Source of the DNA: Betaproteobacteria bacterium SCN1
GTDB lineage: Bacteria > Pseudomonadota > Gammaproteobacteria > Burkholderiales > Thiobacillaceae
Reading direction: 5' to 3'
DNA: 64,000 nucleotides
Assembly: GCA_008923315.1 (NCBI GenBank)
Contig: WBSF01000007.1
Coordinates: 650,247 to 714,246, forward strand
The translations under genes and the position numbers were made by a program. Positions 1-64,000 of the stretch are shown piece by piece. The notes below the pieces were generated by a model. The model searched no databases. It was not told the DNA's origin and saw nothing but the letters and a program-made list of their open reading frames with translations. The number at the start of each line of letters is the position of its first letter. Within the stretch, counting starts at the first letter, position 1.

Positions 1-3000
1 CTTGTAGCCCAGCGCCCATTCATGCGCGCTGACTTCCTCAACGTCGGTTCGCTTCACCCAGAACTGCGGCACCGGAAACCGATCCGGCTGCTGCTTGACC
101 GAATCCTGAATCGCCTCCTGTTGCGCGGCGCGGTGCAGGTTATTCGCATTCACCACCACGTCGGCGGCGCGATGGTCGTACATCTGCACCATCTTGCCTT
201 CGTACAGCGGCACGGCTTCCTCGCCCTCTTTCGTCCACCGATTCAGCGCCGCCGATTGCCAGCCCTGCTTGTCCAGCTCGGCGCGCGTGAGGAACTTGTC
301 CGAGTCATTGGTCATGTGGAACATGGTGACGTACTTCACCGGCCAGGCCTTGTGTTCCGTCTTGCCGTCTCGCTTCACCAGCACCGGATGACTGCGGTAG
401 ATCCGCATGGTCAGCTCGGCGTCGCGCGGGGTGCGGAAGATGGGCGCGGCGCCGGTGTTGGGGTTGACGCGCTGGAAGTCTTCGCCGGTCAGTTTCAGGG
501 CGCGCTGCGGGTCGGCCAGTTCGGCCACGTCGTGCAGGTAGAACGCGCAGCGGCTGGCGGCGAAGCGGCGCAGCGGACCACCGAAGACGAGGGTGCAGAA
601 TTTGAAGCGGGAGTCCACATCCGGAAAGAAGCTGCCGCCAGGGTTATTGCGGTTCTCGAAGTCATAGAGCGCGGCCAGGCGCGCCCCTTCTTCCGCGGGG
701 TCGGTCAGGGTGCGGAAGAAGGCCGAGGCCCCCTTGTCGGCGGCGATGCCGGAGGGCGTGAGCAGGCCGACGATGCCGCCGGGAGCGATGAGCGCCTGCG
801 CGCGTTCGACGAACAGGCTGTAGAGATTGATGTCGCCGGACGACAGCAGCGGGTAGTCGCCGGCCTCGCGCGCGACGCGCGCGGCGGTTTCCGCGCTGTC
901 GGCCGCCGCGACGTAATCGCGCCAGAGCGGGGTGTTCCGCTCCTTCTCCCTGGCGATGAGTTTCTTGCGGTCGGCGGCGCGCGCCTGCAGGGCGATCTCG
1001 GGCTTGCGTTCGGCGAACCATTCGACCTCCTGCAGCTTGATGCGGTCCCACGGCGGGTTGCCGATCACGGTGTCGAAGCCGCCTGCGCCCTGCTGCCACA
1101 CGGTGGGAAAGGCGACCTGCCAGTGGAAGAAGCGTTCGCGCCGGGCCAGTTCGCCCAGTTCCGTGAGCAGGGCGTTGGCTGCGTCCACCGCCGCGCCGCG
1201 TCCACCGATGCGGCCCTGCGCGGCGACGCCGACGAGGTTGTAGCGGTCGGAAAAGAGTTCGCTCAGCGCGAGCTTGAGCGTGTCGTCCCTGAGTCTGTCG
1301 AGTCTGACGCCGGGCCAGCCCGGCACCCGCCAGCGCAGGCCGCGCCACAGGCTCAAGAGGGCGAGGATGGGCGCGATCTGCGCGCGGGCTTCGTCGGCGA
1401 GACGTTTCGATTCGTGCGCTTCGGCGATACTGGTGTCGGTGAGATCGGCGACCGAGGCGAGGCTTTGCGCGGCGATCTCCAGACGCGCGAGTTCATCTTC
1501 CTGAAACAGCGAGCCGAGTACCTTGATGCCGTCGCGCACGGTTTCGAGTTTTTCGCCGTGCAGCGAGTCGCCGCATTGCAGATGGTGGTCGAGAAAGGAC
1601 AGGGGGGCGCCGACGGTGAAGGTGTGCAGCCACAGCCCGACCTTGGCAAGCTCGACCGCCATGAGGTTCTTGTCCACGCCGAAGACGACGCGCTTCAGGA
1701 TCATGCGGCGCACGATGTGGCGGTCGTCGAGTTGGCGCTCGTCCACCGCCCAGCCGTGTTCCTTCGCCGCCTTGAGAATGCGTCGGCGGATGTCGGCGAT
1801 GCGCGCGGCGATGGGCGAGGCCCAGGGCCGGTTCTGCTCGACGAGGTGCGCGGCAAAGCCGCAGTCGTTGACGGCCTCGGCGCTGTATTGCGCGGCTTCG
1901 AGCACGCGGTCGGCGAGCCAGTCGACCAGCGCCACGAGGAAGTGGCCGCTGCCCATGGCCGGGTCGCAGATTTTGAGGTCAAGAAACTGGCTGGCCGGAT
2001 CGTGCTTAGCCAGTGCATCCCATTCGTAGGGCCTGAGGTCGGGTTTCTTGCGGTACTTCTTCAGCAGCTTGTCGAACGTGGCCTGCTTTTCGCCGGTCAG
2101 CCGGCCGATCGCTTCGTCGAGGATCAGGCGCACCAGGGCATCGTGGGTGTAGTAGCTGCCCGAGCCCTTGCGCGCGAAGCCGGCCTTGTTGACCGCGAGC
2201 GTGCCGCCGGATTCCTCCAGTCGGTATTCGAGCAGGCGTTCGTAGATGCCGCCGAGGTGGGCGACGGAAAGATCGCGGTAATTGATGCGTGGCCTGAGAA
2301 TGTCCTCAACGCGGCGGGAGAGCGCATCGATCACCGGCGCAAGCTGGGCATCGGCCACCTTGACGCGCGCCAGCAGCGTCGCGCGGGCGCGCTCGAACAG
2401 GCCGCCATTGTAGGCGGGCATGCCGACGGTGTCGTCGCCTTCGGCAATGAGGGTGAACAGGTTGTCGAGCACGGACCAGTAGTTCGATACGCGACTGGAC
2501 AGTACTTTTCCGGTGTCGCGCGCCGTGGCGATCTCGTCGCGCAGGGCCGACAGGCTGTAGGGCGCATAACGGCTGTCCATGACCGGCAGCAGACGGCGGT
2601 CTTCGGCGTAGAACAGGAACAGCAGCCGGTAGAGCAGCACCAGCGCGGCCTCGCGCAGTTCTTCCAGGTATTCGCTGGTGTAGTGCCCCTGCGGTGTCTT
2701 GCGTGCCTGCAAATCGCTTGTCGCCAGGGCAGCGCACAGGCTGGGGAAAACCTCGGCAAACACCCGGTTGCCCAGTTGGTCAGAAACGGTTTCCTCGTAC
2801 AGCCGCGCTTCGGATAGTGCGATGGCGTGGAAGGTGCGGCGCTGGCTGTCCCAGTCCTGCGGATTGAAGGCATTGCGCCCGAACAGCAGCCAGAAAAGCT
2901 TGAGGCCGTGGCGCGGCTCGAAGCCGTCGAGATCGGGTTGAATGCCAGATACGCTGAGCAGGGCGGCGAGGTCGATCTCGAAAAAGTCCTCGGCGCGGGA

Positions 3001-3552
3001 ACGGGCGTCCTGCCAGTACAGGCGCCAGATTGCACCATTGGTGAGGATGCCCCATTTCACTGCGCGATCGCTCATCACGTCGGCGCGCGAGAGATAACGC
3101 AACATTTGAGAGGACGGCGCGCCGAAGTCGCGGCGCTTGCGGTTGCCAGTGGCGTTTTCATCGCCGCGGTCGAGGGGACGCAACCAGCGTTTGGCTTCGA
3201 GAAGGGCTACGCCGTGCCGTGTGCGGTTGTCGTCGCTCTTCTCCGACATGGCCAGATTCTTGGCGGCGGGGTCGGGGAACAGAAGAAAATCCGGAACGTC
3301 TTCGCGGCCGGACTGCGACAGATTGATTTGGGACGTCCAGGCGTTTTCCCAGCCGAGAAGATCGATTACCGGCTCGATCAACTCATCTTCCGTCTGGCCC
3401 TCATTCAGCGATGAATCCGTCGAGTAGGGGGCGTAATGAACCTTGATGCGGCTGATGAACGTGTCGAGTTCGGCATCGGTTATACGTCTCCATGCCTCGG
3501 TTTCCTGAATGCCGCGCAGCAGGAAATCGGTGGAAAAGAGCTGGCCTTGCAT
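1..3552 (-). CDS. Type IIG-like restriction-modification protein (PD-(D/E)XK nuclease + Eco57I-type N6-adenine methyltransferase), C-terminus cut by window edge
   Basis: Read on the minus strand, one frame stays open from ATG at 3552 to base 1 (1184 codons, no stop), so the C-terminus lies outside the window. The N-terminal part has a PD-(D/E)XK nuclease signature: Pro87-Asp88 and Glu119-Ala-Lys121. A SAM-binding motif I, DPAMGSGHFLV, starts at Asp530. The adenine-methyltransferase motif IV NPPW starts at Asn832. Nuclease, methylase and (expected C-terminal) target-recognition parts in one chain match the Eco57I/type IIG or BREX PglX-like families; the nuclease motif favours type IIG. It starts 2 nt after the xthA stop, so the two are probably co-transcribed. 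Function as restriction enzyme, rather than methylation-only phage defence, is inferred. A long open frame on the opposite strand (22-2817) is a high-GC shadow. Confidence 0.85.
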   Translation of the reverse strand, partial: MQGQLFSTDFLLRGIQETEAWRRITDAELDTFISRIKVHYAPYSTDSSLNEGQTEDELIEPVIDLLGWENAWTSQINLSQSGREDVPDFLLFPDPAAKNLAMSEKSDDNRTRHGVALLEAKRWLRPLDRGDENATGNRKRRDFGAPSSQMLRYLSRADVMSDRAVKWGILTNGAIWRLYWQDARSRAEDFFEIDLAALLSVSGIQPDLDGFEPRHGLKLFWLLFGRNAFNPQDWDSQRRTFHAIALSEARLYEETVSDQLGNRVFAEVFPSLCAALATSDLQARKTPQGHYTSEYLEELREAALVLLYRLLFLFYAEDRRLLPVMDSRYAPYSLSALRDEIATARDTGKVLSSRVSNYWSVLDNLFTLIAEGDDTVGMPAYNGGLFERARATLLARVKVADAQLAPVIDALSRRVEDILRPRINYRDLSVAHLGGIYERLLEYRLEESGGTLAVNKAGFARKGSGSYYTHDALVRLILDEAIGRLTGEKQATFDKLLKKYRKKPDLRPYEWDALAKHDPASQFLDLKICDPAMGSGHFLVALVDWLADRVLEAAQYSAEAVNDCGFAAHLVEQNRPWASPIAARIADIRRRILKAAKEHGWAVDERQLDDRHIVRRMILKRVVFGVDKNLMAVELAKVGLWLHTFTVGAPLSFLDHHLQCGDSLHGEKLETVRDGIKVLGSLFQEDELARLEIAAQSLASVADLTDTSIAEAHESKRLADEARAQIAPILALLSLWRGLRWRVPGWPGVRLDRLRDDTLKLALSELFSDRYNLVGVAAQGRIGGRGAAVDAANALLTELGELARRERFFHWQVAFPTVWQQGAGGFDTVIGNPPWDRIKLQEVEWFAERKPEIALQARAADRKKLIAREKERNTPLWRDYVAAADSAETAARVAREAGDYPLLSSGDINLYSLFVERAQALIAPGGIVGLLTPSGIAADKGASAFFRTLTDPAEEGARLAALYDFENRNNPGGSFFPDVDSRFKFCTLVFGGPLRRFAASRCAFYLHDVAELADPQRALKLTGEDFQRVNPNTGAAPIFRTPRDAELTMRIYRSHPVLVKRDGKTEHKAWPVKYVTMFHMTNDSDKFLTRAELDKQGWQSAALNRWTKEGEEAVPLYEGKMVQMYDHRAADVVVNANNLHRAAQQEAIQDSVKQQPDRFPVPQFWVKRTDVEEVSAHEWALGYK

Positions 3553-3554
3553 GG

Positions 3555-4334
3555 TTATAGAGTGTAGTCGTAATCCACGATCAAGGGCGCATGATCGGAA
3601 AACCGCTGGTCCTTGTAGACGAAGCCGGATGTCGCCCGGGCGGCGATCCTCGGCGTGGCGATCTGGTAGTCGATGCGCCAGCCGACGTTGTTGGCCCAGG
3701 CCTGGCCGCGGTTGCTCCACCAGGTGTAGGCCTCGCCGGTCTGCTCGGGGTAGAGGTTGCGGTAGACGTCGACCCAGCCCAGTTCGTCGAACAGGCGCGT
3801 CATCCAGGCGCGTTCCTCGGGCAGGAAGCCGGAATTCTTCTGGTTGGATTTCCAGTTCTTGAGGTCGATTGCCTGGTGGGCGATGTTCCAGTCGCCGCAG
3901 ACGACGATCTCGCGGCCGGTCTTGATCAGCGCTTCGAGGTGCGGGTAGAAGGCGTCCAGAAAGCGGAACTTGGCTTCCTGCCGCTCGGGGCTGGACGAAC
4001 CGGACGGCTGGTAGAGCGAGATCACCGACAGGTTGCCGCAACGGACTTCGACGTAGCGGCCCTCGGCGTCGAATTCGGCGTGGCCGAGGCCGACGACGAC
4101 TGCGTCCGGCGCGTGGCGGGTGTAGAGGCCGACGCCGGAATAGCCTTTCTTTTCGGCGTAGTGGAAATGGCCCGCGAGGCCGTCGCAGGCGCGGAATTCG
4201 GGCCGCATGTCGGCGTCCTGGGCCTTGAGTTCCTGGACGCTGACGAAATCGGCCGCCTGGGCTGGCAGCCAGTCGAAGAAACCTTTGGTGGCGGCCGAGC
4301 GGATGCCGTTGAGGTTGGCCGATATAATGCGCAT
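3555..4334 (-). CDS. xthA: Exodeoxyribonuclease III (AP endonuclease)
   Basis: 259 aa, the usual length for ExoIII/XthA of the endonuclease/exonuclease/phosphatase superfamily. It cleaves abasic sites and removes 3' blocking groups in base excision repair. Visible signatures are the N-terminal [10 protein letters not shown], the metal-binding Glu in VQELKAQD (near residue 35), the GDWNIAH block near residue 147 and the C-terminal [10 protein letters not shown] with the catalytic Asp-His pair. The gene is divergent from pyrE with only about 31 bp between the start codons. Downstream it runs almost directly into the restriction-modification gene. Confidence 0.95.
4323..4328 (+). promoter_or_regulatory. 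Candidate -10 element for pyrE
   Basis: A perfect TATAAT lies 38 nt before the pyrE ATG, inside the first codons of the divergent xthA. No good -35 hexamer is found at 16-18 bp spacing, so the call rests on the -10 alone. Confidence 0.3.
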
Positions 4335-4365
4335 CGCGTTTGTTTTATTAAAGAAAAGTGAAGAA

Positions 4366-5004
4366 ATGTCCGATTACAGAGCCGATTTTGTGGAATTTGC
4401 CGTGTCGTCGAAGGTGCTGTGTTTCGGCGCGTTCAAGACCAAGGCGGGGCGGATGAGTCCCTATTTCTTCAACGCCGGTCTGTTCAATGACGGCGAGAAG
4501 CTGAAACGGCTCGGCGAATTCTACGCGAAAGCGATTCTCGACTCGGGGCTGCAGTTCGACGTGCTGTTCGGGCCGGCCTACAAGGGCATCCCCCTGGCGG
4601 CGAGCATTGCGATCGCGCTGGCCGGCATGGGCCGCAACGTGCCGTTCGCGTTCAACCGCAAGGAAGCCAAGGATCATGGCGAGGGCGGTACGGTGGTCGG
4701 CGCTGCGCTTGCAGGCCGGGTGCTGATCGTGGACGACGTGATCTCGGCCGGGACTTCGGTACGCGAATCGGTGGAACTGATCCGGGCCGCCGGCGCCCAA
4801 CCGGCAGGGGTGGTGATCGCGCTGGACCGTATGGAGCGCGGCACGGGCACCCAGTCGGCGGTGCAGGAAGTGCGGGATCAATATGCAATCCCGGTGGTGG
4901 CGGTGGTGACCCTGGACAATCTGCTGGAGTTTCTGAAGCGCGATGCAAACCGACAAGCCGAACTGCAAGCCGTGGCGGATTACCGTGCGACGTACGGCGT
5001 CTAG
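4366..5004 (+). CDS. pyrE: Orotate phosphoribosyltransferase
   Basis: 212 aa from ATG 4366, chosen because family proteins begin close to the [11 protein letters not shown] block; an upstream in-frame ATG would run back into xthA. It converts orotate and PRPP to OMP in pyrimidine synthesis. The PRPP-binding motif [13 protein letters not shown] is near residues 120-132, and [11 protein letters not shown] carries the substrate loop. A purine-rich stretch precedes the start. The next gene overlaps its 3' end. Confidence 0.96.
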
Positions 5005-5587
5005 CGCACTGCTCCTCCTCCTGGCGGGAACGGCGGTCGCGCATGCCGCGATGTACCGCTGGGTGGACGGCAACGGTCGCGTGCATTACAGCGATACCCT
5101 GCCGCCCAACTACCAGCAGAGCGGCGCGTCCGAGATGGACAAGCAGGGTAACGTCATCAAACGCACCAAGTCGGAAGCTGAACGTCGCGCGGATGCTGCG
5201 CGTCAGGCCGAAGCGCAGCGTCTGCGCGAAGAGCAGAACAAGCAGGCGCAACTGGACCGGGCGCTGACGCAGACCTATACCAGCGAAGCTGAAATCGATC
5301 TTGCGCGCGACCGGGCGCTGGAATTTCACAAGCTGGCGATCAAAAGCGCCGAAACGCGCATGGGTGCGGTCAAGAGCAATGTGGCCGAATTGCGCGACCG
5401 CATTGCCCGCATCCAGCAGAACGGCCGTACGCCGGCGCCGAACGTGTTCGAACAGTTGCAGCAGGCCGAGCGCGAGAACGACGAATTGCAGCGCACGATC
5501 CAGAAGAACCAGGATGCGATGGTGGTCGTGCGCGCCCGATACGAGGCCGACAAACAGCGTTTCCGCGAACTGACCGTCAAGCCCTGA
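4985..5587 (+). CDS. Secreted DUF4124-domain protein with coiled coil
   Basis: About 200 aa. From the GTG at 4985 the protein begins with a clean signal peptide (two Arg, then a Leu-rich core and AVAHA cleavage region). An in-frame ATG at 4943 would add 14 residues and overlap pyrE by 62 nt; GTG has a purine-rich GGCGGA upstream. The DUF4124 hallmark [19 protein letters not shown] follows the signal peptide. The rest is charged, Gln/Arg/Glu-rich and predicted coiled coil. The family is common in beta- and gammaproteobacteria and its role is unknown. Its 3' end is closed by a strong terminator. Confidence 0.85.
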
Positions 5588-5597
5588 ACATGCGTGC

Positions 5598-5634
5598 AAA
5601 AACAAACGGGGCCAGAAGGCCCCGTTTGTTTTTT
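5598..5634. terminator. Bidirectional rho-independent terminator
   Basis: A perfect 16-bp stem (arms 5598-5613 and 5618-5633) with a 4-nt AGAA loop. The GC-rich core GGGGCC/GGCCCC is flanked by an A-run on the left and a T-run on the right, so it can serve both the DUF4124 gene (plus) and gatB (minus), which converge here. Confidence 0.93.
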
Positions 5635-5650
5635 CCCGGCCTTGAAGCCG

Positions 5651-7078
5651 TCAGGCGAGCTTGGCTTTCAGCAGTTCGTTGACCTGTGCCGGATTGGCCT
5701 TGCCCCGGGAAGCCTTCATCACCTGGCCGACCAGCGCGTTGAACGCCTTGTCCTTGCCGGCGCGGAATTCCTCGACCGACTTCGGATTGGCGGCCAGTAC
5801 GTCGTCGACGAGTTTTTCCAGTTCTCCCGAGTCCGACATCTGCTTCAGGCCGCGCGCCTCGATGATGGCGTCGAGCTCGCCTTCGCGTTGCCACAGACCT
5901 TCGAAGGCCTGCTTGGCGAGCTTGCCCGAGAGCGTGCCGTCCTGGATGCGTGCGATCAATTGCGCCAGCTGTGCGGCAGACACCGGGCTGGCCGCAATCT
6001 CGAGCTCGGCACGGTTGAGTGCGGCCGAGAGTTCGCCCATCACCCAGTTGGCGGTGAGCTTGCCCTGGCCACTGGCCTGCGCGGCGGCTTCGAAATACTC
6101 GGCCAGTGCACGCGAGCCCGTCAGGATGCCGGCATCGTAGGCGGTCACGCCGTACTGGTCGACAAACCGCGTTTGCATCGCGGCGGGCAGTTCGGGCAGT
6201 TCGCCTTCCACACGGGCGATCCAGGCATCGTCCAGCTTCACCGGCAGCAGATCGGGATCGGGGAAATAGCGGTAGTCGTGCGCGTCTTCCTTGCTGCGCA
6301 TCATGCGCGTCTCGCCGGTGTCGGGGTCGAACAGCACCGTGGCCTGCTCGATGCGGCCGCCGTCTTCCAGCGTTTCGATCTGCCAGCGGACTTCGTAGTC
6401 GATGGCCTGTTGCAGGAACTTGAAGGAATTGAGGTTCTTGATTTCGCGGCGGGTGCCGAATTCGGTCTGCCCCATCGGCCGTACCGACACGTTGGCGTCG
6501 ACGCGGAAAGAGCCTTCCATCATGTTGCCGTCGCAGATGCCGATCCAGGTCACCAGTGTGTGCAGTGCACGCGCATAGGCCACGGCTTCCGCGGAAGACC
6601 GCATATCGGGCTCGGAGACGATTTCCAGCAGGGACGTGCCGGCACGGTTCAGATCGATGCCGCTCATGCCATGAAAGTCTTCATGCAGCGATTTGCCGGC
6701 GTCCTCTTCCATGTGCGCGCGGGTGAGGCGGACGACTTTTTCCTCGCCGTCGACCACGATCCTGAGCGTGCCGCCCTCGACGATGGGTTTGGCCAGCTGG
6801 CTGATCTGGTAGCCCTTGGGCAGATCGGGGTAAAAGTAGTTCTTGCGGTCGAAGATGTTCACGCGGTTGAGCGTGGCGCCGATGGCCAGCCCGAACTTGA
6901 TCGCACATTCCACCGCGCCCCGGTTCAGGACGGGGAGCACGCCGGGCAGGGCGATGTCGACCGCGCTGGCCTGTGTGTTGGGGGCCGCGCCGAAGGCGGT
7001 GCTGCTGCCCGAGAAGATCTTGGACTGCGTGGCGAGCTGGGTATGGACCTCCAGCCCGATGACCGTCTCCCACTTCAT
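5651..7078 (-). CDS. gatB: Asp-tRNA(Asn)/Glu-tRNA(Gln) amidotransferase subunit B
   Basis: 475 aa from ATG 7078 ([15 protein letters not shown]), the conserved GatB start; in-frame codons further upstream read into gatA. GatB activates the misacylated tRNA carboxylate and receives ammonia from GatA. The N-terminal catalytic cradle ([21 protein letters not shown]) is followed by the C-terminal YqeY/tail domain that binds tRNA. The start overlaps the gatA stop by 4 nt, which suggests coupling within gatCAB. Confidence 0.96.
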
Positions 7079-8534
7079 GACAGGCCCTCCGGACGGCGGA
7101 CGTGCCAGTCGGTCGCGCGCTGATACTGGTGGGCGACGTTGAGCATCTTCGCTTCGGAAAAATAGTTGCCGACGAGTTGCAGACCGATGGGCAGCCCCCG
7201 CGAGTCGAAACCGCAAGGCAGGCTCATGCCGGGCAGACCGGCGAGGTTGGCGGGAATGGTGTAGAGGTCGTTGAGATACATCTCGACCGGGTCGTCGGAC
7301 TTCTCGCCGAGCTTGAACGCGGTGCCGGGGGCCGTGGGGCCGAGAATTACGTCGCAGACTTTGAACGCCTCGGCGAAATCGTGCGCGATCAGGCGGCGGA
7401 TTTTCTGCGCCTGCAGGTAGTAGGCGTCGTAATAGCCGTGCGACAGCACGTAGGCGCCGATCAGGATGCGGCGCTTGACCTCGGCGCCGAAGCCTTGCGC
7501 GCGCGTCTTGGCGTACATGTCGTTGAGGTCGGCGTATTCGGGGGCGCGGTAGCCGTAGCGCACCCCGTCGAAGCGCGACAGGTTGGACGAGGCCTCGGCC
7601 GGCGCCAGCACGTAGTAGACCGGAATCGCCAGTCCGGCGTTGGCGAGCGAGACCTCGACGGGCGTCGCGCCGAGTTTCTTCAGTTCGGCGACGGCGGCCT
7701 CCACGGCGGCGGCGACGTCGGCGTTCAGGCCTTCGGCAAAGAATTCCTTCGGCAAGCCGATGCGCAGGCCGGCGAGCGGCTTGTCCAGATCGCGGACGTA
7801 GTCTTCTTTCTCGCGTTCCAGGCTGGTCGAATCGCGTGTATCGAAACCGGTCATCACGTTGAGCAGCAGGGCACAGTCCTCGGCGGACCGGGCCATGGGT
7901 CCGGCCTGGTCGAGGCTGGAGGCAAACGCGATCATGCCGTAGCGCGACACCAGGCCGTAGGTGGGTTTCAGGCCCGTGATGCCCGCGAACGCGGCGGGCT
8001 GGCGGATCGAGCCGCCGGTGTCGGTGCCGGTGGCGGCCGGGGCCATGCGCGCGGCGATGCAGGCGGCTGCGCCGCCCGAGGAGCCGCCGGGCACGCGGGT
8101 CGTGTCCCAGGGGTTTTTCACCGGGCCGAAAAAAGACGTTTCGTTCGATGAGCCCATGGCGAATTCGTCCATGTTGGTCTTGCCCAGGCTCGGCAGGCCG
8201 GCCGCCTTGAACTGCTGGATCACGTGCGCGTCGTAGGGGGCGACGAAATTGGCGAGCATCTTCGAGCCGCAGGTGGTGCGCCAGCCGTCGGTGCAGAAGA
8301 TGTCCTTGTGCGCGATCGGCACGCCGGTCAGCGGGCCGGCCGTACCGGCTGCGCGCGCGGCGTCGGCCGCTGCGGCTTCGGCCAGGCTTTTCCCGGGGTC
8401 GACCGTGACGAAGGCATTGATCGTCGGGTTCAGTGCCGCGATGCGGTCCAGAAAATGCTGTGTCAATTCGCGGCTGGACACGGTCTTGTCTGCGAGCTGG
8501 GCTGCCAGTGCAGCGAGCGGGGCATCGGTCAGGC

Positions 8535-8538
<4 letters not shown>
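7075..8538 (-). CDS. gatA: Asp-tRNA(Asn)/Glu-tRNA(Gln) amidotransferase subunit A
   Basis: 487 aa amidase-signature protein that releases ammonia from glutamine for transamidation of Glu-tRNA(Gln) or Asp-tRNA(Asn). The catalytic Ser-cisSer-Lys set is visible: Lys in [10 protein letters not shown] (near residue 78), and the Gly/Ser-rich [15 protein letters not shown] with [13 protein letters not shown] (near residues 150-180). It overlaps gatC upstream and gatB downstream by 4 nt each. Confidence 0.97.
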
Positions 8539-9966
<1,428 letters not shown>

Positions 9967-9974
9967 GCATCCGG

Positions 9975-9992
9975 GCAGCCGTCCGGGGCTGC
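9975..9992 (+). repeat. Inverted repeat in the mreB-mreC gap
   Basis: GCAGCC at 9975-9980 and GGCTGC at 9987-9992 form a 6-bp stem with a 6-nt loop, 9 nt after the mreB stop. There is no T-run, so it is not a simple terminator. It could limit readthrough or protect the mreB message. The gap is 89 bp and also holds the mreC ribosome binding site AAGGA, 6 nt before the ATG. Confidence 0.35.
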
Positions 9993-10055
9993 GTGCCCCG
10001 ACCCGTCGAGATTCCAGCCCGCGCCTGCCGGCGCGGCTCCCGTTAAGGACGCCGC

Positions 10056-10931
10056 ATGGCCATGCCCGGTCAGCTCATGTTCGCCCGCCGGCTGGGCCCG
10101 ACCGCGCGGCTGGCGATCTGGTTCGCGATCGGTGTCGCCTGCGTGGTGCTGGATGTGCGCTATCAGGCCATGGAAGGCCTGCGCAGCGGTTTGGCCCTGC
10201 TGCTCGAACCGGTGCGCGTGGTACTGCGTGCGCCGACCGACGTTGCCGTCGAACTGAACGGTTTCTTCACCCGTCATCGCCTGCTGCAGAAAGAGCGCGA
10301 CGAGCTGCTTGCGGAGCGTACGCGTCTGCGTCTCGATGCCGAGGCCGCGCGGGACCTGGCGCGCGAGAATGCGTCGCTGCGTGCATTGCTCGGCCTGCGC
10401 GAGCGTCCGGGACAGCGTGCGATCCAGGCCGCGCTGGTGTATCAGGGGCATGACTGGTTCGCGCAGCGCATCACGCTCGACCGGGGCATCGCTTCGGGTC
10501 TGGGCAACGGTTTGCCGGTGGTCGACGATGCCGGGCTGGTGGGGCAGTTGACACGCGTCTACGCCGGATCGAGCGAGGTCACGCTGGTGAGCAGTCCGGA
10601 GCAGCTGACGCCGGTCTACATCGAGCGTACCGGCCAGCGCGGCCTGGCAGCGGGAACGGGGCATGGCCGGCTGGAACTGCGCTACATGCCGACCCAGGCC
10701 GATGTGCGGGTCGGCGATCGCCTGCTGACTTCGGGCATCGACCGCGTCTATCCGCCCGCCCTGCCCGTCGCGCGGGTCACGCGCATCACCCGCTCGCAAT
10801 CCGGGCCCTATCTGCGGATCGAATGCGTGCCGCTGGCCGGGCTGGACCGTGCGCGTGCCGTGCTGGTGCTGACGGCCGAGCCTCCTTCGCATCCCGCTGC
10901 GCCCCCGCCGGCCGGAAAGGCCCCGCAATGA
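10056..10931 (+). CDS. mreC: Rod shape-determining protein MreC
   Basis: 291 aa. A single N-terminal membrane helix (about residues 17-33), a coiled-coil stretch rich in Leu/Glu/Arg (about 75-110, with ENASLRALLGLRER) and the beta-rich periplasmic MreC domain. The C-terminus ends in a Pro-rich tail. MreC links MreB to PBP2 in the elongasome. It has a good ribosome binding site and overlaps mreD by 4 nt. Confidence 0.95.
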   Translation: MAMPGQLMFARRLGPTARLAIWFAIGVACVVLDVRYQAMEGLRSGLALLLEPVRVVLRAPTDVAVELNGFFTRHRLLQKERDELLAERTRLRLDAEAARDLARENASLRALLGLRERPGQRAIQAALVYQGHDWFAQRITLDRGIASGLGNGLPVVDDAGLVGQLTRVYAGSSEVTLVSSPEQLTPVYIERTGQRGLAAGTGHGRLELRYMPTQADVRVGDRLLTSGIDRVYPPALPVARVTRITRSQSGPYLRIECVPLAGLDRARAVLVLTAEPPSHPAAPPPAGKAPQ

Positions 10932-11428
10932 ATGCCGCTCCCCACGAAACCGGCAGCTGGCGGCGTATCGCCGGCACGCTGACGCTGGCCGTGCTGCTGA
11001 CCGAATTGCCCTGGGACGGCTGGGCGTTGTCGTTGCGGCCCGATTTCATTCTTGTCGTCGTCCTGTTCTGGGTGCTGCATCAACCCGCGCGCGTCGGATT
11101 CGGGATCGCGTTCATGCTGGGACTGCTGGCCGATTTCCAGGACGGCGTCGTGTTCGGTCAGCACGCCATTGCCTATGCCCTCGGGGTCTATCTGGTGCTG
11201 TTCCTGCGCGTGCGCCTGCTGCGTTTCGACCCCCTGCGGCAGGCAGCGCAGATGTTCCCCATTCTGCTGGCCGTGCAACTGGCGGCGATGCTGGCCGGCT
11301 GGCTGGCGGTCGAGCCACCGCAGGGCCTGGCGATCCTGCTGCCGGTGCCGTCGAGCGTCCTCCTGTGGTATGCCATCGCGCTTTTCCGGCGGGCCTGGCA
11401 TGGCAAGAGCCTGCGGGATGCCGAATGA
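10928..11428 (+). CDS. mreD: Rod shape-determining protein MreD
   Basis: 166 aa from ATG 10928, which overlaps the mreC stop (ATGA). Strongly hydrophobic with about five membrane segments, including the family block LLADFQDGVVFGQHAIAYAL near residues 64-83. MreD is the integral-membrane partner of MreC. It overlaps mrdA by 4 nt. Confidence 0.94.
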   Translation: MNAAPHETGSWRRIAGTLTLAVLLTELPWDGWALSLRPDFILVVVLFWVLHQPARVGFGIAFMLGLLADFQDGVVFGQHAIAYALGVYLVLFLRVRLLRFDPLRQAAQMFPILLAVQLAAMLAGWLAVEPPQGLAILLPVPSSVLLWYAIALFRRAWHGKSLRDAE

Positions 11429-13320
11429 GCGTCGTTGCGTCGCTCAAGAATCTCGACCGCGAGCTGACGCGCTTTCATGGCCGGCTCAAGGCGGGGGCGC
11501 TCTTTGTGGCATTGCTGGCGGCGGTATTGCTGGCGCGCGGCTACTACCTGCAGGTGGACCAGCATGACTATTACATCCAGCGGGCGGAGAGCAACCGCAT
11601 TTCGCTGGTACCGACCGCGCCCAACCGCGGGCTGATTCTCGACCACAAGGGGCGCATCCTGGCGGAAAACTATTCCGCCTACACGCTGGAGATCGCGCGT
11701 GCGCAGACCGCCGATCTGGAGGCGACGCTGGCGGAAGTGGGCGCGCTGATCGAGATCACGCCCGGCCAGTTGCGGCGCTTCCGGCGCCTGCTCGGCGAAT
11801 CGCACGAATTCGAGACGGTGCCGCTGAAAAGCAAGCTGACCGACGAAGAAGTGGCGATTCTCGCGGCCAATCGCTATCGCCTGCCCGGCGTCGAAGTCAA
11901 GGCGCGGCTGTTCCGCAATTACCAGGCGGGGCCGGGGATGGCGCATGTGGTCGGCTTCATCGGCCGCATCAACGACAGCGACCTGAAAAAACTGCGGGAA
12001 AGCGGCCGCGAGCGAAACTACAAGGGCAGCGTGCACATCGGCAAGACCGGTCTGGAGCAGAGCTACGAAGCCCTGCTGCACGGACGTACCGGCTTCGACC
12101 AGATGGAAACCGATGCCAGCGGCCGCGCGGTGCGCATGCTGTCGCGCATTCCGCCGGTGCCGGGCAAGGATCTCCGGCTGTATCTCGATCTCGATCTGCA
12201 GGCCGTGGCGGAGCATGCCTTCGGCGATTATCTGGGCGGGCTGGTGGCGCTCGATCCCCGTACCGGCGGCGTGCTCGCGATGGTGTCCCGGCCGGGGTTC
12301 GATCCCAATCTCTTCGTCGACGGGATCGATCCCGAAGCCTGGAAAGGGCTCAACGAATCGCCCGAGCGGCCGATGGTCAACCGCGTGCTGCGCGGCATCT
12401 ATCCGCCGGGCTCGACGATCAAGCCGCTGATGGCGCTGGCCGGTCTGGAACTGGGGATACGCAAGCCGGGCGACAGCATCGTCGATCCGGGCTATTTCAC
12501 GTTGCCCAACAGCCGTCACCAGTATCGCGACTGGAAGCGCGGTGGCCACGGTGTGGTCGATCTGCGCAAGTCCATCGCGCAGTCCTGCGATACCTACTAT
12601 TACCGGCTTGCGGTGGACATGGGCATCGACCGCATGCACGACTACCTCGCGCAATTCGGCTTCGGCGAAAAGTCCGGCATCGATCTTGAGGGCGAGTCGT
12701 CCGGGCTGCTGCCTTCGCGCGACTGGAAGCAGCGGCGCTGGAAAAAGCCCTGGTATCCCGGCGAAACCGTCATCGCCGGCATCGGCCAGGGCTATCATCT
12801 GACCACGCCGCTGCAGCTCGTGACCGCGACGGCGATGCTTGCCAACGGCGGCAGGCGCATCGAACCGCGTCTGGTGGAGGCGATCCGCGATCCGTTCAGC
12901 CACGCCTGGCAACCGTTGCCGCCCACGGTGCACGGCCAGGTGAAAATCGATCCGGCCAATCTGGCCGAGGTGCGTGAAGGCATGCTGGACGTGATGCGGC
13001 CGGGCGGTACCGCGGTGGTCGCAGCTGCCGGTGCGGCCTATGCCATCGCCGGCAAGACCGGGACCGCGCAGGTGGTGGGTATCAAGCAGGGCGCCCGCTA
13101 CGACGAAAGCAAACTGGCGCGCCACCATCGCGACCATGCGCTGTTCATCGCCTATGCGCCGGCCGACGATCCGAAGATCGCGATCGCCGTGCTGGTCGAA
13201 AACGGCGGACACGGCGGCGGTACGGCCGCGCCGATCGCGCGGGCGGTCATGGACTATTACCTGACCGGGAAGCGGCCCGGCACGATGAAACTGGAGGCGA
13301 CGAGCGATGGCGCGGATTGA
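11425..13320 (+). CDS. mrdA: Penicillin-binding protein 2 (elongasome transpeptidase)
   Basis: 631 aa from ATG 11425, again an ATGA overlap with mreD. One N-terminal membrane helix (about 24-42), a PBP dimerisation/pedestal domain beginning with PTAPNRGLILDHKGRILAEN, then the transpeptidase domain. The active-site motifs are complete: Ser330-Thr-Ile-Lys333, Ser387-Cys-Asp389 and Lys544-Thr-Gly546. It cross-links new peptidoglycan during rod elongation with RodA, whose gene follows with a 14-nt overlap. Confidence 0.96.
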   Translation: MSVVASLKNLDRELTRFHGRLKAGALFVALLAAVLLARGYYLQVDQHDYYIQRAESNRISLVPTAPNRGLILDHKGRILAENYSAYTLEIARAQTADLEATLAEVGALIEITPGQLRRFRRLLGESHEFETVPLKSKLTDEEVAILAANRYRLPGVEVKARLFRNYQAGPGMAHVVGFIGRINDSDLKKLRESGRERNYKGSVHIGKTGLEQSYEALLHGRTGFDQMETDASGRAVRMLSRIPPVPGKDLRLYLDLDLQAVAEHAFGDYLGGLVALDPRTGGVLAMVSRPGFDPNLFVDGIDPEAWKGLNESPERPMVNRVLRGIYPPGSTIKPLMALAGLELGIRKPGDSIVDPGYFTLPNSRHQYRDWKRGGHGVVDLRKSIAQSCDTYYYRLAVDMGIDRMHDYLAQFGFGEKSGIDLEGESSGLLPSRDWKQRRWKKPWYPGETVIAGIGQGYHLTTPLQLVTATAMLANGGRRIEPRLVEAIRDPFSHAWQPLPPTVHGQVKIDPANLAEVREGMLDVMRPGGTAVVAAAGAAYAIAGKTGTAQVVGIKQGARYDESKLARHHRDHALFIAYAPADDPKIAIAVLVENGGHGGGTAAPIARAVMDYYLTGKRPGTMKLEATSDGAD

Positions 13321-14407
13321 GCGCGGCCCGATGCGCTGGCTGCGGCATCTGGACCCGATTCTGCTGATGCTGGTGCTGGCCGTTCTGGCGATCAGCGTCG
13401 CGGTGATGACGAGCGCGTCGGGGCAGAGTACCGCGCGCATCAGCGGCCATCTGATCAATATCGGCCTGGCGCTCGCGGTGATGGTCGTCATGGCCAATGT
13501 GCCGCCGCACCTGCTGTCCAAGGCGGGGCCGCCGCTCTACGTCGTGGGCGTGGTCCTGCTGGTCGGCGTCGCGCTGTTCGGCGAGATCCGCAACGGTTCG
13601 CGGCGCTGGCTGGATTTCGGCGTGATTGCCTTCCAGCCGTCCGAACTGCTCAAGCTGGCTTTGCCGCTGATGCTTGCCTGGTATTTCCAGCGCAACGAGG
13701 CGGTGCTCGGTTCGCGGCACTTCGCGATCGGTGGCGTGCTGCTGCTGCTGCCTTTCCTGCTGATCCTGCGTCAGCCCGATCTGGGTACGGCGCTGATGAT
13801 CGGCGCTTCCGGTTTCTATCTGCTCTTTTTCGCGGGCCTGCCCTGGAAGGTGATCCTCGCAGGCGGCGTGCTGGGTGGCGCGAGTCTGCCGCTCGCCTGG
13901 CGCTTCATGCATGACTACCAGCAGCAGCGCGTGCTGATGCTGCTCGATCCTTCGTCCGATCCGCTGGGCGCGGGCTATCACATCATCCAGTCGACCATCG
14001 CGATCGGCTCGGGCGGCCTGTTCGGCAAGGGCTGGATGGAGGGCACGCAGAACCAGCTCGATTTCATCCCGGAACGCACCACCGATTTCATCTTCGCCGT
14101 GTTCGGCGAGGAATTCGGCTATGTCGGCGCGATTCTGCTCGCGGCGCTGTATCTGGCCATCGTGGCGCGTGGCCTGACCATCGCCGCGCGGGCGCCCACG
14201 CAGTTCGGGCGCCTGATGGCGGCGACCCTGTCGTTGAACCTTTTCACCTACGTGTTCGTCAACATCGGCATGGTGTCGGGCATTTTGCCCGTAGTGGGCG
14301 TGCCTCTGCCGCTGATGAGCTACGGCGGTACCGCGCTGGTGACCCTGCTGCTGGGCATGGGTATCCTGATGAGCGTGGCGACGCACCGGCAGTTGAACAA
14401 GACCTGA
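13307..14407 (+). CDS. rodA: SEDS peptidoglycan glycosyltransferase RodA
   Basis: 366 aa, about ten membrane helices, the SEDS family polymerase that works with PBP2. Conserved blocks are NGSRRWLDFG and FQPSELLKLALPL (about residues 97-125), LRQPDLGTALMI (about 155-166) and the long loop with FIPERTTDFIFAVFGEEFG (about 257-275), which carries the catalytic Asp region. The C-terminal PLMSYGGTALVTLLLGMG is typical. Confidence 0.96.
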   Translation: MARIERGPMRWLRHLDPILLMLVLAVLAISVAVMTSASGQSTARISGHLINIGLALAVMVVMANVPPHLLSKAGPPLYVVGVVLLVGVALFGEIRNGSRRWLDFGVIAFQPSELLKLALPLMLAWYFQRNEAVLGSRHFAIGGVLLLLPFLLILRQPDLGTALMIGASGFYLLFFAGLPWKVILAGGVLGGASLPLAWRFMHDYQQQRVLMLLDPSSDPLGAGYHIIQSTIAIGSGGLFGKGWMEGTQNQLDFIPERTTDFIFAVFGEEFGYVGAILLAALYLAIVARGLTIAARAPTQFGRLMAATLSLNLFTYVFVNIGMVSGILPVVGVPLPLMSYGGTALVTLLLGMGILMSVATHRQLNKT

Positions 14408-14414
14408 CGATACA

Positions 14415-15248
14415 ATGCGATCCATGAAGCGCCTACTGATTCCGGTCGCGCTGGCGGCAACGCTCGCCGGATGCAGCACCCAGCCGTCCGCGCCTGGCAA
14501 GCCGTCCACGGCCTCGACTCAGCCCGGCGGCTACTATCTCGACGACGGTCCCGAGGCCAATCCGCCCGGCAATCTCGACGCGGTGCCGGACGCAGTGCCG
14601 CGCGACGAGCCGTTACACCGCTTCGCCAACCGGACCTATGTCGCGCTCGGCAATACCTACACGCCGACGACCGAGCGGGGCACGTATACGAAGGAGGGCG
14701 TCGCCTCATGGTATGGCCGCCGTTTTCACGGCAAGAAAACGGCCTCGGGCGAGCTGTACGACATGTACGCCATGACCGCCGCGCATCCCACGCTGCCGAT
14801 CCCGAGCTATGCGCGGGTCACTGCGCTCGACTCGGGCAAGTCTATCGTGGTGCGCATCAATGATCGCGGTCCTTTCCACAGCAAGCGCATCATCGATCTG
14901 TCGTACACCGCCGCGCACAAGCTCGGCCTGCTCGGACGCGGAAGTGGGCGCGTGCGCGTGGAAAGCCTCGATCCGGCCGATTCCGCCTTGCAGCAGGCAG
15001 GGGCGGAATCGCGCGGCGACATATACCTGCAGGTCGGTGCATTTTCTAGCGCTGACAACGCGCGTGCCCTGCGCGACCGGTTGAGCGGTGCGCTGGAACT
15101 GGATGCCGGGCGTACCCGTGTGGTGCAGTCGGGTGGCCTGCACCGCGTGCAGCTCGGGCCCTACGCGGACGACGCAGCCGCTCGGGTCGACCGGACGCGC
15201 GTGCGGGAACGTCTCGACTTGCCCGCGGTCCTGGTCAGACGCGATTGA
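14415..15248 (+). CDS. rlpA: Septal ring lytic transglycosylase RlpA-type lipoprotein
   Basis: 277 aa. The start may be ATG 14415 or ATG 14424 (MKRLLIP...), the latter giving a more typical lipoprotein signal. The lipobox LAGC (Cys near residue 19) predicts an outer-membrane lipoprotein. The double-psi beta-barrel follows with GVASWYGRRFHGKKTASGE, and RINDRGPF carries the catalytic Asp. A C-terminal SPOR domain (DIYLQVGAFSSADNARAL to the end) binds denuded septal glycan. It lies between rodA and the dacA-like gene as in many proteobacteria. Confidence 0.93.
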   Translation: MRSMKRLLIPVALAATLAGCSTQPSAPGKPSTASTQPGGYYLDDGPEANPPGNLDAVPDAVPRDEPLHRFANRTYVALGNTYTPTTERGTYTKEGVASWYGRRFHGKKTASGELYDMYAMTAAHPTLPIPSYARVTALDSGKSIVVRINDRGPFHSKRIIDLSYTAAHKLGLLGRGSGRVRVESLDPADSALQQAGAESRGDIYLQVGAFSSADNARALRDRLSGALELDAGRTRVVQSGGLHRVQLGPYADDAAARVDRTRVRERLDLPAVLVRRD

Positions 15249-15267
15249 TCCCCCACGGAGTACTGGC

Positions 15268-16383
15268 ATGAAACGATTCTGGCTGGCCCTGCTGCTGGCG
15301 CTGTCCCTCCCGGCATGGGCCGCGCCGCCCGGTGTGAGCGCGCGCGCATGGGTGCTGATCGACCAGGCGAGCGGGCGCGAGCTGGCGGGACAGCAGGCCG
15401 ACCTGCCGCTGCCGCCCGCGTCGCTCACGCAGCTGATGACGGCTTACGTGCTGCTGGGGGATCTGCGCGGCAAGAAGCTTGCGCCAACGACCGCAGTGAC
15501 GGTGCCGGAGGCTGCGGCCCAGGTCGATGGCGCACGCGTGTTCCTCAAACCCGGCGACACGGTGACTGTCGATTTCCTGATGCAGGCGATGCTGGTCGAA
15601 TCGGCCAGCGATGCCGTGCATGCGCTGGTTTCGGCCACCGGCGACAGCGAGGCCGATTTCGTCGCCCGGATGAACGCCGAGGCCAAGCGCCTGGGCTTGA
15701 CGCGCACCCGGTTCACGAATGCGACCGGTCTGTCCCAGGCCGGGCACCAGTCCAGCGCGCGCGACATGGCCATCCTGGCGCGCGCGCTGATCCGCGATTT
15801 TCCCGCCCAGCTGACGCGCTTTGCGCAACGCGAGCTGGCCCACGGCGGCGTCACCTATTTCAACGGCAACCGCCTGCTCTGGCGCGACGCCACGGTGGAC
15901 GGACTCAAGGCCGGCCGCACGGCGGAAGCCGGGTATTGCCTCGCCGCTTCGGCCCGGCGCGGCGAGCAGCGTCGCATCGCGGTGGTGCTGGGCGCGCGCG
16001 GAGACGCGCAGCGTACGCAGGATGCCCTGCGTCTGCTCAACTACGGTTTCGAGAATTTCGACAGCGCCCGGCTGTATCGCGCGCAGCAGCCCGTCAAGGT
16101 GGTGGAACTGTACCGTGGCGCGCGGTCCACGGTGAGCCTGGGATTCCTCGAGGACTTCCACTTGCTGACACCGCGCGGCGCGCTGCCCCGGCTGAAGGCC
16201 GAGGTCGTGACCCAGCGGCCGCTGGTGGCGCCGGTCCGGCGCGGCCAGCCGCTCGGCACCCTGCGGCTTACGCTGGACGGCCAGGTACTGGGCGAATATC
16301 CGCTGGTGGCGCTGCACGACGTGTCCGTGGCCGGCATTCTGGGACGCGGCTGGGATTCGATCCGGCTGCTGTTCGGGCAATGA
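15268..16383 (+). CDS. dacA: DacA/PBP5-type D,D-carboxypeptidase homologue with altered active-site motifs (probable pseudoenzyme)
   Basis: 371 aa from ATG 15268, with signal peptide (MKRFWLALLLALSLPAWA). It aligns with PBP5/6: peptidase S11 domain followed by the PBP5 C-terminal beta domain and an amphipathic end. All three signature motifs are altered. SxxK reads Ser52-Leu-Thr-Gln55 (general-base Lys replaced), SxN reads Ser112-Ala-Ser114, and KTG reads Lys214-Ala-Gly216. The codons are unambiguous (CAG, AGC, GCC) and the frame is intact, so this is not a broken gene. D,D-carboxypeptidase activity should be lost or strongly changed. It may act as a structural or glycan-binding protein. It sits in the syntenic dacA slot and overlaps dat by 4 nt. 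Confidence 0.85.
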   Translation: MKRFWLALLLALSLPAWAAPPGVSARAWVLIDQASGRELAGQQADLPLPPASLTQLMTAYVLLGDLRGKKLAPTTAVTVPEAAAQVDGARVFLKPGDTVTVDFLMQAMLVESASDAVHALVSATGDSEADFVARMNAEAKRLGLTRTRFTNATGLSQAGHQSSARDMAILARALIRDFPAQLTRFAQRELAHGGVTYFNGNRLLWRDATVDGLKAGRTAEAGYCLAASARRGEQRRIAVVLGARGDAQRTQDALRLLNYGFENFDSARLYRAQQPVKVVELYRGARSTVSLGFLEDFHLLTPRGALPRLKAEVVTQRPLVAPVRRGQPLGTLRLTLDGQVLGEYPLVALHDVSVAGILGRGWDSIRLLFGQ

Positions 16384-17243
16384 TCGCCTGGCTCGATGGC
16401 GCTTTCCTGCCGCTCGCCGAGGCGCGGGTGTCCGTGCTGGATCGCGGCTTTCTGTTTGGCGATGGCGTCTACGAGATCGTGCCGGTCTATTCGCGGCGGG
16501 CGTTCCGGCTCGACGAGCATCTGCGCCGGCTGCAGCACAGCCTTGACGGCATCCGCCTGGCCAACCCGATGGCGCCCGGCGACTGGCGCGGATTGATCAG
16601 CGATCTCGTCGCGCGCCAGGATTTCGACGATCAGTCGCTCTACATCCAGATCACGCGCGGCGTGCCGGCCGAAGGCCAGCCGCTGCGCGACCATGCTTTT
16701 CCCGCCGCTGCGCGGCCTACGGTCTTCGTCTACGCGCAGCCGCTCAGGACGGCGGCGCCCGAACAGAAAGCGGCCGGCGTATGCGCCGTCACCGCGACCG
16801 ACCCGCGCTGGCAGCACTGCGACATCAAGGCCATTTCGCTGTTGGCCAATGTGCTGATGCGCCAGCAGGCGGTCGACGCCGGTTGCGCGGAGACAGTCAT
16901 GCTGCGCGACGGTTTTCTCACCGAGGGGGCCGCGAGCAATATCTTCGTGGTGGCCGGCGGCCTCTTGCTTGCGCCGCCACCGTCCCCACATATGCTGACA
17001 GGCATTACCTACGATGTGGTGCTGGAACTGGCCGCCGCGCACGCGATTCCGCATGCCGTGCGGCCTGTATCCGAAGCAGAGCTGCGTGCGGCCGACGAGA
17101 TATGGATGACATCCTCGACCCGGGAGATCATGGCTGTCGTGCGCCTCGACGGCGAGACGGTGGGGGCGGGCGTGCCCGGTCCCGTGGCGCGCCGCATGGA
17201 TGCCTGCTATCAGCAATTCAAACGGGACGTGATGCGCGCATGA
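16380..17243 (+). CDS. dat: D-amino-acid aminotransferase (PLP fold-type IV)
   Basis: 287 aa from ATG 16380, which overlaps the dacA-like stop; a much longer in-frame extension upstream is only an alternate frame of dacA. Fold-type IV aminotransferase features: LDRGFLFGDGVYEIVPVY at about 20-37, the PLP lysine in DIKAISLLANVLMRQQA (about 141), EGAASNIFVV and MTSSTREIMAV. It interconverts D-Ala and D-Glu; branched-chain or 4-amino-4-deoxychorismate activity cannot be excluded. This dacA-dat-DUF493-lipB order is typical of betaproteobacteria. Confidence 0.9.
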   Translation: MIAWLDGAFLPLAEARVSVLDRGFLFGDGVYEIVPVYSRRAFRLDEHLRRLQHSLDGIRLANPMAPGDWRGLISDLVARQDFDDQSLYIQITRGVPAEGQPLRDHAFPAAARPTVFVYAQPLRTAAPEQKAAGVCAVTATDPRWQHCDIKAISLLANVLMRQQAVDAGCAETVMLRDGFLTEGAASNIFVVAGGLLLAPPPSPHMLTGITYDVVLELAAAHAIPHAVRPVSEAELRAADEIWMTSSTREIMAVVRLDGETVGAGVPGPVARRMDACYQQFKRDVMRA

Positions 17244-17506
17244 ACGAACAAGAGACCCTGCTGGTTTTTCCCACCGACTTCCCGATCAAGGTGATGGGCG
17301 AGAGGCGCGACGATTTCGCCCGCACCGTGATCGAGATCGTGCGGCGCCACGCGCCGGACTTCCGGCCCGAAACGGTCGAGCTGCGTGCGTCGTCGAGCGG
17401 TAACTATCTATCGGTGACCTGCGTCGTGCGCGCCACCTCCAAAGCGCAGCTCGATGCGCTGTACCGGGATGTGACTGCCCACCCCTGGGTCAAGGTTGCG
17501 CTGTGA
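17240..17506 (+). CDS. DUF493 (YbeD-like) protein
   Basis: 88 aa, the usual size of YbeD. Family signatures are the N-terminal [14 protein letters not shown] and the C-terminal [23 protein letters not shown], giving an ACT-like alpha/beta fold. Its biochemical role is unsettled. Conserved position between dacA/dat and lipB. ATG 17240 overlaps the dat stop by 4 nt. Confidence 0.93.
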
Positions 17507-17513
17507 GCGCGCC

Positions 17514-18125
17514 GTGAACGGCCGGGACACAGTCGTCCGGCATCTGGGCCGCGTCGACTACGCGCCGATCTGGCAGGCGATGCGGGATTTCACCGCCCGC
17601 CGCGACGCGGCCACGCCGGACGAACTCTGGCTGCTGGAGCATCCGCCCGTCTTCACGCAGGGACAGGCCGGCAAAGCCGAGCACCTCATCGCGCCGACCG
17701 CGATTCCGGTCGTGCCCATCGATCGGGGCGGGCAGATTACCTACCACGGCCCCGGCCAGCTCGTGGCCTATGTGCTGATCGATCTCAAGCGCCGCGGCTA
17801 CGGCATCCGCGAGCTGGTAACGCGTCTCGAACAGGCGGTGATCGATCTGCTGGCCGCGCAGGGCGTCGCCGCGGCGCGGCGGTCCGGGGCGCCTGGCGTC
17901 TACGTCGACGGCGCCAAGATCGCCGCGCTCGGCCTGCGCGTGAAGCAGGGCCGCACCTACCATGGCCTCGCGCTCAACGTGGATATGGACCTGGCGCCGT
18001 TTTCCCTGATCAATCCCTGCGGCTATCCGGGGCTGGCAGTGACCCAGTGCCGGGATGTGGGGGCAAATCTGTCGATGGCGCAGACGGAGCAAGCGCTTAC
18101 CGATGCATTGCGATGCGTCTTATAG
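17514..18125 (+). CDS. lipB: Octanoyl-ACP:protein N-octanoyltransferase
   Basis: 203 aa from GTG 17514; a TTG at 17496 would add six residues and overlap the previous gene. It transfers octanoate from ACP to lipoyl domains. Visible motifs: [15 protein letters not shown] (about residues 71-85), the catalytic Lys in [15 protein letters not shown] (about 128-142), a THGLALNV-like segment ([11 protein letters not shown]) and the Cys in NPCGYPG. LipA, the next enzyme, is encoded 2 kb downstream rather than directly after it. Confidence 0.94.
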
Positions 18126-18152
18126 TTGACTGATTTTCTCGGGTATTAGTAT
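18126..18152 (+). promoter_or_regulatory. Candidate sigma-70 promoter for the TrpD-like/Rieske pair
   Basis: TTGACT at 18126-18131 and TAGTAT at 18147-18152, with a 15-bp spacer that is slightly short. It immediately follows the lipB stop and precedes a good GAGGAG ribosome binding site at 18171-18176, 6 nt before the next ATG. Confidence 0.4.
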
Positions 18153-18182
18153 CCTTGCCGATCGATTCATGAGGAGTTTTCG

Positions 18183-19298
18183 ATGAGTACCGACACCCTG
18201 CCGTCCGATCCCAAGCTGCTGATGCGCTCGATCATCCAGCGCATCGCCACGGGCCCCGATCTGTCCAAGGACATCAGCCGCGTCGAGGCGCATCTGGGGA
18301 CCAAGGCCATCATCGACAACCTGATCGATCCGGTGCAGGTGGGCATCTATTTCATCGCCCTGCGGATGAAGCGCGAAACCCAGGACGAGAACCGCGGCGT
18401 GCTCGACGCTGTGCTGGAGACCACGCGCCGCGTGACCGCCGAGGTGGACGAAGTCGTCGACATCGGCGACCCCTACGACGGCTATAACCGCTGCCTGCCT
18501 GCCGCGCCCTTTCTCGGCCCGCTGCTGGCCGAGCTCGGTGTGCATGTCGTGTCGCACGGGCTCGACAAGGTAGGGCCCAAGTACGGCGTCACCGTGCGCC
18601 ATATCCTCGAAGCGGCCGGGGTGCCGGTGAACCTGTCGCCGACCGAGGCCGCCGCCCGGCTGGCCGATCCCGCGCTCGGCTGGACCTACGTCGACCAGGC
18701 GCAGTCCAACCCCGGCATGCACAATCTGATCACCCTGCGGGCGCAGATGATCAAACGCCAGGTGCTGACCACGGTGGAAGTGCTGTCCAAGCCCATCCAG
18801 GGCAGAAAGCAGACCCACTTCGTCACCGGCTATGTGCACAAACCCTACCCGCCGGTGTACGCCGACCTTGCCCGCGAAGCCGGCTTCGACACCGCCTGCA
18901 TCGTGCGCGGCGTCGAGGGTGGGGTGATTCCCAGCCTGCGCCAGGCCGGCAAGTATTTCCACTACCACGACCGCGGCGAGGAAATCGAAGCCAAGATCGA
19001 CCCGGTCGCGCTGGGTATCGACCAGCCCGTGCGCGCCGTTCCCCTGCCGGGCTCGGTCGCCGGCGAGGCGGGCGAGGACGAGATCGTCGCCGCCATCGAC
19101 ATCCCGGCCACGGCGCGTGCCGCAGCCGAGGCCGGCATTCTGGCGCTGAAGGGCGAGAAGGGACCGACCTACGATTCGCTGGTGCTGGCCGGGGCCATTG
19201 TTCTCCACCACGTCGGCCGTGCCGCGGATCTGGCCGACGCGGCTGCGCAGATTCGCGCCGTGCTGGATTCCGGCAAGGCTGCCGCGCGGGTGCAATGA
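18183..19298 (+). CDS. Anthranilate phosphoribosyltransferase-like (TrpD-family) protein of unknown substrate
   Basis: 371 aa. The N-terminal helical part (dLS...ALRMKRETQDENRGVLDAV, residues 20-80) and the later alpha/beta domain resemble TrpD and nucleoside phosphorylase class II folds. The canonical GTGGD PRPP loop is not seen; the equivalent region reads IGDPYDGYNR. No trp gene is nearby. It probably does not make tryptophan. It overlaps the Rieske gene by 4 nt and sits between lipB and lipA, so a link to electron transfer or lipoate metabolism is possible but only positional. Start is supported by GAGGAG. Confidence 0.65.
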   Translation: MSTDTLPSDPKLLMRSIIQRIATGPDLSKDISRVEAHLGTKAIIDNLIDPVQVGIYFIALRMKRETQDENRGVLDAVLETTRRVTAEVDEVVDIGDPYDGYNRCLPAAPFLGPLLAELGVHVVSHGLDKVGPKYGVTVRHILEAAGVPVNLSPTEAAARLADPALGWTYVDQAQSNPGMHNLITLRAQMIKRQVLTTVEVLSKPIQGRKQTHFVTGYVHKPYPPVYADLAREAGFDTACIVRGVEGGVIPSLRQAGKYFHYHDRGEEIEAKIDPVALGIDQPVRAVPLPGSVAGEAGEDEIVAAIDIPATARAAAEAGILALKGEKGPTYDSLVLAGAIVLHHVGRAADLADAAAQIRAVLDSGKAAARVQ

Positions 19299-19606
19299 TG
19301 GGGGGATTCGTCGCCATCGCCTCCGCTGACGAACTCAAACCGGCGCAGATGAAGCGCGTCGTCGTCGATGGCAGGAAACTGCTGCTGTGCAATTCGAACG
19401 GCACGCATTACGTCGTCGACGAAATGTGCAGTCACGAAGATTATTCGCTGTATCTCGGCTGCATCAAGGACGGCAGGATCAAGTGCTCGCTGCACGGCAG
19501 CTATTTCGATCTCGCGACCGGCGCGCCCACCTGCGATCCGGCCGACACGCCGATCCGCACCTATCCGGTGAAGATCGAGGACGGACAGGTCTGGGTGGAC
19601 GTCTAG
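19295..19606 (+). CDS. Rieske-type [2Fe-2S] ferredoxin
   Basis: 103 aa. Both cluster-binding pairs are visible: Cys-Ser-His (about 45-47) and Cys-Ser-Leu-His (about 64-67), followed by GSYFDLATGAPTCDPADTP, typical of soluble NirD/dioxygenase-type Rieske ferredoxins. No signal peptide, so cytoplasmic electron carrier. Two adjacent ATG codons (19295, 19298) are possible starts; the first overlaps the stop of the TrpD-like gene, suggesting coupled expression. Confidence 0.9.
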   Translation: MMGGFVAIASADELKPAQMKRVVVDGRKLLLCNSNGTHYVVDEMCSHEDYSLYLGCIKDGRIKCSLHGSYFDLATGAPTCDPADTPIRTYPVKIEDGQVWVDV

Positions 19607-19625
19607 GGTCGGCCGGCGCGGCAGA

Positions 19626-20180
19626 TCACTCGCCGGCGCATTGCACGCCTGCGAGCGTGCCGTTCAGCGTGCGTTCGCCGGCGCCCCAGACAAAGTGCAG
19701 ATCGAAGCGTCCGCCGCGCGGCACGCCATAGGTCGTCATCCCCTGATTCCAGTCGCCCGGCGCAAAGGTCTGGGTGGCGGGAAACTGCGCCCAGTCGAAG
19801 GCGATGCGCGCGGGTTCCGGCACGTTCAGCCGTTCCCACAATCCGGCCCATTCGAGCTTGCTGCGGATCGGCCGGTCGGGCGCGCCGGCGGTTGTGTAAC
19901 GCCAGTCGGCCAGTCGATGCGTGATCGGCGCGTCGCCAACGTTGCGGACCACCGTCATGAAAATGCATTCGCGGGCATACAGTTCGGCGGCGTCGGCCGC
20001 AAAGCCCCGTGCCTGGTAGAAGGCGCGGGCCTGATCGGGGCTGATCTGGGTCAGGCGAACCTGGATGCCGCCGGTTTCGGCCTGCCAGGTCGCAAGGCCG
20101 GTATCCGGGTCGACGCTGGGCTGGGCGGCCGCCGCGATGAGCGGCCATGCGGCGAAAAGGGTCGGGACGAAACGGCGCAT
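19626..20180 (-). CDS. Hypothetical secreted protein
   Basis: 184 aa with a signal peptide ([20 protein letters not shown]). Not recognised. The body looks beta-rich, with a central segment [17 protein letters not shown] and a C-terminal [20 protein letters not shown] resembling an immunoglobulin-like domain. Two Cys are present (about residues 72 and 181). It converges on the Rieske gene and diverges from lipA. The overlapping minus-strand frame 19603-20148 lacks a signal and is a shadow. Confidence 0.7.
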
Positions 20181-20215
20181 GGGCTAAAATCCTGTTTCAG
20201 ACAGACGAGCACATT

Positions 20216-21148
20216 ATGGCAGACCCGCTACAGCACAAAGGCGCCGCCAAGACCGCGCGCATTCCGATCAAGATCGTGCCGCAGGAACGCATGCGGCTGC
20301 CGCCGTGGATTCGCGCCAAGGCGCCGAACCTGCCCAACGTCGTCCGGCTGAAGGGCATTCTGCGCGAGGCGAAACTGCACACCGTGTGCGAGGAGGCCTC
20401 GTGCCCGAACCTCGGCGAATGCTTCGGCCACGGCACGGCCACCTTCATGATCCTTGGCGATCTTTGCACCCGCCGCTGTCCGTTCTGCGATGTCGGCCAC
20501 GGCACGCCGCTGCCGCCCGACGCGGACGAACCGCGTCATCTTGCCGAGACCATTGCGGCGATGGCGCTGAAATACGTGGTCATCACCAGCGTCGACCGCG
20601 ACGACCTGCGCGACGGCGGGGCGCAGCACTTCGTCGACTGCATCCGCGCGACACGCGCAGCCTCGCCGGCCACCCGCATCGAGATTCTGACACCCGATTT
20701 CCGTGGGCGGCTGGACAAGGCGCTCGCCATTCTGGGGGAGGCGCCGCCCGACGTGATGAACCACAACCTCGAAACCGTGCCGCGCCTGTACAAGGCTGCC
20801 CGGCCAGGTGCGGACTATGCGCACTCGCTGAAACTGCTGAAGGATTTCAAGGCCGCGCATCCCGGCGTGCCGACCAAGTCCGGCCTGATGCTGGGGCTGG
20901 GCGAGGAGGACGACGAGATTCTGGCGGTGATGCGCGACCTGCGCGCGCACGACGTCGAGATGCTCACGCTCGGACAGTACCTCCAGCCTTCACAGCATCA
21001 TCTGCCGGTGTTGCGCTTCGTTACCCCCGAGCGCTTTGCGCAGTTCGAGCGGGAAGCCCTGGCGATGGGGTTCACCAATGCGGCCTGCGGCCCGATGGTG
21101 CGCTCGAGCTACCACGCCGACCAGCAGGCGGCCGGCGTCGCCGCCTAG
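20216..21148 (+). CDS. lipA: Lipoyl synthase (radical SAM)
   Basis: 310 aa from ATG 20216. It inserts two sulfurs into protein-bound octanoate. The auxiliary cluster motif [12 protein letters not shown] (CX4CX5C), the radical-SAM motif CTRRCPFCD (CX3CX2C) and the C-terminal RSSYHA serine ligand are all intact. A TAAAAT at 20185-20190 could be its -10. Its TAG stop shares a CTAG palindrome with the stop of the convergent PEP-CTERM gene. Confidence 0.97.
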
Positions 21149-22047
21149 TGCCCGGGCGCGCCAGCCGGGCGCCGGCGCCGGCCGGCGAACAGGGCCGCCG
21201 CGCCCAGCAGCAGGAGGCCGATCACGGACGGCTCGGGCACGGCCGCCAGTTGCCGGGTCGACGGACTGCCCGATGGCGTGCTGTCCGACAGGGTGTCGCC
21301 CGGACCGCTCGTATCCGGTAGCGTGCCGGCCGGGAGCAGCGGATCCTTGTCGAGTGACGGAGACCCGTTCCCCGGTCCGGTATCCTTTTCTTCGTCGGAT
21401 TTCTTTTGCGGCGGCGTGTCGTCCGCAAGCTTATCCGGGGTGTCCTCTTCCGCTTTCCCGCCTCCTGTTTGCGTCTGCTTTTTGCCGTCGTCCGCAGGCG
21501 CCGTGCCGGTCGGCGGCTTGGGCGTGACCAGGTCGTCCTTGCCGGCCGGTGGATGCGAAGGCATGCCGGGCCCCGCCGCTGGGGGCAGGTGCGGCGCTGC
21601 GGGGCCGCCCGGACCGGCAACGAGCGGTCCCGGGCCGGGCGGCCCGGATTTGCCGGTGCGCGGCATGGCGTAAGGGGCGCCAGAGCCCGGTACCGATCCG
21701 GCGGGCGGAACGGCCAGTTCGAACGGTGCGCCCTGCGGCAGCCCGCCCGGCGCGGTTTCATGCAGTGCGACCGGCAGGTTTCCGCCGGACGGCCCGGTGA
21801 CGATGCCGGGCGTGCCTCCGTGCGGAACCGGTGTATCCAGTCCGGGCGCCGTGTCAGGCCTGGAGCCGCGCGGATCGGTGCGCCGCGGATCGTCGAGATG
21901 TTTGCCGGCCATGATGGCGCCCAGTGCGAGCGCGGCTGTGGCGCTGCCGGCGATGATGGTGCCGGCAGGGGTCAGCAGGGCGGCGAGGAGTGTCGCGAGC
22001 AGACCGGCGCGGCGAGCGCGGCGGCGGGAAACGGTGCGATTGGACAT
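21145..22047 (-). CDS. PEP-CTERM sorting-signal protein, Pro/Gly-rich
   Basis: 300 aa. The C-terminus is a textbook PEP-CTERM signal: Val270-Pro-Glu-Pro273, a hydrophobic helix (about 274-289), a four-Arg cluster and a 7-residue tail. This predicts recognition and cleavage by the exosortase A encoded at 35512-37047. The N-terminus has an Arg-rich segment and a hydrophobic stretch (about 15-47). The middle (50-265) is low complexity, rich in Pro, Gly and Thr, then charged with Asp/Glu/Lys, has no Cys and is probably disordered; it could be a glycosylated matrix protein. A strong sigma-54 promoter lies just upstream. Tail-to-tail 4-nt overlap with lipA. Confidence 0.93.
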
Positions 22048-22082
22048 GGAGGCAGTCCTGGTTATCGTGTTGGCGGAATGCT

Positions 22083-22098
22083 CGCAACATCCGTTCCA
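22083..22098 (-). promoter_or_regulatory. Sigma-54 (-24/-12) promoter of the PEP-CTERM gene
   Basis: On the minus strand the sequence reads TGGAACGGATGTTGCG, which matches the sigma-54 consensus TGGCACG-N4-TTGCW at 10 of 12 positions, with the invariant GG and GC exactly 10 nt apart. The predicted transcription start is about 25 nt before the ATG at 22047. Sigma-54 control of PEP-CTERM genes through PrsK/PrsR is established in Zoogloea-type bacteria. Confidence 0.8.
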
Positions 22099-22140
22099 GG
22101 CGGCTGTGTGGCCCCAGGCCAGTCTTCATGCGGGGGGTGG

Positions 22141-22195
22141 CGCGTCGGGGGACGCGAAGGTGTCCGTCCGGCGACGCGGCTGACGAATCTTCGTC
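22141..22195 (-). repeat. Two short dyads upstream of the sigma-54 promoter
   Basis: The 149-bp gap between the permease stop and the PEP-CTERM ATG holds two inverted repeats: CGCGTC/GACGCG (22141-22146, 22151-22156) and GACGAA/TTCGTC (22182-22187, 22190-22195). The second is centred about 92 bp upstream of the -24 element, a normal distance for an enhancer-binding protein, but could equally be a weak terminator of the ABC operon. Confidence 0.35.
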
Positions 22196-22196
22196 G

Positions 22197-22973
22197 TTAT
22201 TTCAGCAGCCGTCGCCGGGTCAGCGACAGGGCAACGGCATACCCTGCACCGCCATAGGCCAGCAGGGCGCCGATGTGCAGCGGAACGGCGTCGGGCAGCG
22301 TGCCGACGACCAGCGGACGCGCCAGTTCCACGGCGTGGGTGAGCGGCAGCCAGGCCGAGATGGCCTGCAGCAGCGGCGGCAATTGCGACACCGGGAAGAA
22401 CACGCCGCACAGCAGCACCATGGGCGTGATCGCGAGGGTGAAGTAGTAGAGGAAGAAATCGTAGCTGGGCGAGAGGGCGTTCATCACCAGGCCCAGGCCG
22501 CCGAAGCAGAAGCCGACCAGGGCGACGACGGGGATGATGGCGAGCGTGAGCCAGAAATTGCCGTACAGCCCCAACCCCCAGATGACGGCGAGAATCGCCA
22601 GCCCCGACAGCAGGCTTTTCGACACAGCCCAGATCAGCTCGCCGAACAGGACGTCGTCGAGCGTCATCGGCGCATTGAGGATGGCATCCCAGGTGCGCTG
22701 CACATGCATGCGCGAGAAGCTTGAATACAGCACCTCGAAAGTCGCGGCGTTCATCGTGCTGTAGGCCACGGTGCCGGCGGCAAGAAACGTGATGTAGGAC
22801 ATGCCGCCCACCTCGGGCAGCAGACTGCCCAGTCCATAGCCCAGTCCAAGCATGTAGAGCATCGGATCGGCCAGGTTGCCCAGGATGGACGGGATGGCGA
22901 GCTTCTTCCATACCATGTAGTTGCGCTGCCATACCGGCACGAAGCGCCAGGACAGGCGTGGCAACCTAATCAC
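22197..22973 (-). CDS. ABC-2 type transporter permease (NodJ-like)
   Basis: 258 aa with about six membrane helices. The ABC-2 signature region is near residues 145-170 ([24 protein letters not shown]), and [22 protein letters not shown] is the typical NodJ/DrrB C-terminal block. It should form an exporter with the ATPase encoded just upstream (8-nt overlap). The substrate is unknown; NodIJ export lipo-oligosaccharides, and the neighbourhood makes a glycolipid possible. An open frame at 22126-22932 is a shadow. Confidence 0.88.
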
Positions 22974-23871
22974 GCAGATCCCTCCCGGTGAGCTTGAGGA
23001 ACACGTCCTCCAGATTGGACGGACGGTGCAGGTAGCGCAGCGCAGGCGCTTGCTTCAGGGCATCGATCACGCACGGGGCATCGCCGGTGTAGCAGAAGAG
23101 GGTTTCGCCGACGGTTTCGAAGCGCTGGCAGACCGTCCCGGCGCGGTCGCGCGTCCAGGCGTCCAGCCCTTCGCCGTAGATCTCGACCACGGCCGGTTCG
23201 ATGTGCGATTCGATCAGCGCGCGCGGCGCGCCTTCGACGACGATGCGGCCGCGGTCGAGGATGGCGAGCCGGTCGGCCAGGCGCTCGGCTTCGTCCATGA
23301 AGTGCGTAGTCAGCACGATGGTCTTGCCGGCCGCGATGAGCCGGCGCAGGCCCTGCCAGATGAGGTGGCGCGCCTGCGGGTCCAGGCCGGTGGTCGGCTC
23401 GTCGAGAAACAGGATGTCGGGGTCGTGCACCAGCGCGCGCGCCAGCGTGAGCCGTCGTTTCATGCCGCCGGACAGCTGCACGATGCGCGCGTCGGCCTTG
23501 TGCGCGAGCCCGGCAAAATCGAGCAGCTCGGGTACGCGCGCCGCGATCTCGGCTTTCGTCATGCCGAAGTAGCGGCCGTAGGCGAGCAGGTTCTCGCGCA
23601 CCGAGAAATCCGGATCGAGGTTGTCCATCTGCGGGACTACGCCGACCTTCATGCGCGCTTCCCGCGCGTGCGCCGGCACCGGGATGCCAGCCAGTTCGAT
23701 GGTGCCGGCGTCCGGTTCGACGAGGCCCAGCAGCAGTCGCAGCGTCGTCGTCTTGCCGGCGCCGTTCGGACCGAGCAGGCCGAAGCATTCGCCCCGCCGG
23801 ACCCGGAGGTCGATGCCGCGCACCACTTCGGTGTCGCCGTAGCGTTTGCAGAGGCCGGCGACCTTCAGCAT
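22966..23871 (-). CDS. ABC transporter ATP-binding protein (NodI/DrrA-like)
   Basis: 301 aa. Walker [18 protein letters not shown] (about 34-50), signature [18 protein letters not shown] (about 133-150), Walker [14 protein letters not shown] and the switch His in [16 protein letters not shown]-terminal extension of about 90 residues is typical of NodI/DrrA exporters. It overlaps the hydrolase gene upstream by 7 nt and the permease downstream by 8 nt. Confidence 0.93.
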
Positions 23872-24467
23872 GAACAGGCATCCTCGAAGGCCTGTTTCAG
23901 TTCCTTCAGCTTGCCGTGGAAGAAATGGCCCGCATCGGGAATGACCCGGGTGGCGATGCCCTGCTGTTGTGCCCAGTGCTGGATCGCAACAGGCGGGATC
24001 AGCTCGTCGGCGTCGCCGAAGATGACGACCGTGTCTTCCGGCACGGGGTCGAATTCGTACATCGTGACGGCCGGCGCGACCAGAATCAGGCGGCGTGCGT
24101 CGACGCGCTGGCGCAGCCGGTGCTGGACGAAGGCGCCGAAGGAAAAGCCGGCCAGCGCCCAGGGCAGGCCGGGGTAGCTGTTCTCGACGAAACGCACGAC
24201 GGCCTCCAGGTCGTCGGTTTCGCCGTCGCCGGCGTCGAACGCCCCGTCGCTCATGCCCACGCCGCGGAAATTCGGCCGCACGCTGATCCAGCCCGCTTCG
24301 TTGGCCGCCTTCGCGAGCGTCGTCACCACCTTGTTGTCGAGGCTGCCGCCATGCAGGGGGTGCGGGTGTGCGACCAGCAGCAGGCCGCGGCGCTCGGTCT
24401 CGGGGTCGTCGATTACGGTTTCCAGTCTGCCGGCGGGAACCGGGATGCGCAGTTTGTAGCGTTTCAT
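23865..24467 (-). CDS. Small alpha/beta hydrolase
   Basis: 200 aa, compact alpha/beta hydrolase without signal peptide. The nucleophile elbow is GFSFG (Ser near residue 108), the acid is in [10 protein letters not shown] and the His is in [10 protein letters not shown] near the C-terminus, so a Ser-Asp-His triad is complete. [15 protein letters not shown] near residues 34-48 marks the family of small proteobacterial hydrolases (COG2945-like). Substrate unknown. Co-transcribed with the ABC pair. Confidence 0.85.
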
Positions 24468-24489
24468 CGGGGCGTCGCGCGCGGCCGGT

Positions 24490-24807
24490 TCATTTCAGCC
24501 GCAGGCGTTCGACGATCCGACCCTGTTTGAGATGCTGTTCGAAGATTTCGTCGACGTCGGTCTCGTCCACGTAGGTGTACCAGACCCCTTCGGGGTAGAC
24601 GACGAGCAGCGGGCCCTCGTCGCAGCGGTCCATGCAGCCGGCGCTGTTGATGCGGCACTTGCCTTCGCCGTTCAGGCCAGCCTGCTTGACCTTTTTTTTC
24701 AGGTAGTCGCGCATGCGCTGGCCGCCGGCGTCGCCGCAGCACTTGGCGCCGTCGTCGCGCTGGTTGGTGCAGAAAAAGACGTGGTGCTTGAAATGCGGAT
24801 CAGTCAT
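24490..24807 (-). CDS. Thioredoxin-like [2Fe-2S] ferredoxin
   Basis: 105 aa from ATG 24807. Begins HHVFFCTNQRDDGAKCCGD and has a second Cys pair in NSAGCMDRCDEGPLLVVYP, the pattern of thioredoxin-fold [2Fe-2S] ferredoxins (Shethna/NuoE-like). C-terminal IFEQHLKQGRIVERLRL is also typical. Small cytoplasmic electron carrier, partner unknown. Overlaps the MazG-like gene by 8 nt and ends 22 nt before the hydrolase. Confidence 0.88.
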   Translation of the reverse strand: MTDPHFKHHVFFCTNQRDDGAKCCGDAGGQRMRDYLKKKVKQAGLNGEGKCRINSAGCMDRCDEGPLLVVYPEGVWYTYVDETDVDEIFEQHLKQGRIVERLRLK

Positions 24808-25174
24808 CCTGGGGCAGTTCCGAATATTTGAGGGCGTTGCCGCGGGCCTTGTCGACCGGGTATTTGCGGGCGTTGATCGCCAGTTTGTGCGCGGCGGCAT
24901 CGAGCAGATCGATGTCCAGCAGATCGGCCAGCCGGGTCAGGTAGATCAGTACGTCGGCGATTTCCTGGCGAACCGCCTCGCGCTGCGCCGGATTCAAGTT
25001 CTGGCTCTGTTCCGGCGTTAACCACTGGAAGGGTTCCTGCAGTTCGGCGGCCTCCACGGTCAGCGCCATCGCCAGATTCTTGGGCGTATGGTAGCGCGTC
25101 CAGTCGCGCGCTTCGGCAAACGCGCGGATGCGTTCGCGCAGCGTGTCGAGGGTGTCGATGTCGGGAGGAAGCAT
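24800..25174 (-). CDS. MazG-like nucleotide pyrophosphohydrolase (dCTPase-type)
   Basis: 124 aa, all-alpha NTP pyrophosphatase. The metal-binding pattern is visible as EAAELQE (about residues 41-47) and EIADVLIYLTRLAD (about 71-84). Similar proteins hydrolyse dCTP or modified dNTPs to monophosphates. First gene of a five-gene minus-strand operon and divergent from the exopolysaccharide locus. Confidence 0.9.
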   Translation of the reverse strand: MLPPDIDTLDTLRERIRAFAEARDWTRYHTPKNLAMALTVEAAELQEPFQWLTPEQSQNLNPAQREAVRQEIADVLIYLTRLADLLDIDLLDAAAHKLAINARKYPVDKARGNALKYSELPQDD

Positions 25175-25197
25175 GGGCGGGATGATACCGTGTGCGC

Positions 25198-25233
25198 CGT
25201 CGGTCTTACGACGCCCCTGTCGAAAAACCGACG
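25198..25233. promoter_or_regulatory. 36-bp imperfect palindrome, candidate activator (enhancer) site
   Basis: The arms are CGTCGGTCTTACGAC (25198-25212) and, on the other strand, CGTCGGTTTTTCGAC (25219-25233): 13 of 15 positions match, with a 6-nt spacer. The centre is about 82 bp upstream of the -24 element at 25297. That spacing fits an NtrC-type activator such as PrsR, which is inference. Confidence 0.5.
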
Positions 25234-25295
25234 CCGGGGTGGAGGCCGGTGGATCGCCAGGCCTTGTTTGGCGCGGAGCTGTTCCCCGAATGCGC

Positions 25296-25311
25296 TGGTC
25301 TGGGGTTTGCT
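25296..25311 (+). promoter_or_regulatory. Candidate sigma-54 promoter of the XrtA exopolysaccharide locus
   Basis: TGGTCTGGGGTTTGCT matches 9 of 12 consensus positions, with a perfect -12 half (TTGCT) and the invariant GG and GC at the correct 10-nt spacing. It lies 84 nt before the first ATG of the locus (25395). A CATAAT at 25354-25359 could be a sigma-70 -10, but it has no partner at correct spacing. The whole 220-bp gap holds no convincing gene. Confidence 0.5.
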
Positions 25312-25394
25312 TGCAATTCCGGGCGCTTCAAACGGATTTGGAATCCGCTCTGGCATAATGGCCCGCGGATCAACAGTACTCAGGGAGGGTGGAC

Positions 25395-26018
25395 ATGTTT
25401 ACCATCAATACGCATTTCGCGCGCGTCGCCTTGGTGGCGTCGATCGCCGCGCTGGCGGGGTGTTCCGGCACGCCGACCTATCCACCCGCCCCGGCGCAGA
25501 TGGCCGATTACGATTGGAACTATCTGATCGGCCCGGGCGATTCGGTCAATGTCTTCGTATGGCGCAACCCCGAGGTCTCGGGCTCCTTCCCGGTGCGGCC
25601 CGACGGCAAGATGACCATGAATCTCGTCGAGGACATCCAGGCTTCCGGCAAGACGCCGACCCAGCTCGCGCGTGACATCGAAAAAGCGCTGTCCAAATAC
25701 ATTCAGGAACCCATCGTCACGGTGATCGTCGCCGGCGGTATCGGGCCCTTCGATCAGCAGATCCGTGTGGTCGGCGAGGCCGCCAAGCCGCAGGCGCTGA
25801 ACTATCGCGAACACATGAGCCTGATCGACCTGATGATCCAGGTCGGCGGCCTGACCGATTTCGCGGCGGGCAACAAGGCCTACATCCTGCGGACGGTCGA
25901 CGGCAAGCAGCAGCGTCTCGGCGTGCGTCTGGAAGACCTGCTCAAGGGCGGCGACATCTCGGCCAACGTCGATATGCGTCCCGGCGACGTGCTGGTCGTG
26001 CCCGAGAGCCTGTTCTGA
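25395..26018 (+). CDS. XrtA-associated polysaccharide export outer-membrane lipoprotein (Wza/EpsE-like)
   Basis: 207 aa from ATG 25395, preceded by GGGAGG 6 nt upstream; a GTG at 25389 is less likely. Lipoprotein signal with lipobox LAGC (Cys near residue 23). The poly_export domain follows: IGPGDSVNVFVWRNPEVSGSF, FPVRPDGKM and then a SLBB-like repeat with VVGEAAKPQALNYR and DMRPGDVLVVPES. It should form the outer-membrane part of the export channel. First gene of the locus. Confidence 0.93.
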   Translation: MFTINTHFARVALVASIAALAGCSGTPTYPPAPAQMADYDWNYLIGPGDSVNVFVWRNPEVSGSFPVRPDGKMTMNLVEDIQASGKTPTQLARDIEKALSKYIQEPIVTVIVAGGIGPFDQQIRVVGEAAKPQALNYREHMSLIDLMIQVGGLTDFAAGNKAYILRTVDGKQQRLGVRLEDLLKGGDISANVDMRPGDVLVVPESLF

Positions 26019-26064
26019 TACCCCTGCGCGCCGTTCGCGGCGCGCTTCTTGATGGACCGCCCGT

Positions 26065-27603
26065 ATGGATCTGCTGCTGCAACAAATTCTCGGATACGCG
26101 AAAGCCGCATGGCGCCGCCGCTGGTGGGGCGTGGCCGTAGCGTGGCTGATCTGTATCGTCGGCTGGACCTGGGTGATGATCATTCCTGACCGTTACCAGG
26201 CGTCTGCACGGGTCTACGTCGACACCCAGACCCTGCTCAAGCCGCTATTGTCCGGACTGGCCGCCGAACCCAATGTCGAGCAGCAGATCAAGCTGATGAC
26301 GCGCCAGCTCGTCAGCCGGCCCACGCTGGAAAAGGTCGCTCGCATGACCGATCTGGACGTGAAGGCCAAAACCCCCGAGCAGACCGAAAAAATGCTGAAC
26401 GAACTGGCGGCGAAAATCTCCATCGCCGACGCCGGCCGCGAAAACCTCTACACCATCAGCTATCAGGATGCGAATGGCGATCTGGCCAAGAAGGTCGTGC
26501 AGTCCCTGCTGACCATCTTCGTTGAAAGCAGTCTCGGCAAGACCCGGCAGGACATTTCCAGTTCGCAGCGTTTCATCGAGGAGCAGTTGCAGCAATACCA
26601 GCAGAAGCTCACCGACTCGGAGAACGCGCTCAAGGAATTCAAGCAGAAGCACATTGGCATGATGCCCGGCCAGGGCGGCGACTATTACGCCAAGCTGGCG
26701 GAAACCAGCGGGCTGATGCGGCAGGCCCAGCTCGACCAGCAGGAGGCGATCAACCGCCGCAACCAGTTGAAGCGGCAGCTCTCGGACGAAGAGCCCGAGC
26801 TGAGTGCGGCTGCGGCGGCGGTCAGCACCAACACCGAGATCGACGGCCGGATTCAGGCCCTGCAAAAGCAGATGGATCAGCTGCGCCTGCAGTACACCGA
26901 TCTGCATCCGGACATCCAGGCGACCAAGCGTCTGATCGACCGGCTCGAGGAGCAGAAGAAGATCGAGCTGGCGGCACAGAAGAAGGCCGATCCGGCCGGA
27001 GCCAGGATCCAGAACCCCGTCTACCAGCAGCTCACCATCGCCATCGCCGAGGCCGACGCCACCGTCGCGTCGCTGAATGCGCGCGTGGCCGAGTACCAGC
27101 GCCGCTATGGCGATCTGCGCAATGCCTCCAACATGATCCCGCAGGTCGAGCAGGAATACACCCAGCTCATGCGCGATTACGACGTATACCGCCAGAACTA
27201 CGACGCGCTGCTGAAGCGCCGGGAATCGGTCACCATGTCGGGCGAAGTCGAGAGCAAGACCGACACCGTCGACTTCCGCGTGATCGACCCGCCCTTCGTG
27301 CCGAGCCAGCCCGCCTGGCCCAATCGCCCGCTGCTGCTTTCGCTCGTGACGCTGGCCGGTCTCGGCGCGGGCATTGCAGTGGCTTTCCTGCTGAGCCAGC
27401 TGCGCCGTACCGTCACCGACCGCCGTGCCTTGCGTGAGCTCACGGGCCTGCCCCTGCTGGGTGCGGTTTCCCGGGTCGAGACCGACGAGACCAAGCGCCG
27501 CAAGCGCAAGGGCCTGCTGACGTATCTGGCCGCCCTGGGCAGCCTGATCGCCGCATACGGCGGCGTGATGGTCGTGCAGCTGATCATGTCGCGCGCCGGA
27601 TAG
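26065..27603 (+). CDS. XrtA-associated polysaccharide chain-length determinant (Wzz/GNVR type)
   Basis: 512 aa. Wzz N-terminal region with membrane helix (about 24-42), then a long periplasmic coiled-coil arm (residues 140-360, rich in Gln/Leu/Glu), the Pro-rich VIDPPFVPSQPAWPNRPLLL that precedes the second helix, and a third C-terminal hydrophobic helix. It controls chain length and works with the separate tyrosine kinase encoded 8 nt downstream, as in other XrtA loci (TIGR03007-like). Confidence 0.93.
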   Translation: MDLLLQQILGYAKAAWRRRWWGVAVAWLICIVGWTWVMIIPDRYQASARVYVDTQTLLKPLLSGLAAEPNVEQQIKLMTRQLVSRPTLEKVARMTDLDVKAKTPEQTEKMLNELAAKISIADAGRENLYTISYQDANGDLAKKVVQSLLTIFVESSLGKTRQDISSSQRFIEEQLQQYQQKLTDSENALKEFKQKHIGMMPGQGGDYYAKLAETSGLMRQAQLDQQEAINRRNQLKRQLSDEEPELSAAAAAVSTNTEIDGRIQALQKQMDQLRLQYTDLHPDIQATKRLIDRLEEQKKIELAAQKKADPAGARIQNPVYQQLTIAIAEADATVASLNARVAEYQRRYGDLRNASNMIPQVEQEYTQLMRDYDVYRQNYDALLKRRESVTMSGEVESKTDTVDFRVIDPPFVPSQPAWPNRPLLLSLVTLAGLGAGIAVAFLLSQLRRTVTDRRALRELTGLPLLGAVSRVETDETKRRKRKGLLTYLAALGSLIAAYGGVMVVQLIMSRAG

Positions 27604-27611
27604 GAGACCCC

Positions 27612-28562
27612 ATGAGCATTATCGAAAAAGCGGCAGGCAAGATCGGCACCGGTGCGCCGCGCCCGCCCGCTGGCGGAACCGGCCAGCCGCAGCAGGACGC
27701 CAGCATGATCGAGAACGCGCTCGCCAAGCAGCGCGAGAAAGCCGCGGCGCCGCTCGTCGCGACGCCGGTCGAGCCGGTGCGCGAAGTCCGGCTGGAGGAC
27801 GAAACCCGCTCCCGGGACGAAGGCAGCAGCCAGTTCCAGTCGATCAATCTGGCGCGTCTGCACCGCATGGGCGTCGTCGCGCCGGACGCCGAGAAAAGCC
27901 AGATCGCAGAAGAGTTCCGCATCATCAAGCGGCCGCTCATCGCGAACGCGTTCGGCCAGGGCGCGGCCCGGGTCAGGAACGGCAACCTCATCATGGTCAC
28001 CAGTTCGCTGCCCGGTGAAGGCAAGAGCTTCTGCGCGATCAATCTCGCCATCTCGATGGCGATGGAAATGGATCGCACGGTGCTCCTGATCGATGCCGAC
28101 GTCGCCAAGCCGCGCGTGCCGGAATACCTCGGCATCCACGCCGACAAGGGGCTGCTGGATGTGCTGCAGGACAAGGATCTCAAACTGTCCGACGTACTGA
28201 TCAAGACCGATATCGCCAAGCTCACAGTGCTGCCGGCGGGACGCACCTACAAGCGTGCAACCGAGCTTCTGGCCAGCGCAGCGATGACGCGGCTGGTCGA
28301 AGATATCGGGAATCGCTATCCAGACCGTATAATCCTGTTCGATTCCCCGCCGCTTCTGGCCACCAGCGAATCAAGCGTGCTGGCGACGCACATGGGCCAG
28401 ATCGTGATGGTGGTCGAAGCCGAGAAAACCTCGCAGGAGGCTGTGCGCGAAGCACTCTCCCACATCCAGTCCTGCGAAGTGGTGGGCATGTTGCTGAACA
28501 AGACCACGCCAACCCCGGGTGCGGATTACTACTATGGCTACTATGGCAGTTACGGCAAGTAA
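27612..28562 (+). CDS. XrtA-associated tyrosine autokinase (BY-kinase)
   Basis: 316 aa cytoplasmic BY-kinase. Walker A SSLPGEGKSFCAINLA (about 136-151), Walker A' VLLIDADVAKP (about 157-167) and Walker B IILFDSPPLL (about 238-247). The C-terminus ends in a Tyr-rich tail (YYYGYYGSYGK), the autophosphorylation cluster that regulates polymerisation and export. It is a free kinase paired with the preceding Wzz-like protein (TIGR03018-like). Confidence 0.93.
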   Translation: MSIIEKAAGKIGTGAPRPPAGGTGQPQQDASMIENALAKQREKAAAPLVATPVEPVREVRLEDETRSRDEGSSQFQSINLARLHRMGVVAPDAEKSQIAEEFRIIKRPLIANAFGQGAARVRNGNLIMVTSSLPGEGKSFCAINLAISMAMEMDRTVLLIDADVAKPRVPEYLGIHADKGLLDVLQDKDLKLSDVLIKTDIAKLTVLPAGRTYKRATELLASAAMTRLVEDIGNRYPDRIILFDSPPLLATSESSVLATHMGQIVMVVEAEKTSQEAVREALSHIQSCEVVGMLLNKTTPTPGADYYYGYYGSYGK

Positions 28563-30150
28563 GCTCCTTTCACGCGCAGCGAAAGCGGCGCGATCCGGAC
28601 AAGCTCCCCTGGCGGGAGCTTTTTCTGTTTTCATGGCGGTCACTTATGCGCCCGTCGCGCAGGCCGTCGACTGGCGGTTCGAGCCCCGTATCGGCACGAC
28701 CGCAATCTTCAGCGACAACGTCAATCAAAGTGCGACCAATGCCGAAAACGGCTTGAGTCTGAGCGTTACGCCGGGTTTCAGCCTGTCTTCCCATGGCTCT
28801 CGACGGGTACAGGCCGTCGTGCAGTACAACCTGTCGGCGGTTACCCGTTTTGGTGGCGACAGGGACAATGATCTGTATCACAGCCTGAACGCCGCGGGCA
28901 AGGCCGAGCTGGTCGAGGATTTTCTGTTTGTGGACGCCAACGCGGCCATTTCGCAGCAATTGATTTCACTCTTGGGCTCGCTGGCCGATACCTCGGTGAA
29001 CGGCAGCAACCGGACCACGGTCGGCACCTACTCGCTCAGCCCTTACGTCCTGAAACGTCTAGGGACATTCGCGGTGGCGCAGGCGCGCTACACCGCAAGC
29101 GGATCGATTTTTCAGAACAATGTCGCCGCCGATTCCAGTGCGAATACATTCACAACCAGTCTGAGCAGCGGATCCAGTTTCAACGACCTGAGCTGGAGCC
29201 TGGGATATTCCATTCGCAAAGCCAACAACCGTAATGCATCGACAGCCGCGTACAACGAAGATGTCACGCTGGAAAGCGCCTATGCGCAGGCAGGTTATGC
29301 CCTGAGCCGGAAATTCCGGGTGTTCGGTACGGTCGGTCGCGACTGGAACGAGTATCTCAGTACCAGCGGAACCAGCGGGTCTTCCTACAGCGTGGGATTC
29401 GGCTGGTCTCCGTCCCGGCGTACCAGCCTCGAGGTGTCCGCGGGGGAGCGCTACTTTGGCCGAACCTTCAGTCTGGCCGGCAGCCACCGCACGCGCGCAA
29501 CCAACTGGACGCTGCGTTACTCGGAGAACGTCAGCGATATCACGCAGCAGTTCCTCGAGCAAAGTAGCCGCATCTTCTGGGTGTGCAACGGTGCGCTGGT
29601 GGAAACGACGCCGGATATCAATCCGCCGCAAGGCCAGTCCGGGTGTCAGGGGCCGATCACGGCGGGCCAGTTGGCGAACTATTTTTCCAGTTACGGTGTC
29701 TCGCTTGCTGATCTGGTCGCTGCGGGGTTGCTGAATGTTTCGTCGGCAAACGGTATCTACATCATCAAGAGCCTGACGGCCGGCGTGTCCTGGAATCTGG
29801 GTCGTCTGGATCTGGGGGTGTCGGCACAGGACACCCGGCGGCTTTATCAGGTGCTCGCGGATGCGGAAGACCATATCCAGAGTGTGTCGGCATCGGCCAA
29901 CTATCGTCTGACGCCGCTCGCCAGCGTCAATACCAGTCTGTCGTTGACGCGTAACAGCCTGGACAGCGCACTGACGGGTGCGGCGGCCCGCGAAGACGAT
30001 TACCTGTCGCTGAGCATTGGGCTTAACCGCCGTTTCAACAAGGATTTGAACGGTGCGTTGACATTCCGTCACACGCAACGGGATTCCAACGACGCGAATG
30101 CCGATTACGACGAGAACAGCATCACGGCCACGGCCAATCTGCGCTTCTAG
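28534..30150 (+). CDS. XrtA-associated outer-membrane beta-barrel protein (TIGR03016-like)
   Basis: About 538 aa. The start is uncertain: ATG 28534 or 28543 overlaps the kinase gene, and neither has a clear ribosome binding site; ATG 28636 would leave a signal peptide that is too short. A hydrophobic signal (APLAGAFSVFMAVTYAPVAQA) precedes mature VDWRFEPRIGTTAIFSDN. The rest alternates polar and aromatic residues as in a large porin-like barrel and ends in Phe (TANLRF). Likely the outer-membrane channel or a matrix-anchoring barrel of the system. An insert with two Cys (about 350-380) is visible. Confidence 0.88.
   Translation: MATMAVTASKLLSRAAKAARSGQAPLAGAFSVFMAVTYAPVAQAVDWRFEPRIGTTAIFSDNVNQSATNAENGLSLSVTPGFSLSSHGSRRVQAVVQYNLSAVTRFGGDRDNDLYHSLNAAGKAELVEDFLFVDANAAISQQLISLLGSLADTSVNGSNRTTVGTYSLSPYVLKRLGTFAVAQARYTASGSIFQNNVAADSSANTFTTSLSSGSSFNDLSWSLGYSIRKANNRNASTAAYNEDVTLESAYAQAGYALSRKFRVFGTVGRDWNEYLSTSGTSGSSYSVGFGWSPSRRTSLEVSAGERYFGRTFSLAGSHRTRATNWTLRYSENVSDITQQFLEQSSRIFWVCNGALVETTPDINPPQGQSGCQGPITAGQLANYFSSYGVSLADLVAAGLLNVSSANGIYIIKSLTAGVSWNLGRLDLGVSAQDTRRLYQVLADAEDHIQSVSASANYRLTPLASVNTSLSLTRNSLDSALTGAAAREDDYLSLSIGLNRRFNKDLNGALTFRHTQRDSNDANADYDENSITATANLRF
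28601..28630 (+). terminator. Intrinsic-terminator-like hairpin at the kinase/outer-membrane-protein junction
   Basis: AAGCTCCC (28601-28608) pairs perfectly with GGGAGCTT (28614-28621) around a 5-nt loop and is followed by a T-rich TTTCTGTTTT. It lies 39 nt after the kinase stop but inside the signal-peptide codons of the next gene, so it could be an attenuator relieved by translation. Confidence 0.6.
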
Positions 30151-30161
30151 CCGGCTCGCCT

Positions 30162-30178
30162 CAATGGCATAGCCATTG
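30162..30178. repeat. Perfect 7-bp inverted repeat in the 75-bp gap
   Basis: CAATGGC (30162-30168) and GCCATTG (30172-30178) with a 3-nt ATA loop, 12 nt after the outer-membrane-protein stop. No T-run follows. It may be a processing hairpin or small operator; nothing else is seen in the gap before the ATPase gene. Confidence 0.35.
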
Positions 30179-30225
30179 CTTCGTATCCTGCGCGCACCAG
30201 CGCGCCCACAGACAACGGATCGCCC

Positions 30226-31263
30226 ATGTACGAAGACTATTACCGTTTCAGCGCCAAGCCGTTCCAGCTCAATCCCGATCCGCGCTTCTTCTTCGGATCG
30301 AAAGGTCACAAGCGGGCGATGGCGTATCTGGACTATGGCCTGTCGCTGGGCGAAGGCTTCATCGTCATCACCGGCGAAGTCGGCGCGGGCAAGACCACGC
30401 TGGTGCGGAACTTGTTCCGCCAGCTCGACGCGCACAATCTGGTCGCGGCACAGCTGGTCTCGACCCAGCTCGACGCCGAGGACACGCTGCGCAGCGTCGC
30501 CGCCTCTTTCGGGCTGGAGCACGAAGGCCTGAGCAAATCCGCGCTGCTCAAGAACCTGGAAGATTTTCTCGGTGCGGCCGCGCGCCAGGGCAAGCGCGCG
30601 CTGCTGGTGGTGGACGAGGCGCAGAACCTGACCCAGCGCGCGGTCGAGGAATTGCGCATGTTGTCCAATTTCCAGAACAACGAACGCTCGCTGATCCAGA
30701 CCTTCCTGCTCGGACAGCCCGAATTCCGCGGCATTCTGCAAAGCCCGGACATGCAGCAGCTGCGCCAGCGTGTGGTGGCGTCCTACCACCTGGGGCCGCT
30801 CGATCCGGACGAGACGCGCGGCTATATCGAGCATCGCCTGCACACGGTTGGCTGGCAGGGGGTGCCGAGCTTCGACGAGGCCGCTTTCACCGCCTTGCAT
30901 CGTTTCACCGGCGGCATTCCGCGCCGCATCAATACCACCTGCGATCGTCTGCTGCTGCTGGGTTTTCTCGAGGAAAAAAGCCATTTCGGCGAGGCCGAAG
31001 TGGATGAAGTGATCGCCGATCTGAAAAACGAAGTCGCGCACCAGGACTTTCACGGGCCGACCGGACTCTCCGGCCAGGCGTCCGCAAATGGCGGAGGCGC
31101 GAACGGCGAGGATATGGCGCGTCTGACGCAGCGCATCGAACAGGTCGAGCGCTCGGTCAACCGCATCCTGCCCATCGTGCGCAAGATCCTGTACACCGTG
31201 AGCGAGCGTCCCGCGACGGGCGAGGAGAACGATCTGCCCGATGCGCGCGGCATCACCCACTGA
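30226..31263 (+). CDS. XrtA-associated AAA ATPase (ExeA/GspA-like, TIGR03015-like)
   Basis: 345 aa. N-terminal MYEDYYRFSAKPFQLNPDPRFFF is diagnostic. Walker A GEVGAGKTTLVRN (about 47-59), Walker B LLVVDEAQNL (about 126-135), sensor region LGQPEFRGIL and the arginine pair in GGIPRRINTTCDRLLL. No signal peptide. A C-terminal predicted coiled coil (about 295-325) may contact the envelope machinery. The family is always found in XrtA loci; its exact role is not known. Confidence 0.93.
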   Translation: MYEDYYRFSAKPFQLNPDPRFFFGSKGHKRAMAYLDYGLSLGEGFIVITGEVGAGKTTLVRNLFRQLDAHNLVAAQLVSTQLDAEDTLRSVAASFGLEHEGLSKSALLKNLEDFLGAAARQGKRALLVVDEAQNLTQRAVEELRMLSNFQNNERSLIQTFLLGQPEFRGILQSPDMQQLRQRVVASYHLGPLDPDETRGYIEHRLHTVGWQGVPSFDEAAFTALHRFTGGIPRRINTTCDRLLLLGFLEEKSHFGEAEVDEVIADLKNEVAHQDFHGPTGLSGQASANGGGANGEDMARLTQRIEQVERSVNRILPIVRKILYTVSERPATGEENDLPDARGITH

Positions 31264-31284
31264 TTTCACGCAAGCTGATTCGCC

Positions 31285-32391
31285 ATGACCCAGGTATTGT
31301 GCGTCGCGGGTGCGCGGCCGAATTTCATGAAAATCGCCCCGGTGATGGCCGCGCTGGCCGAAACCGGCATCGCGGCCCAGCTGCTGCACACGGGGCAGCA
31401 TTACGATGCCGCGATGAGCGACGGCTTTTTCGCCGATCTCGGCATTCCCGCGCCCGATCATCACCTCGAAGTCGGTTCCGGCAGTCATGCCGTGCAGACC
31501 GCCGAAGTCATGAAACGCTTCGAGCCGGTGCTCGACCGTGTGCAGCCACAGGCCGTGCTGGTCGTGGGCGACGTCAATTCGACCATCGCCTGCGCGCTGG
31601 TCGCGGCCAAGCGCGGCGTGCGGGTGATCCACGTGGAAGCCGGCCTGCGCAGCTACGACCGCGGCATGCCGGAAGAAATCAACCGCGTGCTCACCGACCA
31701 GATTTCCGATCTGCTTTTCACCACCGAAAAAAGCGCGCTGTCCAACCTGACGCGGGAAGGCATCGCCCCGGAACGCGTCGTCTTCGTCGGCAATGTCATG
31801 ATCGATACGCTGCACCGCAATCTAGCGCGTGCCGTGCCGGCCGCCGAGACGCTGGGTGCGGAACTCGACGACTACGCCGTGCTGACGCTGCACCGGCCAT
31901 CGAATGTCGACGATCCCGGGACTCTTGCCGCGCTCCTCGACGTGATCGGCGAAATCAACCGGCGCGTGCCGGTGGCCGTGCCGCTGCATCCGCGCACGCG
32001 CGGCAACGTCGAGAAGTTCGGCCTGTCCGCCAAGCTCGATGACCTGCGCGTATTGCCGCCGGTAGGCTATCTGGAAATGCTCGGCCTGATGCGCGATGCG
32101 AAGCTGGTGCTGACCGATTCGGGCGGCATCCAGGAAGAAACCACTGCGCTTGGCGTGCCTTGCCTCACACTGCGCGAGAATACCGAGCGGCCGGTCACGA
32201 TCGACGAAGGCACGAATACCCTGGTGGGGCCGGACCCCGGCGCGATCCGGGCCGCCTTCGAAGAGGTGATGGCAAACGGCGGCAAATCGGGGCGCATTCC
32301 GGAATACTGGGACGGCCGCGCCGCGATGCGCATCGCACACGCGCTCGAATCGTGGCTGCCGCTGCGAAAAGGCACGAGGGCCGCAGGATGA
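31285..32391 (+). CDS. wecB: UDP-N-acetylglucosamine 2-epimerase (non-hydrolysing)
   Basis: 368 aa. Converts UDP-GlcNAc to UDP-ManNAc. Family motifs: GARPNFMKIAPVM at the N-terminus, LLHTGQHYDAAMSDGFF (about 34-50), VEAGLRSYDRGMPEEINR (about 119-136), TLHRPSNVDD and the UDP-binding TDSGGIQEETTALGVPCLTLRENTERP. This implies ManNAc, or a sugar derived from it, in the polymer. Overlaps the deacetylase gene by 4 nt. Confidence 0.96.
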   Translation: MTQVLCVAGARPNFMKIAPVMAALAETGIAAQLLHTGQHYDAAMSDGFFADLGIPAPDHHLEVGSGSHAVQTAEVMKRFEPVLDRVQPQAVLVVGDVNSTIACALVAAKRGVRVIHVEAGLRSYDRGMPEEINRVLTDQISDLLFTTEKSALSNLTREGIAPERVVFVGNVMIDTLHRNLARAVPAAETLGAELDDYAVLTLHRPSNVDDPGTLAALLDVIGEINRRVPVAVPLHPRTRGNVEKFGLSAKLDDLRVLPPVGYLEMLGLMRDAKLVLTDSGGIQEETTALGVPCLTLRENTERPVTIDEGTNTLVGPDPGAIRAAFEEVMANGGKSGRIPEYWDGRAAMRIAHALESWLPLRKGTRAAG

Positions 32392-33221
32392 AGAACGCCA
32401 TGTCGATCGACGTCGAGGATTATTTCCAGGTGTCGGCCTTCGCGCCGCACATCCGGCGCGAGGACTGGGACAGTCTGCCCTGCCGCGTCGAACGCAACGT
32501 CGACCTCATTCTGGGTCTGCTCGACGAGGCCGGGGCGAAAGCCACCTTCTTCACCCTCGGCTGGATCGCCGAGCGCTATCCGCAGGTGGTGCGCCGTCTC
32601 GTCGACGGCGGGCACGAGCTGGCAAGCCACGGTTACGGCCATCAGCGCGCCAGCGATCTGACGCCCGAACAGTTCCGCGACGACATCGTGCGCGCCAAGC
32701 GCGTGCTGGAGGATATCGGCGGCGTCGCCGTGCGTGGCTACCGCGCACCCAGTTTCTCCATCAACCGCGACAACTGGTGGGCGGTCGGCGAGCTGGAAAA
32801 CGCCGGCTACGTCTACAGTTCCAGCATCTATCCGGTGAAGCACGATCACTACGGCATGCCGGACGCACCGCGCTTTCCGCACCGGCCGAACGGCGAGCGC
32901 GGCATCCTCGAACTGCCGCCGACCACGGTGCCGCTGATGGGCCGGAACCTGCCGGCGGCAGGCGGCGGCTGGTTCCGGCTGCTGCCGTATTCGGCGTCGC
33001 GCTGGATGCTGCGCCGGGTCAACGACGGCGACCGGGCGCCCTGCATGTTCTATTTCCACCCCTGGGAGGTCGATCCCGACCAGCCGCGCCAGTCGGGTAT
33101 TTCGGCAAAAACCCGCTTCCGGCATTACGTCAATCTGCAGCGCATGCCGGACCGGCTGCGCCGCCTGCTCAGGGATTTCGAATGGGATCGCGTCGACCGC
33201 GTGTTCCTGGCACCGCAATGA
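32388..33221 (+). CDS. XrtA-associated polysaccharide deacetylase (NodB/DUF3473, TIGR03006-like)
   Basis: 277 aa from ATG 32388 (overlaps wecB stop). NodB motif 1 SIDVEDYFQV provides the Asp pair, ATFFTLGWIAERYP follows, motif 2 is ASHGYGHQ (His-x3-His), then GYRAPSFS and a C-terminal FYFHPWEVD with the catalytic His, plus the DUF3473 end (KTRFRHYVNL). No signal peptide is visible, so it probably acts on a cytoplasmic or inner-leaflet intermediate, deacetylating N-acetyl-hexosamine. Confidence 0.93.
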   Translation: MKNAMSIDVEDYFQVSAFAPHIRREDWDSLPCRVERNVDLILGLLDEAGAKATFFTLGWIAERYPQVVRRLVDGGHELASHGYGHQRASDLTPEQFRDDIVRAKRVLEDIGGVAVRGYRAPSFSINRDNWWAVGELENAGYVYSSSIYPVKHDHYGMPDAPRFPHRPNGERGILELPPTTVPLMGRNLPAAGGGWFRLLPYSASRWMLRRVNDGDRAPCMFYFHPWEVDPDQPRQSGISAKTRFRHYVNLQRMPDRLRRLLRDFEWDRVDRVFLAPQ

Positions 33222-34291
33222 ACATGCAGGCCGAACCCTTGACGATGCCGGAGACCGCACGGGCCGAAGTGCGCGTGCGTACCTTCGCCGACGCCGACCG
33301 TGCGCGCTGGGATGCCTATGTGCGGACGCATCCGGACGCGACTTTCTTTCATCGTGCCGGCTGGCAGCGCGTGATCGAGGCCGCTTTCGGTCACCGCACG
33401 CATTTTATGCTGGCAGAACGCGCAGGCGACATCGTCGGCGTGTTGCCGCTGGCCGAAATCAAAAGCCGTCTGTTCGGCCATAGCCTGGGTTCATTGCCGT
33501 TCTGCGCCTACGGCGGTATCGTCGCCGACGACTCTGCGGCCTGCCAGGCGCTCGATGCGGCGGCGCAGACGCTGGCGCGTACGCTGAAGGTCGGCGCGCT
33601 CGAATACCGCAACCAGACCGCGCAGCATCCGGACTGGCCGACCAAGGATCTGTACGTCACCTTCAAGAAGGCGATCCTGCCCGAGGTCGAAGCCAACATG
33701 AACGCCATACCGCGCAAACAGCGCGCCATGGTCCGCAAGGGCATCAAGGCGGGGCTTGCCGGCGAGATCGACGCGGATACGACGCGTTTCTTCCAGGCCT
33801 ATTCGTCCAGCGTGCACCGGCTCGGCACGCCGGTGTTCTCGAAAAAATACTTCCGCCTGCTCAAGGACGAATTCGGCGACGACTGCGAGGTGCTGACCAT
33901 CGTGCTCGATGGCCGGATCGTCGCCAGCGTGATGTCCTTCTATTTCCGTGACGAGGTGCTGCCCTACTACGGGGGCGGCACTGACGCGGCGCGCGCCGTG
34001 GCCGGCAACGATTTCATGTACTGGGATCTGATGCGCCGTGCCTGCGAGCGCGGTCTCAAGGTGTTCGATTTCGGCCGCAGCAAGCAGGGCACAGGTTCCT
34101 TCGACTTCAAGAAAAACTGGGGCTTCGAGCCGGCCCCGCTGCATTACGAATACTGCCTCGTGCGCGATGCCGAAGTGCCCGAGATCAATCCGCTCAACCC
34201 CAAATACCGGCTGTTCATCCAGGCCTGGAAGAAGCTGCCGCTGCCGCTTGCCAATGCGATCGGCCCGCACATCGTCAAGAATCTGGGGTGA
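33218..34291 (+). CDS. FemAB-like XrtA-associated protein (TIGR03019-like acyltransferase fold)
   Basis: 357 aa, tandem GNAT-like fold. Conserved blocks: DATFFHRAGWQRVIEAAFGH (about 40-59), LPFCAYGGIVADD (about 91-103), NAIPRKQRAMVRKGIKAGL (about 164-182) and FDFGRSKQGTGSFDFKKNWG (about 284-303). FemAB proteins add amino acids from aminoacyl-tRNA to an amine. Here an amino-acyl or acyl group may be attached to an amino sugar exposed by the deacetylase; that coupling is inference. ATGA overlap with the deacetylase. Confidence 0.9.
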   Translation: MNMQAEPLTMPETARAEVRVRTFADADRARWDAYVRTHPDATFFHRAGWQRVIEAAFGHRTHFMLAERAGDIVGVLPLAEIKSRLFGHSLGSLPFCAYGGIVADDSAACQALDAAAQTLARTLKVGALEYRNQTAQHPDWPTKDLYVTFKKAILPEVEANMNAIPRKQRAMVRKGIKAGLAGEIDADTTRFFQAYSSSVHRLGTPVFSKKYFRLLKDEFGDDCEVLTIVLDGRIVASVMSFYFRDEVLPYYGGGTDAARAVAGNDFMYWDLMRRACERGLKVFDFGRSKQGTGSFDFKKNWGFEPAPLHYEYCLVRDAEVPEINPLNPKYRLFIQAWKKLPLPLANAIGPHIVKNLG

Positions 34292-34294
34292 GGC

Positions 34295-35515
34295 GTGAAG
34301 GACGGACTGCTGTTTCTTGCGCACCGCATTCCCTTTCCACCCAACAAGGGCGACAAGATCCGCTCGTTCCATCTGTTGCGGCATCTGGCCGAACGCTACG
34401 CAGTCCATCTCGGCGCCTTCGTCGATGATTCCGACGACTGGCAGCACGCGGCGCAACTGCAGGCCTGGTGCGCCTCGGTCAAGCTGGTGCCGCTCCATCC
34501 GCTGCGCGCCCGGCTGGCGAGCCTGTCGGGTCTGCTGAGCGGAGATGCGCTGACCCTGCCCTACTATCGCAGTGCCACGCTCAGGCGGTGGGCAGGGGAA
34601 CTGGCACGCGACGGCACGGTGACGCGTGGCCTCGCTTTTTCTTCGGCGATGGCGCAGTTCATGCCGAAACTGCCGACGCGCGTGCTGGACATGGTCGACG
34701 TCGATTCCGACAAATGGACGCAATACGCGCCGACCCAGCGCTGGCCGATGTCGTGGGTGTATGCGCGCGAAGGCCGCAAACTGGCCGACTGGGAGGCGCG
34801 CGTCGCCGCCGACTTCGACGCCACTCTGCTGGTTTCCGACGACGAGGCAAAGCTGCTGCAGGCGCGCGTGCCGGGTGCGCGCGGTCGCATCGGCGCTTTC
34901 GAGAATGGCGTCGACGCCGAATATTTCTCGCCCGAACGCCCGTATCCCGACCCCTATCCGGCGGGCATCCGGGGCATCGCGTTCACCGGCGCGATGGACT
35001 ACTGGCCCAACGTCGATGCCGTAAGCTGGTTCGCCGAGCGCATCTTTCCCGCCGTGCGCGAAGCCGTGCCGGCGGCACAGTTCACCATCGTCGGCAGCCG
35101 CCCGGCGGAGGCCGTTCTGCGGCTCGCGCGCCAGCCCGGCGTGGTCGTGACAGGTAGCGTGCCCGACGTACGGCCCTATCTGGCGCACGCGGCATGCGCC
35201 GTTGCGCCGCTGCGCATTGCACGGGGCATACAGAACAAGGTGCTGGAAGCGATGGCGATGGCCTGCCCCGTGGTGGCCAGCCCGCAGGCCGCCGAAGGCA
35301 TCCGCGCCGCGGCCGGGCGTGACTACTGGCTGGCACCCGATGAAGCGGCCTTCGCTGCGGCCGTGATCGAGCGCCTGCGTACCGGCGATCGAAATCCGCA
35401 AGCGCGCGCGGGCATCCTCGCACGCTACGACTGGGGCCGGAATCTGGCCGCGCTCGACCCGTTGTTCGACGCGCCGCCGTCTGCGCGTCCCGTTCTGGAG
35501 ATTTGCCCCGCATGA
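34295..35515 (+). CDS. XrtA-associated glycosyltransferase (TIGR03087-like, GT4 type)
   Basis: 406 aa from GTG 34295, 3 nt after the FemAB stop. N-terminal LLFLAHRIPFPPNKGDKIRSF is diagnostic of this XrtA subfamily. GT-B fold with a C-terminal nucleotide-sugar domain (GAMDYWPNVDAVSWF about 228-242; PLRIARGIQNKVLEAMAMACPVV about 305-327, containing the Glu of the EX7E motif). Adds one sugar to the repeat unit; donor unknown. Confidence 0.92.
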   Translation: MKDGLLFLAHRIPFPPNKGDKIRSFHLLRHLAERYAVHLGAFVDDSDDWQHAAQLQAWCASVKLVPLHPLRARLASLSGLLSGDALTLPYYRSATLRRWAGELARDGTVTRGLAFSSAMAQFMPKLPTRVLDMVDVDSDKWTQYAPTQRWPMSWVYAREGRKLADWEARVAADFDATLLVSDDEAKLLQARVPGARGRIGAFENGVDAEYFSPERPYPDPYPAGIRGIAFTGAMDYWPNVDAVSWFAERIFPAVREAVPAAQFTIVGSRPAEAVLRLARQPGVVVTGSVPDVRPYLAHAACAVAPLRIARGIQNKVLEAMAMACPVVASPQAAEGIRAAAGRDYWLAPDEAAFAAAVIERLRTGDRNPQARAGILARYDWGRNLAALDPLFDAPPSARPVLEICPA

Positions 35516-37047
35516 GCGCCCTGCCCGAATCGCTGCCCGTGTCCACACGCTCCGCCTGGATGCTGCCGGCGCTCGTCACGGTCGGTGTGCTGCTGGTCCT
35601 GTTCGGCGTGTTCTGGCCGACTTTCCATTCCATGGCCGAGATATGGGAGCGCTCGGAAACCTTTGCGCACGGCTACATCGTCTTTCCGATCACGGTCTGG
35701 CTGATCTGGCGGATGCGCGGCGATCTCGCGCACATCACGCCGAAACCTGATCCGCTCGGACTCGTCGTGCTCGCGGCGGCCGGTGCGGGCTGGCTGCTGG
35801 CCGATGCCGGCAGCGTCAACGTGGTCGAGCAGTACGCCTTCGTCGCGATGCTGTTCGCCACCGTCTGGACCGTGCTTGGCCGCGCCTTCGTCCGGGCTGC
35901 GCTGTTTCCGCTGGCTTTCATGTTCTTTGCCGTGCCGGTGGGCGAATTCCTCATTCTGCCGCTGATGCACATGACGGCGGATTTCACTGTGGCGATGCTG
36001 CAGATCACGGGCATTCCGGTCTACCGGGAGGGTACTTTCTTCAGCATTCCCAGTGGCAACTGGTCAGTGGTCGAGGGCTGTTCCGGCCTGCGCTACCTGA
36101 TCGCTTCGGTGACGCTGGGCGTGCTCTATGCCTATCTGACCTACCGTTCGTGGACGCGGCGCCTGCTGTTCTCGCTGGCCGCCATTCTGGTGCCGCTCCT
36201 GGCGAACAGCGGGCGCGCCTACATGATCGTGATGATCGCGCATCTGTCGGACATGAAATACGCGCTGGGCGTCGATCACTATATCTACGGCTGGGTGTTC
36301 TTCGGCTTCGTCATGCTGATCCTGTTCTGGGTCGGGACTTTCTGGCGCGAGGACGACAAGCCGCAGATCGCCGTGCCGGCCGCCGGTCGCCCTGCCGACG
36401 CGCCGCGCGTCTGGCCGATGGCGGTCGCCGTACTGGCGGTCGCCGGCCTGTGGCCCGCCTATGCCGCGTGGCTGGCCAGCCGGCCGCTGCCGCAGATGCC
36501 GGCGCTCCAGGTCGAACCGCACGGCGGCTGGATGCCCGCCGCAGCCTTCACGACCTGGATGCCGCACTGGGTCGGCGCCGACCGGCAGCTGCGCACCGCA
36601 TATGGGCAGGCTGGCCGGTCCGTGATGCTTGAGCTCAATTACTACGCCACCCAGCGCCAGGATGCCGAGCTCGTCAATTCGCAGAATTTCATGATCAAAC
36701 AGAAAGACCCGGGCTGGTCGAACGTCGGCGAAGCGATCGTCGAGGCGGGTATCGGCGGTCATGCCCGCCCGGTGCGCCAGGCCCGCCTGCGCGGCGCGAA
36801 CGGCCAGCGGCTGCTGATCTGGCAATGGAATCTCATCAACCAGACGCCGACCGTCAGCGATGCCTACGCCAAGCTCGCGCTGGCCTTCGACCGGGTGCGG
36901 CTGCAGCGCGACGACGGCCTGTCCGTCCTGATCGCCACGCCCTACGACGAAGCCGATATCGACGCCGCGCGCGCCACGCTGGCGCGTTTTGCCGCCGACA
37001 TGCAACCCGCGATCGCCGAGGCGCTCGACCGGGTCGACGGGCCGTGA
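35512..37047 (+). CDS. xrtA: Exosortase A fused to an EpsI domain
   Basis: 511 aa from ATG 35512. The N-terminal half (about 1-290) is exosortase with about eight membrane helices. The catalytic triad is visible as Cys190 in VVEGCSGLRYL, Arg235 in ANSGRAYM and His244 in MIAHLSD. The C-terminal soluble half (about 330-505, starting with PHGGWMPAAAFTTWMPHW) is the EpsI domain, which is a separate protein in some species. Exosortase A cleaves PEP-CTERM tails. It overlaps glycosyltransferase genes on both sides by 4 nt, in keeping with coordinated synthesis. Confidence 0.96.
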   Translation: MSALPESLPVSTRSAWMLPALVTVGVLLVLFGVFWPTFHSMAEIWERSETFAHGYIVFPITVWLIWRMRGDLAHITPKPDPLGLVVLAAAGAGWLLADAGSVNVVEQYAFVAMLFATVWTVLGRAFVRAALFPLAFMFFAVPVGEFLILPLMHMTADFTVAMLQITGIPVYREGTFFSIPSGNWSVVEGCSGLRYLIASVTLGVLYAYLTYRSWTRRLLFSLAAILVPLLANSGRAYMIVMIAHLSDMKYALGVDHYIYGWVFFGFVMLILFWVGTFWREDDKPQIAVPAAGRPADAPRVWPMAVAVLAVAGLWPAYAAWLASRPLPQMPALQVEPHGGWMPAAAFTTWMPHWVGADRQLRTAYGQAGRSVMLELNYYATQRQDAELVNSQNFMIKQKDPGWSNVGEAIVEAGIGGHARPVRQARLRGANGQRLLIWQWNLINQTPTVSDAYAKLALAFDRVRLQRDDGLSVLIATPYDEADIDAARATLARFAADMQPAIAEALDRVDGP

Positions 37048-38189
37048 CCGCTCACATCGTGCATATCGTCCATCGCTTCGACACGGGGGGGATGGAAAAC
37101 GGCATGGTCAACCTGTTCAACGCGCTGCCCGCCGAGCGTTACCGCCATACTGTCGTGGCGCTGACCGACTACACGGATTTTCGCCAGCGCATCGTCGCCC
37201 AGCCGGTCGCGTTCCATGCGCTGCACCGGCCGCCCGGGCACGGGCTGGCCTGGATGCGGCGCCTGCGAACCCTGCTGCGTACGCTGAAGCCGGATCTGGT
37301 GCACACCCGCAACCTTGCCGCGCTGGAAGCGCAGTTCGTGGCCGCCGCCGCGGGCGTGTGCGCCACCGTGCATGGCGAGCATGGGCGCGACGTATTCGAT
37401 CTGCACGGCCGCAACTGGAAATACAACCTGTTGCGCCGTGCCGCGCGGCCTTTCGTGTCCAACTACATTGCCGTGAGCCGCGATCTCGAAGGCTGGCTAC
37501 GGGGGACGGTTGCCGTACCCGCCCGCAAGCTGCACCAGATTTACAACGGCGTCGACAGTGCCCGGTTCCATCCCCGCGCCGGCACGCGCACGAGCGGCCT
37601 GCCGCGCGGCTTTGCCGGTCCCGACGCCGTGGTTTTCGGCTCGGTGGGGCGCATGGCCGAGGTCAAGGATTATCCGACCCTGGTGTGCGCCTTCGTCCAG
37701 ATGCTGCGCCAGCAGCCCGAACGTGCGGCACGGGCGCGGCTGGTCATCGTCGGCGACGGTATCGCGCGCGCCGACTGCCAGCGCCTGCTGGACGAATCGG
37801 GATTCGCACACCTGGCCTGGCTGCCGGGCGAACGGCGCGACATTCCGGAGCTCATGCGGGCATTCGACGTATTCGTGCTGCCGTCGAAGAACGAGGGCAT
37901 TTCCAATACCATTCTGGAAGCGCTGGCGAGCGGCCTGCCGGTGGTGGCCACTGCCGTCGGCGGCAACGTCGAACTGGTGGAGACGGGCGTCAACGGCATG
38001 CTCGTCGAGGCGGGCGACGTGGCCGGCATGGCACAGGCCTTGCTCGGTTATCTGGACACGCCGGCCCGCATCGCCGAAGAGGGCGCCCGGGCGCGCTACG
38101 GAGCGGAACAGCGCTACAGCATTCCGGCCATGGCGGAGGCTTATGCGGCGGTGTACGACAAAACGCTGGCGGGCCGACGATCGGCCTGA
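37044..38189 (+). CDS. XrtA-associated glycosyltransferase (TIGR03088-like, GT4)
   Basis: 381 aa from GTG 37044 (GTGA overlap with xrtA). Begins HIVHIVHRFDTGGMENGMVNL, the subfamily signature. GT-B fold, GT4 domain with VGRMAEVKDYPTL (about 205-217) and the EX7E region SKNEGISNTILEALASGLPVVAT. Adds a sugar to the lipid-linked unit; donor and linkage cannot be read from sequence. Confidence 0.93.
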   Translation: MTAHIVHIVHRFDTGGMENGMVNLFNALPAERYRHTVVALTDYTDFRQRIVAQPVAFHALHRPPGHGLAWMRRLRTLLRTLKPDLVHTRNLAALEAQFVAAAAGVCATVHGEHGRDVFDLHGRNWKYNLLRRAARPFVSNYIAVSRDLEGWLRGTVAVPARKLHQIYNGVDSARFHPRAGTRTSGLPRGFAGPDAVVFGSVGRMAEVKDYPTLVCAFVQMLRQQPERAARARLVIVGDGIARADCQRLLDESGFAHLAWLPGERRDIPELMRAFDVFVLPSKNEGISNTILEALASGLPVVATAVGGNVELVETGVNGMLVEAGDVAGMAQALLGYLDTPARIAEEGARARYGAEQRYSIPAMAEAYAAVYDKTLAGRRSA

Positions 38190-38221
38190 AAATTCGACAG
38201 ATATCGGGAACACGACCAACC

Positions 38222-40141
38222 ATGTGCGGCATAACAGGTATTTTTGACACGCGCGAAGCAAGCGACATCCCGCGCGCGCTGCTGCATCGCATGAACGAAA
38301 CCCAGTTCCATCGCGGGCCGGACGAGGGCGGGCTGCATCTGGAGCCGGGCGTCGGTCTCGGCCACCGTCGCCTGTCCATCATCGACCTTTCCACCGGGCA
38401 GCAGCCGCTCTTCAACGAGGACGGCTCGGTCGTCGTCGTGTTCAACGGCGAGATCTACAACTTCCAGGAACTGGTGCCCGAGCTGGAAAAGCTCGGCCAT
38501 GTCTTCCGCACCCATTCCGACACCGAAGTCATCGTCCATGCCTGGGAGGCCTGGGGCGAGGCCTGCGTGGCCCGTTTCCGCGGCATGTTCGCCTTCGCCC
38601 TGTGGGACCGCAACCGGGACACGCTCTTCGTCGTGCGCGACCGCTTCGGCGTGAAGCCGTTGTACTACGCGTTTCTCGACAATGGCGAATTCCTCTTCGG
38701 CTCGGAACTGAAATCCCTGATGGCGCACCCCGGCCTGCCGCGCGACATCGATCCGCTGGCGGTCGAGGAGTATTTTGCCTACGGCTATGTGCCCGAGCCG
38801 CGCACCATCTTCAAGCGCGTCTACAAGCTGCCGCCCGGTTTCACGATGACGCTGAAACGCGGGAAACCGCGCGCGCTGCCGCAGCAGTACTGGGACATGC
38901 CCTTCGCGCCGGTGGCGGTGAAGGACGAAGCCGAGGCGGAGGCCGAACTGGTCGCGCGCATGCAGGAATCGATCCGCCTGCGCATGATCGCCGACGTGCC
39001 GCTGGGCGCCTTCCTCTCCGGCGGCGTCGATTCGAGCGCGGTGGTGGCGATGATGGCGACCCAGTCGAAGGCGCCGGTGAACACCTGTTCCATCGGTTTC
39101 GACGATCCGGCTTTCAACGAAGTCGAATTCGCGCAGCAGGTCGCCGACCGTTACAAGACCGCGCATCACGTCGAGACCGTTGCGTCGGACGATTTCAGCC
39201 TGGTCGGCAAACTGGCCACGGTCTACGACGAACCTTATGCCGATTCGTCCGCGCTGCCGACCTACCGAGTCTGCGAACTGGCGCGCAAGCACGTCAAGGT
39301 CGCGCTCTCCGGCGACGGCGGCGACGAACATTTCGCCGGCTACCGCCGCTACCGCTGGTTCCGCTACGAGGAGCGCATGCGTTCGGCCATGCCGCTGATG
39401 CTGCGCCGCCCGCTGTTCGGCACCCTGGGCCGGCTGTACCCCAAGGCCGACTGGGCGCCCAAGGTCTTCCGCGCCAAGACCACCTTCGAGGCGCTCGCGC
39501 GCGACACGGTCGAGGGCTATTTCCACGGCGTCTCGCTGCTGTCCGACGCGCAGCGCAAGCGCCTGTTCTCACCGGCCTTCCGGCGCGAGTTGCAGGGCTA
39601 CCAGGCGGTCGAGGTGCTGCGCCGCCATGCGGCGGTCGCACCGACCGAGGACCCGCTGTCGCTGGTGCAGTATCTCGACATGAAGACCTACCTCGTCGGC
39701 GACATCCTCACCAAGGTCGACCGTGCCAGCATGGCGCATGCGCTGGAAGTGCGCGAGCCGCTGCTCGACCACGAGCTGATGGGCTGGGTCTCCGGCCTGC
39801 CCGTCGATCTCAAGCTGCGCGGCACCGAAGGCAAATACCTGCTGAAGAAGGCGATGGAGCCTTACCTGCCGCACGATGTGCTGTACCGCAAGAAAATGGG
39901 CTTCTCGGTCCCGCTCGCCGCCTGGTTCCGCGGCCCGCTCGCGGCGACTATCCGCGGTGTCGTGCTCGGTGAGCGCCTGGCCGCCACCGGCATGTTCGAC
40001 CAGGACTATCTGCGCGAGGTGGTCGAAGCGCACCAGTCGGGTCGCCGAGACTATTCCGTGATCCTGTGGACGGTGCTGATGTTCGACGCCTTCCTCGGCC
40101 AGGTACTGGGCATGGACGAGGGCGAACGCCAGGCCGCATGA
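38222..40141 (+). CDS. XrtA-associated amidotransferase (asparagine synthase-like, TIGR03108-like)
   Basis: 639 aa from ATG 38222. Class II glutaminase: catalytic Cys2 (MCGITGIFDT), GHRRLSIIDLS (about 56-66) and NGEIYNF (about 77-83). The synthetase domain has the pyrophosphate loop FLSGGVDSSAVV (about 263-274) and ALSGDGGDEHFAGY. Both halves look active. In XrtA loci it probably amidates a sugar acid rather than aspartate. Related asnB genes are needed for floc formation in Zoogloea. Overlaps the next gene by 4 nt. Confidence 0.93.
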   Translation: MCGITGIFDTREASDIPRALLHRMNETQFHRGPDEGGLHLEPGVGLGHRRLSIIDLSTGQQPLFNEDGSVVVVFNGEIYNFQELVPELEKLGHVFRTHSDTEVIVHAWEAWGEACVARFRGMFAFALWDRNRDTLFVVRDRFGVKPLYYAFLDNGEFLFGSELKSLMAHPGLPRDIDPLAVEEYFAYGYVPEPRTIFKRVYKLPPGFTMTLKRGKPRALPQQYWDMPFAPVAVKDEAEAEAELVARMQESIRLRMIADVPLGAFLSGGVDSSAVVAMMATQSKAPVNTCSIGFDDPAFNEVEFAQQVADRYKTAHHVETVASDDFSLVGKLATVYDEPYADSSALPTYRVCELARKHVKVALSGDGGDEHFAGYRRYRWFRYEERMRSAMPLMLRRPLFGTLGRLYPKADWAPKVFRAKTTFEALARDTVEGYFHGVSLLSDAQRKRLFSPAFRRELQGYQAVEVLRRHAAVAPTEDPLSLVQYLDMKTYLVGDILTKVDRASMAHALEVREPLLDHELMGWVSGLPVDLKLRGTEGKYLLKKAMEPYLPHDVLYRKKMGFSVPLAAWFRGPLAATIRGVVLGERLAATGMFDQDYLREVVEAHQSGRRDYSVILWTVLMFDAFLGQVLGMDEGERQAA

Positions 40142-41370
40142 CGATGAAGATCCTGCATGTATTCGATCACACCCTGCCGCTGCACTCCGGCTATACCTTT
40201 CGCAGTGCGGCCATCCTGCGCGAGCAGCGCAAGCTCGGCTGGGACACGGTGCATCTCTCGGGCCCCAAGCAGCTGAACTGCACGGTGGCCGAGGAAGACG
40301 CCGACGGCCTGCATTTTTACCGCACGCCCAAACCCGAAGGTTTGCTCGCCCGGCTGCCGGGCGGCGATCCCTTCGCCGTGATGGGTGCGATCGAAAAGCG
40401 CTTGCTGGGACTGGCGCGCGACCTGCGGCCCGACGTCATCCATGCGCATTCGCCCGTGCTCGACGCAGTGCCGGCGATCCGTGTCGGCCGCGCGCTCGAT
40501 ATCCCGGTGGTCTACGAAATCCGTGCCTTCTGGGAGGATGCGGCGGTGGATCACGGCACCACGCGCGAAGGCAGCCTGCGCTACCGGCTGACGCGCGCGC
40601 TCGAAACCTGGGCGGTGAAGCGCGCCGATGCCGTTACCGTCATCTGTGAAGGCCTGCGCAACGATCTGGTGGCGCGCGGCATTCCGTCGAACCGGATCAC
40701 CGTCATCCCGAACGCCGTCGACATCGACAAATTCGAGACCGGCGGACGCGCCGATCCCGAGCTGAAGCTGAAGCTCGGTCTGGGCACGAGCCGCGTGCTG
40801 GGTTTCATCGGCTCCTTCTATGCCTACGAGGGGCTCGATCTGCTGATCGAGGCCCTGCCCACGGTTCTCCGGCAGATGCCCGACGTCAAAGTGCTGCTGG
40901 TCGGCGGCGGGCCGCAGGACGCGGCGCTCAGGCGTCAGGTCATGGCACTCGATCTGGCGGACCGCGTCGTCTTTACCGGTCGCGTGCCGCACGCCGAGGT
41001 CAACCGCTACTACGATCTGGTCGATGTGCTGGTCTACCCGCGCCATCCCATGCGGCTGACCGAGCTGGTCACGCCGCTGAAGCCGCTGGAGGCGATGGCG
41101 CAGGGGCGCCTGATGATCGCGTCTGACGTCGGCGGGCACAAGGAACTGATCCAGGACGGCAAGACCGGCGTGCTGTTCCGCGCGGGCAGTGCCGGCGATC
41201 TGGCGAGCAAGGTCGTGGCGCTGCTGAAATACGAACAGGGCTGGCCGGCCCTGAAGAAGAACGGTCGCCAGTTCGTCGAGACCGAGCGCAACTGGGCGGC
41301 AAGCGTGGCGCGCTACCGCGGCGTCTACGGCGCGGTGGCGAAACGCACGGGCGAGGTTTTCGTTGGCTGA
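40138..41370 (+). CDS. XrtA-associated glycosyltransferase (TIGR04063-like, GT4)
   Basis: 410 aa from ATG 40138. N-terminal MKILHVFDHTLPLHSGYTFRS is diagnostic. Acceptor-domain block HAHSPVLDAVPAI, then donor domain with VDIDKFE, GFIGSFYAYEGLDLLIEAL (about 221-239) and VYPRHPMRLTELVTPLKPLEAMA, which carries the catalytic Glu region. Cytoplasmic GT-B enzyme. Confidence 0.93.
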   Translation: MTMKILHVFDHTLPLHSGYTFRSAAILREQRKLGWDTVHLSGPKQLNCTVAEEDADGLHFYRTPKPEGLLARLPGGDPFAVMGAIEKRLLGLARDLRPDVIHAHSPVLDAVPAIRVGRALDIPVVYEIRAFWEDAAVDHGTTREGSLRYRLTRALETWAVKRADAVTVICEGLRNDLVARGIPSNRITVIPNAVDIDKFETGGRADPELKLKLGLGTSRVLGFIGSFYAYEGLDLLIEALPTVLRQMPDVKVLLVGGGPQDAALRRQVMALDLADRVVFTGRVPHAEVNRYYDLVDVLVYPRHPMRLTELVTPLKPLEAMAQGRLMIASDVGGHKELIQDGKTGVLFRAGSAGDLASKVVALLKYEQGWPALKKNGRQFVETERNWAASVARYRGVYGAVAKRTGEVFVG

Positions 41371-42583
41371 TCTGGTCGTCTTCAGCGCGTTGTTTCCCAG
41401 TGCGGTGCGGCCCGGTGCGGGCCTGTTCATCCGCGAGCGCATGTTCCGCGTCGCCCGGCACCGCAGTCTGGTCGTCGTGTCGCCCCAGCCCTGGTTTCCC
41501 GGGCAGGGCCTGATTCGCCGTTTCCGGCCGGGTTACCGGCCGATGGCACCGTACCGCGAAATGCAGCAGGACGTCGAGGTCTACCATCCGCGTTTTCTCG
41601 CGGTGCCGGGCCTGCTGCGGCGCTTCGACGGCTGGTCGATGGCGCTGTTCAGCTATCCGCTGCTGCGCCGTCTCAAAGCCGACGGCGCCCGTCTGATCGA
41701 TGCGCATTTCGCCTATCCGGACGGCGAGGCCGCGAGCCGGCTGGGACGCTGGCTGCGCCTGCCGGTGACGATCACGCTGCGCGGTACCGAAGTGCCGCAC
41801 AGCCGCGACCCGGCCTTGCGGGTGCGCATGATGCGGACGCTCAAGTCCGCCGCGCGCGTGTTCGCGGTATCCGATTCGCTGCGGCGCCTGGCGCTGCAGC
41901 TCGGCGTTGCGCCGGACCGCAGCGAAGTCGTCGGCAACGGCGTCGACGTCGAGATCTTCCAGCCTGTCGACCGGGCGGAGGCGCGTCGCCGTTTCGGCCT
42001 GCCGGATACGGCGAAAGTGCTGATCTCGGTGGGTGGCCTGGTCGAGCGCAAGGGCATGCACCGCGTCATCGATTGCCTGCCCGGCCTGCTTGCGGCGCAG
42101 CCGAACCTGCATTACCTGATCGTCGGCAGCGGCGGTCCCGAAGGCGACATGCGTCCCGAGCTCGAAGCCCAGGTCGCCCGGCTCGGCCTGGGCGGGCGCG
42201 TGCATTTCCTCGGCGCCCTGCCGCCGGCCGAACTCAAATGGCCGCTGTCCGCCGCCGACGTGTTTGTCCTGGCCACGCGCAATGAGGGCTGGGCCAATGT
42301 CTTTCTCGAAGCGATGGCCTGTGGTCTGCCGGTCGTTTCCACCGACGTGGGCGGCAATGCCGAAGTCGTCTGCCGCCCCGAGCTGGGCAGCATCGTGCCA
42401 TTCGGCGACGCCGCCGCACTGGAGCGTGCGCTCGACACTGCACTGGGCAGGCAATGGGACCGGGCCGCGATACTCGACTATGCCCGCGACAACCAGTGGG
42501 ACCGGCGGGTGGCGCAATTGCTGCGTGCGATCGACGCCGTGCTGGAGGCCGAAGGGCAGGGCGCGGGATGGGCGGTTCAGTGA
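41363..42583 (+). CDS. Glycosyltransferase family 4
   Basis: 406 aa from TTG 41363 with a GAGG ribosome binding site 7 nt upstream; the start overlaps the preceding stop by 8 nt. Begins LVVFSALFPSAVRPGAGLFIRERM. Donor-domain motifs VGGLVERKGMHRVI (about 222-235) and TRNEGWANVFLEAMACGLPVVSTDVGG (EX7E; about 307-333). Adds a sugar in the same pathway. Confidence 0.9.
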   Translation: MADLVVFSALFPSAVRPGAGLFIRERMFRVARHRSLVVVSPQPWFPGQGLIRRFRPGYRPMAPYREMQQDVEVYHPRFLAVPGLLRRFDGWSMALFSYPLLRRLKADGARLIDAHFAYPDGEAASRLGRWLRLPVTITLRGTEVPHSRDPALRVRMMRTLKSAARVFAVSDSLRRLALQLGVAPDRSEVVGNGVDVEIFQPVDRAEARRRFGLPDTAKVLISVGGLVERKGMHRVIDCLPGLLAAQPNLHYLIVGSGGPEGDMRPELEAQVARLGLGGRVHFLGALPPAELKWPLSAADVFVLATRNEGWANVFLEAMACGLPVVSTDVGGNAEVVCRPELGSIVPFGDAAALERALDTALGRQWDRAAILDYARDNQWDRRVAQLLRAIDAVLEAEGQGAGWAVQ

Positions 42584-43953
42584 GCGTGCCCGCCTGGTTC
42601 GCACGCAGCGTGTTCCGTGCGCAGGAAGCGGCGATGCATCGCCCCACCTGGGCGGTGCTGGCCGGGCTGGAGCGCACCCAGTGGCTGGGGCGCGAGGACA
42701 TGGCGGCCTATCGGCAGGCGCGTCTGAACGCGCTGCTCGCAACTGCGCTGGCGCACAGCCCCTGGCATGCCGAACGCATCCGCGCCGCCGGGCTGGTGGC
42801 GGCCGTGGAAGCCGGCGCGGCGACGCTCGACGATCTGGGCCGTCTGCCCGTCATGGACAAACGCGATGCGCGGGAGAACGTCGAGCGTATCGTCTGGCGC
42901 GACGTGCCGGGCGGCGTCTTCAAATACACCACCGGCGGATCGAGCGGCGAACCACTGATCTTTTATTTCGGCCGGGCGCGTCAGGCCGCGGATGCGGCCG
43001 GCCGGCTGCGCGCCCGCCGCTGGTGGGGCGTCGAGCCGGGCGCGCGCGAGGTCTATCTGTGGGGGGCACCGGTCGAACTGTCGAAAACCGATCGCATCAA
43101 GACCGTGCGCGACCGGCTGGTCAACCAGCTGTTGCTGAACGCCTTCGAAATGTCGCCCGCGCGCATGGACGCCTACCTTGATGCGCTTGCGCGCTGGAAC
43201 CCCGAGGCGGTCTACGGCTACGCCAGCAGTCTGGCGCTGCTGGCCACGCACGCCGAGGCGCGTGGCCACCGGCTGAAACTGCCGGCCCTGCGCGTCGTCA
43301 GCACCACCGGCGAACCGCTTTTCCCGCATCAGCGCGAAATCGTCGAACGTGTCTTCGGCGTGCCGGTATCGGTCGAATACGGCGCGCGCGATGCCGGCCT
43401 GATGGCGCTCGAATCGCCCGACGGTGCGCTGCTGGAAATGAGCGAGACGCACATCGTCGAAGTGCTCGACGAAGCCGGCCGGCCGGCGGAAGAAGGCGAG
43501 GTCGTGATCACGAGCCTGGTGTCCGAGGCGCAACCTTTCATTCGCTACCGTACCGGCGATGTGGTACGTCGTACCGGCCGTGCCGATCCGGGCGGGCGCA
43601 GCCTCGGTGTGCTCGATGCGGTGATCGGCCGGCAGACCGATTTCGTCGTTACGCCCGACGGCCGCATCATGCACGCACTGGCGCTGATCTATGTGTTGCG
43701 TGCGGTGCCCGGCGTGGGGCAGTTCAAGCTGATCCAGCACGCGACCGATCGCCTGGAAGTGCAGGTGGTGCCGGATGCCCGCTGGGGTGCCCATGCCGAG
43801 ACTGCCATCGTCGAGGGGCTGCGCCAGCGTCTCGGCGACGTGACGATCGAACTGCGCCGGGTCGAACACATCCCGCCCGAAGCCTCGGGCAAGCATCGCT
43901 ACGTCGTCAGCCATGTGCGGCTGGCCGACGCTCTGGCGCAGGCCGTTGCATGA
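42568..43953 (+). CDS. CapK-like adenylate-forming protein (phenylacetate-CoA ligase family)
   Basis: 461 aa from ATG 42568; GTG 42580 (GTGA overlap) is an alternative. ANL-superfamily enzyme: P-loop YTTGGSSGEPLIFYF (about 117-131), a VVSTTGEPLFPHQREIVERVFG block (about 245-266) and a RYRTGD motif near residue 324. CapK-like members occur in capsule loci and may activate an acid for attachment to the polysaccharide, but no substrate can be read. No adjacent carrier protein or CoA-related gene is visible. Confidence 0.85.
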   Translation: MGGSVSVPAWFARSVFRAQEAAMHRPTWAVLAGLERTQWLGREDMAAYRQARLNALLATALAHSPWHAERIRAAGLVAAVEAGAATLDDLGRLPVMDKRDARENVERIVWRDVPGGVFKYTTGGSSGEPLIFYFGRARQAADAAGRLRARRWWGVEPGAREVYLWGAPVELSKTDRIKTVRDRLVNQLLLNAFEMSPARMDAYLDALARWNPEAVYGYASSLALLATHAEARGHRLKLPALRVVSTTGEPLFPHQREIVERVFGVPVSVEYGARDAGLMALESPDGALLEMSETHIVEVLDEAGRPAEEGEVVITSLVSEAQPFIRYRTGDVVRRTGRADPGGRSLGVLDAVIGRQTDFVVTPDGRIMHALALIYVLRAVPGVGQFKLIQHATDRLEVQVVPDARWGAHAETAIVEGLRQRLGDVTIELRRVEHIPPEASGKHRYVVSHVRLADALAQAVA

Positions 43954-45038
43954 AACGCACATTGCCGTTGCCCCGCCTGCTGCCCGGACCGGCCTGGCCG
44001 CCACGCGCCCTGCGGTGGGTCGCTTCCGACATCGCGGGTGTGGCGCGCCAGCCCGAGCAGGATCACCGCACCCATCTGCGGGCATCGGTCGAATGGCTGT
44101 GCCGGGCGCAGGACAGCGCGCGACAGGAGGGGCTGTCGGAAGGCTGGTCGTTTGCTGCGGGCTGGTTGCCCGCTACGCCGGCGGCCACGGCCGCTCTCGT
44201 CGAGACGCTGCTGCCCGCGGCGGACTATCTGGTCTGGCCCGAGCTGAAGGGGCGGGCCCGCGCGCTCTGCGGCATCCTGCTGGCACAGCCGGATGCCGCG
44301 TCGGCCGGCCGCGTTCTGGGCCTGATCGCTGCCGGCATGCAGCTGGGCGAAACCGGAGCGCTCGACCGCGCAGCGGCCAGCGGCCGGCTGCTGGTCGACG
44401 CGCCGTTCGAATCGCCGGCTGCCTGTGCGCACGCCGCGCAGGCACTGGCCATGCTGGGGCAGGTGACCGGCGAGCGTTTCTTTTTCGAAGGTGCACGGGC
44501 CTGCCTGGCGCGCGTCGCCCGTGCCGCCACCCCATGCGGCTGGTTTCCCGGGCCGCATGCGCCGGTCACGACGACACAGACCGCGACTGCGTTGCGCGGC
44601 CTTGTCGAAGCGGCGCGCGGGCTCGAAGATACGGCCGGTTTGCGGCTGGCCGTGCAAGGAGCCCGTGCGTTGCGCGAACAGCTTGAACCGAACGGCCGTC
44701 TGGCCGGCGCGCATGACGACGGCTGGGCACCGGTGGCTGGCCATGCCTGCATTGCCGGGCTGGCGCGAATGGCCTGCGTATGGCTGCGTCTGGCGCAAAT
44801 CGAAAACGATGCGGTCTGGCGCGATGCGGCCTGGCGGGCGCTGGCCTGGATCAAGCGTAATCAGCGCCAGACCGGCGACGATCTCGCGCTGCGCGACGGC
44901 CTGCCTGCCGCGGTGCCCATCTGGGGCGGGGCCGTGCCGTTCCGGCTGGACAGCCTGACGCTGAAATACTTTGCCGATGCCCTGATGATGGATATGGTGG
45001 GCATCGCCATTCCTCCGACCGAGTACAAACCCGCATGA
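43950..45038 (+). CDS. Hypothetical protein, likely alpha/alpha-toroid fold
   Basis: 362 aa, not recognised. Ala/Leu-rich and almost wholly helical, with spaced helix pairs (EWLCRAQDSARQEGLSEGWSF, ACAHAAQALAMLGQVTGERFF, ALRGLVEAARGLEDTAGLRL, AWRALAWIKRNQ) resembling terpenoid-cyclase or six-hairpin glycosidase toroids. No signal peptide. It overlaps the CapK-like gene (4 nt) and the ligase gene (4 nt), so it is surely part of the operon. A role as lyase/hydrolase on the polymer is only a guess. Confidence 0.75.
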   Translation: MKRTLPLPRLLPGPAWPPRALRWVASDIAGVARQPEQDHRTHLRASVEWLCRAQDSARQEGLSEGWSFAAGWLPATPAATAALVETLLPAADYLVWPELKGRARALCGILLAQPDAASAGRVLGLIAAGMQLGETGALDRAAASGRLLVDAPFESPAACAHAAQALAMLGQVTGERFFFEGARACLARVARAATPCGWFPGPHAPVTTTQTATALRGLVEAARGLEDTAGLRLAVQGARALREQLEPNGRLAGAHDDGWAPVAGHACIAGLARMACVWLRLAQIENDAVWRDAAWRALAWIKRNQRQTGDDLALRDGLPAAVPIWGGAVPFRLDSLTLKYFADALMMDMVGIAIPPTEYKPA

Positions 45039-46327
45039 GAGACCTGTTCGTAACCGGCGTGATCTTCGGCCTGCTGCCGTTCGTGTTCAAACGGCCCTGG
45101 CTGGGCATTCTGCTCTGGTCGTGGCTGGGTTACATGAACCCGCATCGTCTGACCTGGGGCTTCGCCTACAACCTGCCGTTCTCGATGATCGTCGGTCTGG
45201 TCACCATCGCCGCCTTCATGATGTCGAAGGAAAAAAAGGAGATGCCGTGGACGCGCGAAACCATCGTGCTGCTCCTGTTCGTCGGCTGGATGTTCGTGAC
45301 CACGTTCTTTGCTTTCTATCCCGACGCCGCCTGGGTGCAATGGAACAAGGTCTGGAAAATCCAGCTGATGGTCTTCCTGACCGCGTTGATCATCACTGAT
45401 CGCCACAAGCTGCACTGGCTGGTCTGGGTGATCGTGCTTTCGTTCGGTTTCTACGGCGTCAAGGGCGGCATATTCACCGTGATCAACGGCGGGGCCTATC
45501 GCGTGCAGGGGCCGACCGATACCTTCATCGCCGGCAACAACGAACTGGCGCTCGCGCTGGTGATGACGATTCCGCTGATCCGCTATCTGCATCTTCAGGA
45601 AACCCGCAAGTGGATCAAGATCGGTCTGGCGACGGCCATGGTGCTGACAGGCGTGGCCGCCATCGGCAGCCAGTCGCGCGGCGGTCTGGTGGCGATGGCG
45701 GCGATGGGCCTGTTCCTGTGGCTGAAGAGCCGCAACAAGATCATGACGGGGTTCTACATGGTGATTGCGGTGGCGATCATGGCTTCGGTCATGCCGCAGG
45801 AATGGTACGACCGCATGAACACGATCAAGACCTATCAGGAGGACCAGTCGGCGCAGGGCCGGATCAACGCCTGGCACACCGCTTTCAATGTCGCCAAGGA
45901 CCGGATCACCGGCGGCGGCTTCGAGCTCTGGCGCCCGCCGGTCTTCCGGCAGTACGCCCCCGATCCCTACAACGTGCGCGACGTGCACAGCATCTACTTC
46001 GAACAGATGGGCGAGCAGGGCTTCATCGGTTTCGGGCTATTCATGCTGCTGGGCGTGTTCGCCTGGCTGCGCGCGCGACAGGTGATCCGGGCGTGCAAGA
46101 AGGACCCGGAGCGGAAATGGGCGGCCGACCTCGCCGCCATGATCCAGGTCAGTCTCATCGGCTACGCGGCGGGCGGGGCCTTCCTGGGCATGAGTTATTT
46201 CGACCTGCCGTATCACCTCATGATCATCCTGGTGCTGACGGCCAAGTTCGCCGGTCTGCTCGAGAAGCAGCCCGCGCCGATTCTCACCATGACCGGGAAG
46301 CCCCCGGCCTTCAGGCAGTCCGGCTGA
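45035..46327 (+). CDS. O-antigen ligase/polymerase-like XrtA-associated protein (TIGR03097-like)
   Basis: 430 aa, about ten to twelve membrane helices. N-terminal RDLFVTGVIFGLLPFVFKRPWLGILLW and WLGYMNPHRLTWGFAYNLPFS mark the exosortase-A-associated subfamily. The large periplasmic loop carries QSRGGLVAMAA, then QGRINAWHTAFNVAKDRITGGGFELW and HSIYFEQMGEQGFIGFGLF, the Wzy/WaaL signature. It may polymerise the repeat unit or ligate glycan onto a processed PEP-CTERM protein. Last gene of the plus-strand XrtA run. Confidence 0.92.
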   Translation: MRDLFVTGVIFGLLPFVFKRPWLGILLWSWLGYMNPHRLTWGFAYNLPFSMIVGLVTIAAFMMSKEKKEMPWTRETIVLLLFVGWMFVTTFFAFYPDAAWVQWNKVWKIQLMVFLTALIITDRHKLHWLVWVIVLSFGFYGVKGGIFTVINGGAYRVQGPTDTFIAGNNELALALVMTIPLIRYLHLQETRKWIKIGLATAMVLTGVAAIGSQSRGGLVAMAAMGLFLWLKSRNKIMTGFYMVIAVAIMASVMPQEWYDRMNTIKTYQEDQSAQGRINAWHTAFNVAKDRITGGGFELWRPPVFRQYAPDPYNVRDVHSIYFEQMGEQGFIGFGLFMLLGVFAWLRARQVIRACKKDPERKWAADLAAMIQVSLIGYAAGGAFLGMSYFDLPYHLMIILVLTAKFAGLLEKQPAPILTMTGKPPAFRQSG

Positions 46328-46330
46328 GAC

Positions 46331-46364
46331 GGCGCGCCGGGGGTGGACCGCCCGGCAGCGCGCC
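46331..46364. terminator. GC-rich hairpin between convergent genes
   Basis: GGCGCGC (46331-46337) pairs with GCGCGCC (46358-46364), with further pairing inside. It fills most of the 41-bp gap between the ligase gene and the convergent asparagine-synthase homologue. There is no long T-run, so termination strength is uncertain. Confidence 0.4.
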
Positions 46365-46368
46365 CAGT

Positions 46369-48192
46369 TCAGTCGTTTTCGGCCAGCCACCGTTCCAGCA
46401 TCATCGTCACCCAGATCATCACGCCGTAGTAGCTGGCATGCGGCCCGCGCTGCATGGCGAGCATGTGGTCGAGATAGGCGGGCTGGATCCAGCCGCGCTT
46501 CTTGAAGTCCGCCAGGCTGTCGCCGACCAGCTCGCCCAGCGGGGCATACTGCGTTGCCCACACGCCGAACGGCAGGCCGAAGCCGTGCTTGCTCTTGTTG
46601 ATGATCTTTTCGGGCAGCAGATCGTCGAGCGCGGCCTTGAAGAACCAGCGCAGCGTCTGCCCGCGCACCTTGTAGTCCACCGGCAGATGGTTGGCGAAGG
46701 CGACCAGGCGGTCGTCGAGCAGCGGGTAGCGTACCTCCACGCCCGCGGCCTCGGTCATCGTGCCGACCTTGCGCAGGTCGTTGTCGGCCAGCGTGAATTT
46801 CAGGTCCAGGTGCATCATGCGGTTGATGTAGTGGTCGGAGGCGGTGCGTTCGTAGACCTCGACCAGGGCGGCGTCGGCTGTCGAAGGATCGACGGCCTGG
46901 ATGAAATCCCGTTCGAATATCCGGTCCAGCGGTGTGCGGTGCAGGAAGTTGTAGCTTTCCAGACGCAGCGGCAGGCCGACCCGGGCCTGCTCGACGTAGC
47001 TTCTCAGCTTGGACAGCGGAAACCGCTTCGACAGACCGGGAAAACGGGCGATCGGCTCGATCATGCCATGACGGAGCAGGGCAGGCAGGCGATCGTAGTA
47101 TTCGAACAGGCCCTGCTTCGCGTAGCGGGCGTTGCCGCCGAAGATCTCGTCGCCGCCGTCGCCTGCCAGCATGCGCTCGAAGCCAGCCTCGCGCGCCGCC
47201 CGGGCGCAGAAATAGGTCGGCACCGCGGAGTTGTTGCCGAACGGTTCGTCATACTCGCGTGCGATGATCGGCACGGCGGTCACGATGTCTGCCGGCTTCA
47301 GGTAATACTCGTTTGCGCGGCTGGCATAGCGCTCGGCGGCGCAGCGCGCGTATTCCATTTCATCGAAGCCGTCGGCGTCGAAACCGATCGAAAACGTGTC
47401 GACTGGCCCGCCGCGTGCGGCAGTCAGCGCCCCAACCACGGTCGAACTGTCGGTGCCGCCGGAAAGGAAGGCGGCGGTCGACGGCCCGTCCGCGTCCCGT
47501 GCGGCCTGGTCGAGCAGCGTGCGGAAAGCGGCCCGGTGCGTCCCGAAATCGGCATTCACGGGCGCGTAGTCGGCGTGCCAGTAAAAACGGGTTTCGAGGT
47601 GGCCGTTGCGCAGCAGCGCGATCTGTCCGGGGAGCAGCTTCTGCACGCCCCGATAGAGGCTGCGCGGTGCGGGAATGGTGTGGAAATACAGATAGTCGTA
47701 TATGGCTTGCGGATCGACGGTACGGCCCACGGCCGGGTGGCTGGCGACCTGCTGGGCGCTGCTGCCGAAAACCAGATGGTTGCCGCGATGGGCATAGCAC
47801 AGGCGTTCGATGCCGGAACGGTCGAGTGCAAGACAGGCGCGTTTCTTCAGCGGCTCCAGCACGACGAAAGCGAAATTGCCCCGCATCAGCTGGGGCAGAC
47901 GTTCGGCGTGGCGCAGCCAGCCGTGTGCCACGGCCACGACCGCGCCACGTTCCCGGGCGATCAGGGCAAGCTCGTCGTCGTCGAAGCCGGGGCGGCCCAT
48001 CAGGGCAGCGGCCAGGCCGTTCTCGACGTGGATGTCCGCCTTGCCGAAACGCGAGCGGGCGGCGATGCCCAGGAGCTGGCTGCTGTGGGCATGCAGCAGC
48101 GTGTCGGTGGGCTGCCGGCCCGCGTGCGCCATGTGTTCGATCAATTCCTGGTGTGCGCCGTGGTCGCCCAGCCAGCCGAAAATGCCATCCAT
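46369..48192 (-). CDS. Asparagine synthase-related protein lacking the glutaminase cysteine
   Basis: 607 aa from ATG 48192. The synthetase half is intact: pyrophosphate loop FLSGGTDSSTVVGAL (about 239-253) and LAGDGGDEIFGGNARY. The glutaminase half is degenerate. The protein starts MDGIFGW, so Cys2 is Asp, and the NGEIYN and HRRLSIID motifs are missing (AVAHGWLRHAERLPQL instead). It should use free ammonia, another amine, or be an amide ligase with a different nucleophile. Upstream in-frame codons give no MCG start. It is the only minus-strand gene between two plus-strand runs, convergent with the XrtA locus. Confidence 0.88.
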   Translation of the reverse strand: MDGIFGWLGDHGAHQELIEHMAHAGRQPTDTLLHAHSSQLLGIAARSRFGKADIHVENGLAAALMGRPGFDDDELALIARERGAVVAVAHGWLRHAERLPQLMRGNFAFVVLEPLKKRACLALDRSGIERLCYAHRGNHLVFGSSAQQVASHPAVGRTVDPQAIYDYLYFHTIPAPRSLYRGVQKLLPGQIALLRNGHLETRFYWHADYAPVNADFGTHRAAFRTLLDQAARDADGPSTAAFLSGGTDSSTVVGALTAARGGPVDTFSIGFDADGFDEMEYARCAAERYASRANEYYLKPADIVTAVPIIAREYDEPFGNNSAVPTYFCARAAREAGFERMLAGDGGDEIFGGNARYAKQGLFEYYDRLPALLRHGMIEPIARFPGLSKRFPLSKLRSYVEQARVGLPLRLESYNFLHRTPLDRIFERDFIQAVDPSTADAALVEVYERTASDHYINRMMHLDLKFTLADNDLRKVGTMTEAAGVEVRYPLLDDRLVAFANHLPVDYKVRGQTLRWFFKAALDDLLPEKIINKSKHGFGLPFGVWATQYAPLGELVGDSLADFKKRGWIQPAYLDHMLAMQRGPHASYYGVMIWVTMMLERWLAEND

Positions 48193-48250
48193 GGTGTGTC
48201 GTATCGAAGCGTTGCAGGATAATGTCGAGACTATAAGCGAGCACCGTGTC

Positions 48251-48266
48251 TGGCACGAATCCTGTA
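48251..48266 (+). promoter_or_regulatory. Sigma-54-like element before the sulfotransferase run (weak)
   Basis: A perfect -24 half TGGCACG, then AATC and CTGTA. The -12 half has T where C is nearly invariant (GT instead of GC). It lies 66 nt before the sulfotransferase ATG. Possible weak or degenerate sigma-54 promoter. The rest of the 139-bp divergent gap shows no clear sigma-70 promoter. Confidence 0.3.
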
Positions 48267-48331
48267 TGTCGTGCTCCGGCCCGGTGCGCGCAGCCCGGTA
48301 CGGGCGCTGGACTGATAACGACAGAAACCCC

Positions 48332-49258
48332 ATGAATTTGAGTGAATTCCTAGACAAGGTAAAGAAAACACTGGCCTGGCATGCCAAACGGCTCCAGCGT
48401 GCCGCACGCAGCGGGCGCTGGTTGCTGTCGAGGCGTCCGGCGGCGCGTCCGGTCATCGTCGTCGGCTGTTCGCGCGCCGGCACCACGCTGGTCTACAAGA
48501 TGCTGTCCGAGTCGGCCGAGATCGGCAGTCTGCAGCGCGAGACGCACGACTGGTGGAGCGACCTGCATCCGCCGTCGGACAAACGCTGGGACACCCACGC
48601 GCTCGATGCCGGCGATGCACGTCCGGCCGACCGTGACATCGCCAGCCGCTATTTCTACGCCTGGACGGGCAAACACCGCTGGGTCGACAAGAACAACCAG
48701 AACGGTCTGTGCGTCCCCTATCTGCATGCGCTGTTTCCGGATGCCGTGTTCGTCTTCGTCAAGCGCAGCCCGGGCGACAATCTCAATTCGCTGATCGAGG
48801 GCTGGAAGAAACCCGGCGAATTCGCCACCTGGTCGAACGCGCTGCCCGAAAAGGTGGCGGTCGAGAACGGCACGCTGACCCAGTGGTGCTTCTTCCTCGC
48901 CGAAGGCTGGCGCGACTATCTCGACGCGCCGGTGGAGGACGTCGCCGCATTTCAGTACGCGGCCATCAACCGGGCCATCCTCGATGCCCGGGAAACCCTC
49001 CCGTCCGGCCTGTGGGTGGAGATTTTCTACGAGGACTTCCTGCGCGACCCCGAAGCCGCCATCGGCCGCGTATTCGCCGGCTGCGGCCTGCGTTTCGATG
49101 CCGCGACCCGTGCGCGCTGCATGGCGGCCTTCGACGTGCCCTACAACGCCTTCTCCGAGATCCGTCTCGACAAATGGAAGGACGGCCGCAACCGCGAGCG
49201 GATCGAACGCGTGATGCCGCGCGTGACCGAAGTCGCGGCGCGCATGGGGTACCGATGA
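48332..49258 (+). CDS. PAPS-dependent sulfotransferase
   Basis: 308 aa from ATG 48332. The 5'-phosphosulfate loop is VVGCSRAGTTLVYKML (about residues 42-57) and the 3'-phosphate motif is FVKRSPGDNLNSLIEGW (about 146-162), both standard for carbohydrate sulfotransferases. No signal or membrane segment, so it would sulfate a cytoplasmic glycan intermediate. First gene of a six-gene plus-strand run; overlaps the next by 4 nt. An unusual basic helix (KKTLAWHAKRLQRAARSGR) precedes the catalytic domain. Confidence 0.88.
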   Translation: MNLSEFLDKVKKTLAWHAKRLQRAARSGRWLLSRRPAARPVIVVGCSRAGTTLVYKMLSESAEIGSLQRETHDWWSDLHPPSDKRWDTHALDAGDARPADRDIASRYFYAWTGKHRWVDKNNQNGLCVPYLHALFPDAVFVFVKRSPGDNLNSLIEGWKKPGEFATWSNALPEKVAVENGTLTQWCFFLAEGWRDYLDAPVEDVAAFQYAAINRAILDARETLPSGLWVEIFYEDFLRDPEAAIGRVFAGCGLRFDAATRARCMAAFDVPYNAFSEIRLDKWKDGRNRERIERVMPRVTEVAARMGYR

Positions 49259-50430
49259 CGCTGCTCTGGCTGCTGCCCGCCGGGCTTGCCTGTCTGTGGG
49301 CCGGCGTGTTCGCCGCGTTTGCGCGCCCACTGGCCGCGCGCTGGCGCGAGCCCGTCCTGAAACATCCCGTACTCGCCATCGAAAGCGACGACTGGGGCGC
49401 GGGCCCGCTGGCGCAGGCCGATCTGCTCGGGCGGGTGGCGGCCTGCCTGCAGCGCGTGCGCGACGTCGCGGGGCGTCCGGCCGTGATGACGCTGGGCGTG
49501 GTGATGGAAGTGCCGGATGGCGCATCCATCGCAGCCGGCGGCGGTGCCCGCTATTGCGGGATGACGCTGGCCGATCCGCGTTTCGAGGCCATCCGCGCGG
49601 CACTGCGGACCGGCATCGAGGCCGGCGTATTCGTCCCCCAGTTGCACGGCCAGTGCCACTACTGGCCGGATACGGTGATGGCTGTCGCGGCGCGTGATAC
49701 CGCCGTGCGCGACTGGCTCGTCTCGCCCGATCCCGCGCGTACCGAGGCCTTGCCTTCGCCGGTCCAGAGCCGCTGGGTCGATGCTGCGTCGCTGCCGTCG
49801 ACACCGTTGGCCGATACTGCGATCCTGCAAGCCGTGACCACCGAGGCCGAGACCTTTCGCGCGTTGTTCGGGGCGTCGCCCGGCGTCGCGGTGGCGACCA
49901 CCTTTGTCTGGAACGATACGGTCGAAGCCGCCTGGCGCACGGCCGGCGTCGAGGCCGTGATCACACCGGGCCGGCGGGCCACCTGCCGCGACGCGCAAGG
50001 CCGTCCGGCCTGCGCCGACCGCACGATGCTGACCGGGGAGATTTCGCCCGCCGGCCCACTCTATCTGGTGCGCGACGTGTATTTCGAGCCCGCGTTGGGT
50101 CACGATGCGCGGCGCCTCGCCGACGGTGTGGCCGAACGTGCGCGCCAGGGCCGCGCCTGCCTGGCCGAGACCCATCGCTTCAATTTCCTCGATGCGCCCG
50201 ATGCCAGTCTTGCCACGCTCGAAGCGGGACTGAACGCGGCGCGTGCGCGTTGCGCCGACCTGCGTTTCCTGTCGCCGCAGGAACTGGCGCGCGCGATCCG
50301 GCAGCGCGATCCGGCCTGGATCGATACCCGGTTCGGCGCCCGCATGCGCGCCTGGCGGGCGCGGCTCGCCGAGATTCCCCGCTTTGCACGGGCCGCGCGG
50401 TTGGCCGGACTGGGCTGGGTGCTGGCATGA
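49255..50430 (+). CDS. Divergent polysaccharide-deacetylase-like membrane protein
   Basis: 391 aa from ATG 49255. An N-terminal membrane helix (about 1-22) is followed by a domain with NodB-like metal ligands in the right order: Asp-Asp in LAIESDDWGAG (about 40-50) and His-x3-His in QLHGQCHYWPD (about 127-137), then a later AETHRFNFLD with a further His. Overall sequence is unlike typical deacetylases. Membrane-anchored carbohydrate de-N-acetylase is the best guess. Overlaps genes on both sides by 4 nt. Confidence 0.7.
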   Translation: MTLLWLLPAGLACLWAGVFAAFARPLAARWREPVLKHPVLAIESDDWGAGPLAQADLLGRVAACLQRVRDVAGRPAVMTLGVVMEVPDGASIAAGGGARYCGMTLADPRFEAIRAALRTGIEAGVFVPQLHGQCHYWPDTVMAVAARDTAVRDWLVSPDPARTEALPSPVQSRWVDAASLPSTPLADTAILQAVTTEAETFRALFGASPGVAVATTFVWNDTVEAAWRTAGVEAVITPGRRATCRDAQGRPACADRTMLTGEISPAGPLYLVRDVYFEPALGHDARRLADGVAERARQGRACLAETHRFNFLDAPDASLATLEAGLNAARARCADLRFLSPQELARAIRQRDPAWIDTRFGARMRAWRARLAEIPRFARAARLAGLGWVLA

Positions 50431-51365
50431 ACGCGCCGCGCTTCTCCGTCGTCATCCCGGCCTACAACGCGGCGGCCACGCTCGCACGCGCAATCGATTC
50501 GGTGCTCGATCAGACCTGGCCGGCGCATGAGATCGTCGTCGTTGACGATGGCTCGCGCGACGATACGGCCGAGATCGCGCGCCGTTACGGTGCGCCGGTG
50601 CGGCTCGTACAGCAGGCGAACCAGGGCGTGTCGGTCGCGCGCAATGCGGGCGCTGCCGCCGCGACCGGCGACTGGCTGGCCTTTCTGGACGCCGACGACT
50701 GGTATGCGCCGGACCGTCTCCGGCTGCATGCGGAATGGATCGCGGAAGACGCCGGACTCGATTTCCTGACCGGCGACTACGAATACCGCGACCCCGGGGG
50801 AGGGCTGCTCGGCACGTCGATGGCGCAGCACGCCGCCGGCCGCGCCATGCTCGACAAGGCCGCCGGCGAAGTCCGTGTGACGATGGAGACCGCGAAGGAG
50901 CTCGCCGCCTTCGTTGCGGATCACTTCGGCGACACGCATACGCTGTCCGTGCCGCGTGCCCGTTTTGTCGCGCTCGGCGGATATCCGCTCGGCTACAAGG
51001 TGTGCGAGGACGTGCATTTCCTTGCCCGGCTGGTCGCGACCAGCCGGCGCGTCGGCGTCGTCTGCGCCAGCCTGGGCGTGTATCTGATCCACTCCGGAAG
51101 CGCCACGCGCCGCGACCCGGTCGCCGCGCAGCGCGAGAACGTGCGCACGCTGACCGATCTGCGACGGCTCGCACAGAATTTCCCGGCACCTGTACGGGCG
51201 GGGGTGTCGGATCGCATGCGTGCCGCGCGCTACAACCTCGGTTGTGCGCTCGCGAAGCAGGGCCGGCGCGTGGCGGCGGCCCGCGCGGTACTGCCCAGCC
51301 TGTTCGAAACGCCGGGCTGGCGCGGCGTGCGCGACGTGCTGTCGATGCTGAGGGGAGTCGAATGA
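50427..51365 (+). CDS. Glycosyltransferase family 2
   Basis: 312 aa from ATG 50427. GT-A fold: FSVVIPAYNAAATLARAIDSVL at the N-terminus, IVVVDDGSRDDT (about 36-47) and the DxD-type LAFLDADDWYAPDRL (about 83-97). C-terminal part is helical with LGCALAKQGRRVAAARAVLPSLF. Cytoplasmic inverting transferase, sugar unknown. ATGA overlaps with both neighbours. Confidence 0.92.
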   Translation: MNAPRFSVVIPAYNAAATLARAIDSVLDQTWPAHEIVVVDDGSRDDTAEIARRYGAPVRLVQQANQGVSVARNAGAAAATGDWLAFLDADDWYAPDRLRLHAEWIAEDAGLDFLTGDYEYRDPGGGLLGTSMAQHAAGRAMLDKAAGEVRVTMETAKELAAFVADHFGDTHTLSVPRARFVALGGYPLGYKVCEDVHFLARLVATSRRVGVVCASLGVYLIHSGSATRRDPVAAQRENVRTLTDLRRLAQNFPAPVRAGVSDRMRAARYNLGCALAKQGRRVAAARAVLPSLFETPGWRGVRDVLSMLRGVE

Positions 51366-52507
51366 AACTCCTCGTGCTATCGGAACTCTTTCTCCCGACC
51401 AAAGGCGGCACGGCCGTGTGGGCGGCCGAGGTCTACCGGCGGCTGGGCGGTCGGGACATCCATATCGTCACGGCCGACGTGCCGGGCGCGGCGGCCGTCG
51501 ATGCGGCGCACCCCAACACGATCCACCGGCTCGACCTGCGGCGCGTGCCCTGGTTGCGGCCGGAGTCGCTGGCGATGTATGCGCGCTTCTTCTTTCGTGC
51601 GCTGCGGCTGGCGGCGACGCGCCGCTTCGATGCGATCCATGCCTTTCGCGCCCTGCCGGAAGGATTGGCCGCCTGGGCCGTCGCGCGGCTGACTTTCCAT
51701 CCTGTGACGATCTACGCGCATGGCGAAGAGCTCACCACCTGGGGGCGCGGCGGCAAGTACAAGGTCATGCGCTTCGCCCTGCGCCATGCCGACCGTGTGA
51801 TCGCCAACAGCGAGCACACGCGCGCAACCCTGCTGGAGATGGGCGTGAACGCGGCACGCATTGCGGTCGTCTATCCCGGTGTGGACGTTGCGGTCTTCCG
51901 CCCGGAACTCGACACGGCCGGCCTGCGCGAAGGGCTCGGTATTGCGCCGGATGAGACGCTGCTGTTTTCGGTCGGCCGGCTGTCGCGCCGCAAGGGCTTC
52001 GATCAGGCGATCCGCGCGGTGGGCCGCCTGCGGGCGGAAGGTCTGCCAGTGCGCTACGTGATCGGCGGCATCGGCGAGGATGCCGACTATCTCGAAGGCC
52101 TGATCGCCGAATGCGGCCTGCAGGCCGCGGTGCACTGCATCGGCGCAGTGGCCGAAGCCGATCTGCCGCGCTGGTTCAACGCCTGCGACGCGTTCGTCAT
52201 GCCCAACCGGGAAATCGACGGCGACAACGAAGGCTTCGGCATGGTGTTCATCGAGGCCGCGGCCTGTGGCCGAACGAGCCTGGCCGGCGAAGCGGGCGGC
52301 ACCGGTTCGGCGGTGTTGCACGACGTCACCGGACTGCGCGTCAACGGGACCTCGGTCGAGGCGATCGCCGATGGCCTGCGTGCGCTGATCGCGCAACCGG
52401 CGCGTCGCGCGGCGCTGGCGGACGCCGCCCTGCAGCGCGTGCAGCGCGAATTCGCCTGGGAGCGCGTGGCCGCCAAGACCAGACAACTGCATGTGAATCA
52501 GGCATAG
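51362..52507 (+). CDS. Glycosyltransferase family 4
   Basis: 381 aa from ATG 51362. Begins MKLLVLSELFLPTKGGTAVWAAEV. Acceptor domain with YAHGEELTTWGRG, then donor domain SVGRLSRRKGFDQAIRAV (about 200-217) and NEGFGMVFIEAAACGRTSLAG (EX7E-type). GT-B retaining enzyme of the PimB/WcaL type. Confidence 0.92.
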   Translation: MKLLVLSELFLPTKGGTAVWAAEVYRRLGGRDIHIVTADVPGAAAVDAAHPNTIHRLDLRRVPWLRPESLAMYARFFFRALRLAATRRFDAIHAFRALPEGLAAWAVARLTFHPVTIYAHGEELTTWGRGGKYKVMRFALRHADRVIANSEHTRATLLEMGVNAARIAVVYPGVDVAVFRPELDTAGLREGLGIAPDETLLFSVGRLSRRKGFDQAIRAVGRLRAEGLPVRYVIGGIGEDADYLEGLIAECGLQAAVHCIGAVAEADLPRWFNACDAFVMPNREIDGDNEGFGMVFIEAAACGRTSLAGEAGGTGSAVLHDVTGLRVNGTSVEAIADGLRALIAQPARRAALADAALQRVQREFAWERVAAKTRQLHVNQA

Positions 52508-52516
52508 TTTCCGACC

Positions 52517-53401
52517 ATGAACGCATCCGCTCCGTGGCCCGTCGCCGTCTTCGCGCACAACGAGGCGCGCAACATCGTTGCCTGCCTCGACAGCCTGCAG
52601 GCCGCGTCGGCCGTCCCGCCCGCCTGCTACGTGCTGGCCAATGCCTGCACGGACGCGACCGAGGCGCAGGTGCGCGACTATGCCAGGACGCACCCCAACG
52701 TGCATCTCGTCTCCATCGTCGTGGGCGACAAGGCCAATGCCTGGAACGTCTTCGTCCACGAGGCCGCTCCGGCAGGGCAGGCCGCGTATTTCTTCATGGA
52801 TGGGGACGTGCGCGCCACGCCCGGCGCGCTCGACGTCATGGCGCGCACGCTCGAAGGCGATCTCCATGCCAACGGCGTTTCGGCGCTGCCGATGAGCGGG
52901 CGCGGCGTCGAGGCCTTCCGGCGCGACATGCTGCGCGACAAGGGGGTGGCCGGCAATCTTTACGGTTTGCGCGGCGCATTCGTGGAACGCATTCGCGCGC
53001 AGGGCATCCATATGCCTGTGGGCACCATCGGCGAGGATGCGCTCATGGGCGCGATGCTGAAATGGGATCTGCGCGGCGATATCCGCTGGGACGACGGCCG
53101 GGTCGTTGTCGCGCCCGAGGCCGGCTTCGAATTCGATTCGGTGTCGCCCTGGCTGCCGCGCGAGTGGAAGAAATATTTCCGCCGCCGTGTGCGCTACAGC
53201 GTGCGCGGCTACCAGAACAAAATGCTGGGCCGGGCGATCCAGCCGGCCGGCTTCGAGGCTTTGCCGCACCATGTGCGCGAGCTTTACCCGCGTTATCGCG
53301 ATGTGTTGAAACTGGAATGGCGGGGCGTCGATACCCTGTTCGACTGGCTGGCCATGCGCGAGATCCTGTCGAATCTGGGCGCATCGCGCGTTGCCGCCTG
53401 A
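52517..53401 (+). CDS. Glycosyltransferase family 2-like
   Basis: 294 aa. N-terminal VAVFAHNEARNIVACLDSLQ, then VLANACTDATEAQVRDYA and a DxD motif in FFMDGDVRATPGAL (about 94-107). GTIGEDALMGAMLKWDL (about 174-190) is the usual ED acceptor-binding segment. C-terminal basic RRRVRYSVRGYQ could touch the membrane. Starts 9 nt after the GT4 stop. Confidence 0.88.
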   Translation: MNASAPWPVAVFAHNEARNIVACLDSLQAASAVPPACYVLANACTDATEAQVRDYARTHPNVHLVSIVVGDKANAWNVFVHEAAPAGQAAYFFMDGDVRATPGALDVMARTLEGDLHANGVSALPMSGRGVEAFRRDMLRDKGVAGNLYGLRGAFVERIRAQGIHMPVGTIGEDALMGAMLKWDLRGDIRWDDGRVVVAPEAGFEFDSVSPWLPREWKKYFRRRVRYSVRGYQNKMLGRAIQPAGFEALPHHVRELYPRYRDVLKLEWRGVDTLFDWLAMREILSNLGASRVAA

Positions 53402-53419
53402 ATCGGAAGGAAGAGGGAC

Positions 53420-54184
53420 ATGACCCTGTCGAAAGCAATCGGATGGACCGGCCTTGCGGCCCTGTTTGCCGTGCCGGCCGCGCAGGCCGCCTGGGCGCCG
53501 ACCGCGGCCGAGATGGCGGCGTTGCCCGCCTACTGCGGCGCGCGCTTCAACGAAGGCTCGGAAGCCTTCAAGACCTGGCGCTCGACCATGGGCGGCGATT
53601 TCATCCACATCCACCACTACTGCGCCGGCCTGAATTTCCTCAACCGGTCCTACGGCATGTCATCGACCAAGGACAGGCAGGGGACGCTGGGCGGCGCCGT
53701 GCGTGAGTTCGACTACGTGCTGACGCATGCGAGCCCTGAGTTCTACCTGCGTGCGGAAATCCTGATGAATCGCGGCGTGGCCCTGTCGCAGCTGAAAAGG
53801 CCGGGCGAAGCCATTGCCAACCTGAACCAGGCGATCGAAAAAAATCCCGAGCTGCCGCGCGCCTGGATGACGCTGGCGGATATGTACGATGCGCAGAAGC
53901 AGCGCGCCAAGGCGCTGGAGACGGTCACCGAAGGCCTGCGCCACAACCCGGGCACGCGCAGCCTGCAGCGCCGTTACACCGAACTGGGCGGCAAACTGCC
54001 CTATCCCGAGCCCATCAAACCCGAACCGCCGGCGCAGGCCACAACGCCGCCGATGGCGGAGCCGGCTGCGGGCGCCGCCGAACCCGTCGAGACCGCGCCG
54101 GTGCAAACGACGGACGCACCAGAGACGACGGCGCCGAAGATCGGCTCGCCGACCAATCCCTATTGCCGGTTCTGCCCGGACTGA
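53420..54184 (+). CDS. Secreted TPR-repeat protein
   Basis: 254 aa with signal peptide (MTLSKAIGWTGLAALFAVPAAQA). Residues about 85-190 contain two to three tetratricopeptide repeats (AEILMNRGVALSQLKRPGEA, AWMTLADMYDAQKQRAKALE). The N-terminal mature region has paired Cys (AYCGARFNEG and HHYCAGLNFL). The end is Pro/Ala-rich (200-245) with a final Cys pair (YCRFCPD). A periplasmic scaffold for the glycan machinery is likely. Its 3' end overlaps the convergent fusion gene by 25 nt. Confidence 0.85.
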   Translation: MTLSKAIGWTGLAALFAVPAAQAAWAPTAAEMAALPAYCGARFNEGSEAFKTWRSTMGGDFIHIHHYCAGLNFLNRSYGMSSTKDRQGTLGGAVREFDYVLTHASPEFYLRAEILMNRGVALSQLKRPGEAIANLNQAIEKNPELPRAWMTLADMYDAQKQRAKALETVTEGLRHNPGTRSLQRRYTELGGKLPYPEPIKPEPPAQATTPPMAEPAAGAAEPVETAPVQTTDAPETTAPKIGSPTNPYCRFCPD

Positions 54185-57100
54185 TCCGGGGCGGGAGCCG
54201 TGCCGTCGTCCAGCGTGCCGATGAAGGTGCGCAGGCGGGGCCAGAGCATCGCGACGACGTCCGGGTGCGTATCCGACACGTCGTGCCGACAGGCAGGGTC
54301 CGCCGCCAGATCGTGCAGCCGCAGCGCATGGCCGTCGCGTAGCGGCTGATACACCAGCTTCCAGCGGCCCTGCCGGATCATCCGGTCCTTGGCGGCGAGG
54401 ATGACGCCGTCGTACTCGGGCTTGATCGCGAGCGTGCCGCGTTCCCGGTCCGGCACTTCCATCAGTTCCAGCAGATCGGGATAACGCAGGTGCGATTCCG
54501 GCAGGCCCGGAATGTCGGCGATCCAGATGCCGGTTTCGTTGAAGGCATCGAGATCGGGGCAGTCGGCGTCGCTCTTCAGACAGGACGCCAGCGATACGCC
54601 ATCCAGACCGGCAGGCGGCGTGAGTCCGGCGAGTTCGAGCAGCGTGGGCGCAAGATCGATGGAACGCACCACGTTGTCGACCCGGCCGCGCGCGGGGCAG
54701 CGCGGATCGCGGATCACCAGCGGGATGCGCGGACTGGCTTCGCCCACCGCGGAATTGCCCTGTCCCCAGGTGTCGTGCTCGAAAAACTCCATGCCGTGAT
54801 CGGAGTAGACGACGACGAGCGTGTTGTCCGCCAGCCCGCAATCCTTCAGATGAGCGAGCATGCTGCCCACCTCGTCGTCGAATTCCGCCACGCAGCCGTC
54901 GTAGAGGTCGACGATCTGATCGAGGTCGAATTCCTCGCGCGGCGCGCCCTGGCGGCGAATGATCTCGAAAGGGTCGGTCAATCGCGCCATCGCGAACTTC
55001 GATTCGCCCGTGTAGGCGGGATCGGCGTAACGGGTGTACCACGGCCATTCCGAAGCGAAAGGCGGGTGCGTCGTGGAATAGAACACGTTGAGCAGGAAAG
55101 GCGCATCGCCGGCCGCCAGCCGAGACAGCAGGCGGCGAGCCCGGCCGCCGAGCGGTTGCGTCAACGGCACGCCACCCAGGTAATAAATCTCGGGCAGCAG
55201 GAGCCGGCCAAGCCGGTTGTGCGTGAACAGCGATACGTACAGCCGCAGATCCTTGGGGCCCTGGCGGATCAGATACTTGAGATTCCACTGGTCGTCGGGC
55301 AGGTCGACGTGGTCGAAGCCGAACGAATACTTGCCCATGTCCGCGCCGCACCAGTCGGAGATGACTGCGGTGCGGTAGCCCGCTTTCTTCAGATGCGTCG
55401 GCAGGGCGTCGATGCGCAGCCGCGTGTCGTCATCGCCGGCGAAATTGTCGCGGATACCGTGGGCATGCGGCCAGGTGCCGGTGAAGAGCGAGATCAGGCT
55501 GGGCGCGGTGCGCGCGCAGGGCACATAGCAGTTGGCGAACAGCGTGCCCGCTTCGCCCAGCCGGTCGATGTTCGGCGTCAGTGCGCGCCGGTAGCCGAGC
55601 GCGCCCAGCCGGTCGGCGCGCAGCGTGTCCGAACCGATCATCAGGATGTTGGGCGGCATGCCGTCCGTCCGCGGCCGGGCGCTGCGCAGCGGTCGGGCTG
55701 CCGGCTGCCAGGCGGTCCAGATCAGCGTGCCGACGATGCCCAGTGTGGCCGCCCACAGCGCGATCAGGCCGCCGGGACGATTGGATTCCGCCAGTGCGAT
55801 GCTCGCGAGCACGAACAGAGTCGTTACGCTGCCTACCGCCAGCCATTGCAGCGCGCCGATCCGGGCAGGCGTCATGAATTGCCACAGCCGGTAGAGGCGG
55901 CTGGCACGGTAATGCATGGAGGCGACCAGCAGACCCGGGTTGTAGCGTAGCGCGCGGACGAACTGCAGGCCGAAACCGCCGAGTACGCCCAGCAGCGCCG
56001 CGATGAACGCCAGCCCGCCCGACCAGCCGGTGTTCAGGATCGTGGCCAGCATGGCATACAGCAGCACACCGATTCCGCCCGTGAACAGCATCAGCACGAA
56101 GGCCCAGAGGGTGAGTCGGGCGAGCGCATACAGGGTGTAGCGCCGGTAGTGAGTGAGCACTTCTTCCCGGATGCGCGGCCCGGTCTGGGTGAAGTCGAGC
56201 AGCGATTTGGCGAGCAGCGTCAGCGCGCCGATGCCGGCTACGGCCGCTGTGGGCAGCAGGCCGGCCCAGCGCGCCTGGCCGGCCGCGAACCAGGCGATCA
56301 GGGCACAGGCCACGGTCGCCACACCCAGCATTTCCACCTGCAGCATGCCGCGGTCGGGGGGCAGCGACAGCCTGGACCGGCGACCGGGGCCGCGCAGGCT
56401 TTCGACGGCGCCGGTCAGTTCGCCGAGGCTGGCGGCCAGCCGCACCAGATAGAAGAAGCGGCGGTCGCCGTTGAAGGTGAAGGCCGCGCTGCCGAAGTGT
56501 CCCAGGATCTTGCGCAGCATGTAGAGACGGGGACGCCGTTCGTCGCGGCGGATGAGGAAATTGGCCCGCGAGCGCAGGAAGCTCTTGCGCAGGGTGTAGG
56601 GCGTACTCATGCGCTCGGCGTCGATCGCATGGAGCTGGCGCACCCCGGGCAGGTAGCGGATCGTGCAGCCCTTGACGACGGCGCGCTTGAGAAAATCGTG
56701 GTCTTCGCCGCCGGCCAGGTTATGTCCGGTCGGACCCAGTTCGACGGAGAAGCCGCCGATGGTCTCGAATACCGAACGGCGCACCACGATGTTGCCGCCG
56801 CTGGGATAGCGGTCGCGCGGCCCGAGCGCGAAAGAAGCCTGTCCGAGATCGAATTCCGGGAACGGCCGGATGGGGATCGCGTACTCGCCTTGTGTGTGGA
56901 CCCACGAGGGCTCGCTGCCATCCCAGGCGGGCCAGATGCGACCGCAGTAGATGTCGTTCTCGGGATGGGTCCGCATGCCGGCGACCAGCTGTTCGAGGAA
57001 GCCGGCCTCGACCGTCTGGTCGTCGTCGATGAAACACAGGGCCTCGTGCGGGGTGTGCGCGATGGCCGCGTTCAGGGCGTGGGATTTGCCGGCCTGCGGT

Positions 57101-57318
57101 TCCTCGATCCAGTCGAGTGTCAGATTGGCGCGCGGGTGCGCTGCACGGAAATCGGCCAGCCGCGCCAACGTGTCGTCGCTGCAGTTGTTGGCCACGACGA
57201 GCACGTCGATGACTGCTTCGCCGGTGTAGCCGCAGGCGTAGATCGAGCGCAGCGTTTCGACGAGCGAGGCGCTGCGGTTGTAGGTACAGACGACGACGGC
57301 AAGCCGGGCGGACGACAT
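54160..57318 (-). CDS. Fusion: GT2 glycosyltransferase + membrane region + alkaline-phosphatase-superfamily (sulfatase-fold) domain
   Basis: 1052 aa from ATG 57318 (ATG 57348 would add 10 residues and overlap the previous gene). Residues about 1-300 are a GT2 domain (VVVCTYNRSASLVETL, CFIDDDQTVEAGF, GGEDHDFLKRAV). About 325-545 hold several membrane helices. About 560-1040 are a sulfatase-fold domain with metal ligands SDTLRAD and VYSDHGMEF. The nucleophile position reads Thr-Ala-Pro-Ser (Thr604) rather than Cys/Ser-x-Pro-Ser-Arg, as in phosphoethanolamine and phosphoglycerol transferases. A sugar-plus-phospho-group transferase is a better guess than a sulfatase. No known protein with this layout comes to mind. 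Confidence 0.85.
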   Translation of the reverse strand: MSSARLAVVVCTYNRSASLVETLRSIYACGYTGEAVIDVLVVANNCSDDTLARLADFRAAHPRANLTLDWIEEPQAGKSHALNAAIAHTPHEALCFIDDDQTVEAGFLEQLVAGMRTHPENDIYCGRIWPAWDGSEPSWVHTQGEYAIPIRPFPEFDLGQASFALGPRDRYPSGGNIVVRRSVFETIGGFSVELGPTGHNLAGGEDHDFLKRAVVKGCTIRYLPGVRQLHAIDAERMSTPYTLRKSFLRSRANFLIRRDERRPRLYMLRKILGHFGSAAFTFNGDRRFFYLVRLAASLGELTGAVESLRGPGRRSRLSLPPDRGMLQVEMLGVATVACALIAWFAAGQARWAGLLPTAAVAGIGALTLLAKSLLDFTQTGPRIREEVLTHYRRYTLYALARLTLWAFVLMLFTGGIGVLLYAMLATILNTGWSGGLAFIAALLGVLGGFGLQFVRALRYNPGLLVASMHYRASRLYRLWQFMTPARIGALQWLAVGSVTTLFVLASIALAESNRPGGLIALWAATLGIVGTLIWTAWQPAARPLRSARPRTDGMPPNILMIGSDTLRADRLGALGYRRALTPNIDRLGEAGTLFANCYVPCARTAPSLISLFTGTWPHAHGIRDNFAGDDDTRLRIDALPTHLKKAGYRTAVISDWCGADMGKYSFGFDHVDLPDDQWNLKYLIRQGPKDLRLYVSLFTHNRLGRLLLPEIYYLGGVPLTQPLGGRARRLLSRLAAGDAPFLLNVFYSTTHPPFASEWPWYTRYADPAYTGESKFAMARLTDPFEIIRRQGAPREEFDLDQIVDLYDGCVAEFDDEVGSMLAHLKDCGLADNTLVVVYSDHGMEFFEHDTWGQGNSAVGEASPRIPLVIRDPRCPARGRVDNVVRSIDLAPTLLELAGLTPPAGLDGVSLASCLKSDADCPDLDAFNETGIWIADIPGLPESHLRYPDLLELMEVPDRERGTLAIKPEYDGVILAAKDRMIRQGRWKLVYQPLRDGHALRLHDLAADPACRHDVSDTHPDVVAMLWPRLRTFIGTLDDGTAPAPDQSGQNRQ

Positions 57319-57328
57319 GACGTGCGGC

Positions 57329-58246
57329 TCAGCTCCGGCCGCGGCCATGCTTGCGCAGGACGGCGAGCCATTCCTCGATGTGCTCGCCTTCGGTGCGCAT
57401 GTCCCACTGGAAGCCGGTGCGTTTGAACGGATAAATCCCGTTCTCTACCGCCCAGATCAGGTCGTCGAGGTGGCGCACGTAGTTTGCGTCGTGGCGCCAC
57501 GGGTGGATCGCCCAGTGGGTGTAGCCGTTCATCGACCAGCGCGCATAGCCTTTGCGCGCGAACGTGTAGGAAAAGCTGTTTTCCAGCGGCTCGCCAGGTT
57601 TCGCCTGTTCCAGCGGCAGGCAGGCATGGAAGCGCGCGACGTCCATCAGGAAGTAGCGCGTCGAAACGAAGTCCGCATGGTGCCAGTCGCTGGTCGGCCT
57701 GGGCTCGAACGAATGGCCGGTCAGGCGTTCCAGCCAGTTGCGCGCCTGCGGCGGTCCGCCTTGCGGGGTGGCGACGATGACCCGGCTTTCGCGCTTGAGC
57801 AGATCGAGACCGTCGTAAAGCCAGGAACGCTCGCCGGCGCGGTAGAACAGCATGTCGGAATCGACATGGAACAGATAATCGCCGCGGCAGGCGTCCATCG
57901 CGTAGAGATACTGGTAGATGGGCGCGCCCGAGAAGTCCTTGAGGTCGACCTGGCGCCCGCCGAAATATTTTTGCAGGATGCGCTGCTGCTCGTCCTCGGT
58001 CCAGGGCACCACGTCGACGCGGTCGATGACGCCGTCGGCGAGCAGGCGCTCGAGGATGCGCTCGACCTCGCTTTGCGTACCCTGGATGCGTTCGGCGTAT
58101 TTGCCTTCCTGGCGGCCAGGGTCGTAGGTGGCGACGCGCTCGACGAACGGAAAGTTCAGCTGGCGCATCATGTGCCGGAGCGTCTGCTCTAGATAGGGGG
58201 CGTCCGAGTTGCAGACGTTGACGGTGAAACTGACGGCGGCGTTCAT
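57329..58246 (-). CDS. Glycosyltransferase-like protein (GT-A fold)
   Basis: 305 aa from ATG 58246 (ATGA overlap with the sulfotransferase gene). N-terminal SFTVNVCNSDAPYLEQTLRHM and a DxD-type YLFHVDSDMLFYRAGERSW (about 125-143) suggest a GT-A fold. DWHHADFVSTRYFLMDVARF (about 190-209) and GYTHWAIHPWRHDANY follow. The subfamily is not recognised and donor is unknown. Stops 10 nt before the fusion gene. Confidence 0.75.
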   Translation of the reverse strand: MNAAVSFTVNVCNSDAPYLEQTLRHMMRQLNFPFVERVATYDPGRQEGKYAERIQGTQSEVERILERLLADGVIDRVDVVPWTEDEQQRILQKYFGGRQVDLKDFSGAPIYQYLYAMDACRGDYLFHVDSDMLFYRAGERSWLYDGLDLLKRESRVIVATPQGGPPQARNWLERLTGHSFEPRPTSDWHHADFVSTRYFLMDVARFHACLPLEQAKPGEPLENSFSYTFARKGYARWSMNGYTHWAIHPWRHDANYVRHLDDLIWAVENGIYPFKRTGFQWDMRTEGEHIEEWLAVLRKHGRGRS

Positions 58247-59250
58247 GGCTTGGGCGAGGTGGAGGCGGCGGGCGGTACGACGAAATTGAGCTTGCTGCGG
58301 TTGCGTCCGCGCCAGCGGTGCAGCCGGATCGACAGCGCGTTGTGCAGACGGTACAGGGCGCGGAACGGCAGCGGCAAGCGGCGCGGGGTGGTCTCCAGAG
58401 GATAGCCGCAATCGGCCAGGGTCTGCCCGGCTTCGCTCTCGAAGACCCGGATCTGCCAGCGGCTGAGCGCGCGCCGCCACTTGCCCTGGTTGTCCTGCTT
58501 GACGGTCTTGAGTTGCCGCAGCGCATCGGGCTGCGCGGCCTGCACGTCGGCGTCGGCCACGGGTGCACGTTCGCCCAGGAAGGTGCAGACGGTGCGTATT
58601 GCCGCGTCCTTGTCGTTCAGCACGTCCTCGTAGCGCAGTTCGAGGTACTGGCCCGCCGGTAGGCGACGGCCTTTCGCACGGCAGACATCCACATACTTCT
58701 GCCAGTACTGTGCGGCGTAGTAGATGTTGTAGGCGCTGAAATCGTGCGCGCGGCCGAACAGCGAGAGCGCCACGTCGCGGCCGTCGCGCACGAGATGGAT
58801 GAAGCGGGCGTCCGGCCACCATTCGAGCAGGGTGTCGAGGTGCAGCGCGTAATACGGCGTCTTGTCACCCCAGCGGGATTTGCCCTGGCCGCGCGCGTTG
58901 TGTTCGAAAATGCCTGCCACCACGTCGCGTACGCTGGCGCGGCCTTCGGCAAGGAAAGCCTCGGCCAGCGTCTCGACGTCGAACTTCACGCCGTGCAGAT
59001 CGGTGTCGAGAAACTCGGCGTTGAAATCGTGCAGCGTCTTCAGCAGGCGGCGCATGCCCTGCGGCGTGCCGGCGTCCGGATAGGCGGCCTGGTTGCGGTA
59101 CAGCGGGACGATGAAGTGCGATTCGCCGGTGGGCATCGACAGGCCGGGCAGGTCGTCGAGAATGAACTGCAGCATGGTCGTGCCCGAACGCGGCGCGCCG
59201 ACGATGAAGACGGGGCCGGTCTGGGGGGCGGAGGAGGAGGTCATCGGCAT
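58243..59250 (-). CDS. Sulfotransferase (PAPS-dependent)
   Basis: 335 aa from ATG 59250 (ATG 59244 is equally possible; an upstream ATG would overlap the previous gene). The 5'-phosphosulfate loop is IVGAPRSGTTMLQFIL (about 16-31) and the 3'-phosphate motif is LVRDGRDVALSLFGRA (about 153-168). Catalytic His candidate in HFIVPLYRN. Second sulfotransferase of the window and clearly different in sequence from that at 48332. Predicts sulfation of this glycan. Confidence 0.9.
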   Translation of the reverse strand: MPMTSSSAPQTGPVFIVGAPRSGTTMLQFILDDLPGLSMPTGESHFIVPLYRNQAAYPDAGTPQGMRRLLKTLHDFNAEFLDTDLHGVKFDVETLAEAFLAEGRASVRDVVAGIFEHNARGQGKSRWGDKTPYYALHLDTLLEWWPDARFIHLVRDGRDVALSLFGRAHDFSAYNIYYAAQYWQKYVDVCRAKGRRLPAGQYLELRYEDVLNDKDAAIRTVCTFLGERAPVADADVQAAQPDALRQLKTVKQDNQGKWRRALSRWQIRVFESEAGQTLADCGYPLETTPRRLPLPFRALYRLHNALSIRLHRWRGRNRSKLNFVVPPAASTSPKP

Positions 59251-59263
59251 GAAGGGTGCGGGT

Positions 59264-60193
59264 TCAGGATGGGGCGCCGCGCCGGCGGTAACCGACGACG
59301 ATGCCCAGCGCATTGGCGGCGTTCATGGCCTGACGGACCAGTGCGGCCTTGCCGGCAAACAGCAGGCCGAGGGTTTTCAGGCCATGCCGGAAAAACTGGG
59401 TGAGCAGAAAAGGCGGAATGCCGAGCACCGTGCGCGGGAAATCCGGCAGCCGGAACTGGCCCTGCCGCAGTCCTGCGCGGTAGTGCAGTTTCAGGAAGTA
59501 GCCGCGCGTCAGCTTCCAGGCGTCGACCGCGTGCAGCACGGCCATGTCCGGCCGGTAGCGGATGCGCGCATTCAGGGCGAGCAGGGCGCGCAGCATCGCG
59601 GCATCCTCGCCGCCGCCGACGTCGGCGCCCGCGCGGTTGTAGCGCGCGTCGAACCGCAGTTCGGGTTGGGCACGGAACAGCGCCATGGCGTAGGCGGTGT
59701 TGCCGCTCCACACGGGCGTCGAATCGCTCTCGATCCATAGCGGGGCCTTGCCGTGGTCGAGCCGGCCGAGGAAGCCGGCGATCTCGTCGTCGAGCCAGGC
59801 GGGGCGTGCATGCGGCGAGAAGTCGATCTCGATGCGTCCGCCCACGCATTGCGCGCCTTCGTGCGCGATCGCGTCGTGGGCGGCGCGCAGGAAACCCGGT
59901 TCCGGCAGTTCGTCGTCGTCGATGAAAACCAGGATATCGCGGTCGAGCGCTTCGCTCAGCGCCCGGTTGCGGGCCGGCACGATGCCGGGCGCGTGCTCGG
60001 TGACGATGCGCAGCGGCGCGCCCGGCAGGGCCTGCAGGCGCGCAAGCACGCCGAGCGTATCGTCGGGGCTGGCGTTGTCGATGGCCAGGATATCGAACGG
60101 CACCGGACAGTCCTGCGCGCGCAGGGCGGCGACCAGGCGGTCGAGCCGGTCGGCGCGTCGGAAGGTGCAGAAGGCGACGGTAAGGGTGGGCAT
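59264..60193 (-). CDS. Glycosyltransferase family 2
   Basis: 309 aa. LTVAFCTFRRADRLDRLVAAL, ILAIDNASPDDT, and the DxD motif in VFIDDDELPEPGFL (about 88-101). GGGEDAAMLRALL (about 193-205) provides the ED acceptor motif. C-terminal FRLPDFPRTVLGIPPFLLTQFFRHGLK looks membrane associated. ExoM/WbbL-like. Confidence 0.92.
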   Translation of the reverse strand: MPTLTVAFCTFRRADRLDRLVAALRAQDCPVPFDILAIDNASPDDTLGVLARLQALPGAPLRIVTEHAPGIVPARNRALSEALDRDILVFIDDDELPEPGFLRAAHDAIAHEGAQCVGGRIEIDFSPHARPAWLDDEIAGFLGRLDHGKAPLWIESDSTPVWSGNTAYAMALFRAQPELRFDARYNRAGADVGGGEDAAMLRALLALNARIRYRPDMAVLHAVDAWKLTRGYFLKLHYRAGLRQGQFRLPDFPRTVLGIPPFLLTQFFRHGLKTLGLLFAGKAALVRQAMNAANALGIVVGYRRRGAPS

Positions 60194-60197
60194 GAAG

Positions 60198-61166
60198 TCA
60201 TAGCGGGTCGCGCGCGCTGCGGCGGGCGTCGACCATCCGAATCAGCGAATCGAACAGGGACGCAGGCAAGAAACTGGCCAGGATGTATTTGGCGTCGCGC
60301 GCCTTCCAGTCGGTCTTGCGGGCAGCGCGGCGGAACAGCCGGCGCGCCGAATCGAGGTCGCGCCGCCAGTGGCAGCGGTAGGCTTCGGGCAGCAGCGAGC
60401 CGTAGAGACTGGTATCGCGCTCGGCACGGTCGAGGTGGGCGACCTGTTCGGGGTAATGACGGACGAAGTCCTCGCGCACGGCGATGGCGTCGAATACCTG
60501 ACGCCAGCGTGGAATATGCGACACCCCGCGCGGGTAGTGCCGGTAATAAGCCAGCACTTCGGGTACGCGCACAACCGTCGGCTGGGTGGCAAGCATGCGC
60601 AGCCACAGGTCGTAGTCCATCGCGGTGGGGCGCCGTTCCGAAAAACCGCGCAGCGCATCGAGGAGCTGGCGGCGGATCAGCACGCCGTTGATGGGCCAGG
60701 GGCAGGCCTTGAGAAACAGCGCAGCGGCATCTTCGGCGGCGTAGTTCGGCGGGATGTACGGTTGGGCGTTCAGGGCCAGTTCCCCGACGTTCTGCCAGCC
60801 GCAGTAGGCGACATCGGCGTGGGTCGCCTGCATGGCGTCGTGCAGCATGCGCAGCGCATCGGGATGCCAGGTGTCGTCGGCGTCGAGGAAAGCGATGAAA
60901 TTGCCGTGTGCGTGCGCAAGGCCATGGTTGCGCGCCGCGTAGGGGCCGCTGTTGGTCTGGTGCAGCACGACCATGCGGTCGGGATGCGCCGTCGCCAGAC
61001 GTTCGAGAATGGTTTCGGAACCGTCGGTCGAGCCGTCGTCCACGACAACCAGCTCGATGCGCGGATAACGCTGGTCCAGCACGCTGGCGATCGCCGCTTC
61101 GACGTAAGGGGCGGCGTTGTAGCACGGCATGACGACCGAGATGAGCGTGGGGTCGAAGCTATCCAT
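60198..61166 (-). CDS. Glycosyltransferase family 2 (paralogue A)
   Basis: 322 aa from ATG 61166. ISVVMPCYNAAPYVEAAIASVL, LVVVDDGSTDGSETI, IAFLDADDTWHPDAL (about 88-102). Shares the blocks YCGWQN, VRVPEVLAYY and a WRRDLDSARRLFR tail with the adjacent upstream gene, so the two are tandem duplicates. It overlaps that gene by 8 nt. Confidence 0.92.
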   Translation of the reverse strand: MDSFDPTLISVVMPCYNAAPYVEAAIASVLDQRYPRIELVVVDDGSTDGSETILERLATAHPDRMVVLHQTNSGPYAARNHGLAHAHGNFIAFLDADDTWHPDALRMLHDAMQATHADVAYCGWQNVGELALNAQPYIPPNYAAEDAAALFLKACPWPINGVLIRRQLLDALRGFSERRPTAMDYDLWLRMLATQPTVVRVPEVLAYYRHYPRGVSHIPRWRQVFDAIAVREDFVRHYPEQVAHLDRAERDTSLYGSLLPEAYRCHWRRDLDSARRLFRRAARKTDWKARDAKYILASFLPASLFDSLIRMVDARRSARDPL

Positions 61167-62103
61167 GGGATACCGGTTTGTTCTTGTCGCGTCTCCGCAG
61201 CAGCGCGCGATGCCAGGCTTCGGGCAGCAGCGCGGGCAGCATGTAGGTCCAGTCCCGCAGTGTGCCATAACCCTGTCGCATCACGGCACGGAACAGGCGC
61301 CGCGCCGTGGCGAGATCGCGTTTCCAGTAGCTGGCGTAAGCCTGTGCCAGCAGCGTGCCAAGTGTGAGCTCACGCACGCGTTGCCGGCCCAGCTGGGTAC
61401 GGAATGCGGGATGCGCGTCGAGGTAGCGCCGTTGCGCCACCAGATGCTGCAAGGCGGCGCGCGCCTTGTTTGCCGAGGCCTGCGCATTGCCATGGAAGTG
61501 GTAGTAGGCGAGCACCTCGGGCACACGCACGATGGGGGCCGGAACGGCGACGCGCAGCCAGAGCGCGTAGTCCTCGGCGTTGCGCAGACGGGTGTCGAAG
61601 CCGCCGGCCGCCTCGACCGCGGCGCGCCGGACCAGCGCCGCGTGGATCGGCCAGCGGCAGCCCGCGAACAGCGTCGCCGCCTTGTCCGCGTTCTCGTAGT
61701 CCGGCGGTACGAAGGGGGCGCCCTGTCCGCCCGGCAGGCCGAGATTCTGCCAGCCGCAATAGGCCAGCGTGGCTGCGGGAGTAGAGGTGAGCGCGGTGTG
61801 CATATGCGCCATGAAGTCCGGCGACCAGGTGTCGTCGGCATCGAGGAAGGCGACATGGTCGCCGCGCGCGAGGCGCAGCCCGGCGTTGCGCGCCGCGCTG
61901 ACGCCCTGGTTCGCCTGGCTGTGCACGCGGATGCGCGGATCGGTCTGGGCCTGCAGCCAGGCGAGCGTGCCATCCCGCGAGCCGTCGTCGACCGCGATCA
62001 GTTCCCAGTCGCCGAATGTCTGGGCCAGCACACTGCCGACACTGGCCGGCAGGTGGGCCAGCGCGTCGTGGCAGGGCATGACGATGGAAACGGCGGGATG
62101 CAT
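61159..62103 (-). CDS. Glycosyltransferase family 2 (paralogue B)
   Basis: 314 aa. VSIVMPCHDALAHLPASVGSVL, LIAVDDGSRDGTL, VAFLDADDTWSPDF (about 83-96), YCGWQNLGLPGG and VRVPEVLAYYHFHG. The C-terminal WKRDLATARRLFRAVMRQG matches paralogue A. Tandem duplication with divergence suggests two related but distinct linkages. Confidence 0.92.
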   Translation of the reverse strand: MHPAVSIVMPCHDALAHLPASVGSVLAQTFGDWELIAVDDGSRDGTLAWLQAQTDPRIRVHSQANQGVSAARNAGLRLARGDHVAFLDADDTWSPDFMAHMHTALTSTPAATLAYCGWQNLGLPGGQGAPFVPPDYENADKAATLFAGCRWPIHAALVRRAAVEAAGGFDTRLRNAEDYALWLRVAVPAPIVRVPEVLAYYHFHGNAQASANKARAALQHLVAQRRYLDAHPAFRTQLGRQRVRELTLGTLLAQAYASYWKRDLATARRLFRAVMRQGYGTLRDWTYMLPALLPEAWHRALLRRRDKNKPVSHG

Positions 62104-62109
62104 GAGCGG

Positions 62110-62907
62110 TCAGACGCGCCGCAACCGGCGCAGGGTGTAGTGTGCGATGTCCCGCCAGCACACGTCGTGACTGCCGAAATAGAGCTTGCGGGCGAGACTG
62201 CTGGCGGTGTCGGTGTTGAATACGGTCAGGCGGCGCAGCTTGTAGGGATCGTTGTCGCGCAGCGCCCAGCCGGTGCGCGTGGTGCAGGCGGCGGCGTAGC
62301 CGGCGGCGGCGACGGCCGCGGCGCAGCGCGCGTCCCAGGCACCGTAGGGATAGGCGAAGCTGGGGACGGGCGCGCCGAGCAGGTCTTCGAGCATGGCTTT
62401 GGAGTCGGCGAGCTCGCGTAGCAGTTGCGCATCGTCCGCCTCGGTCAGGCGGACGTGGTTGACAGTGTGGGAGCCGATTTCCATGCCGGTGGCCCGCATG
62501 TCGCGCAGCTCGGCGGCGTTCAGCATGCGCCCGGCGGGACGGCCGTCGTCGGGCCAGCCGGGCGGACGGCCGACGGCGCTGGAGACGATGAACCAGCTTG
62601 CGCGCATGCCGCGTCGTTCGAGTTCTTCGCAGGCGGCCAGATTGTCGACGTAGCCGTCATCGAAGGTGATGACGGCCGTGCGGCCGGGCCAGACGCGGCC
62701 GGGCTCGGCCAGTTCGGCCATGGTCGGCGTGGCGTACCCCGACTTGGCCAGGAAATCGAGCTGCGCGCGGAACTGCCGCATCGATACCGCCCAGGGCCAG
62801 GCCGGAGGGCCGGCGTCGGGCACGACGGCGTGATACATCAGCATGACCGGTCCGTGCTGACCGGCCTGGCGATGGAGGAGGCGGGAGAGAGGGTCGATCC
62901 GGCTCAT
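62110..62907 (-). CDS. Polysaccharide deacetylase (NodB domain)
   Basis: 265 aa from ATG 62907 (ATGA overlap with the flippase gene). NodB motif 1 VITFDDGYVDNLA (about 78-90), motif 2 EIGSHTVNHVRL (Ser-His-Thr-x2-His, about 142-153), motif 3 FAYPYGAWD and a C-terminal TGWALRDNDPYKLRRL. No signal peptide. Removes an acetyl group from a hexosamine, in addition to the deacetylase at 32388. Confidence 0.92.
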   Translation of the reverse strand: MSRIDPLSRLLHRQAGQHGPVMLMYHAVVPDAGPPAWPWAVSMRQFRAQLDFLAKSGYATPTMAELAEPGRVWPGRTAVITFDDGYVDNLAACEELERRGMRASWFIVSSAVGRPPGWPDDGRPAGRMLNAAELRDMRATGMEIGSHTVNHVRLTEADDAQLLRELADSKAMLEDLLGAPVPSFAYPYGAWDARCAAAVAAAGYAAACTTRTGWALRDNDPYKLRRLTVFNTDTASSLARKLYFGSHDVCWRDIAHYTLRRLRRV

Positions 62908-64000
62908 GCTGCGGTGGAAGGCGAGAGTCTGAGTTTGGTTTTCCAGCGGGCGGATTCCGAAGCAAGCGCCGGAATCGGCAAATACAGAAAACCGAGCGCG
63001 TAAACCAGCCCGCCCGCTGCAGCCATGAGTATCACATACAGCGGTCCGTTCGCCCGGAGCGCGGCCGGCAGACTGGCATCGACGAGCCACAGTGTGGCCG
63101 CAAGGATACCGTTGAGCAGCAGGGCCGGGACGAAGGCACGGCCGAGATCGCGCCAGCGCGCCTGCAGACATCGCCTGGCCAGCCAGAACATGTGAACGCT
63201 CATGTAGAGCAGGGCGATCGCCATGCCGGCAGCCACACCTTCCATGCCGTGGGGCAGACCGAGGATTATGCCTGTGCCGGCGATGCCGATCATGAGGATC
63301 TGGGCAACCAGTTCCCTGCCCAGCCAGTTGCGTGCTGCAAGTACGGCGCCGGAGAGATTTTCCACGATCATGAACGGTGCTGCGAGGCTGAGGATCACCA
63401 GCGGCGCGGCCGAATCCGCCCAGCGGTGGCCGAACAGCAGCACGACCAGCGGTTCGGCCACCCAGGCGAAGCCGACGTAGAAAGGCAGCGCATACACCAG
63501 TACCAGGGTCAGACTGCGGAAGAAGAGGTAGCGCGACTTGTCGAGATCATCGTGCTCCTTGGCCAGCGCACGGAACAGCACCTCGTAGACCGAACCCGTA
63601 ATGAAGCCATGCGGGCGTGCGGCCAGGCTTTCGGCCTTGTTGTACAGGCCCACGCCGGCAGGTCCGAGGCTGCGCGACAGGATGAAGGTCGGCAACTGGT
63701 TGCGCACATAGCCCACGATGTTGTTGCTCGATGCCAGCAGACCGTAGCGCATCAGCTCGCCTGCGCGCGCGAAGTCGAAGCACAGGCCGGGCCGCCAGCG
63801 GGCGTACCAGGCGAACTGCGCAGCGCCGGCCACCGAACTGAAAATGCTTGCCAGGATCAGGCTCCAGGGACCGTAGCCTTTCCAGGCCAGCGAGAGCGCG
63901 ATGCCGTTGTAGACGAACAGATTGGTGAGCTGTACCGCAGTCTTTGCCTTGAAGCGCATATCGCGGTGCAGCATGTTGCTGGGCACGTTGAAGAAGGGCC
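62904..64000 (-). CDS. Polysaccharide flippase (MOP superfamily), N-terminus cut by window edge
   Basis: 365 codons are visible; the frame stays open to base 64000, so the first part is missing. The GTG near 63986 is internal (the preceding codons continue the family motif PFFNVPSNMLHRDMRFK). About ten membrane helices remain. FILSRSLGPAGVGLYNKAESLA and EPLVVLLFGHRWADSA are typical of the lipopolysaccharide biosynthesis/Wzx family. It would flip the lipid-linked repeat unit made by this minus-strand operon. Confidence 0.9.
   Translation of the reverse strand, partial: PFFNVPSNMLHRDMRFKAKTAVQLTNLFVYNGIALSLAWKGYGPWSLILASIFSSVAGAAQFAWYARWRPGLCFDFARAGELMRYGLLASSNNIVGYVRNQLPTFILSRSLGPAGVGLYNKAESLAARPHGFITGSVYEVLFRALAKEHDDLDKSRYLFFRSLTLVLVYALPFYVGFAWVAEPLVVLLFGHRWADSAAPLVILSLAAPFMIVENLSGAVLAARNWLGRELVAQILMIGIAGTGIILGLPHGMEGVAAGMAIALLYMSVHMFWLARRCLQARWRDLGRAFVPALLLNGILAATLWLVDASLPAALRANGPLYVILMAAAGGLVYALGFLYLPIPALASESARWKTKLRLSPSTAA

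Follow-up and report, generated by a model that had tools for sequence, protein, structure and literature searches.

PBP5, the product of dacA, is the major DD-carboxypeptidase of Escherichia coli and belongs to peptidase family S11. The lysine of its SxxK box, the asparagine of SxN, the threonine of KTG and a further arginine (Arg200 in the numbering used here) all have roles in catalysis, and a KSG variant of the KTG box is tolerated in the PBP5/DacA family. Arg200 and the histidine that follows the KTG box, His217, are by position count presumably Arg198 and His216 of E. coli PBP5, two residues with roles near the substrate carboxylate. MEROPS lists non-peptidase homologues, and an S11 protein without catalytic residues is of a kind known in principle.

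The behaviour of inactive PBP5-type proteins in the cell has been described for engineered forms. According to excerpts of one study, E. coli PBP5 whose serine has been replaced neither binds penicillin nor shows activity, and is found along the lateral wall instead of at midcell (PMC2909392). In passages of this and a second paper the inactive proteins PBP5(S44G), PBP6a(S66G) and PBP6b(S63G) have an altered dimer form and a changed localisation, with effects on cell shape for PBP5(S44G) (PMC2909392, PMC5596342). The second paper also states, in part, that E. coli without PBP5 is nearly normal whereas the inactive form gives bulging cells, and the presence of inactive PBP5 therefore has consequences in its own right (PMC5596342). 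For PBP6a (DacC) of E. coli, the same passages propose a role in protecting the fifth D-Ala (PMC5596342).

Here we describe a natural PBP5-type protein with altered catalytic residues. Its gene, pseudo-dacA, lies in a window of 64,000 nucleotides (the whole stretch of DNA that was analysed) from a genome of 3.09 Mb that is 100% complete and belongs to genus g1. We take this genus to be Thiobacillus because named records, including T. denitrificans RG (L087) and T. thioparus DSM 505 (L099), carry the same locus, at 66-74% identity.

Table 1. Features of the rod locus and of the altered dacA gene, in window positions.
Feature	Position	Strand	Remarks
mrdA, PBP2, intact motifs	11425..13320	+	TIGR03423 776.6 bits vs cut-off 455
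mrdB, RodA	13307..14407	+	TIGR02210 425.3 bits vs cut-off 336.7
rlpA-like lipoprotein gene	14415..15248	+	translation, synteny
pseudo-dacA	15268..16383	+	PBP5/DacA-type, 371 aa, catalytic boxes altered
predicted N-terminal signal peptide	15268..15324	+	residues 1-19, ...SLPAWA-A, by eye from translation
SxxK box = SLTQ	15421..15432	+	residues 52-55
SxN box = SAS	15601..15609	+	residues 112-114
residue 200 = Gly	15865..15867	+	Arg in 99% of 75 functional relatives
KTG box = KAG, then Arg217	15907..15918	+	KAG = residues 214-216 (15907-15915)
PBP5_C (stem) domain	16057..16323	+	residues 264-352, Pfam
C-terminal helix 357-369, presumed amphipathic membrane anchor	16336..16374	+	model secondary structure, low pLDDT
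dat, D-amino-acid transaminase-like	16380..17243	+	best NCBIfam matches below cut-offs
lipB-like gene, downstream	17496..18125	+	translation, synteny

The gene is a single open frame in translation, from the ATG at 15268 to the stop at 16381-16383. Its product carries both domains of the family, Peptidase_S11 (PF00768) at 205.4 bits against a cut-off of 27.6 and PBP5_C (PF07943) at 63.7 bits against 21.2, and the latter bears out the C-terminal domain that the first-pass annotation had read from the sequence. The NCBIfam DacA equivalog cut-off, which we believe to be enterobacterial, is not reached (236.7 versus 694), and this result was not counted. The nearest solved relative is P. aeruginosa PBP5 (4k91_A, 266 bits), with an alignment that is free of gaps over 339 residues; the boxes are SLTK/SGN/KTG in the solved protein and SLTQ/SAS/KAG in pseudo-DacA. 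By sequence and predicted model, the PBP5 fold is retained. The model has a helix at residues 2-12 and low pLDDT in its terminal helices, and the C-terminal tails are similar across the 12 genus rows compared.

PBP2, with the motifs STIK, SCD and KTG, and RodA look intact in translation, as had been stated of these two neighbours. Two other names in the neighbourhood are presumed: rlpA-like, which was given on a motif, and lipB-like. Further downstream, the ORF at window 18183-19298 (+) encodes a TrpD/YbiB-like glycosyltransferase-family protein that is below every NCBIfam cut-off, and the ORF at 21145-22047 (-) ends in VPEP, a hydrophobic stretch and RRRR, a tail that we take to resemble a PEP-CTERM sorting signal.

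Which catalytic residues are lost, and which are kept? We compared 45 distinct altered sequences from the genus with 75 functional relatives, five loci judged degenerate (L125, L135, L174, L179, L186) having been set aside beforehand. In the SxxK box Ser52 is kept in all 45 rows, and Lys55 has become Gln in 44 and His in one. Ser112 of the SxN box is also kept throughout, Gly113 is Ala in 45/45, and Asn114 survives in none of the 45, being replaced by Ser (30), Gly (10), Val (3), Thr (1) or Ala (1). Arg200 has given way to Gly (33), Ala (8), Ser (2) or Asp (2). The KTG box retains Lys214 and Gly216 in every row, with Val (37) or Ala (8) for Thr215; the residue that follows is His in 59 of the 75 functional relatives, and in the genus it is Arg in 44 rows and His in one. 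The claim from which this work started, that all three catalytic boxes are altered in an intact frame, is confirmed at the positions in Table 1 and can be refined, in that Ser52, Ser112, Lys214 and Gly216 are kept.

Much of the rest of the protein is also conserved. There are 67 columns conserved at 95% or more in the functional relatives, 47 of which remain at or above 95% in the altered rows, and within the genus 105 of 370 columns are strictly invariant. Read from these alignments, the kept columns and the invariant pocket residues argue that the pocket is altered yet still constrained. Along the sequence the 27 derived fixed residues are not significantly clustered (scan p 0.40-0.58), and therefore no new interface is indicated. 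The helix 246-263 was considered as a cluster of derived residues and not used, its p of 0.04 coming from an a-posteriori count.

The altered SxxK box is present in 54 of the 56 genus genomes (53 SLTQ, 1 SLTH), and the lysine is absent in all 54 with data; the other two are G486, where a contig ends before the boxes, and G025, which is 81% complete and shows only the intact paralogue described below. All three boxes could be read in 37 genomes, as SLTQ in 36 and SLTH in one, with SA[SGTAV] and K[AV]G in all 37. Searches with DNA patterns, which need exact flanks, missed G489, G018 and the g25 changes discussed below and are no measure of dead-DacA frequency, matched PASLTQ in 52 of the 56 genus genomes, in none of 61 from other genera of the family, and in four of 399 genomes across the order sample, all of genus g1. 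G489 reads PGSLTQ and G018 reads SLTH. With the same reservation, a pattern for a non-lysine codon starting with C, G or T matched four of 369 class genomes, one of them the source genome and the other three at loci without a DacA by tblastn.

The first-pass annotation had put forward sequencing error at the three codons as something that could undo its reading. Error of sequencing or assembly is excluded by these counts: the boxes are altered in all 45 distinct genus sequences, in 37 of 37 genomes where all could be read and in the two named strains given above, with the SxxK box altered in 54 of 56. Nothing was found in favour of such an error, and the probability of this explanation is vanishingly small. 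Two records titled Sulfuriferula multivorans and Rhizobium sp. (L080, L083) have a Thiobacillus-type locus and are probably mislabelled metagenome bins. In G008 (L106) the altered dacA matches as two pieces, through either an assembly error or a real break.

The conservation that had been supposed for this gene extends to its rate of change. For pseudo-dacA dN/dS is 0.06-0.22, with a median of 0.125 (15 close pairs, rows partly shared), which resembles the adjoining rlpA and dat; RodA is lower in 11 of 14 measurable pairs. Across 171 pairs from 19 genomes with both copies read, the altered protein averages 74.3% identity and the intact paralogue 73.1%. Purifying selection on the altered protein is strong, and it has diverged at the slow pace of its intact paralogue. 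It has been necessary to weigh this against the idea of a redundant gene in decay, whose frame survives only through translational coupling, its stop overlapping the dat start. The overlap, which is ATGA at window 16380-16383, does occur in all 45 genus loci (at -4 in 39 and at -1 in 6) and is rare in other lineages (5/50; 0 at -4, 2 at -1, 3 at -7), with dat starts extrapolated from tblastn in these counts, and the split gene of G008 is also what decay might produce. However, such an overlap could help to preserve the frame, not the amino-acid sequence, yet dN/dS is low, identity equals that of the intact paralogue and both domains are intact, making decay very improbable. We know of no homologue with these altered residues that is active, a view limited to the open-access literature, and judged from the sequences pseudo-DacA is very likely a selected protein that is not a DD-carboxypeptidase.

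Alignment with DacA homologues from related genomes, proposed earlier as a check, separates the genus cleanly from its neighbours. Among 19 sister-genus genomes searched, 18 had a readable DacA, the remaining one (G471) giving a fragment and a PbpG-like match only. All 18 keep the boxes, as SLTK, SGN (17) or SAN (1), and KTG, whereas all 45 Thiobacillus sequences are altered, and each of the 18 genes adjoins at least one of RodA, RlpA and Dat. In representatives from across the order, 18 of 20 DacA proteins keep the boxes (one with SLAK); the exceptions are G057, with KTG changed to MSG, and G059, with the serine changed to histidine and KTG to ATG. Three of the 20 (L133, L134, L138) came without any neighbour genes.

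In trees the altered clade groups with the family's own syntenic DacA, and its join to the two closest sister-genus rows, which are on long branches, has a support of 98 in an 82-row tree and 84 in a 125-row tree. Because the altered clade nests with motif-intact syntenic orthologues from sister genera, the catalytic residues were, on this placement, lost by descent from a motif-intact ancestor. The stem of the clade is long, at 0.74 changes per column in the 125-row tree and 0.54 in a second tree, and is followed by ordinary branches, which argues for a single burst of change and then maintenance. The 125-row tree left out L134 and L182 (internal stop in the matched stretch), L076, L106 and L113 (partial or split), PbpG-like loci, remote loci and identical rows.

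The first-pass annotation had also supposed that another carboxypeptidase is encoded elsewhere, and a search of the genome for a further S11 protein with an intact SxxK box located one. The source genome has three S11 proteins: the altered one, a PbpG-like protein (L003; SITK/SDN/KTG) and an intact PBP5-type protein (L001; SLTK/SGN/KTG) at C9:240021; an S13 protein (L163) is also present. The intact copy reads SLTK/SGN/KTG in every one of 24 Thiobacillus genomes examined, at 27 loci of which 3 are repeats. It was found in 35 of 36 genus genomes searched, the exception being G022 (75% complete), and 34 of the 36 show both copies, with no altered one seen in G025. Its identity is 64% with P. aeruginosa PBP5 but about 41% with the altered protein.

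In the 82-row tree this copy falls within the DacA proteins of gammaproteobacteria, where its sister, with a support of 100, is the row of P. aeruginosa, its sole close outgroup row. Because it is nested there, beside P. aeruginosa PBP5, it was probably acquired horizontally, as a Pseudomonas-type gene, by the Thiobacillus ancestor. We infer that the acquisition came first and the loss after; both are on the same stem. Two other placements were considered for the intact copy. The AU test rejects a duplication within the family as its source (p 0.0004), and a sister relationship of the intact and altered copies is rejected more weakly (p 0.032).

A second case is found in genus g25, of family f25 in the same order, where a locus DacA was recovered from 28 of 31 genomes (not G871, G885 or G891; loci L225-L249, L179, L183 and L186), one without its SxxK box and another without its KTG box. 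Like the Thiobacillus gene, this one has a dat-lipB neighbourhood, genus-wide catalytic loss and purifying selection, with dN/dS from 0 to 0.20 (11 of 12 pairs gave a value; 25 of the 28 loci were used). The residues differ: KTG is lost in 27/27 readable loci and the serine is replaced by His, Gln or Ala in 13/27, whereas the SxN asparagine is kept in 27/28. A separate short S11 protein is present in 22 of the 31 genomes, by our reading of the search table, and the five read at the boxes (L188, L190, L193, L250, L251) are intact. In four g25 genomes that are 99% complete (G872, G882, G886 and G890, with L231, L245, L239 and L242) the locus DacA is degenerate and the only further S11 seen is PbpG-like. 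Among other genera of f25 the boxes are intact in five of six genomes; in the sixth, G150 (L174), the serine is alanine and KTG is kept. G150 and G057 (L125/L176, family f23) both have an altered locus DacA and only a PbpG-like second S11 in the search. The three g25 rows in the tree fall within f25, far from Thiobacillus, and the two conversions are therefore independent. No other observation hints as strongly as this independent conversion that the locus DacA does something beyond catalysis. As to the g25 genomes themselves, hexulose-phosphate synthase was over cut-off in 0/12, and an ammonia monooxygenase family match was found in 0/11, the controls being likewise silent.

We think it probable that pseudo-dacA is the native betaproteobacterial rod-locus DacA, and that it became a conserved pseudoenzyme at the root of Thiobacillus and was kept for a binding or partner role. 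The altered protein would be unable to release D-Ala; the Pseudomonas-type PBP5 acquired in the genus ancestor would have taken over catalysis; and the old DacA would have been retained for a non-enzymatic task that it already had. By analogy, we propose that this most likely task may be that of a partner which is anchored in the membrane and serves the elongation machinery without cutting, the PBP2, RodA and RlpA of this machinery being encoded alongside. It might pair with other wall proteins, the active PBP5 among them, or hold stem peptides untrimmed, or do both. A partner or dimer role comes close to an even chance in our estimation, and the holding of stem peptides seems rather unlikely.

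That said, several findings sit uneasily with this explanation. A pure scaffold would have no need of the nucleophile serine or of two other pocket residues that pseudo-DacA retains, while tight binding of stem peptides is hard to reconcile with variable residues at the Asn114 and Thr215 positions. The derived fixed residues are unclustered and point to no new interface. Inactivity is not neutral in E. coli, where PBP5(S44G) no longer stays at the septum and upsets cell shape. A handover of catalysis is not general either, as G872, G882, G886, G890, G057 and G150 show only a PbpG-like second S11, and the trees rest on P. aeruginosa as the sole close outgroup row and on nearest sister-genus rows with long branches.

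Pseudo-DacA might instead be a partner of the active PBP5 only, forming mixed dimers that tune or place the acquired protein and binding no peptide. The two genes do travel together in 34 of 36 Thiobacillus genomes, the exceptions being the incomplete G022 and G025, and excerpts of PMC5596342 describe E. coli PBP5 as forming homodimers and read the inactive forms as a different dimer. However, the two proteins share only about 41% identity and apparently come from different lineages, which makes it uncertain that they inherited a dimer interface, and the pocket is still constrained; on balance we regard an exclusive partnership of this kind as unlikely, though worth keeping in view. The constrained pocket might also be that of a rewired enzyme. 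Ser52, Ser112, Lys214 and the new Arg217 would then form a different active site that acts on some other bond or substrate, and in it the lysine and serine on the KTG side would take over the proton shuttling of the SxxK lysine. The invariance of Ser52, Ser112, Lys214 and Gly216 in 45 rows, and of Gln55 and Arg217 in 44 of 45, agrees with such an enzyme; in g25, by contrast, the serine is gone from 13 of the 27 loci that could be read. But the joint loss of lysine, asparagine, threonine and Arg200 removes most of the known machinery, and the kept positions lie in structurally conserved stretches, where 47 of 67 highly conserved columns are retained anyway. A rewired enzyme is, in our view, improbable.

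The reading as a conserved pseudoenzyme can be extended beyond Thiobacillus, more tentatively. The betaproteobacterial rod-locus DacA may be bifunctional, combining trimming with a separate non-enzymatic role in elongation, and may lose its active site once trimming is covered elsewhere: by the acquired PBP5 in Thiobacillus, and perhaps by the short S11 or another enzyme in g25. There would be at least two genus-wide cases (Thiobacillus and g25), with different residues lost, and the process may be starting in G057 and G150. We put this somewhat below an even chance, and lowered our estimate slightly because four g25 genomes, G057 and G150 are without a second DacA-type S11.

If pseudo-DacA is the conserved pseudoenzyme that we favour, then Thiobacillus offers a natural separation, in which one PBP5-type protein is kept apparently for a non-catalytic role and another has intact motifs. 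There is also a warning here for annotators: the syntenic 'dacA' of Thiobacillus should not be labelled a carboxypeptidase. Within the open-access literature, outside which most subscription papers lie, we found no description of a natural inactive PBP5 conserved in a lineage, and no precedent for a rod-locus pseudo-PBP5 that is present and selected throughout a genus, has an intact counterpart of foreign origin and recurs independently in a second genus.

How does this protein compare with the systems that are known? With the PBP5/DacA proteins of E. coli and P. aeruginosa it shares the fold, the domain order, and the presumed signal peptide and C-terminal helix, and the position of its gene in the rod locus matches the sister genera; it differs in its altered SxxK, SxN and KTG boxes and in the replacement of Arg200 and His217. 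PBP6a, as portrayed in the excerpts of PMC5596342, resembles it in the idea of a carboxypeptidase-like protein that may bind stems and cut poorly, but PBP6a is a catalytic enzyme with the active-site Ser66, and stem binding by pseudo-DacA is putative. The S44G, S66G and S63G mutants, as far as the excerpts cited describe them, likewise place an inactive PBP5-type protein in the cell, the inactivity of pseudo-DacA being presumed. Those proteins were engineered and have lost their serine, whereas pseudo-DacA is natural, keeps the serine, has lost other residues, and is selected throughout its genus.
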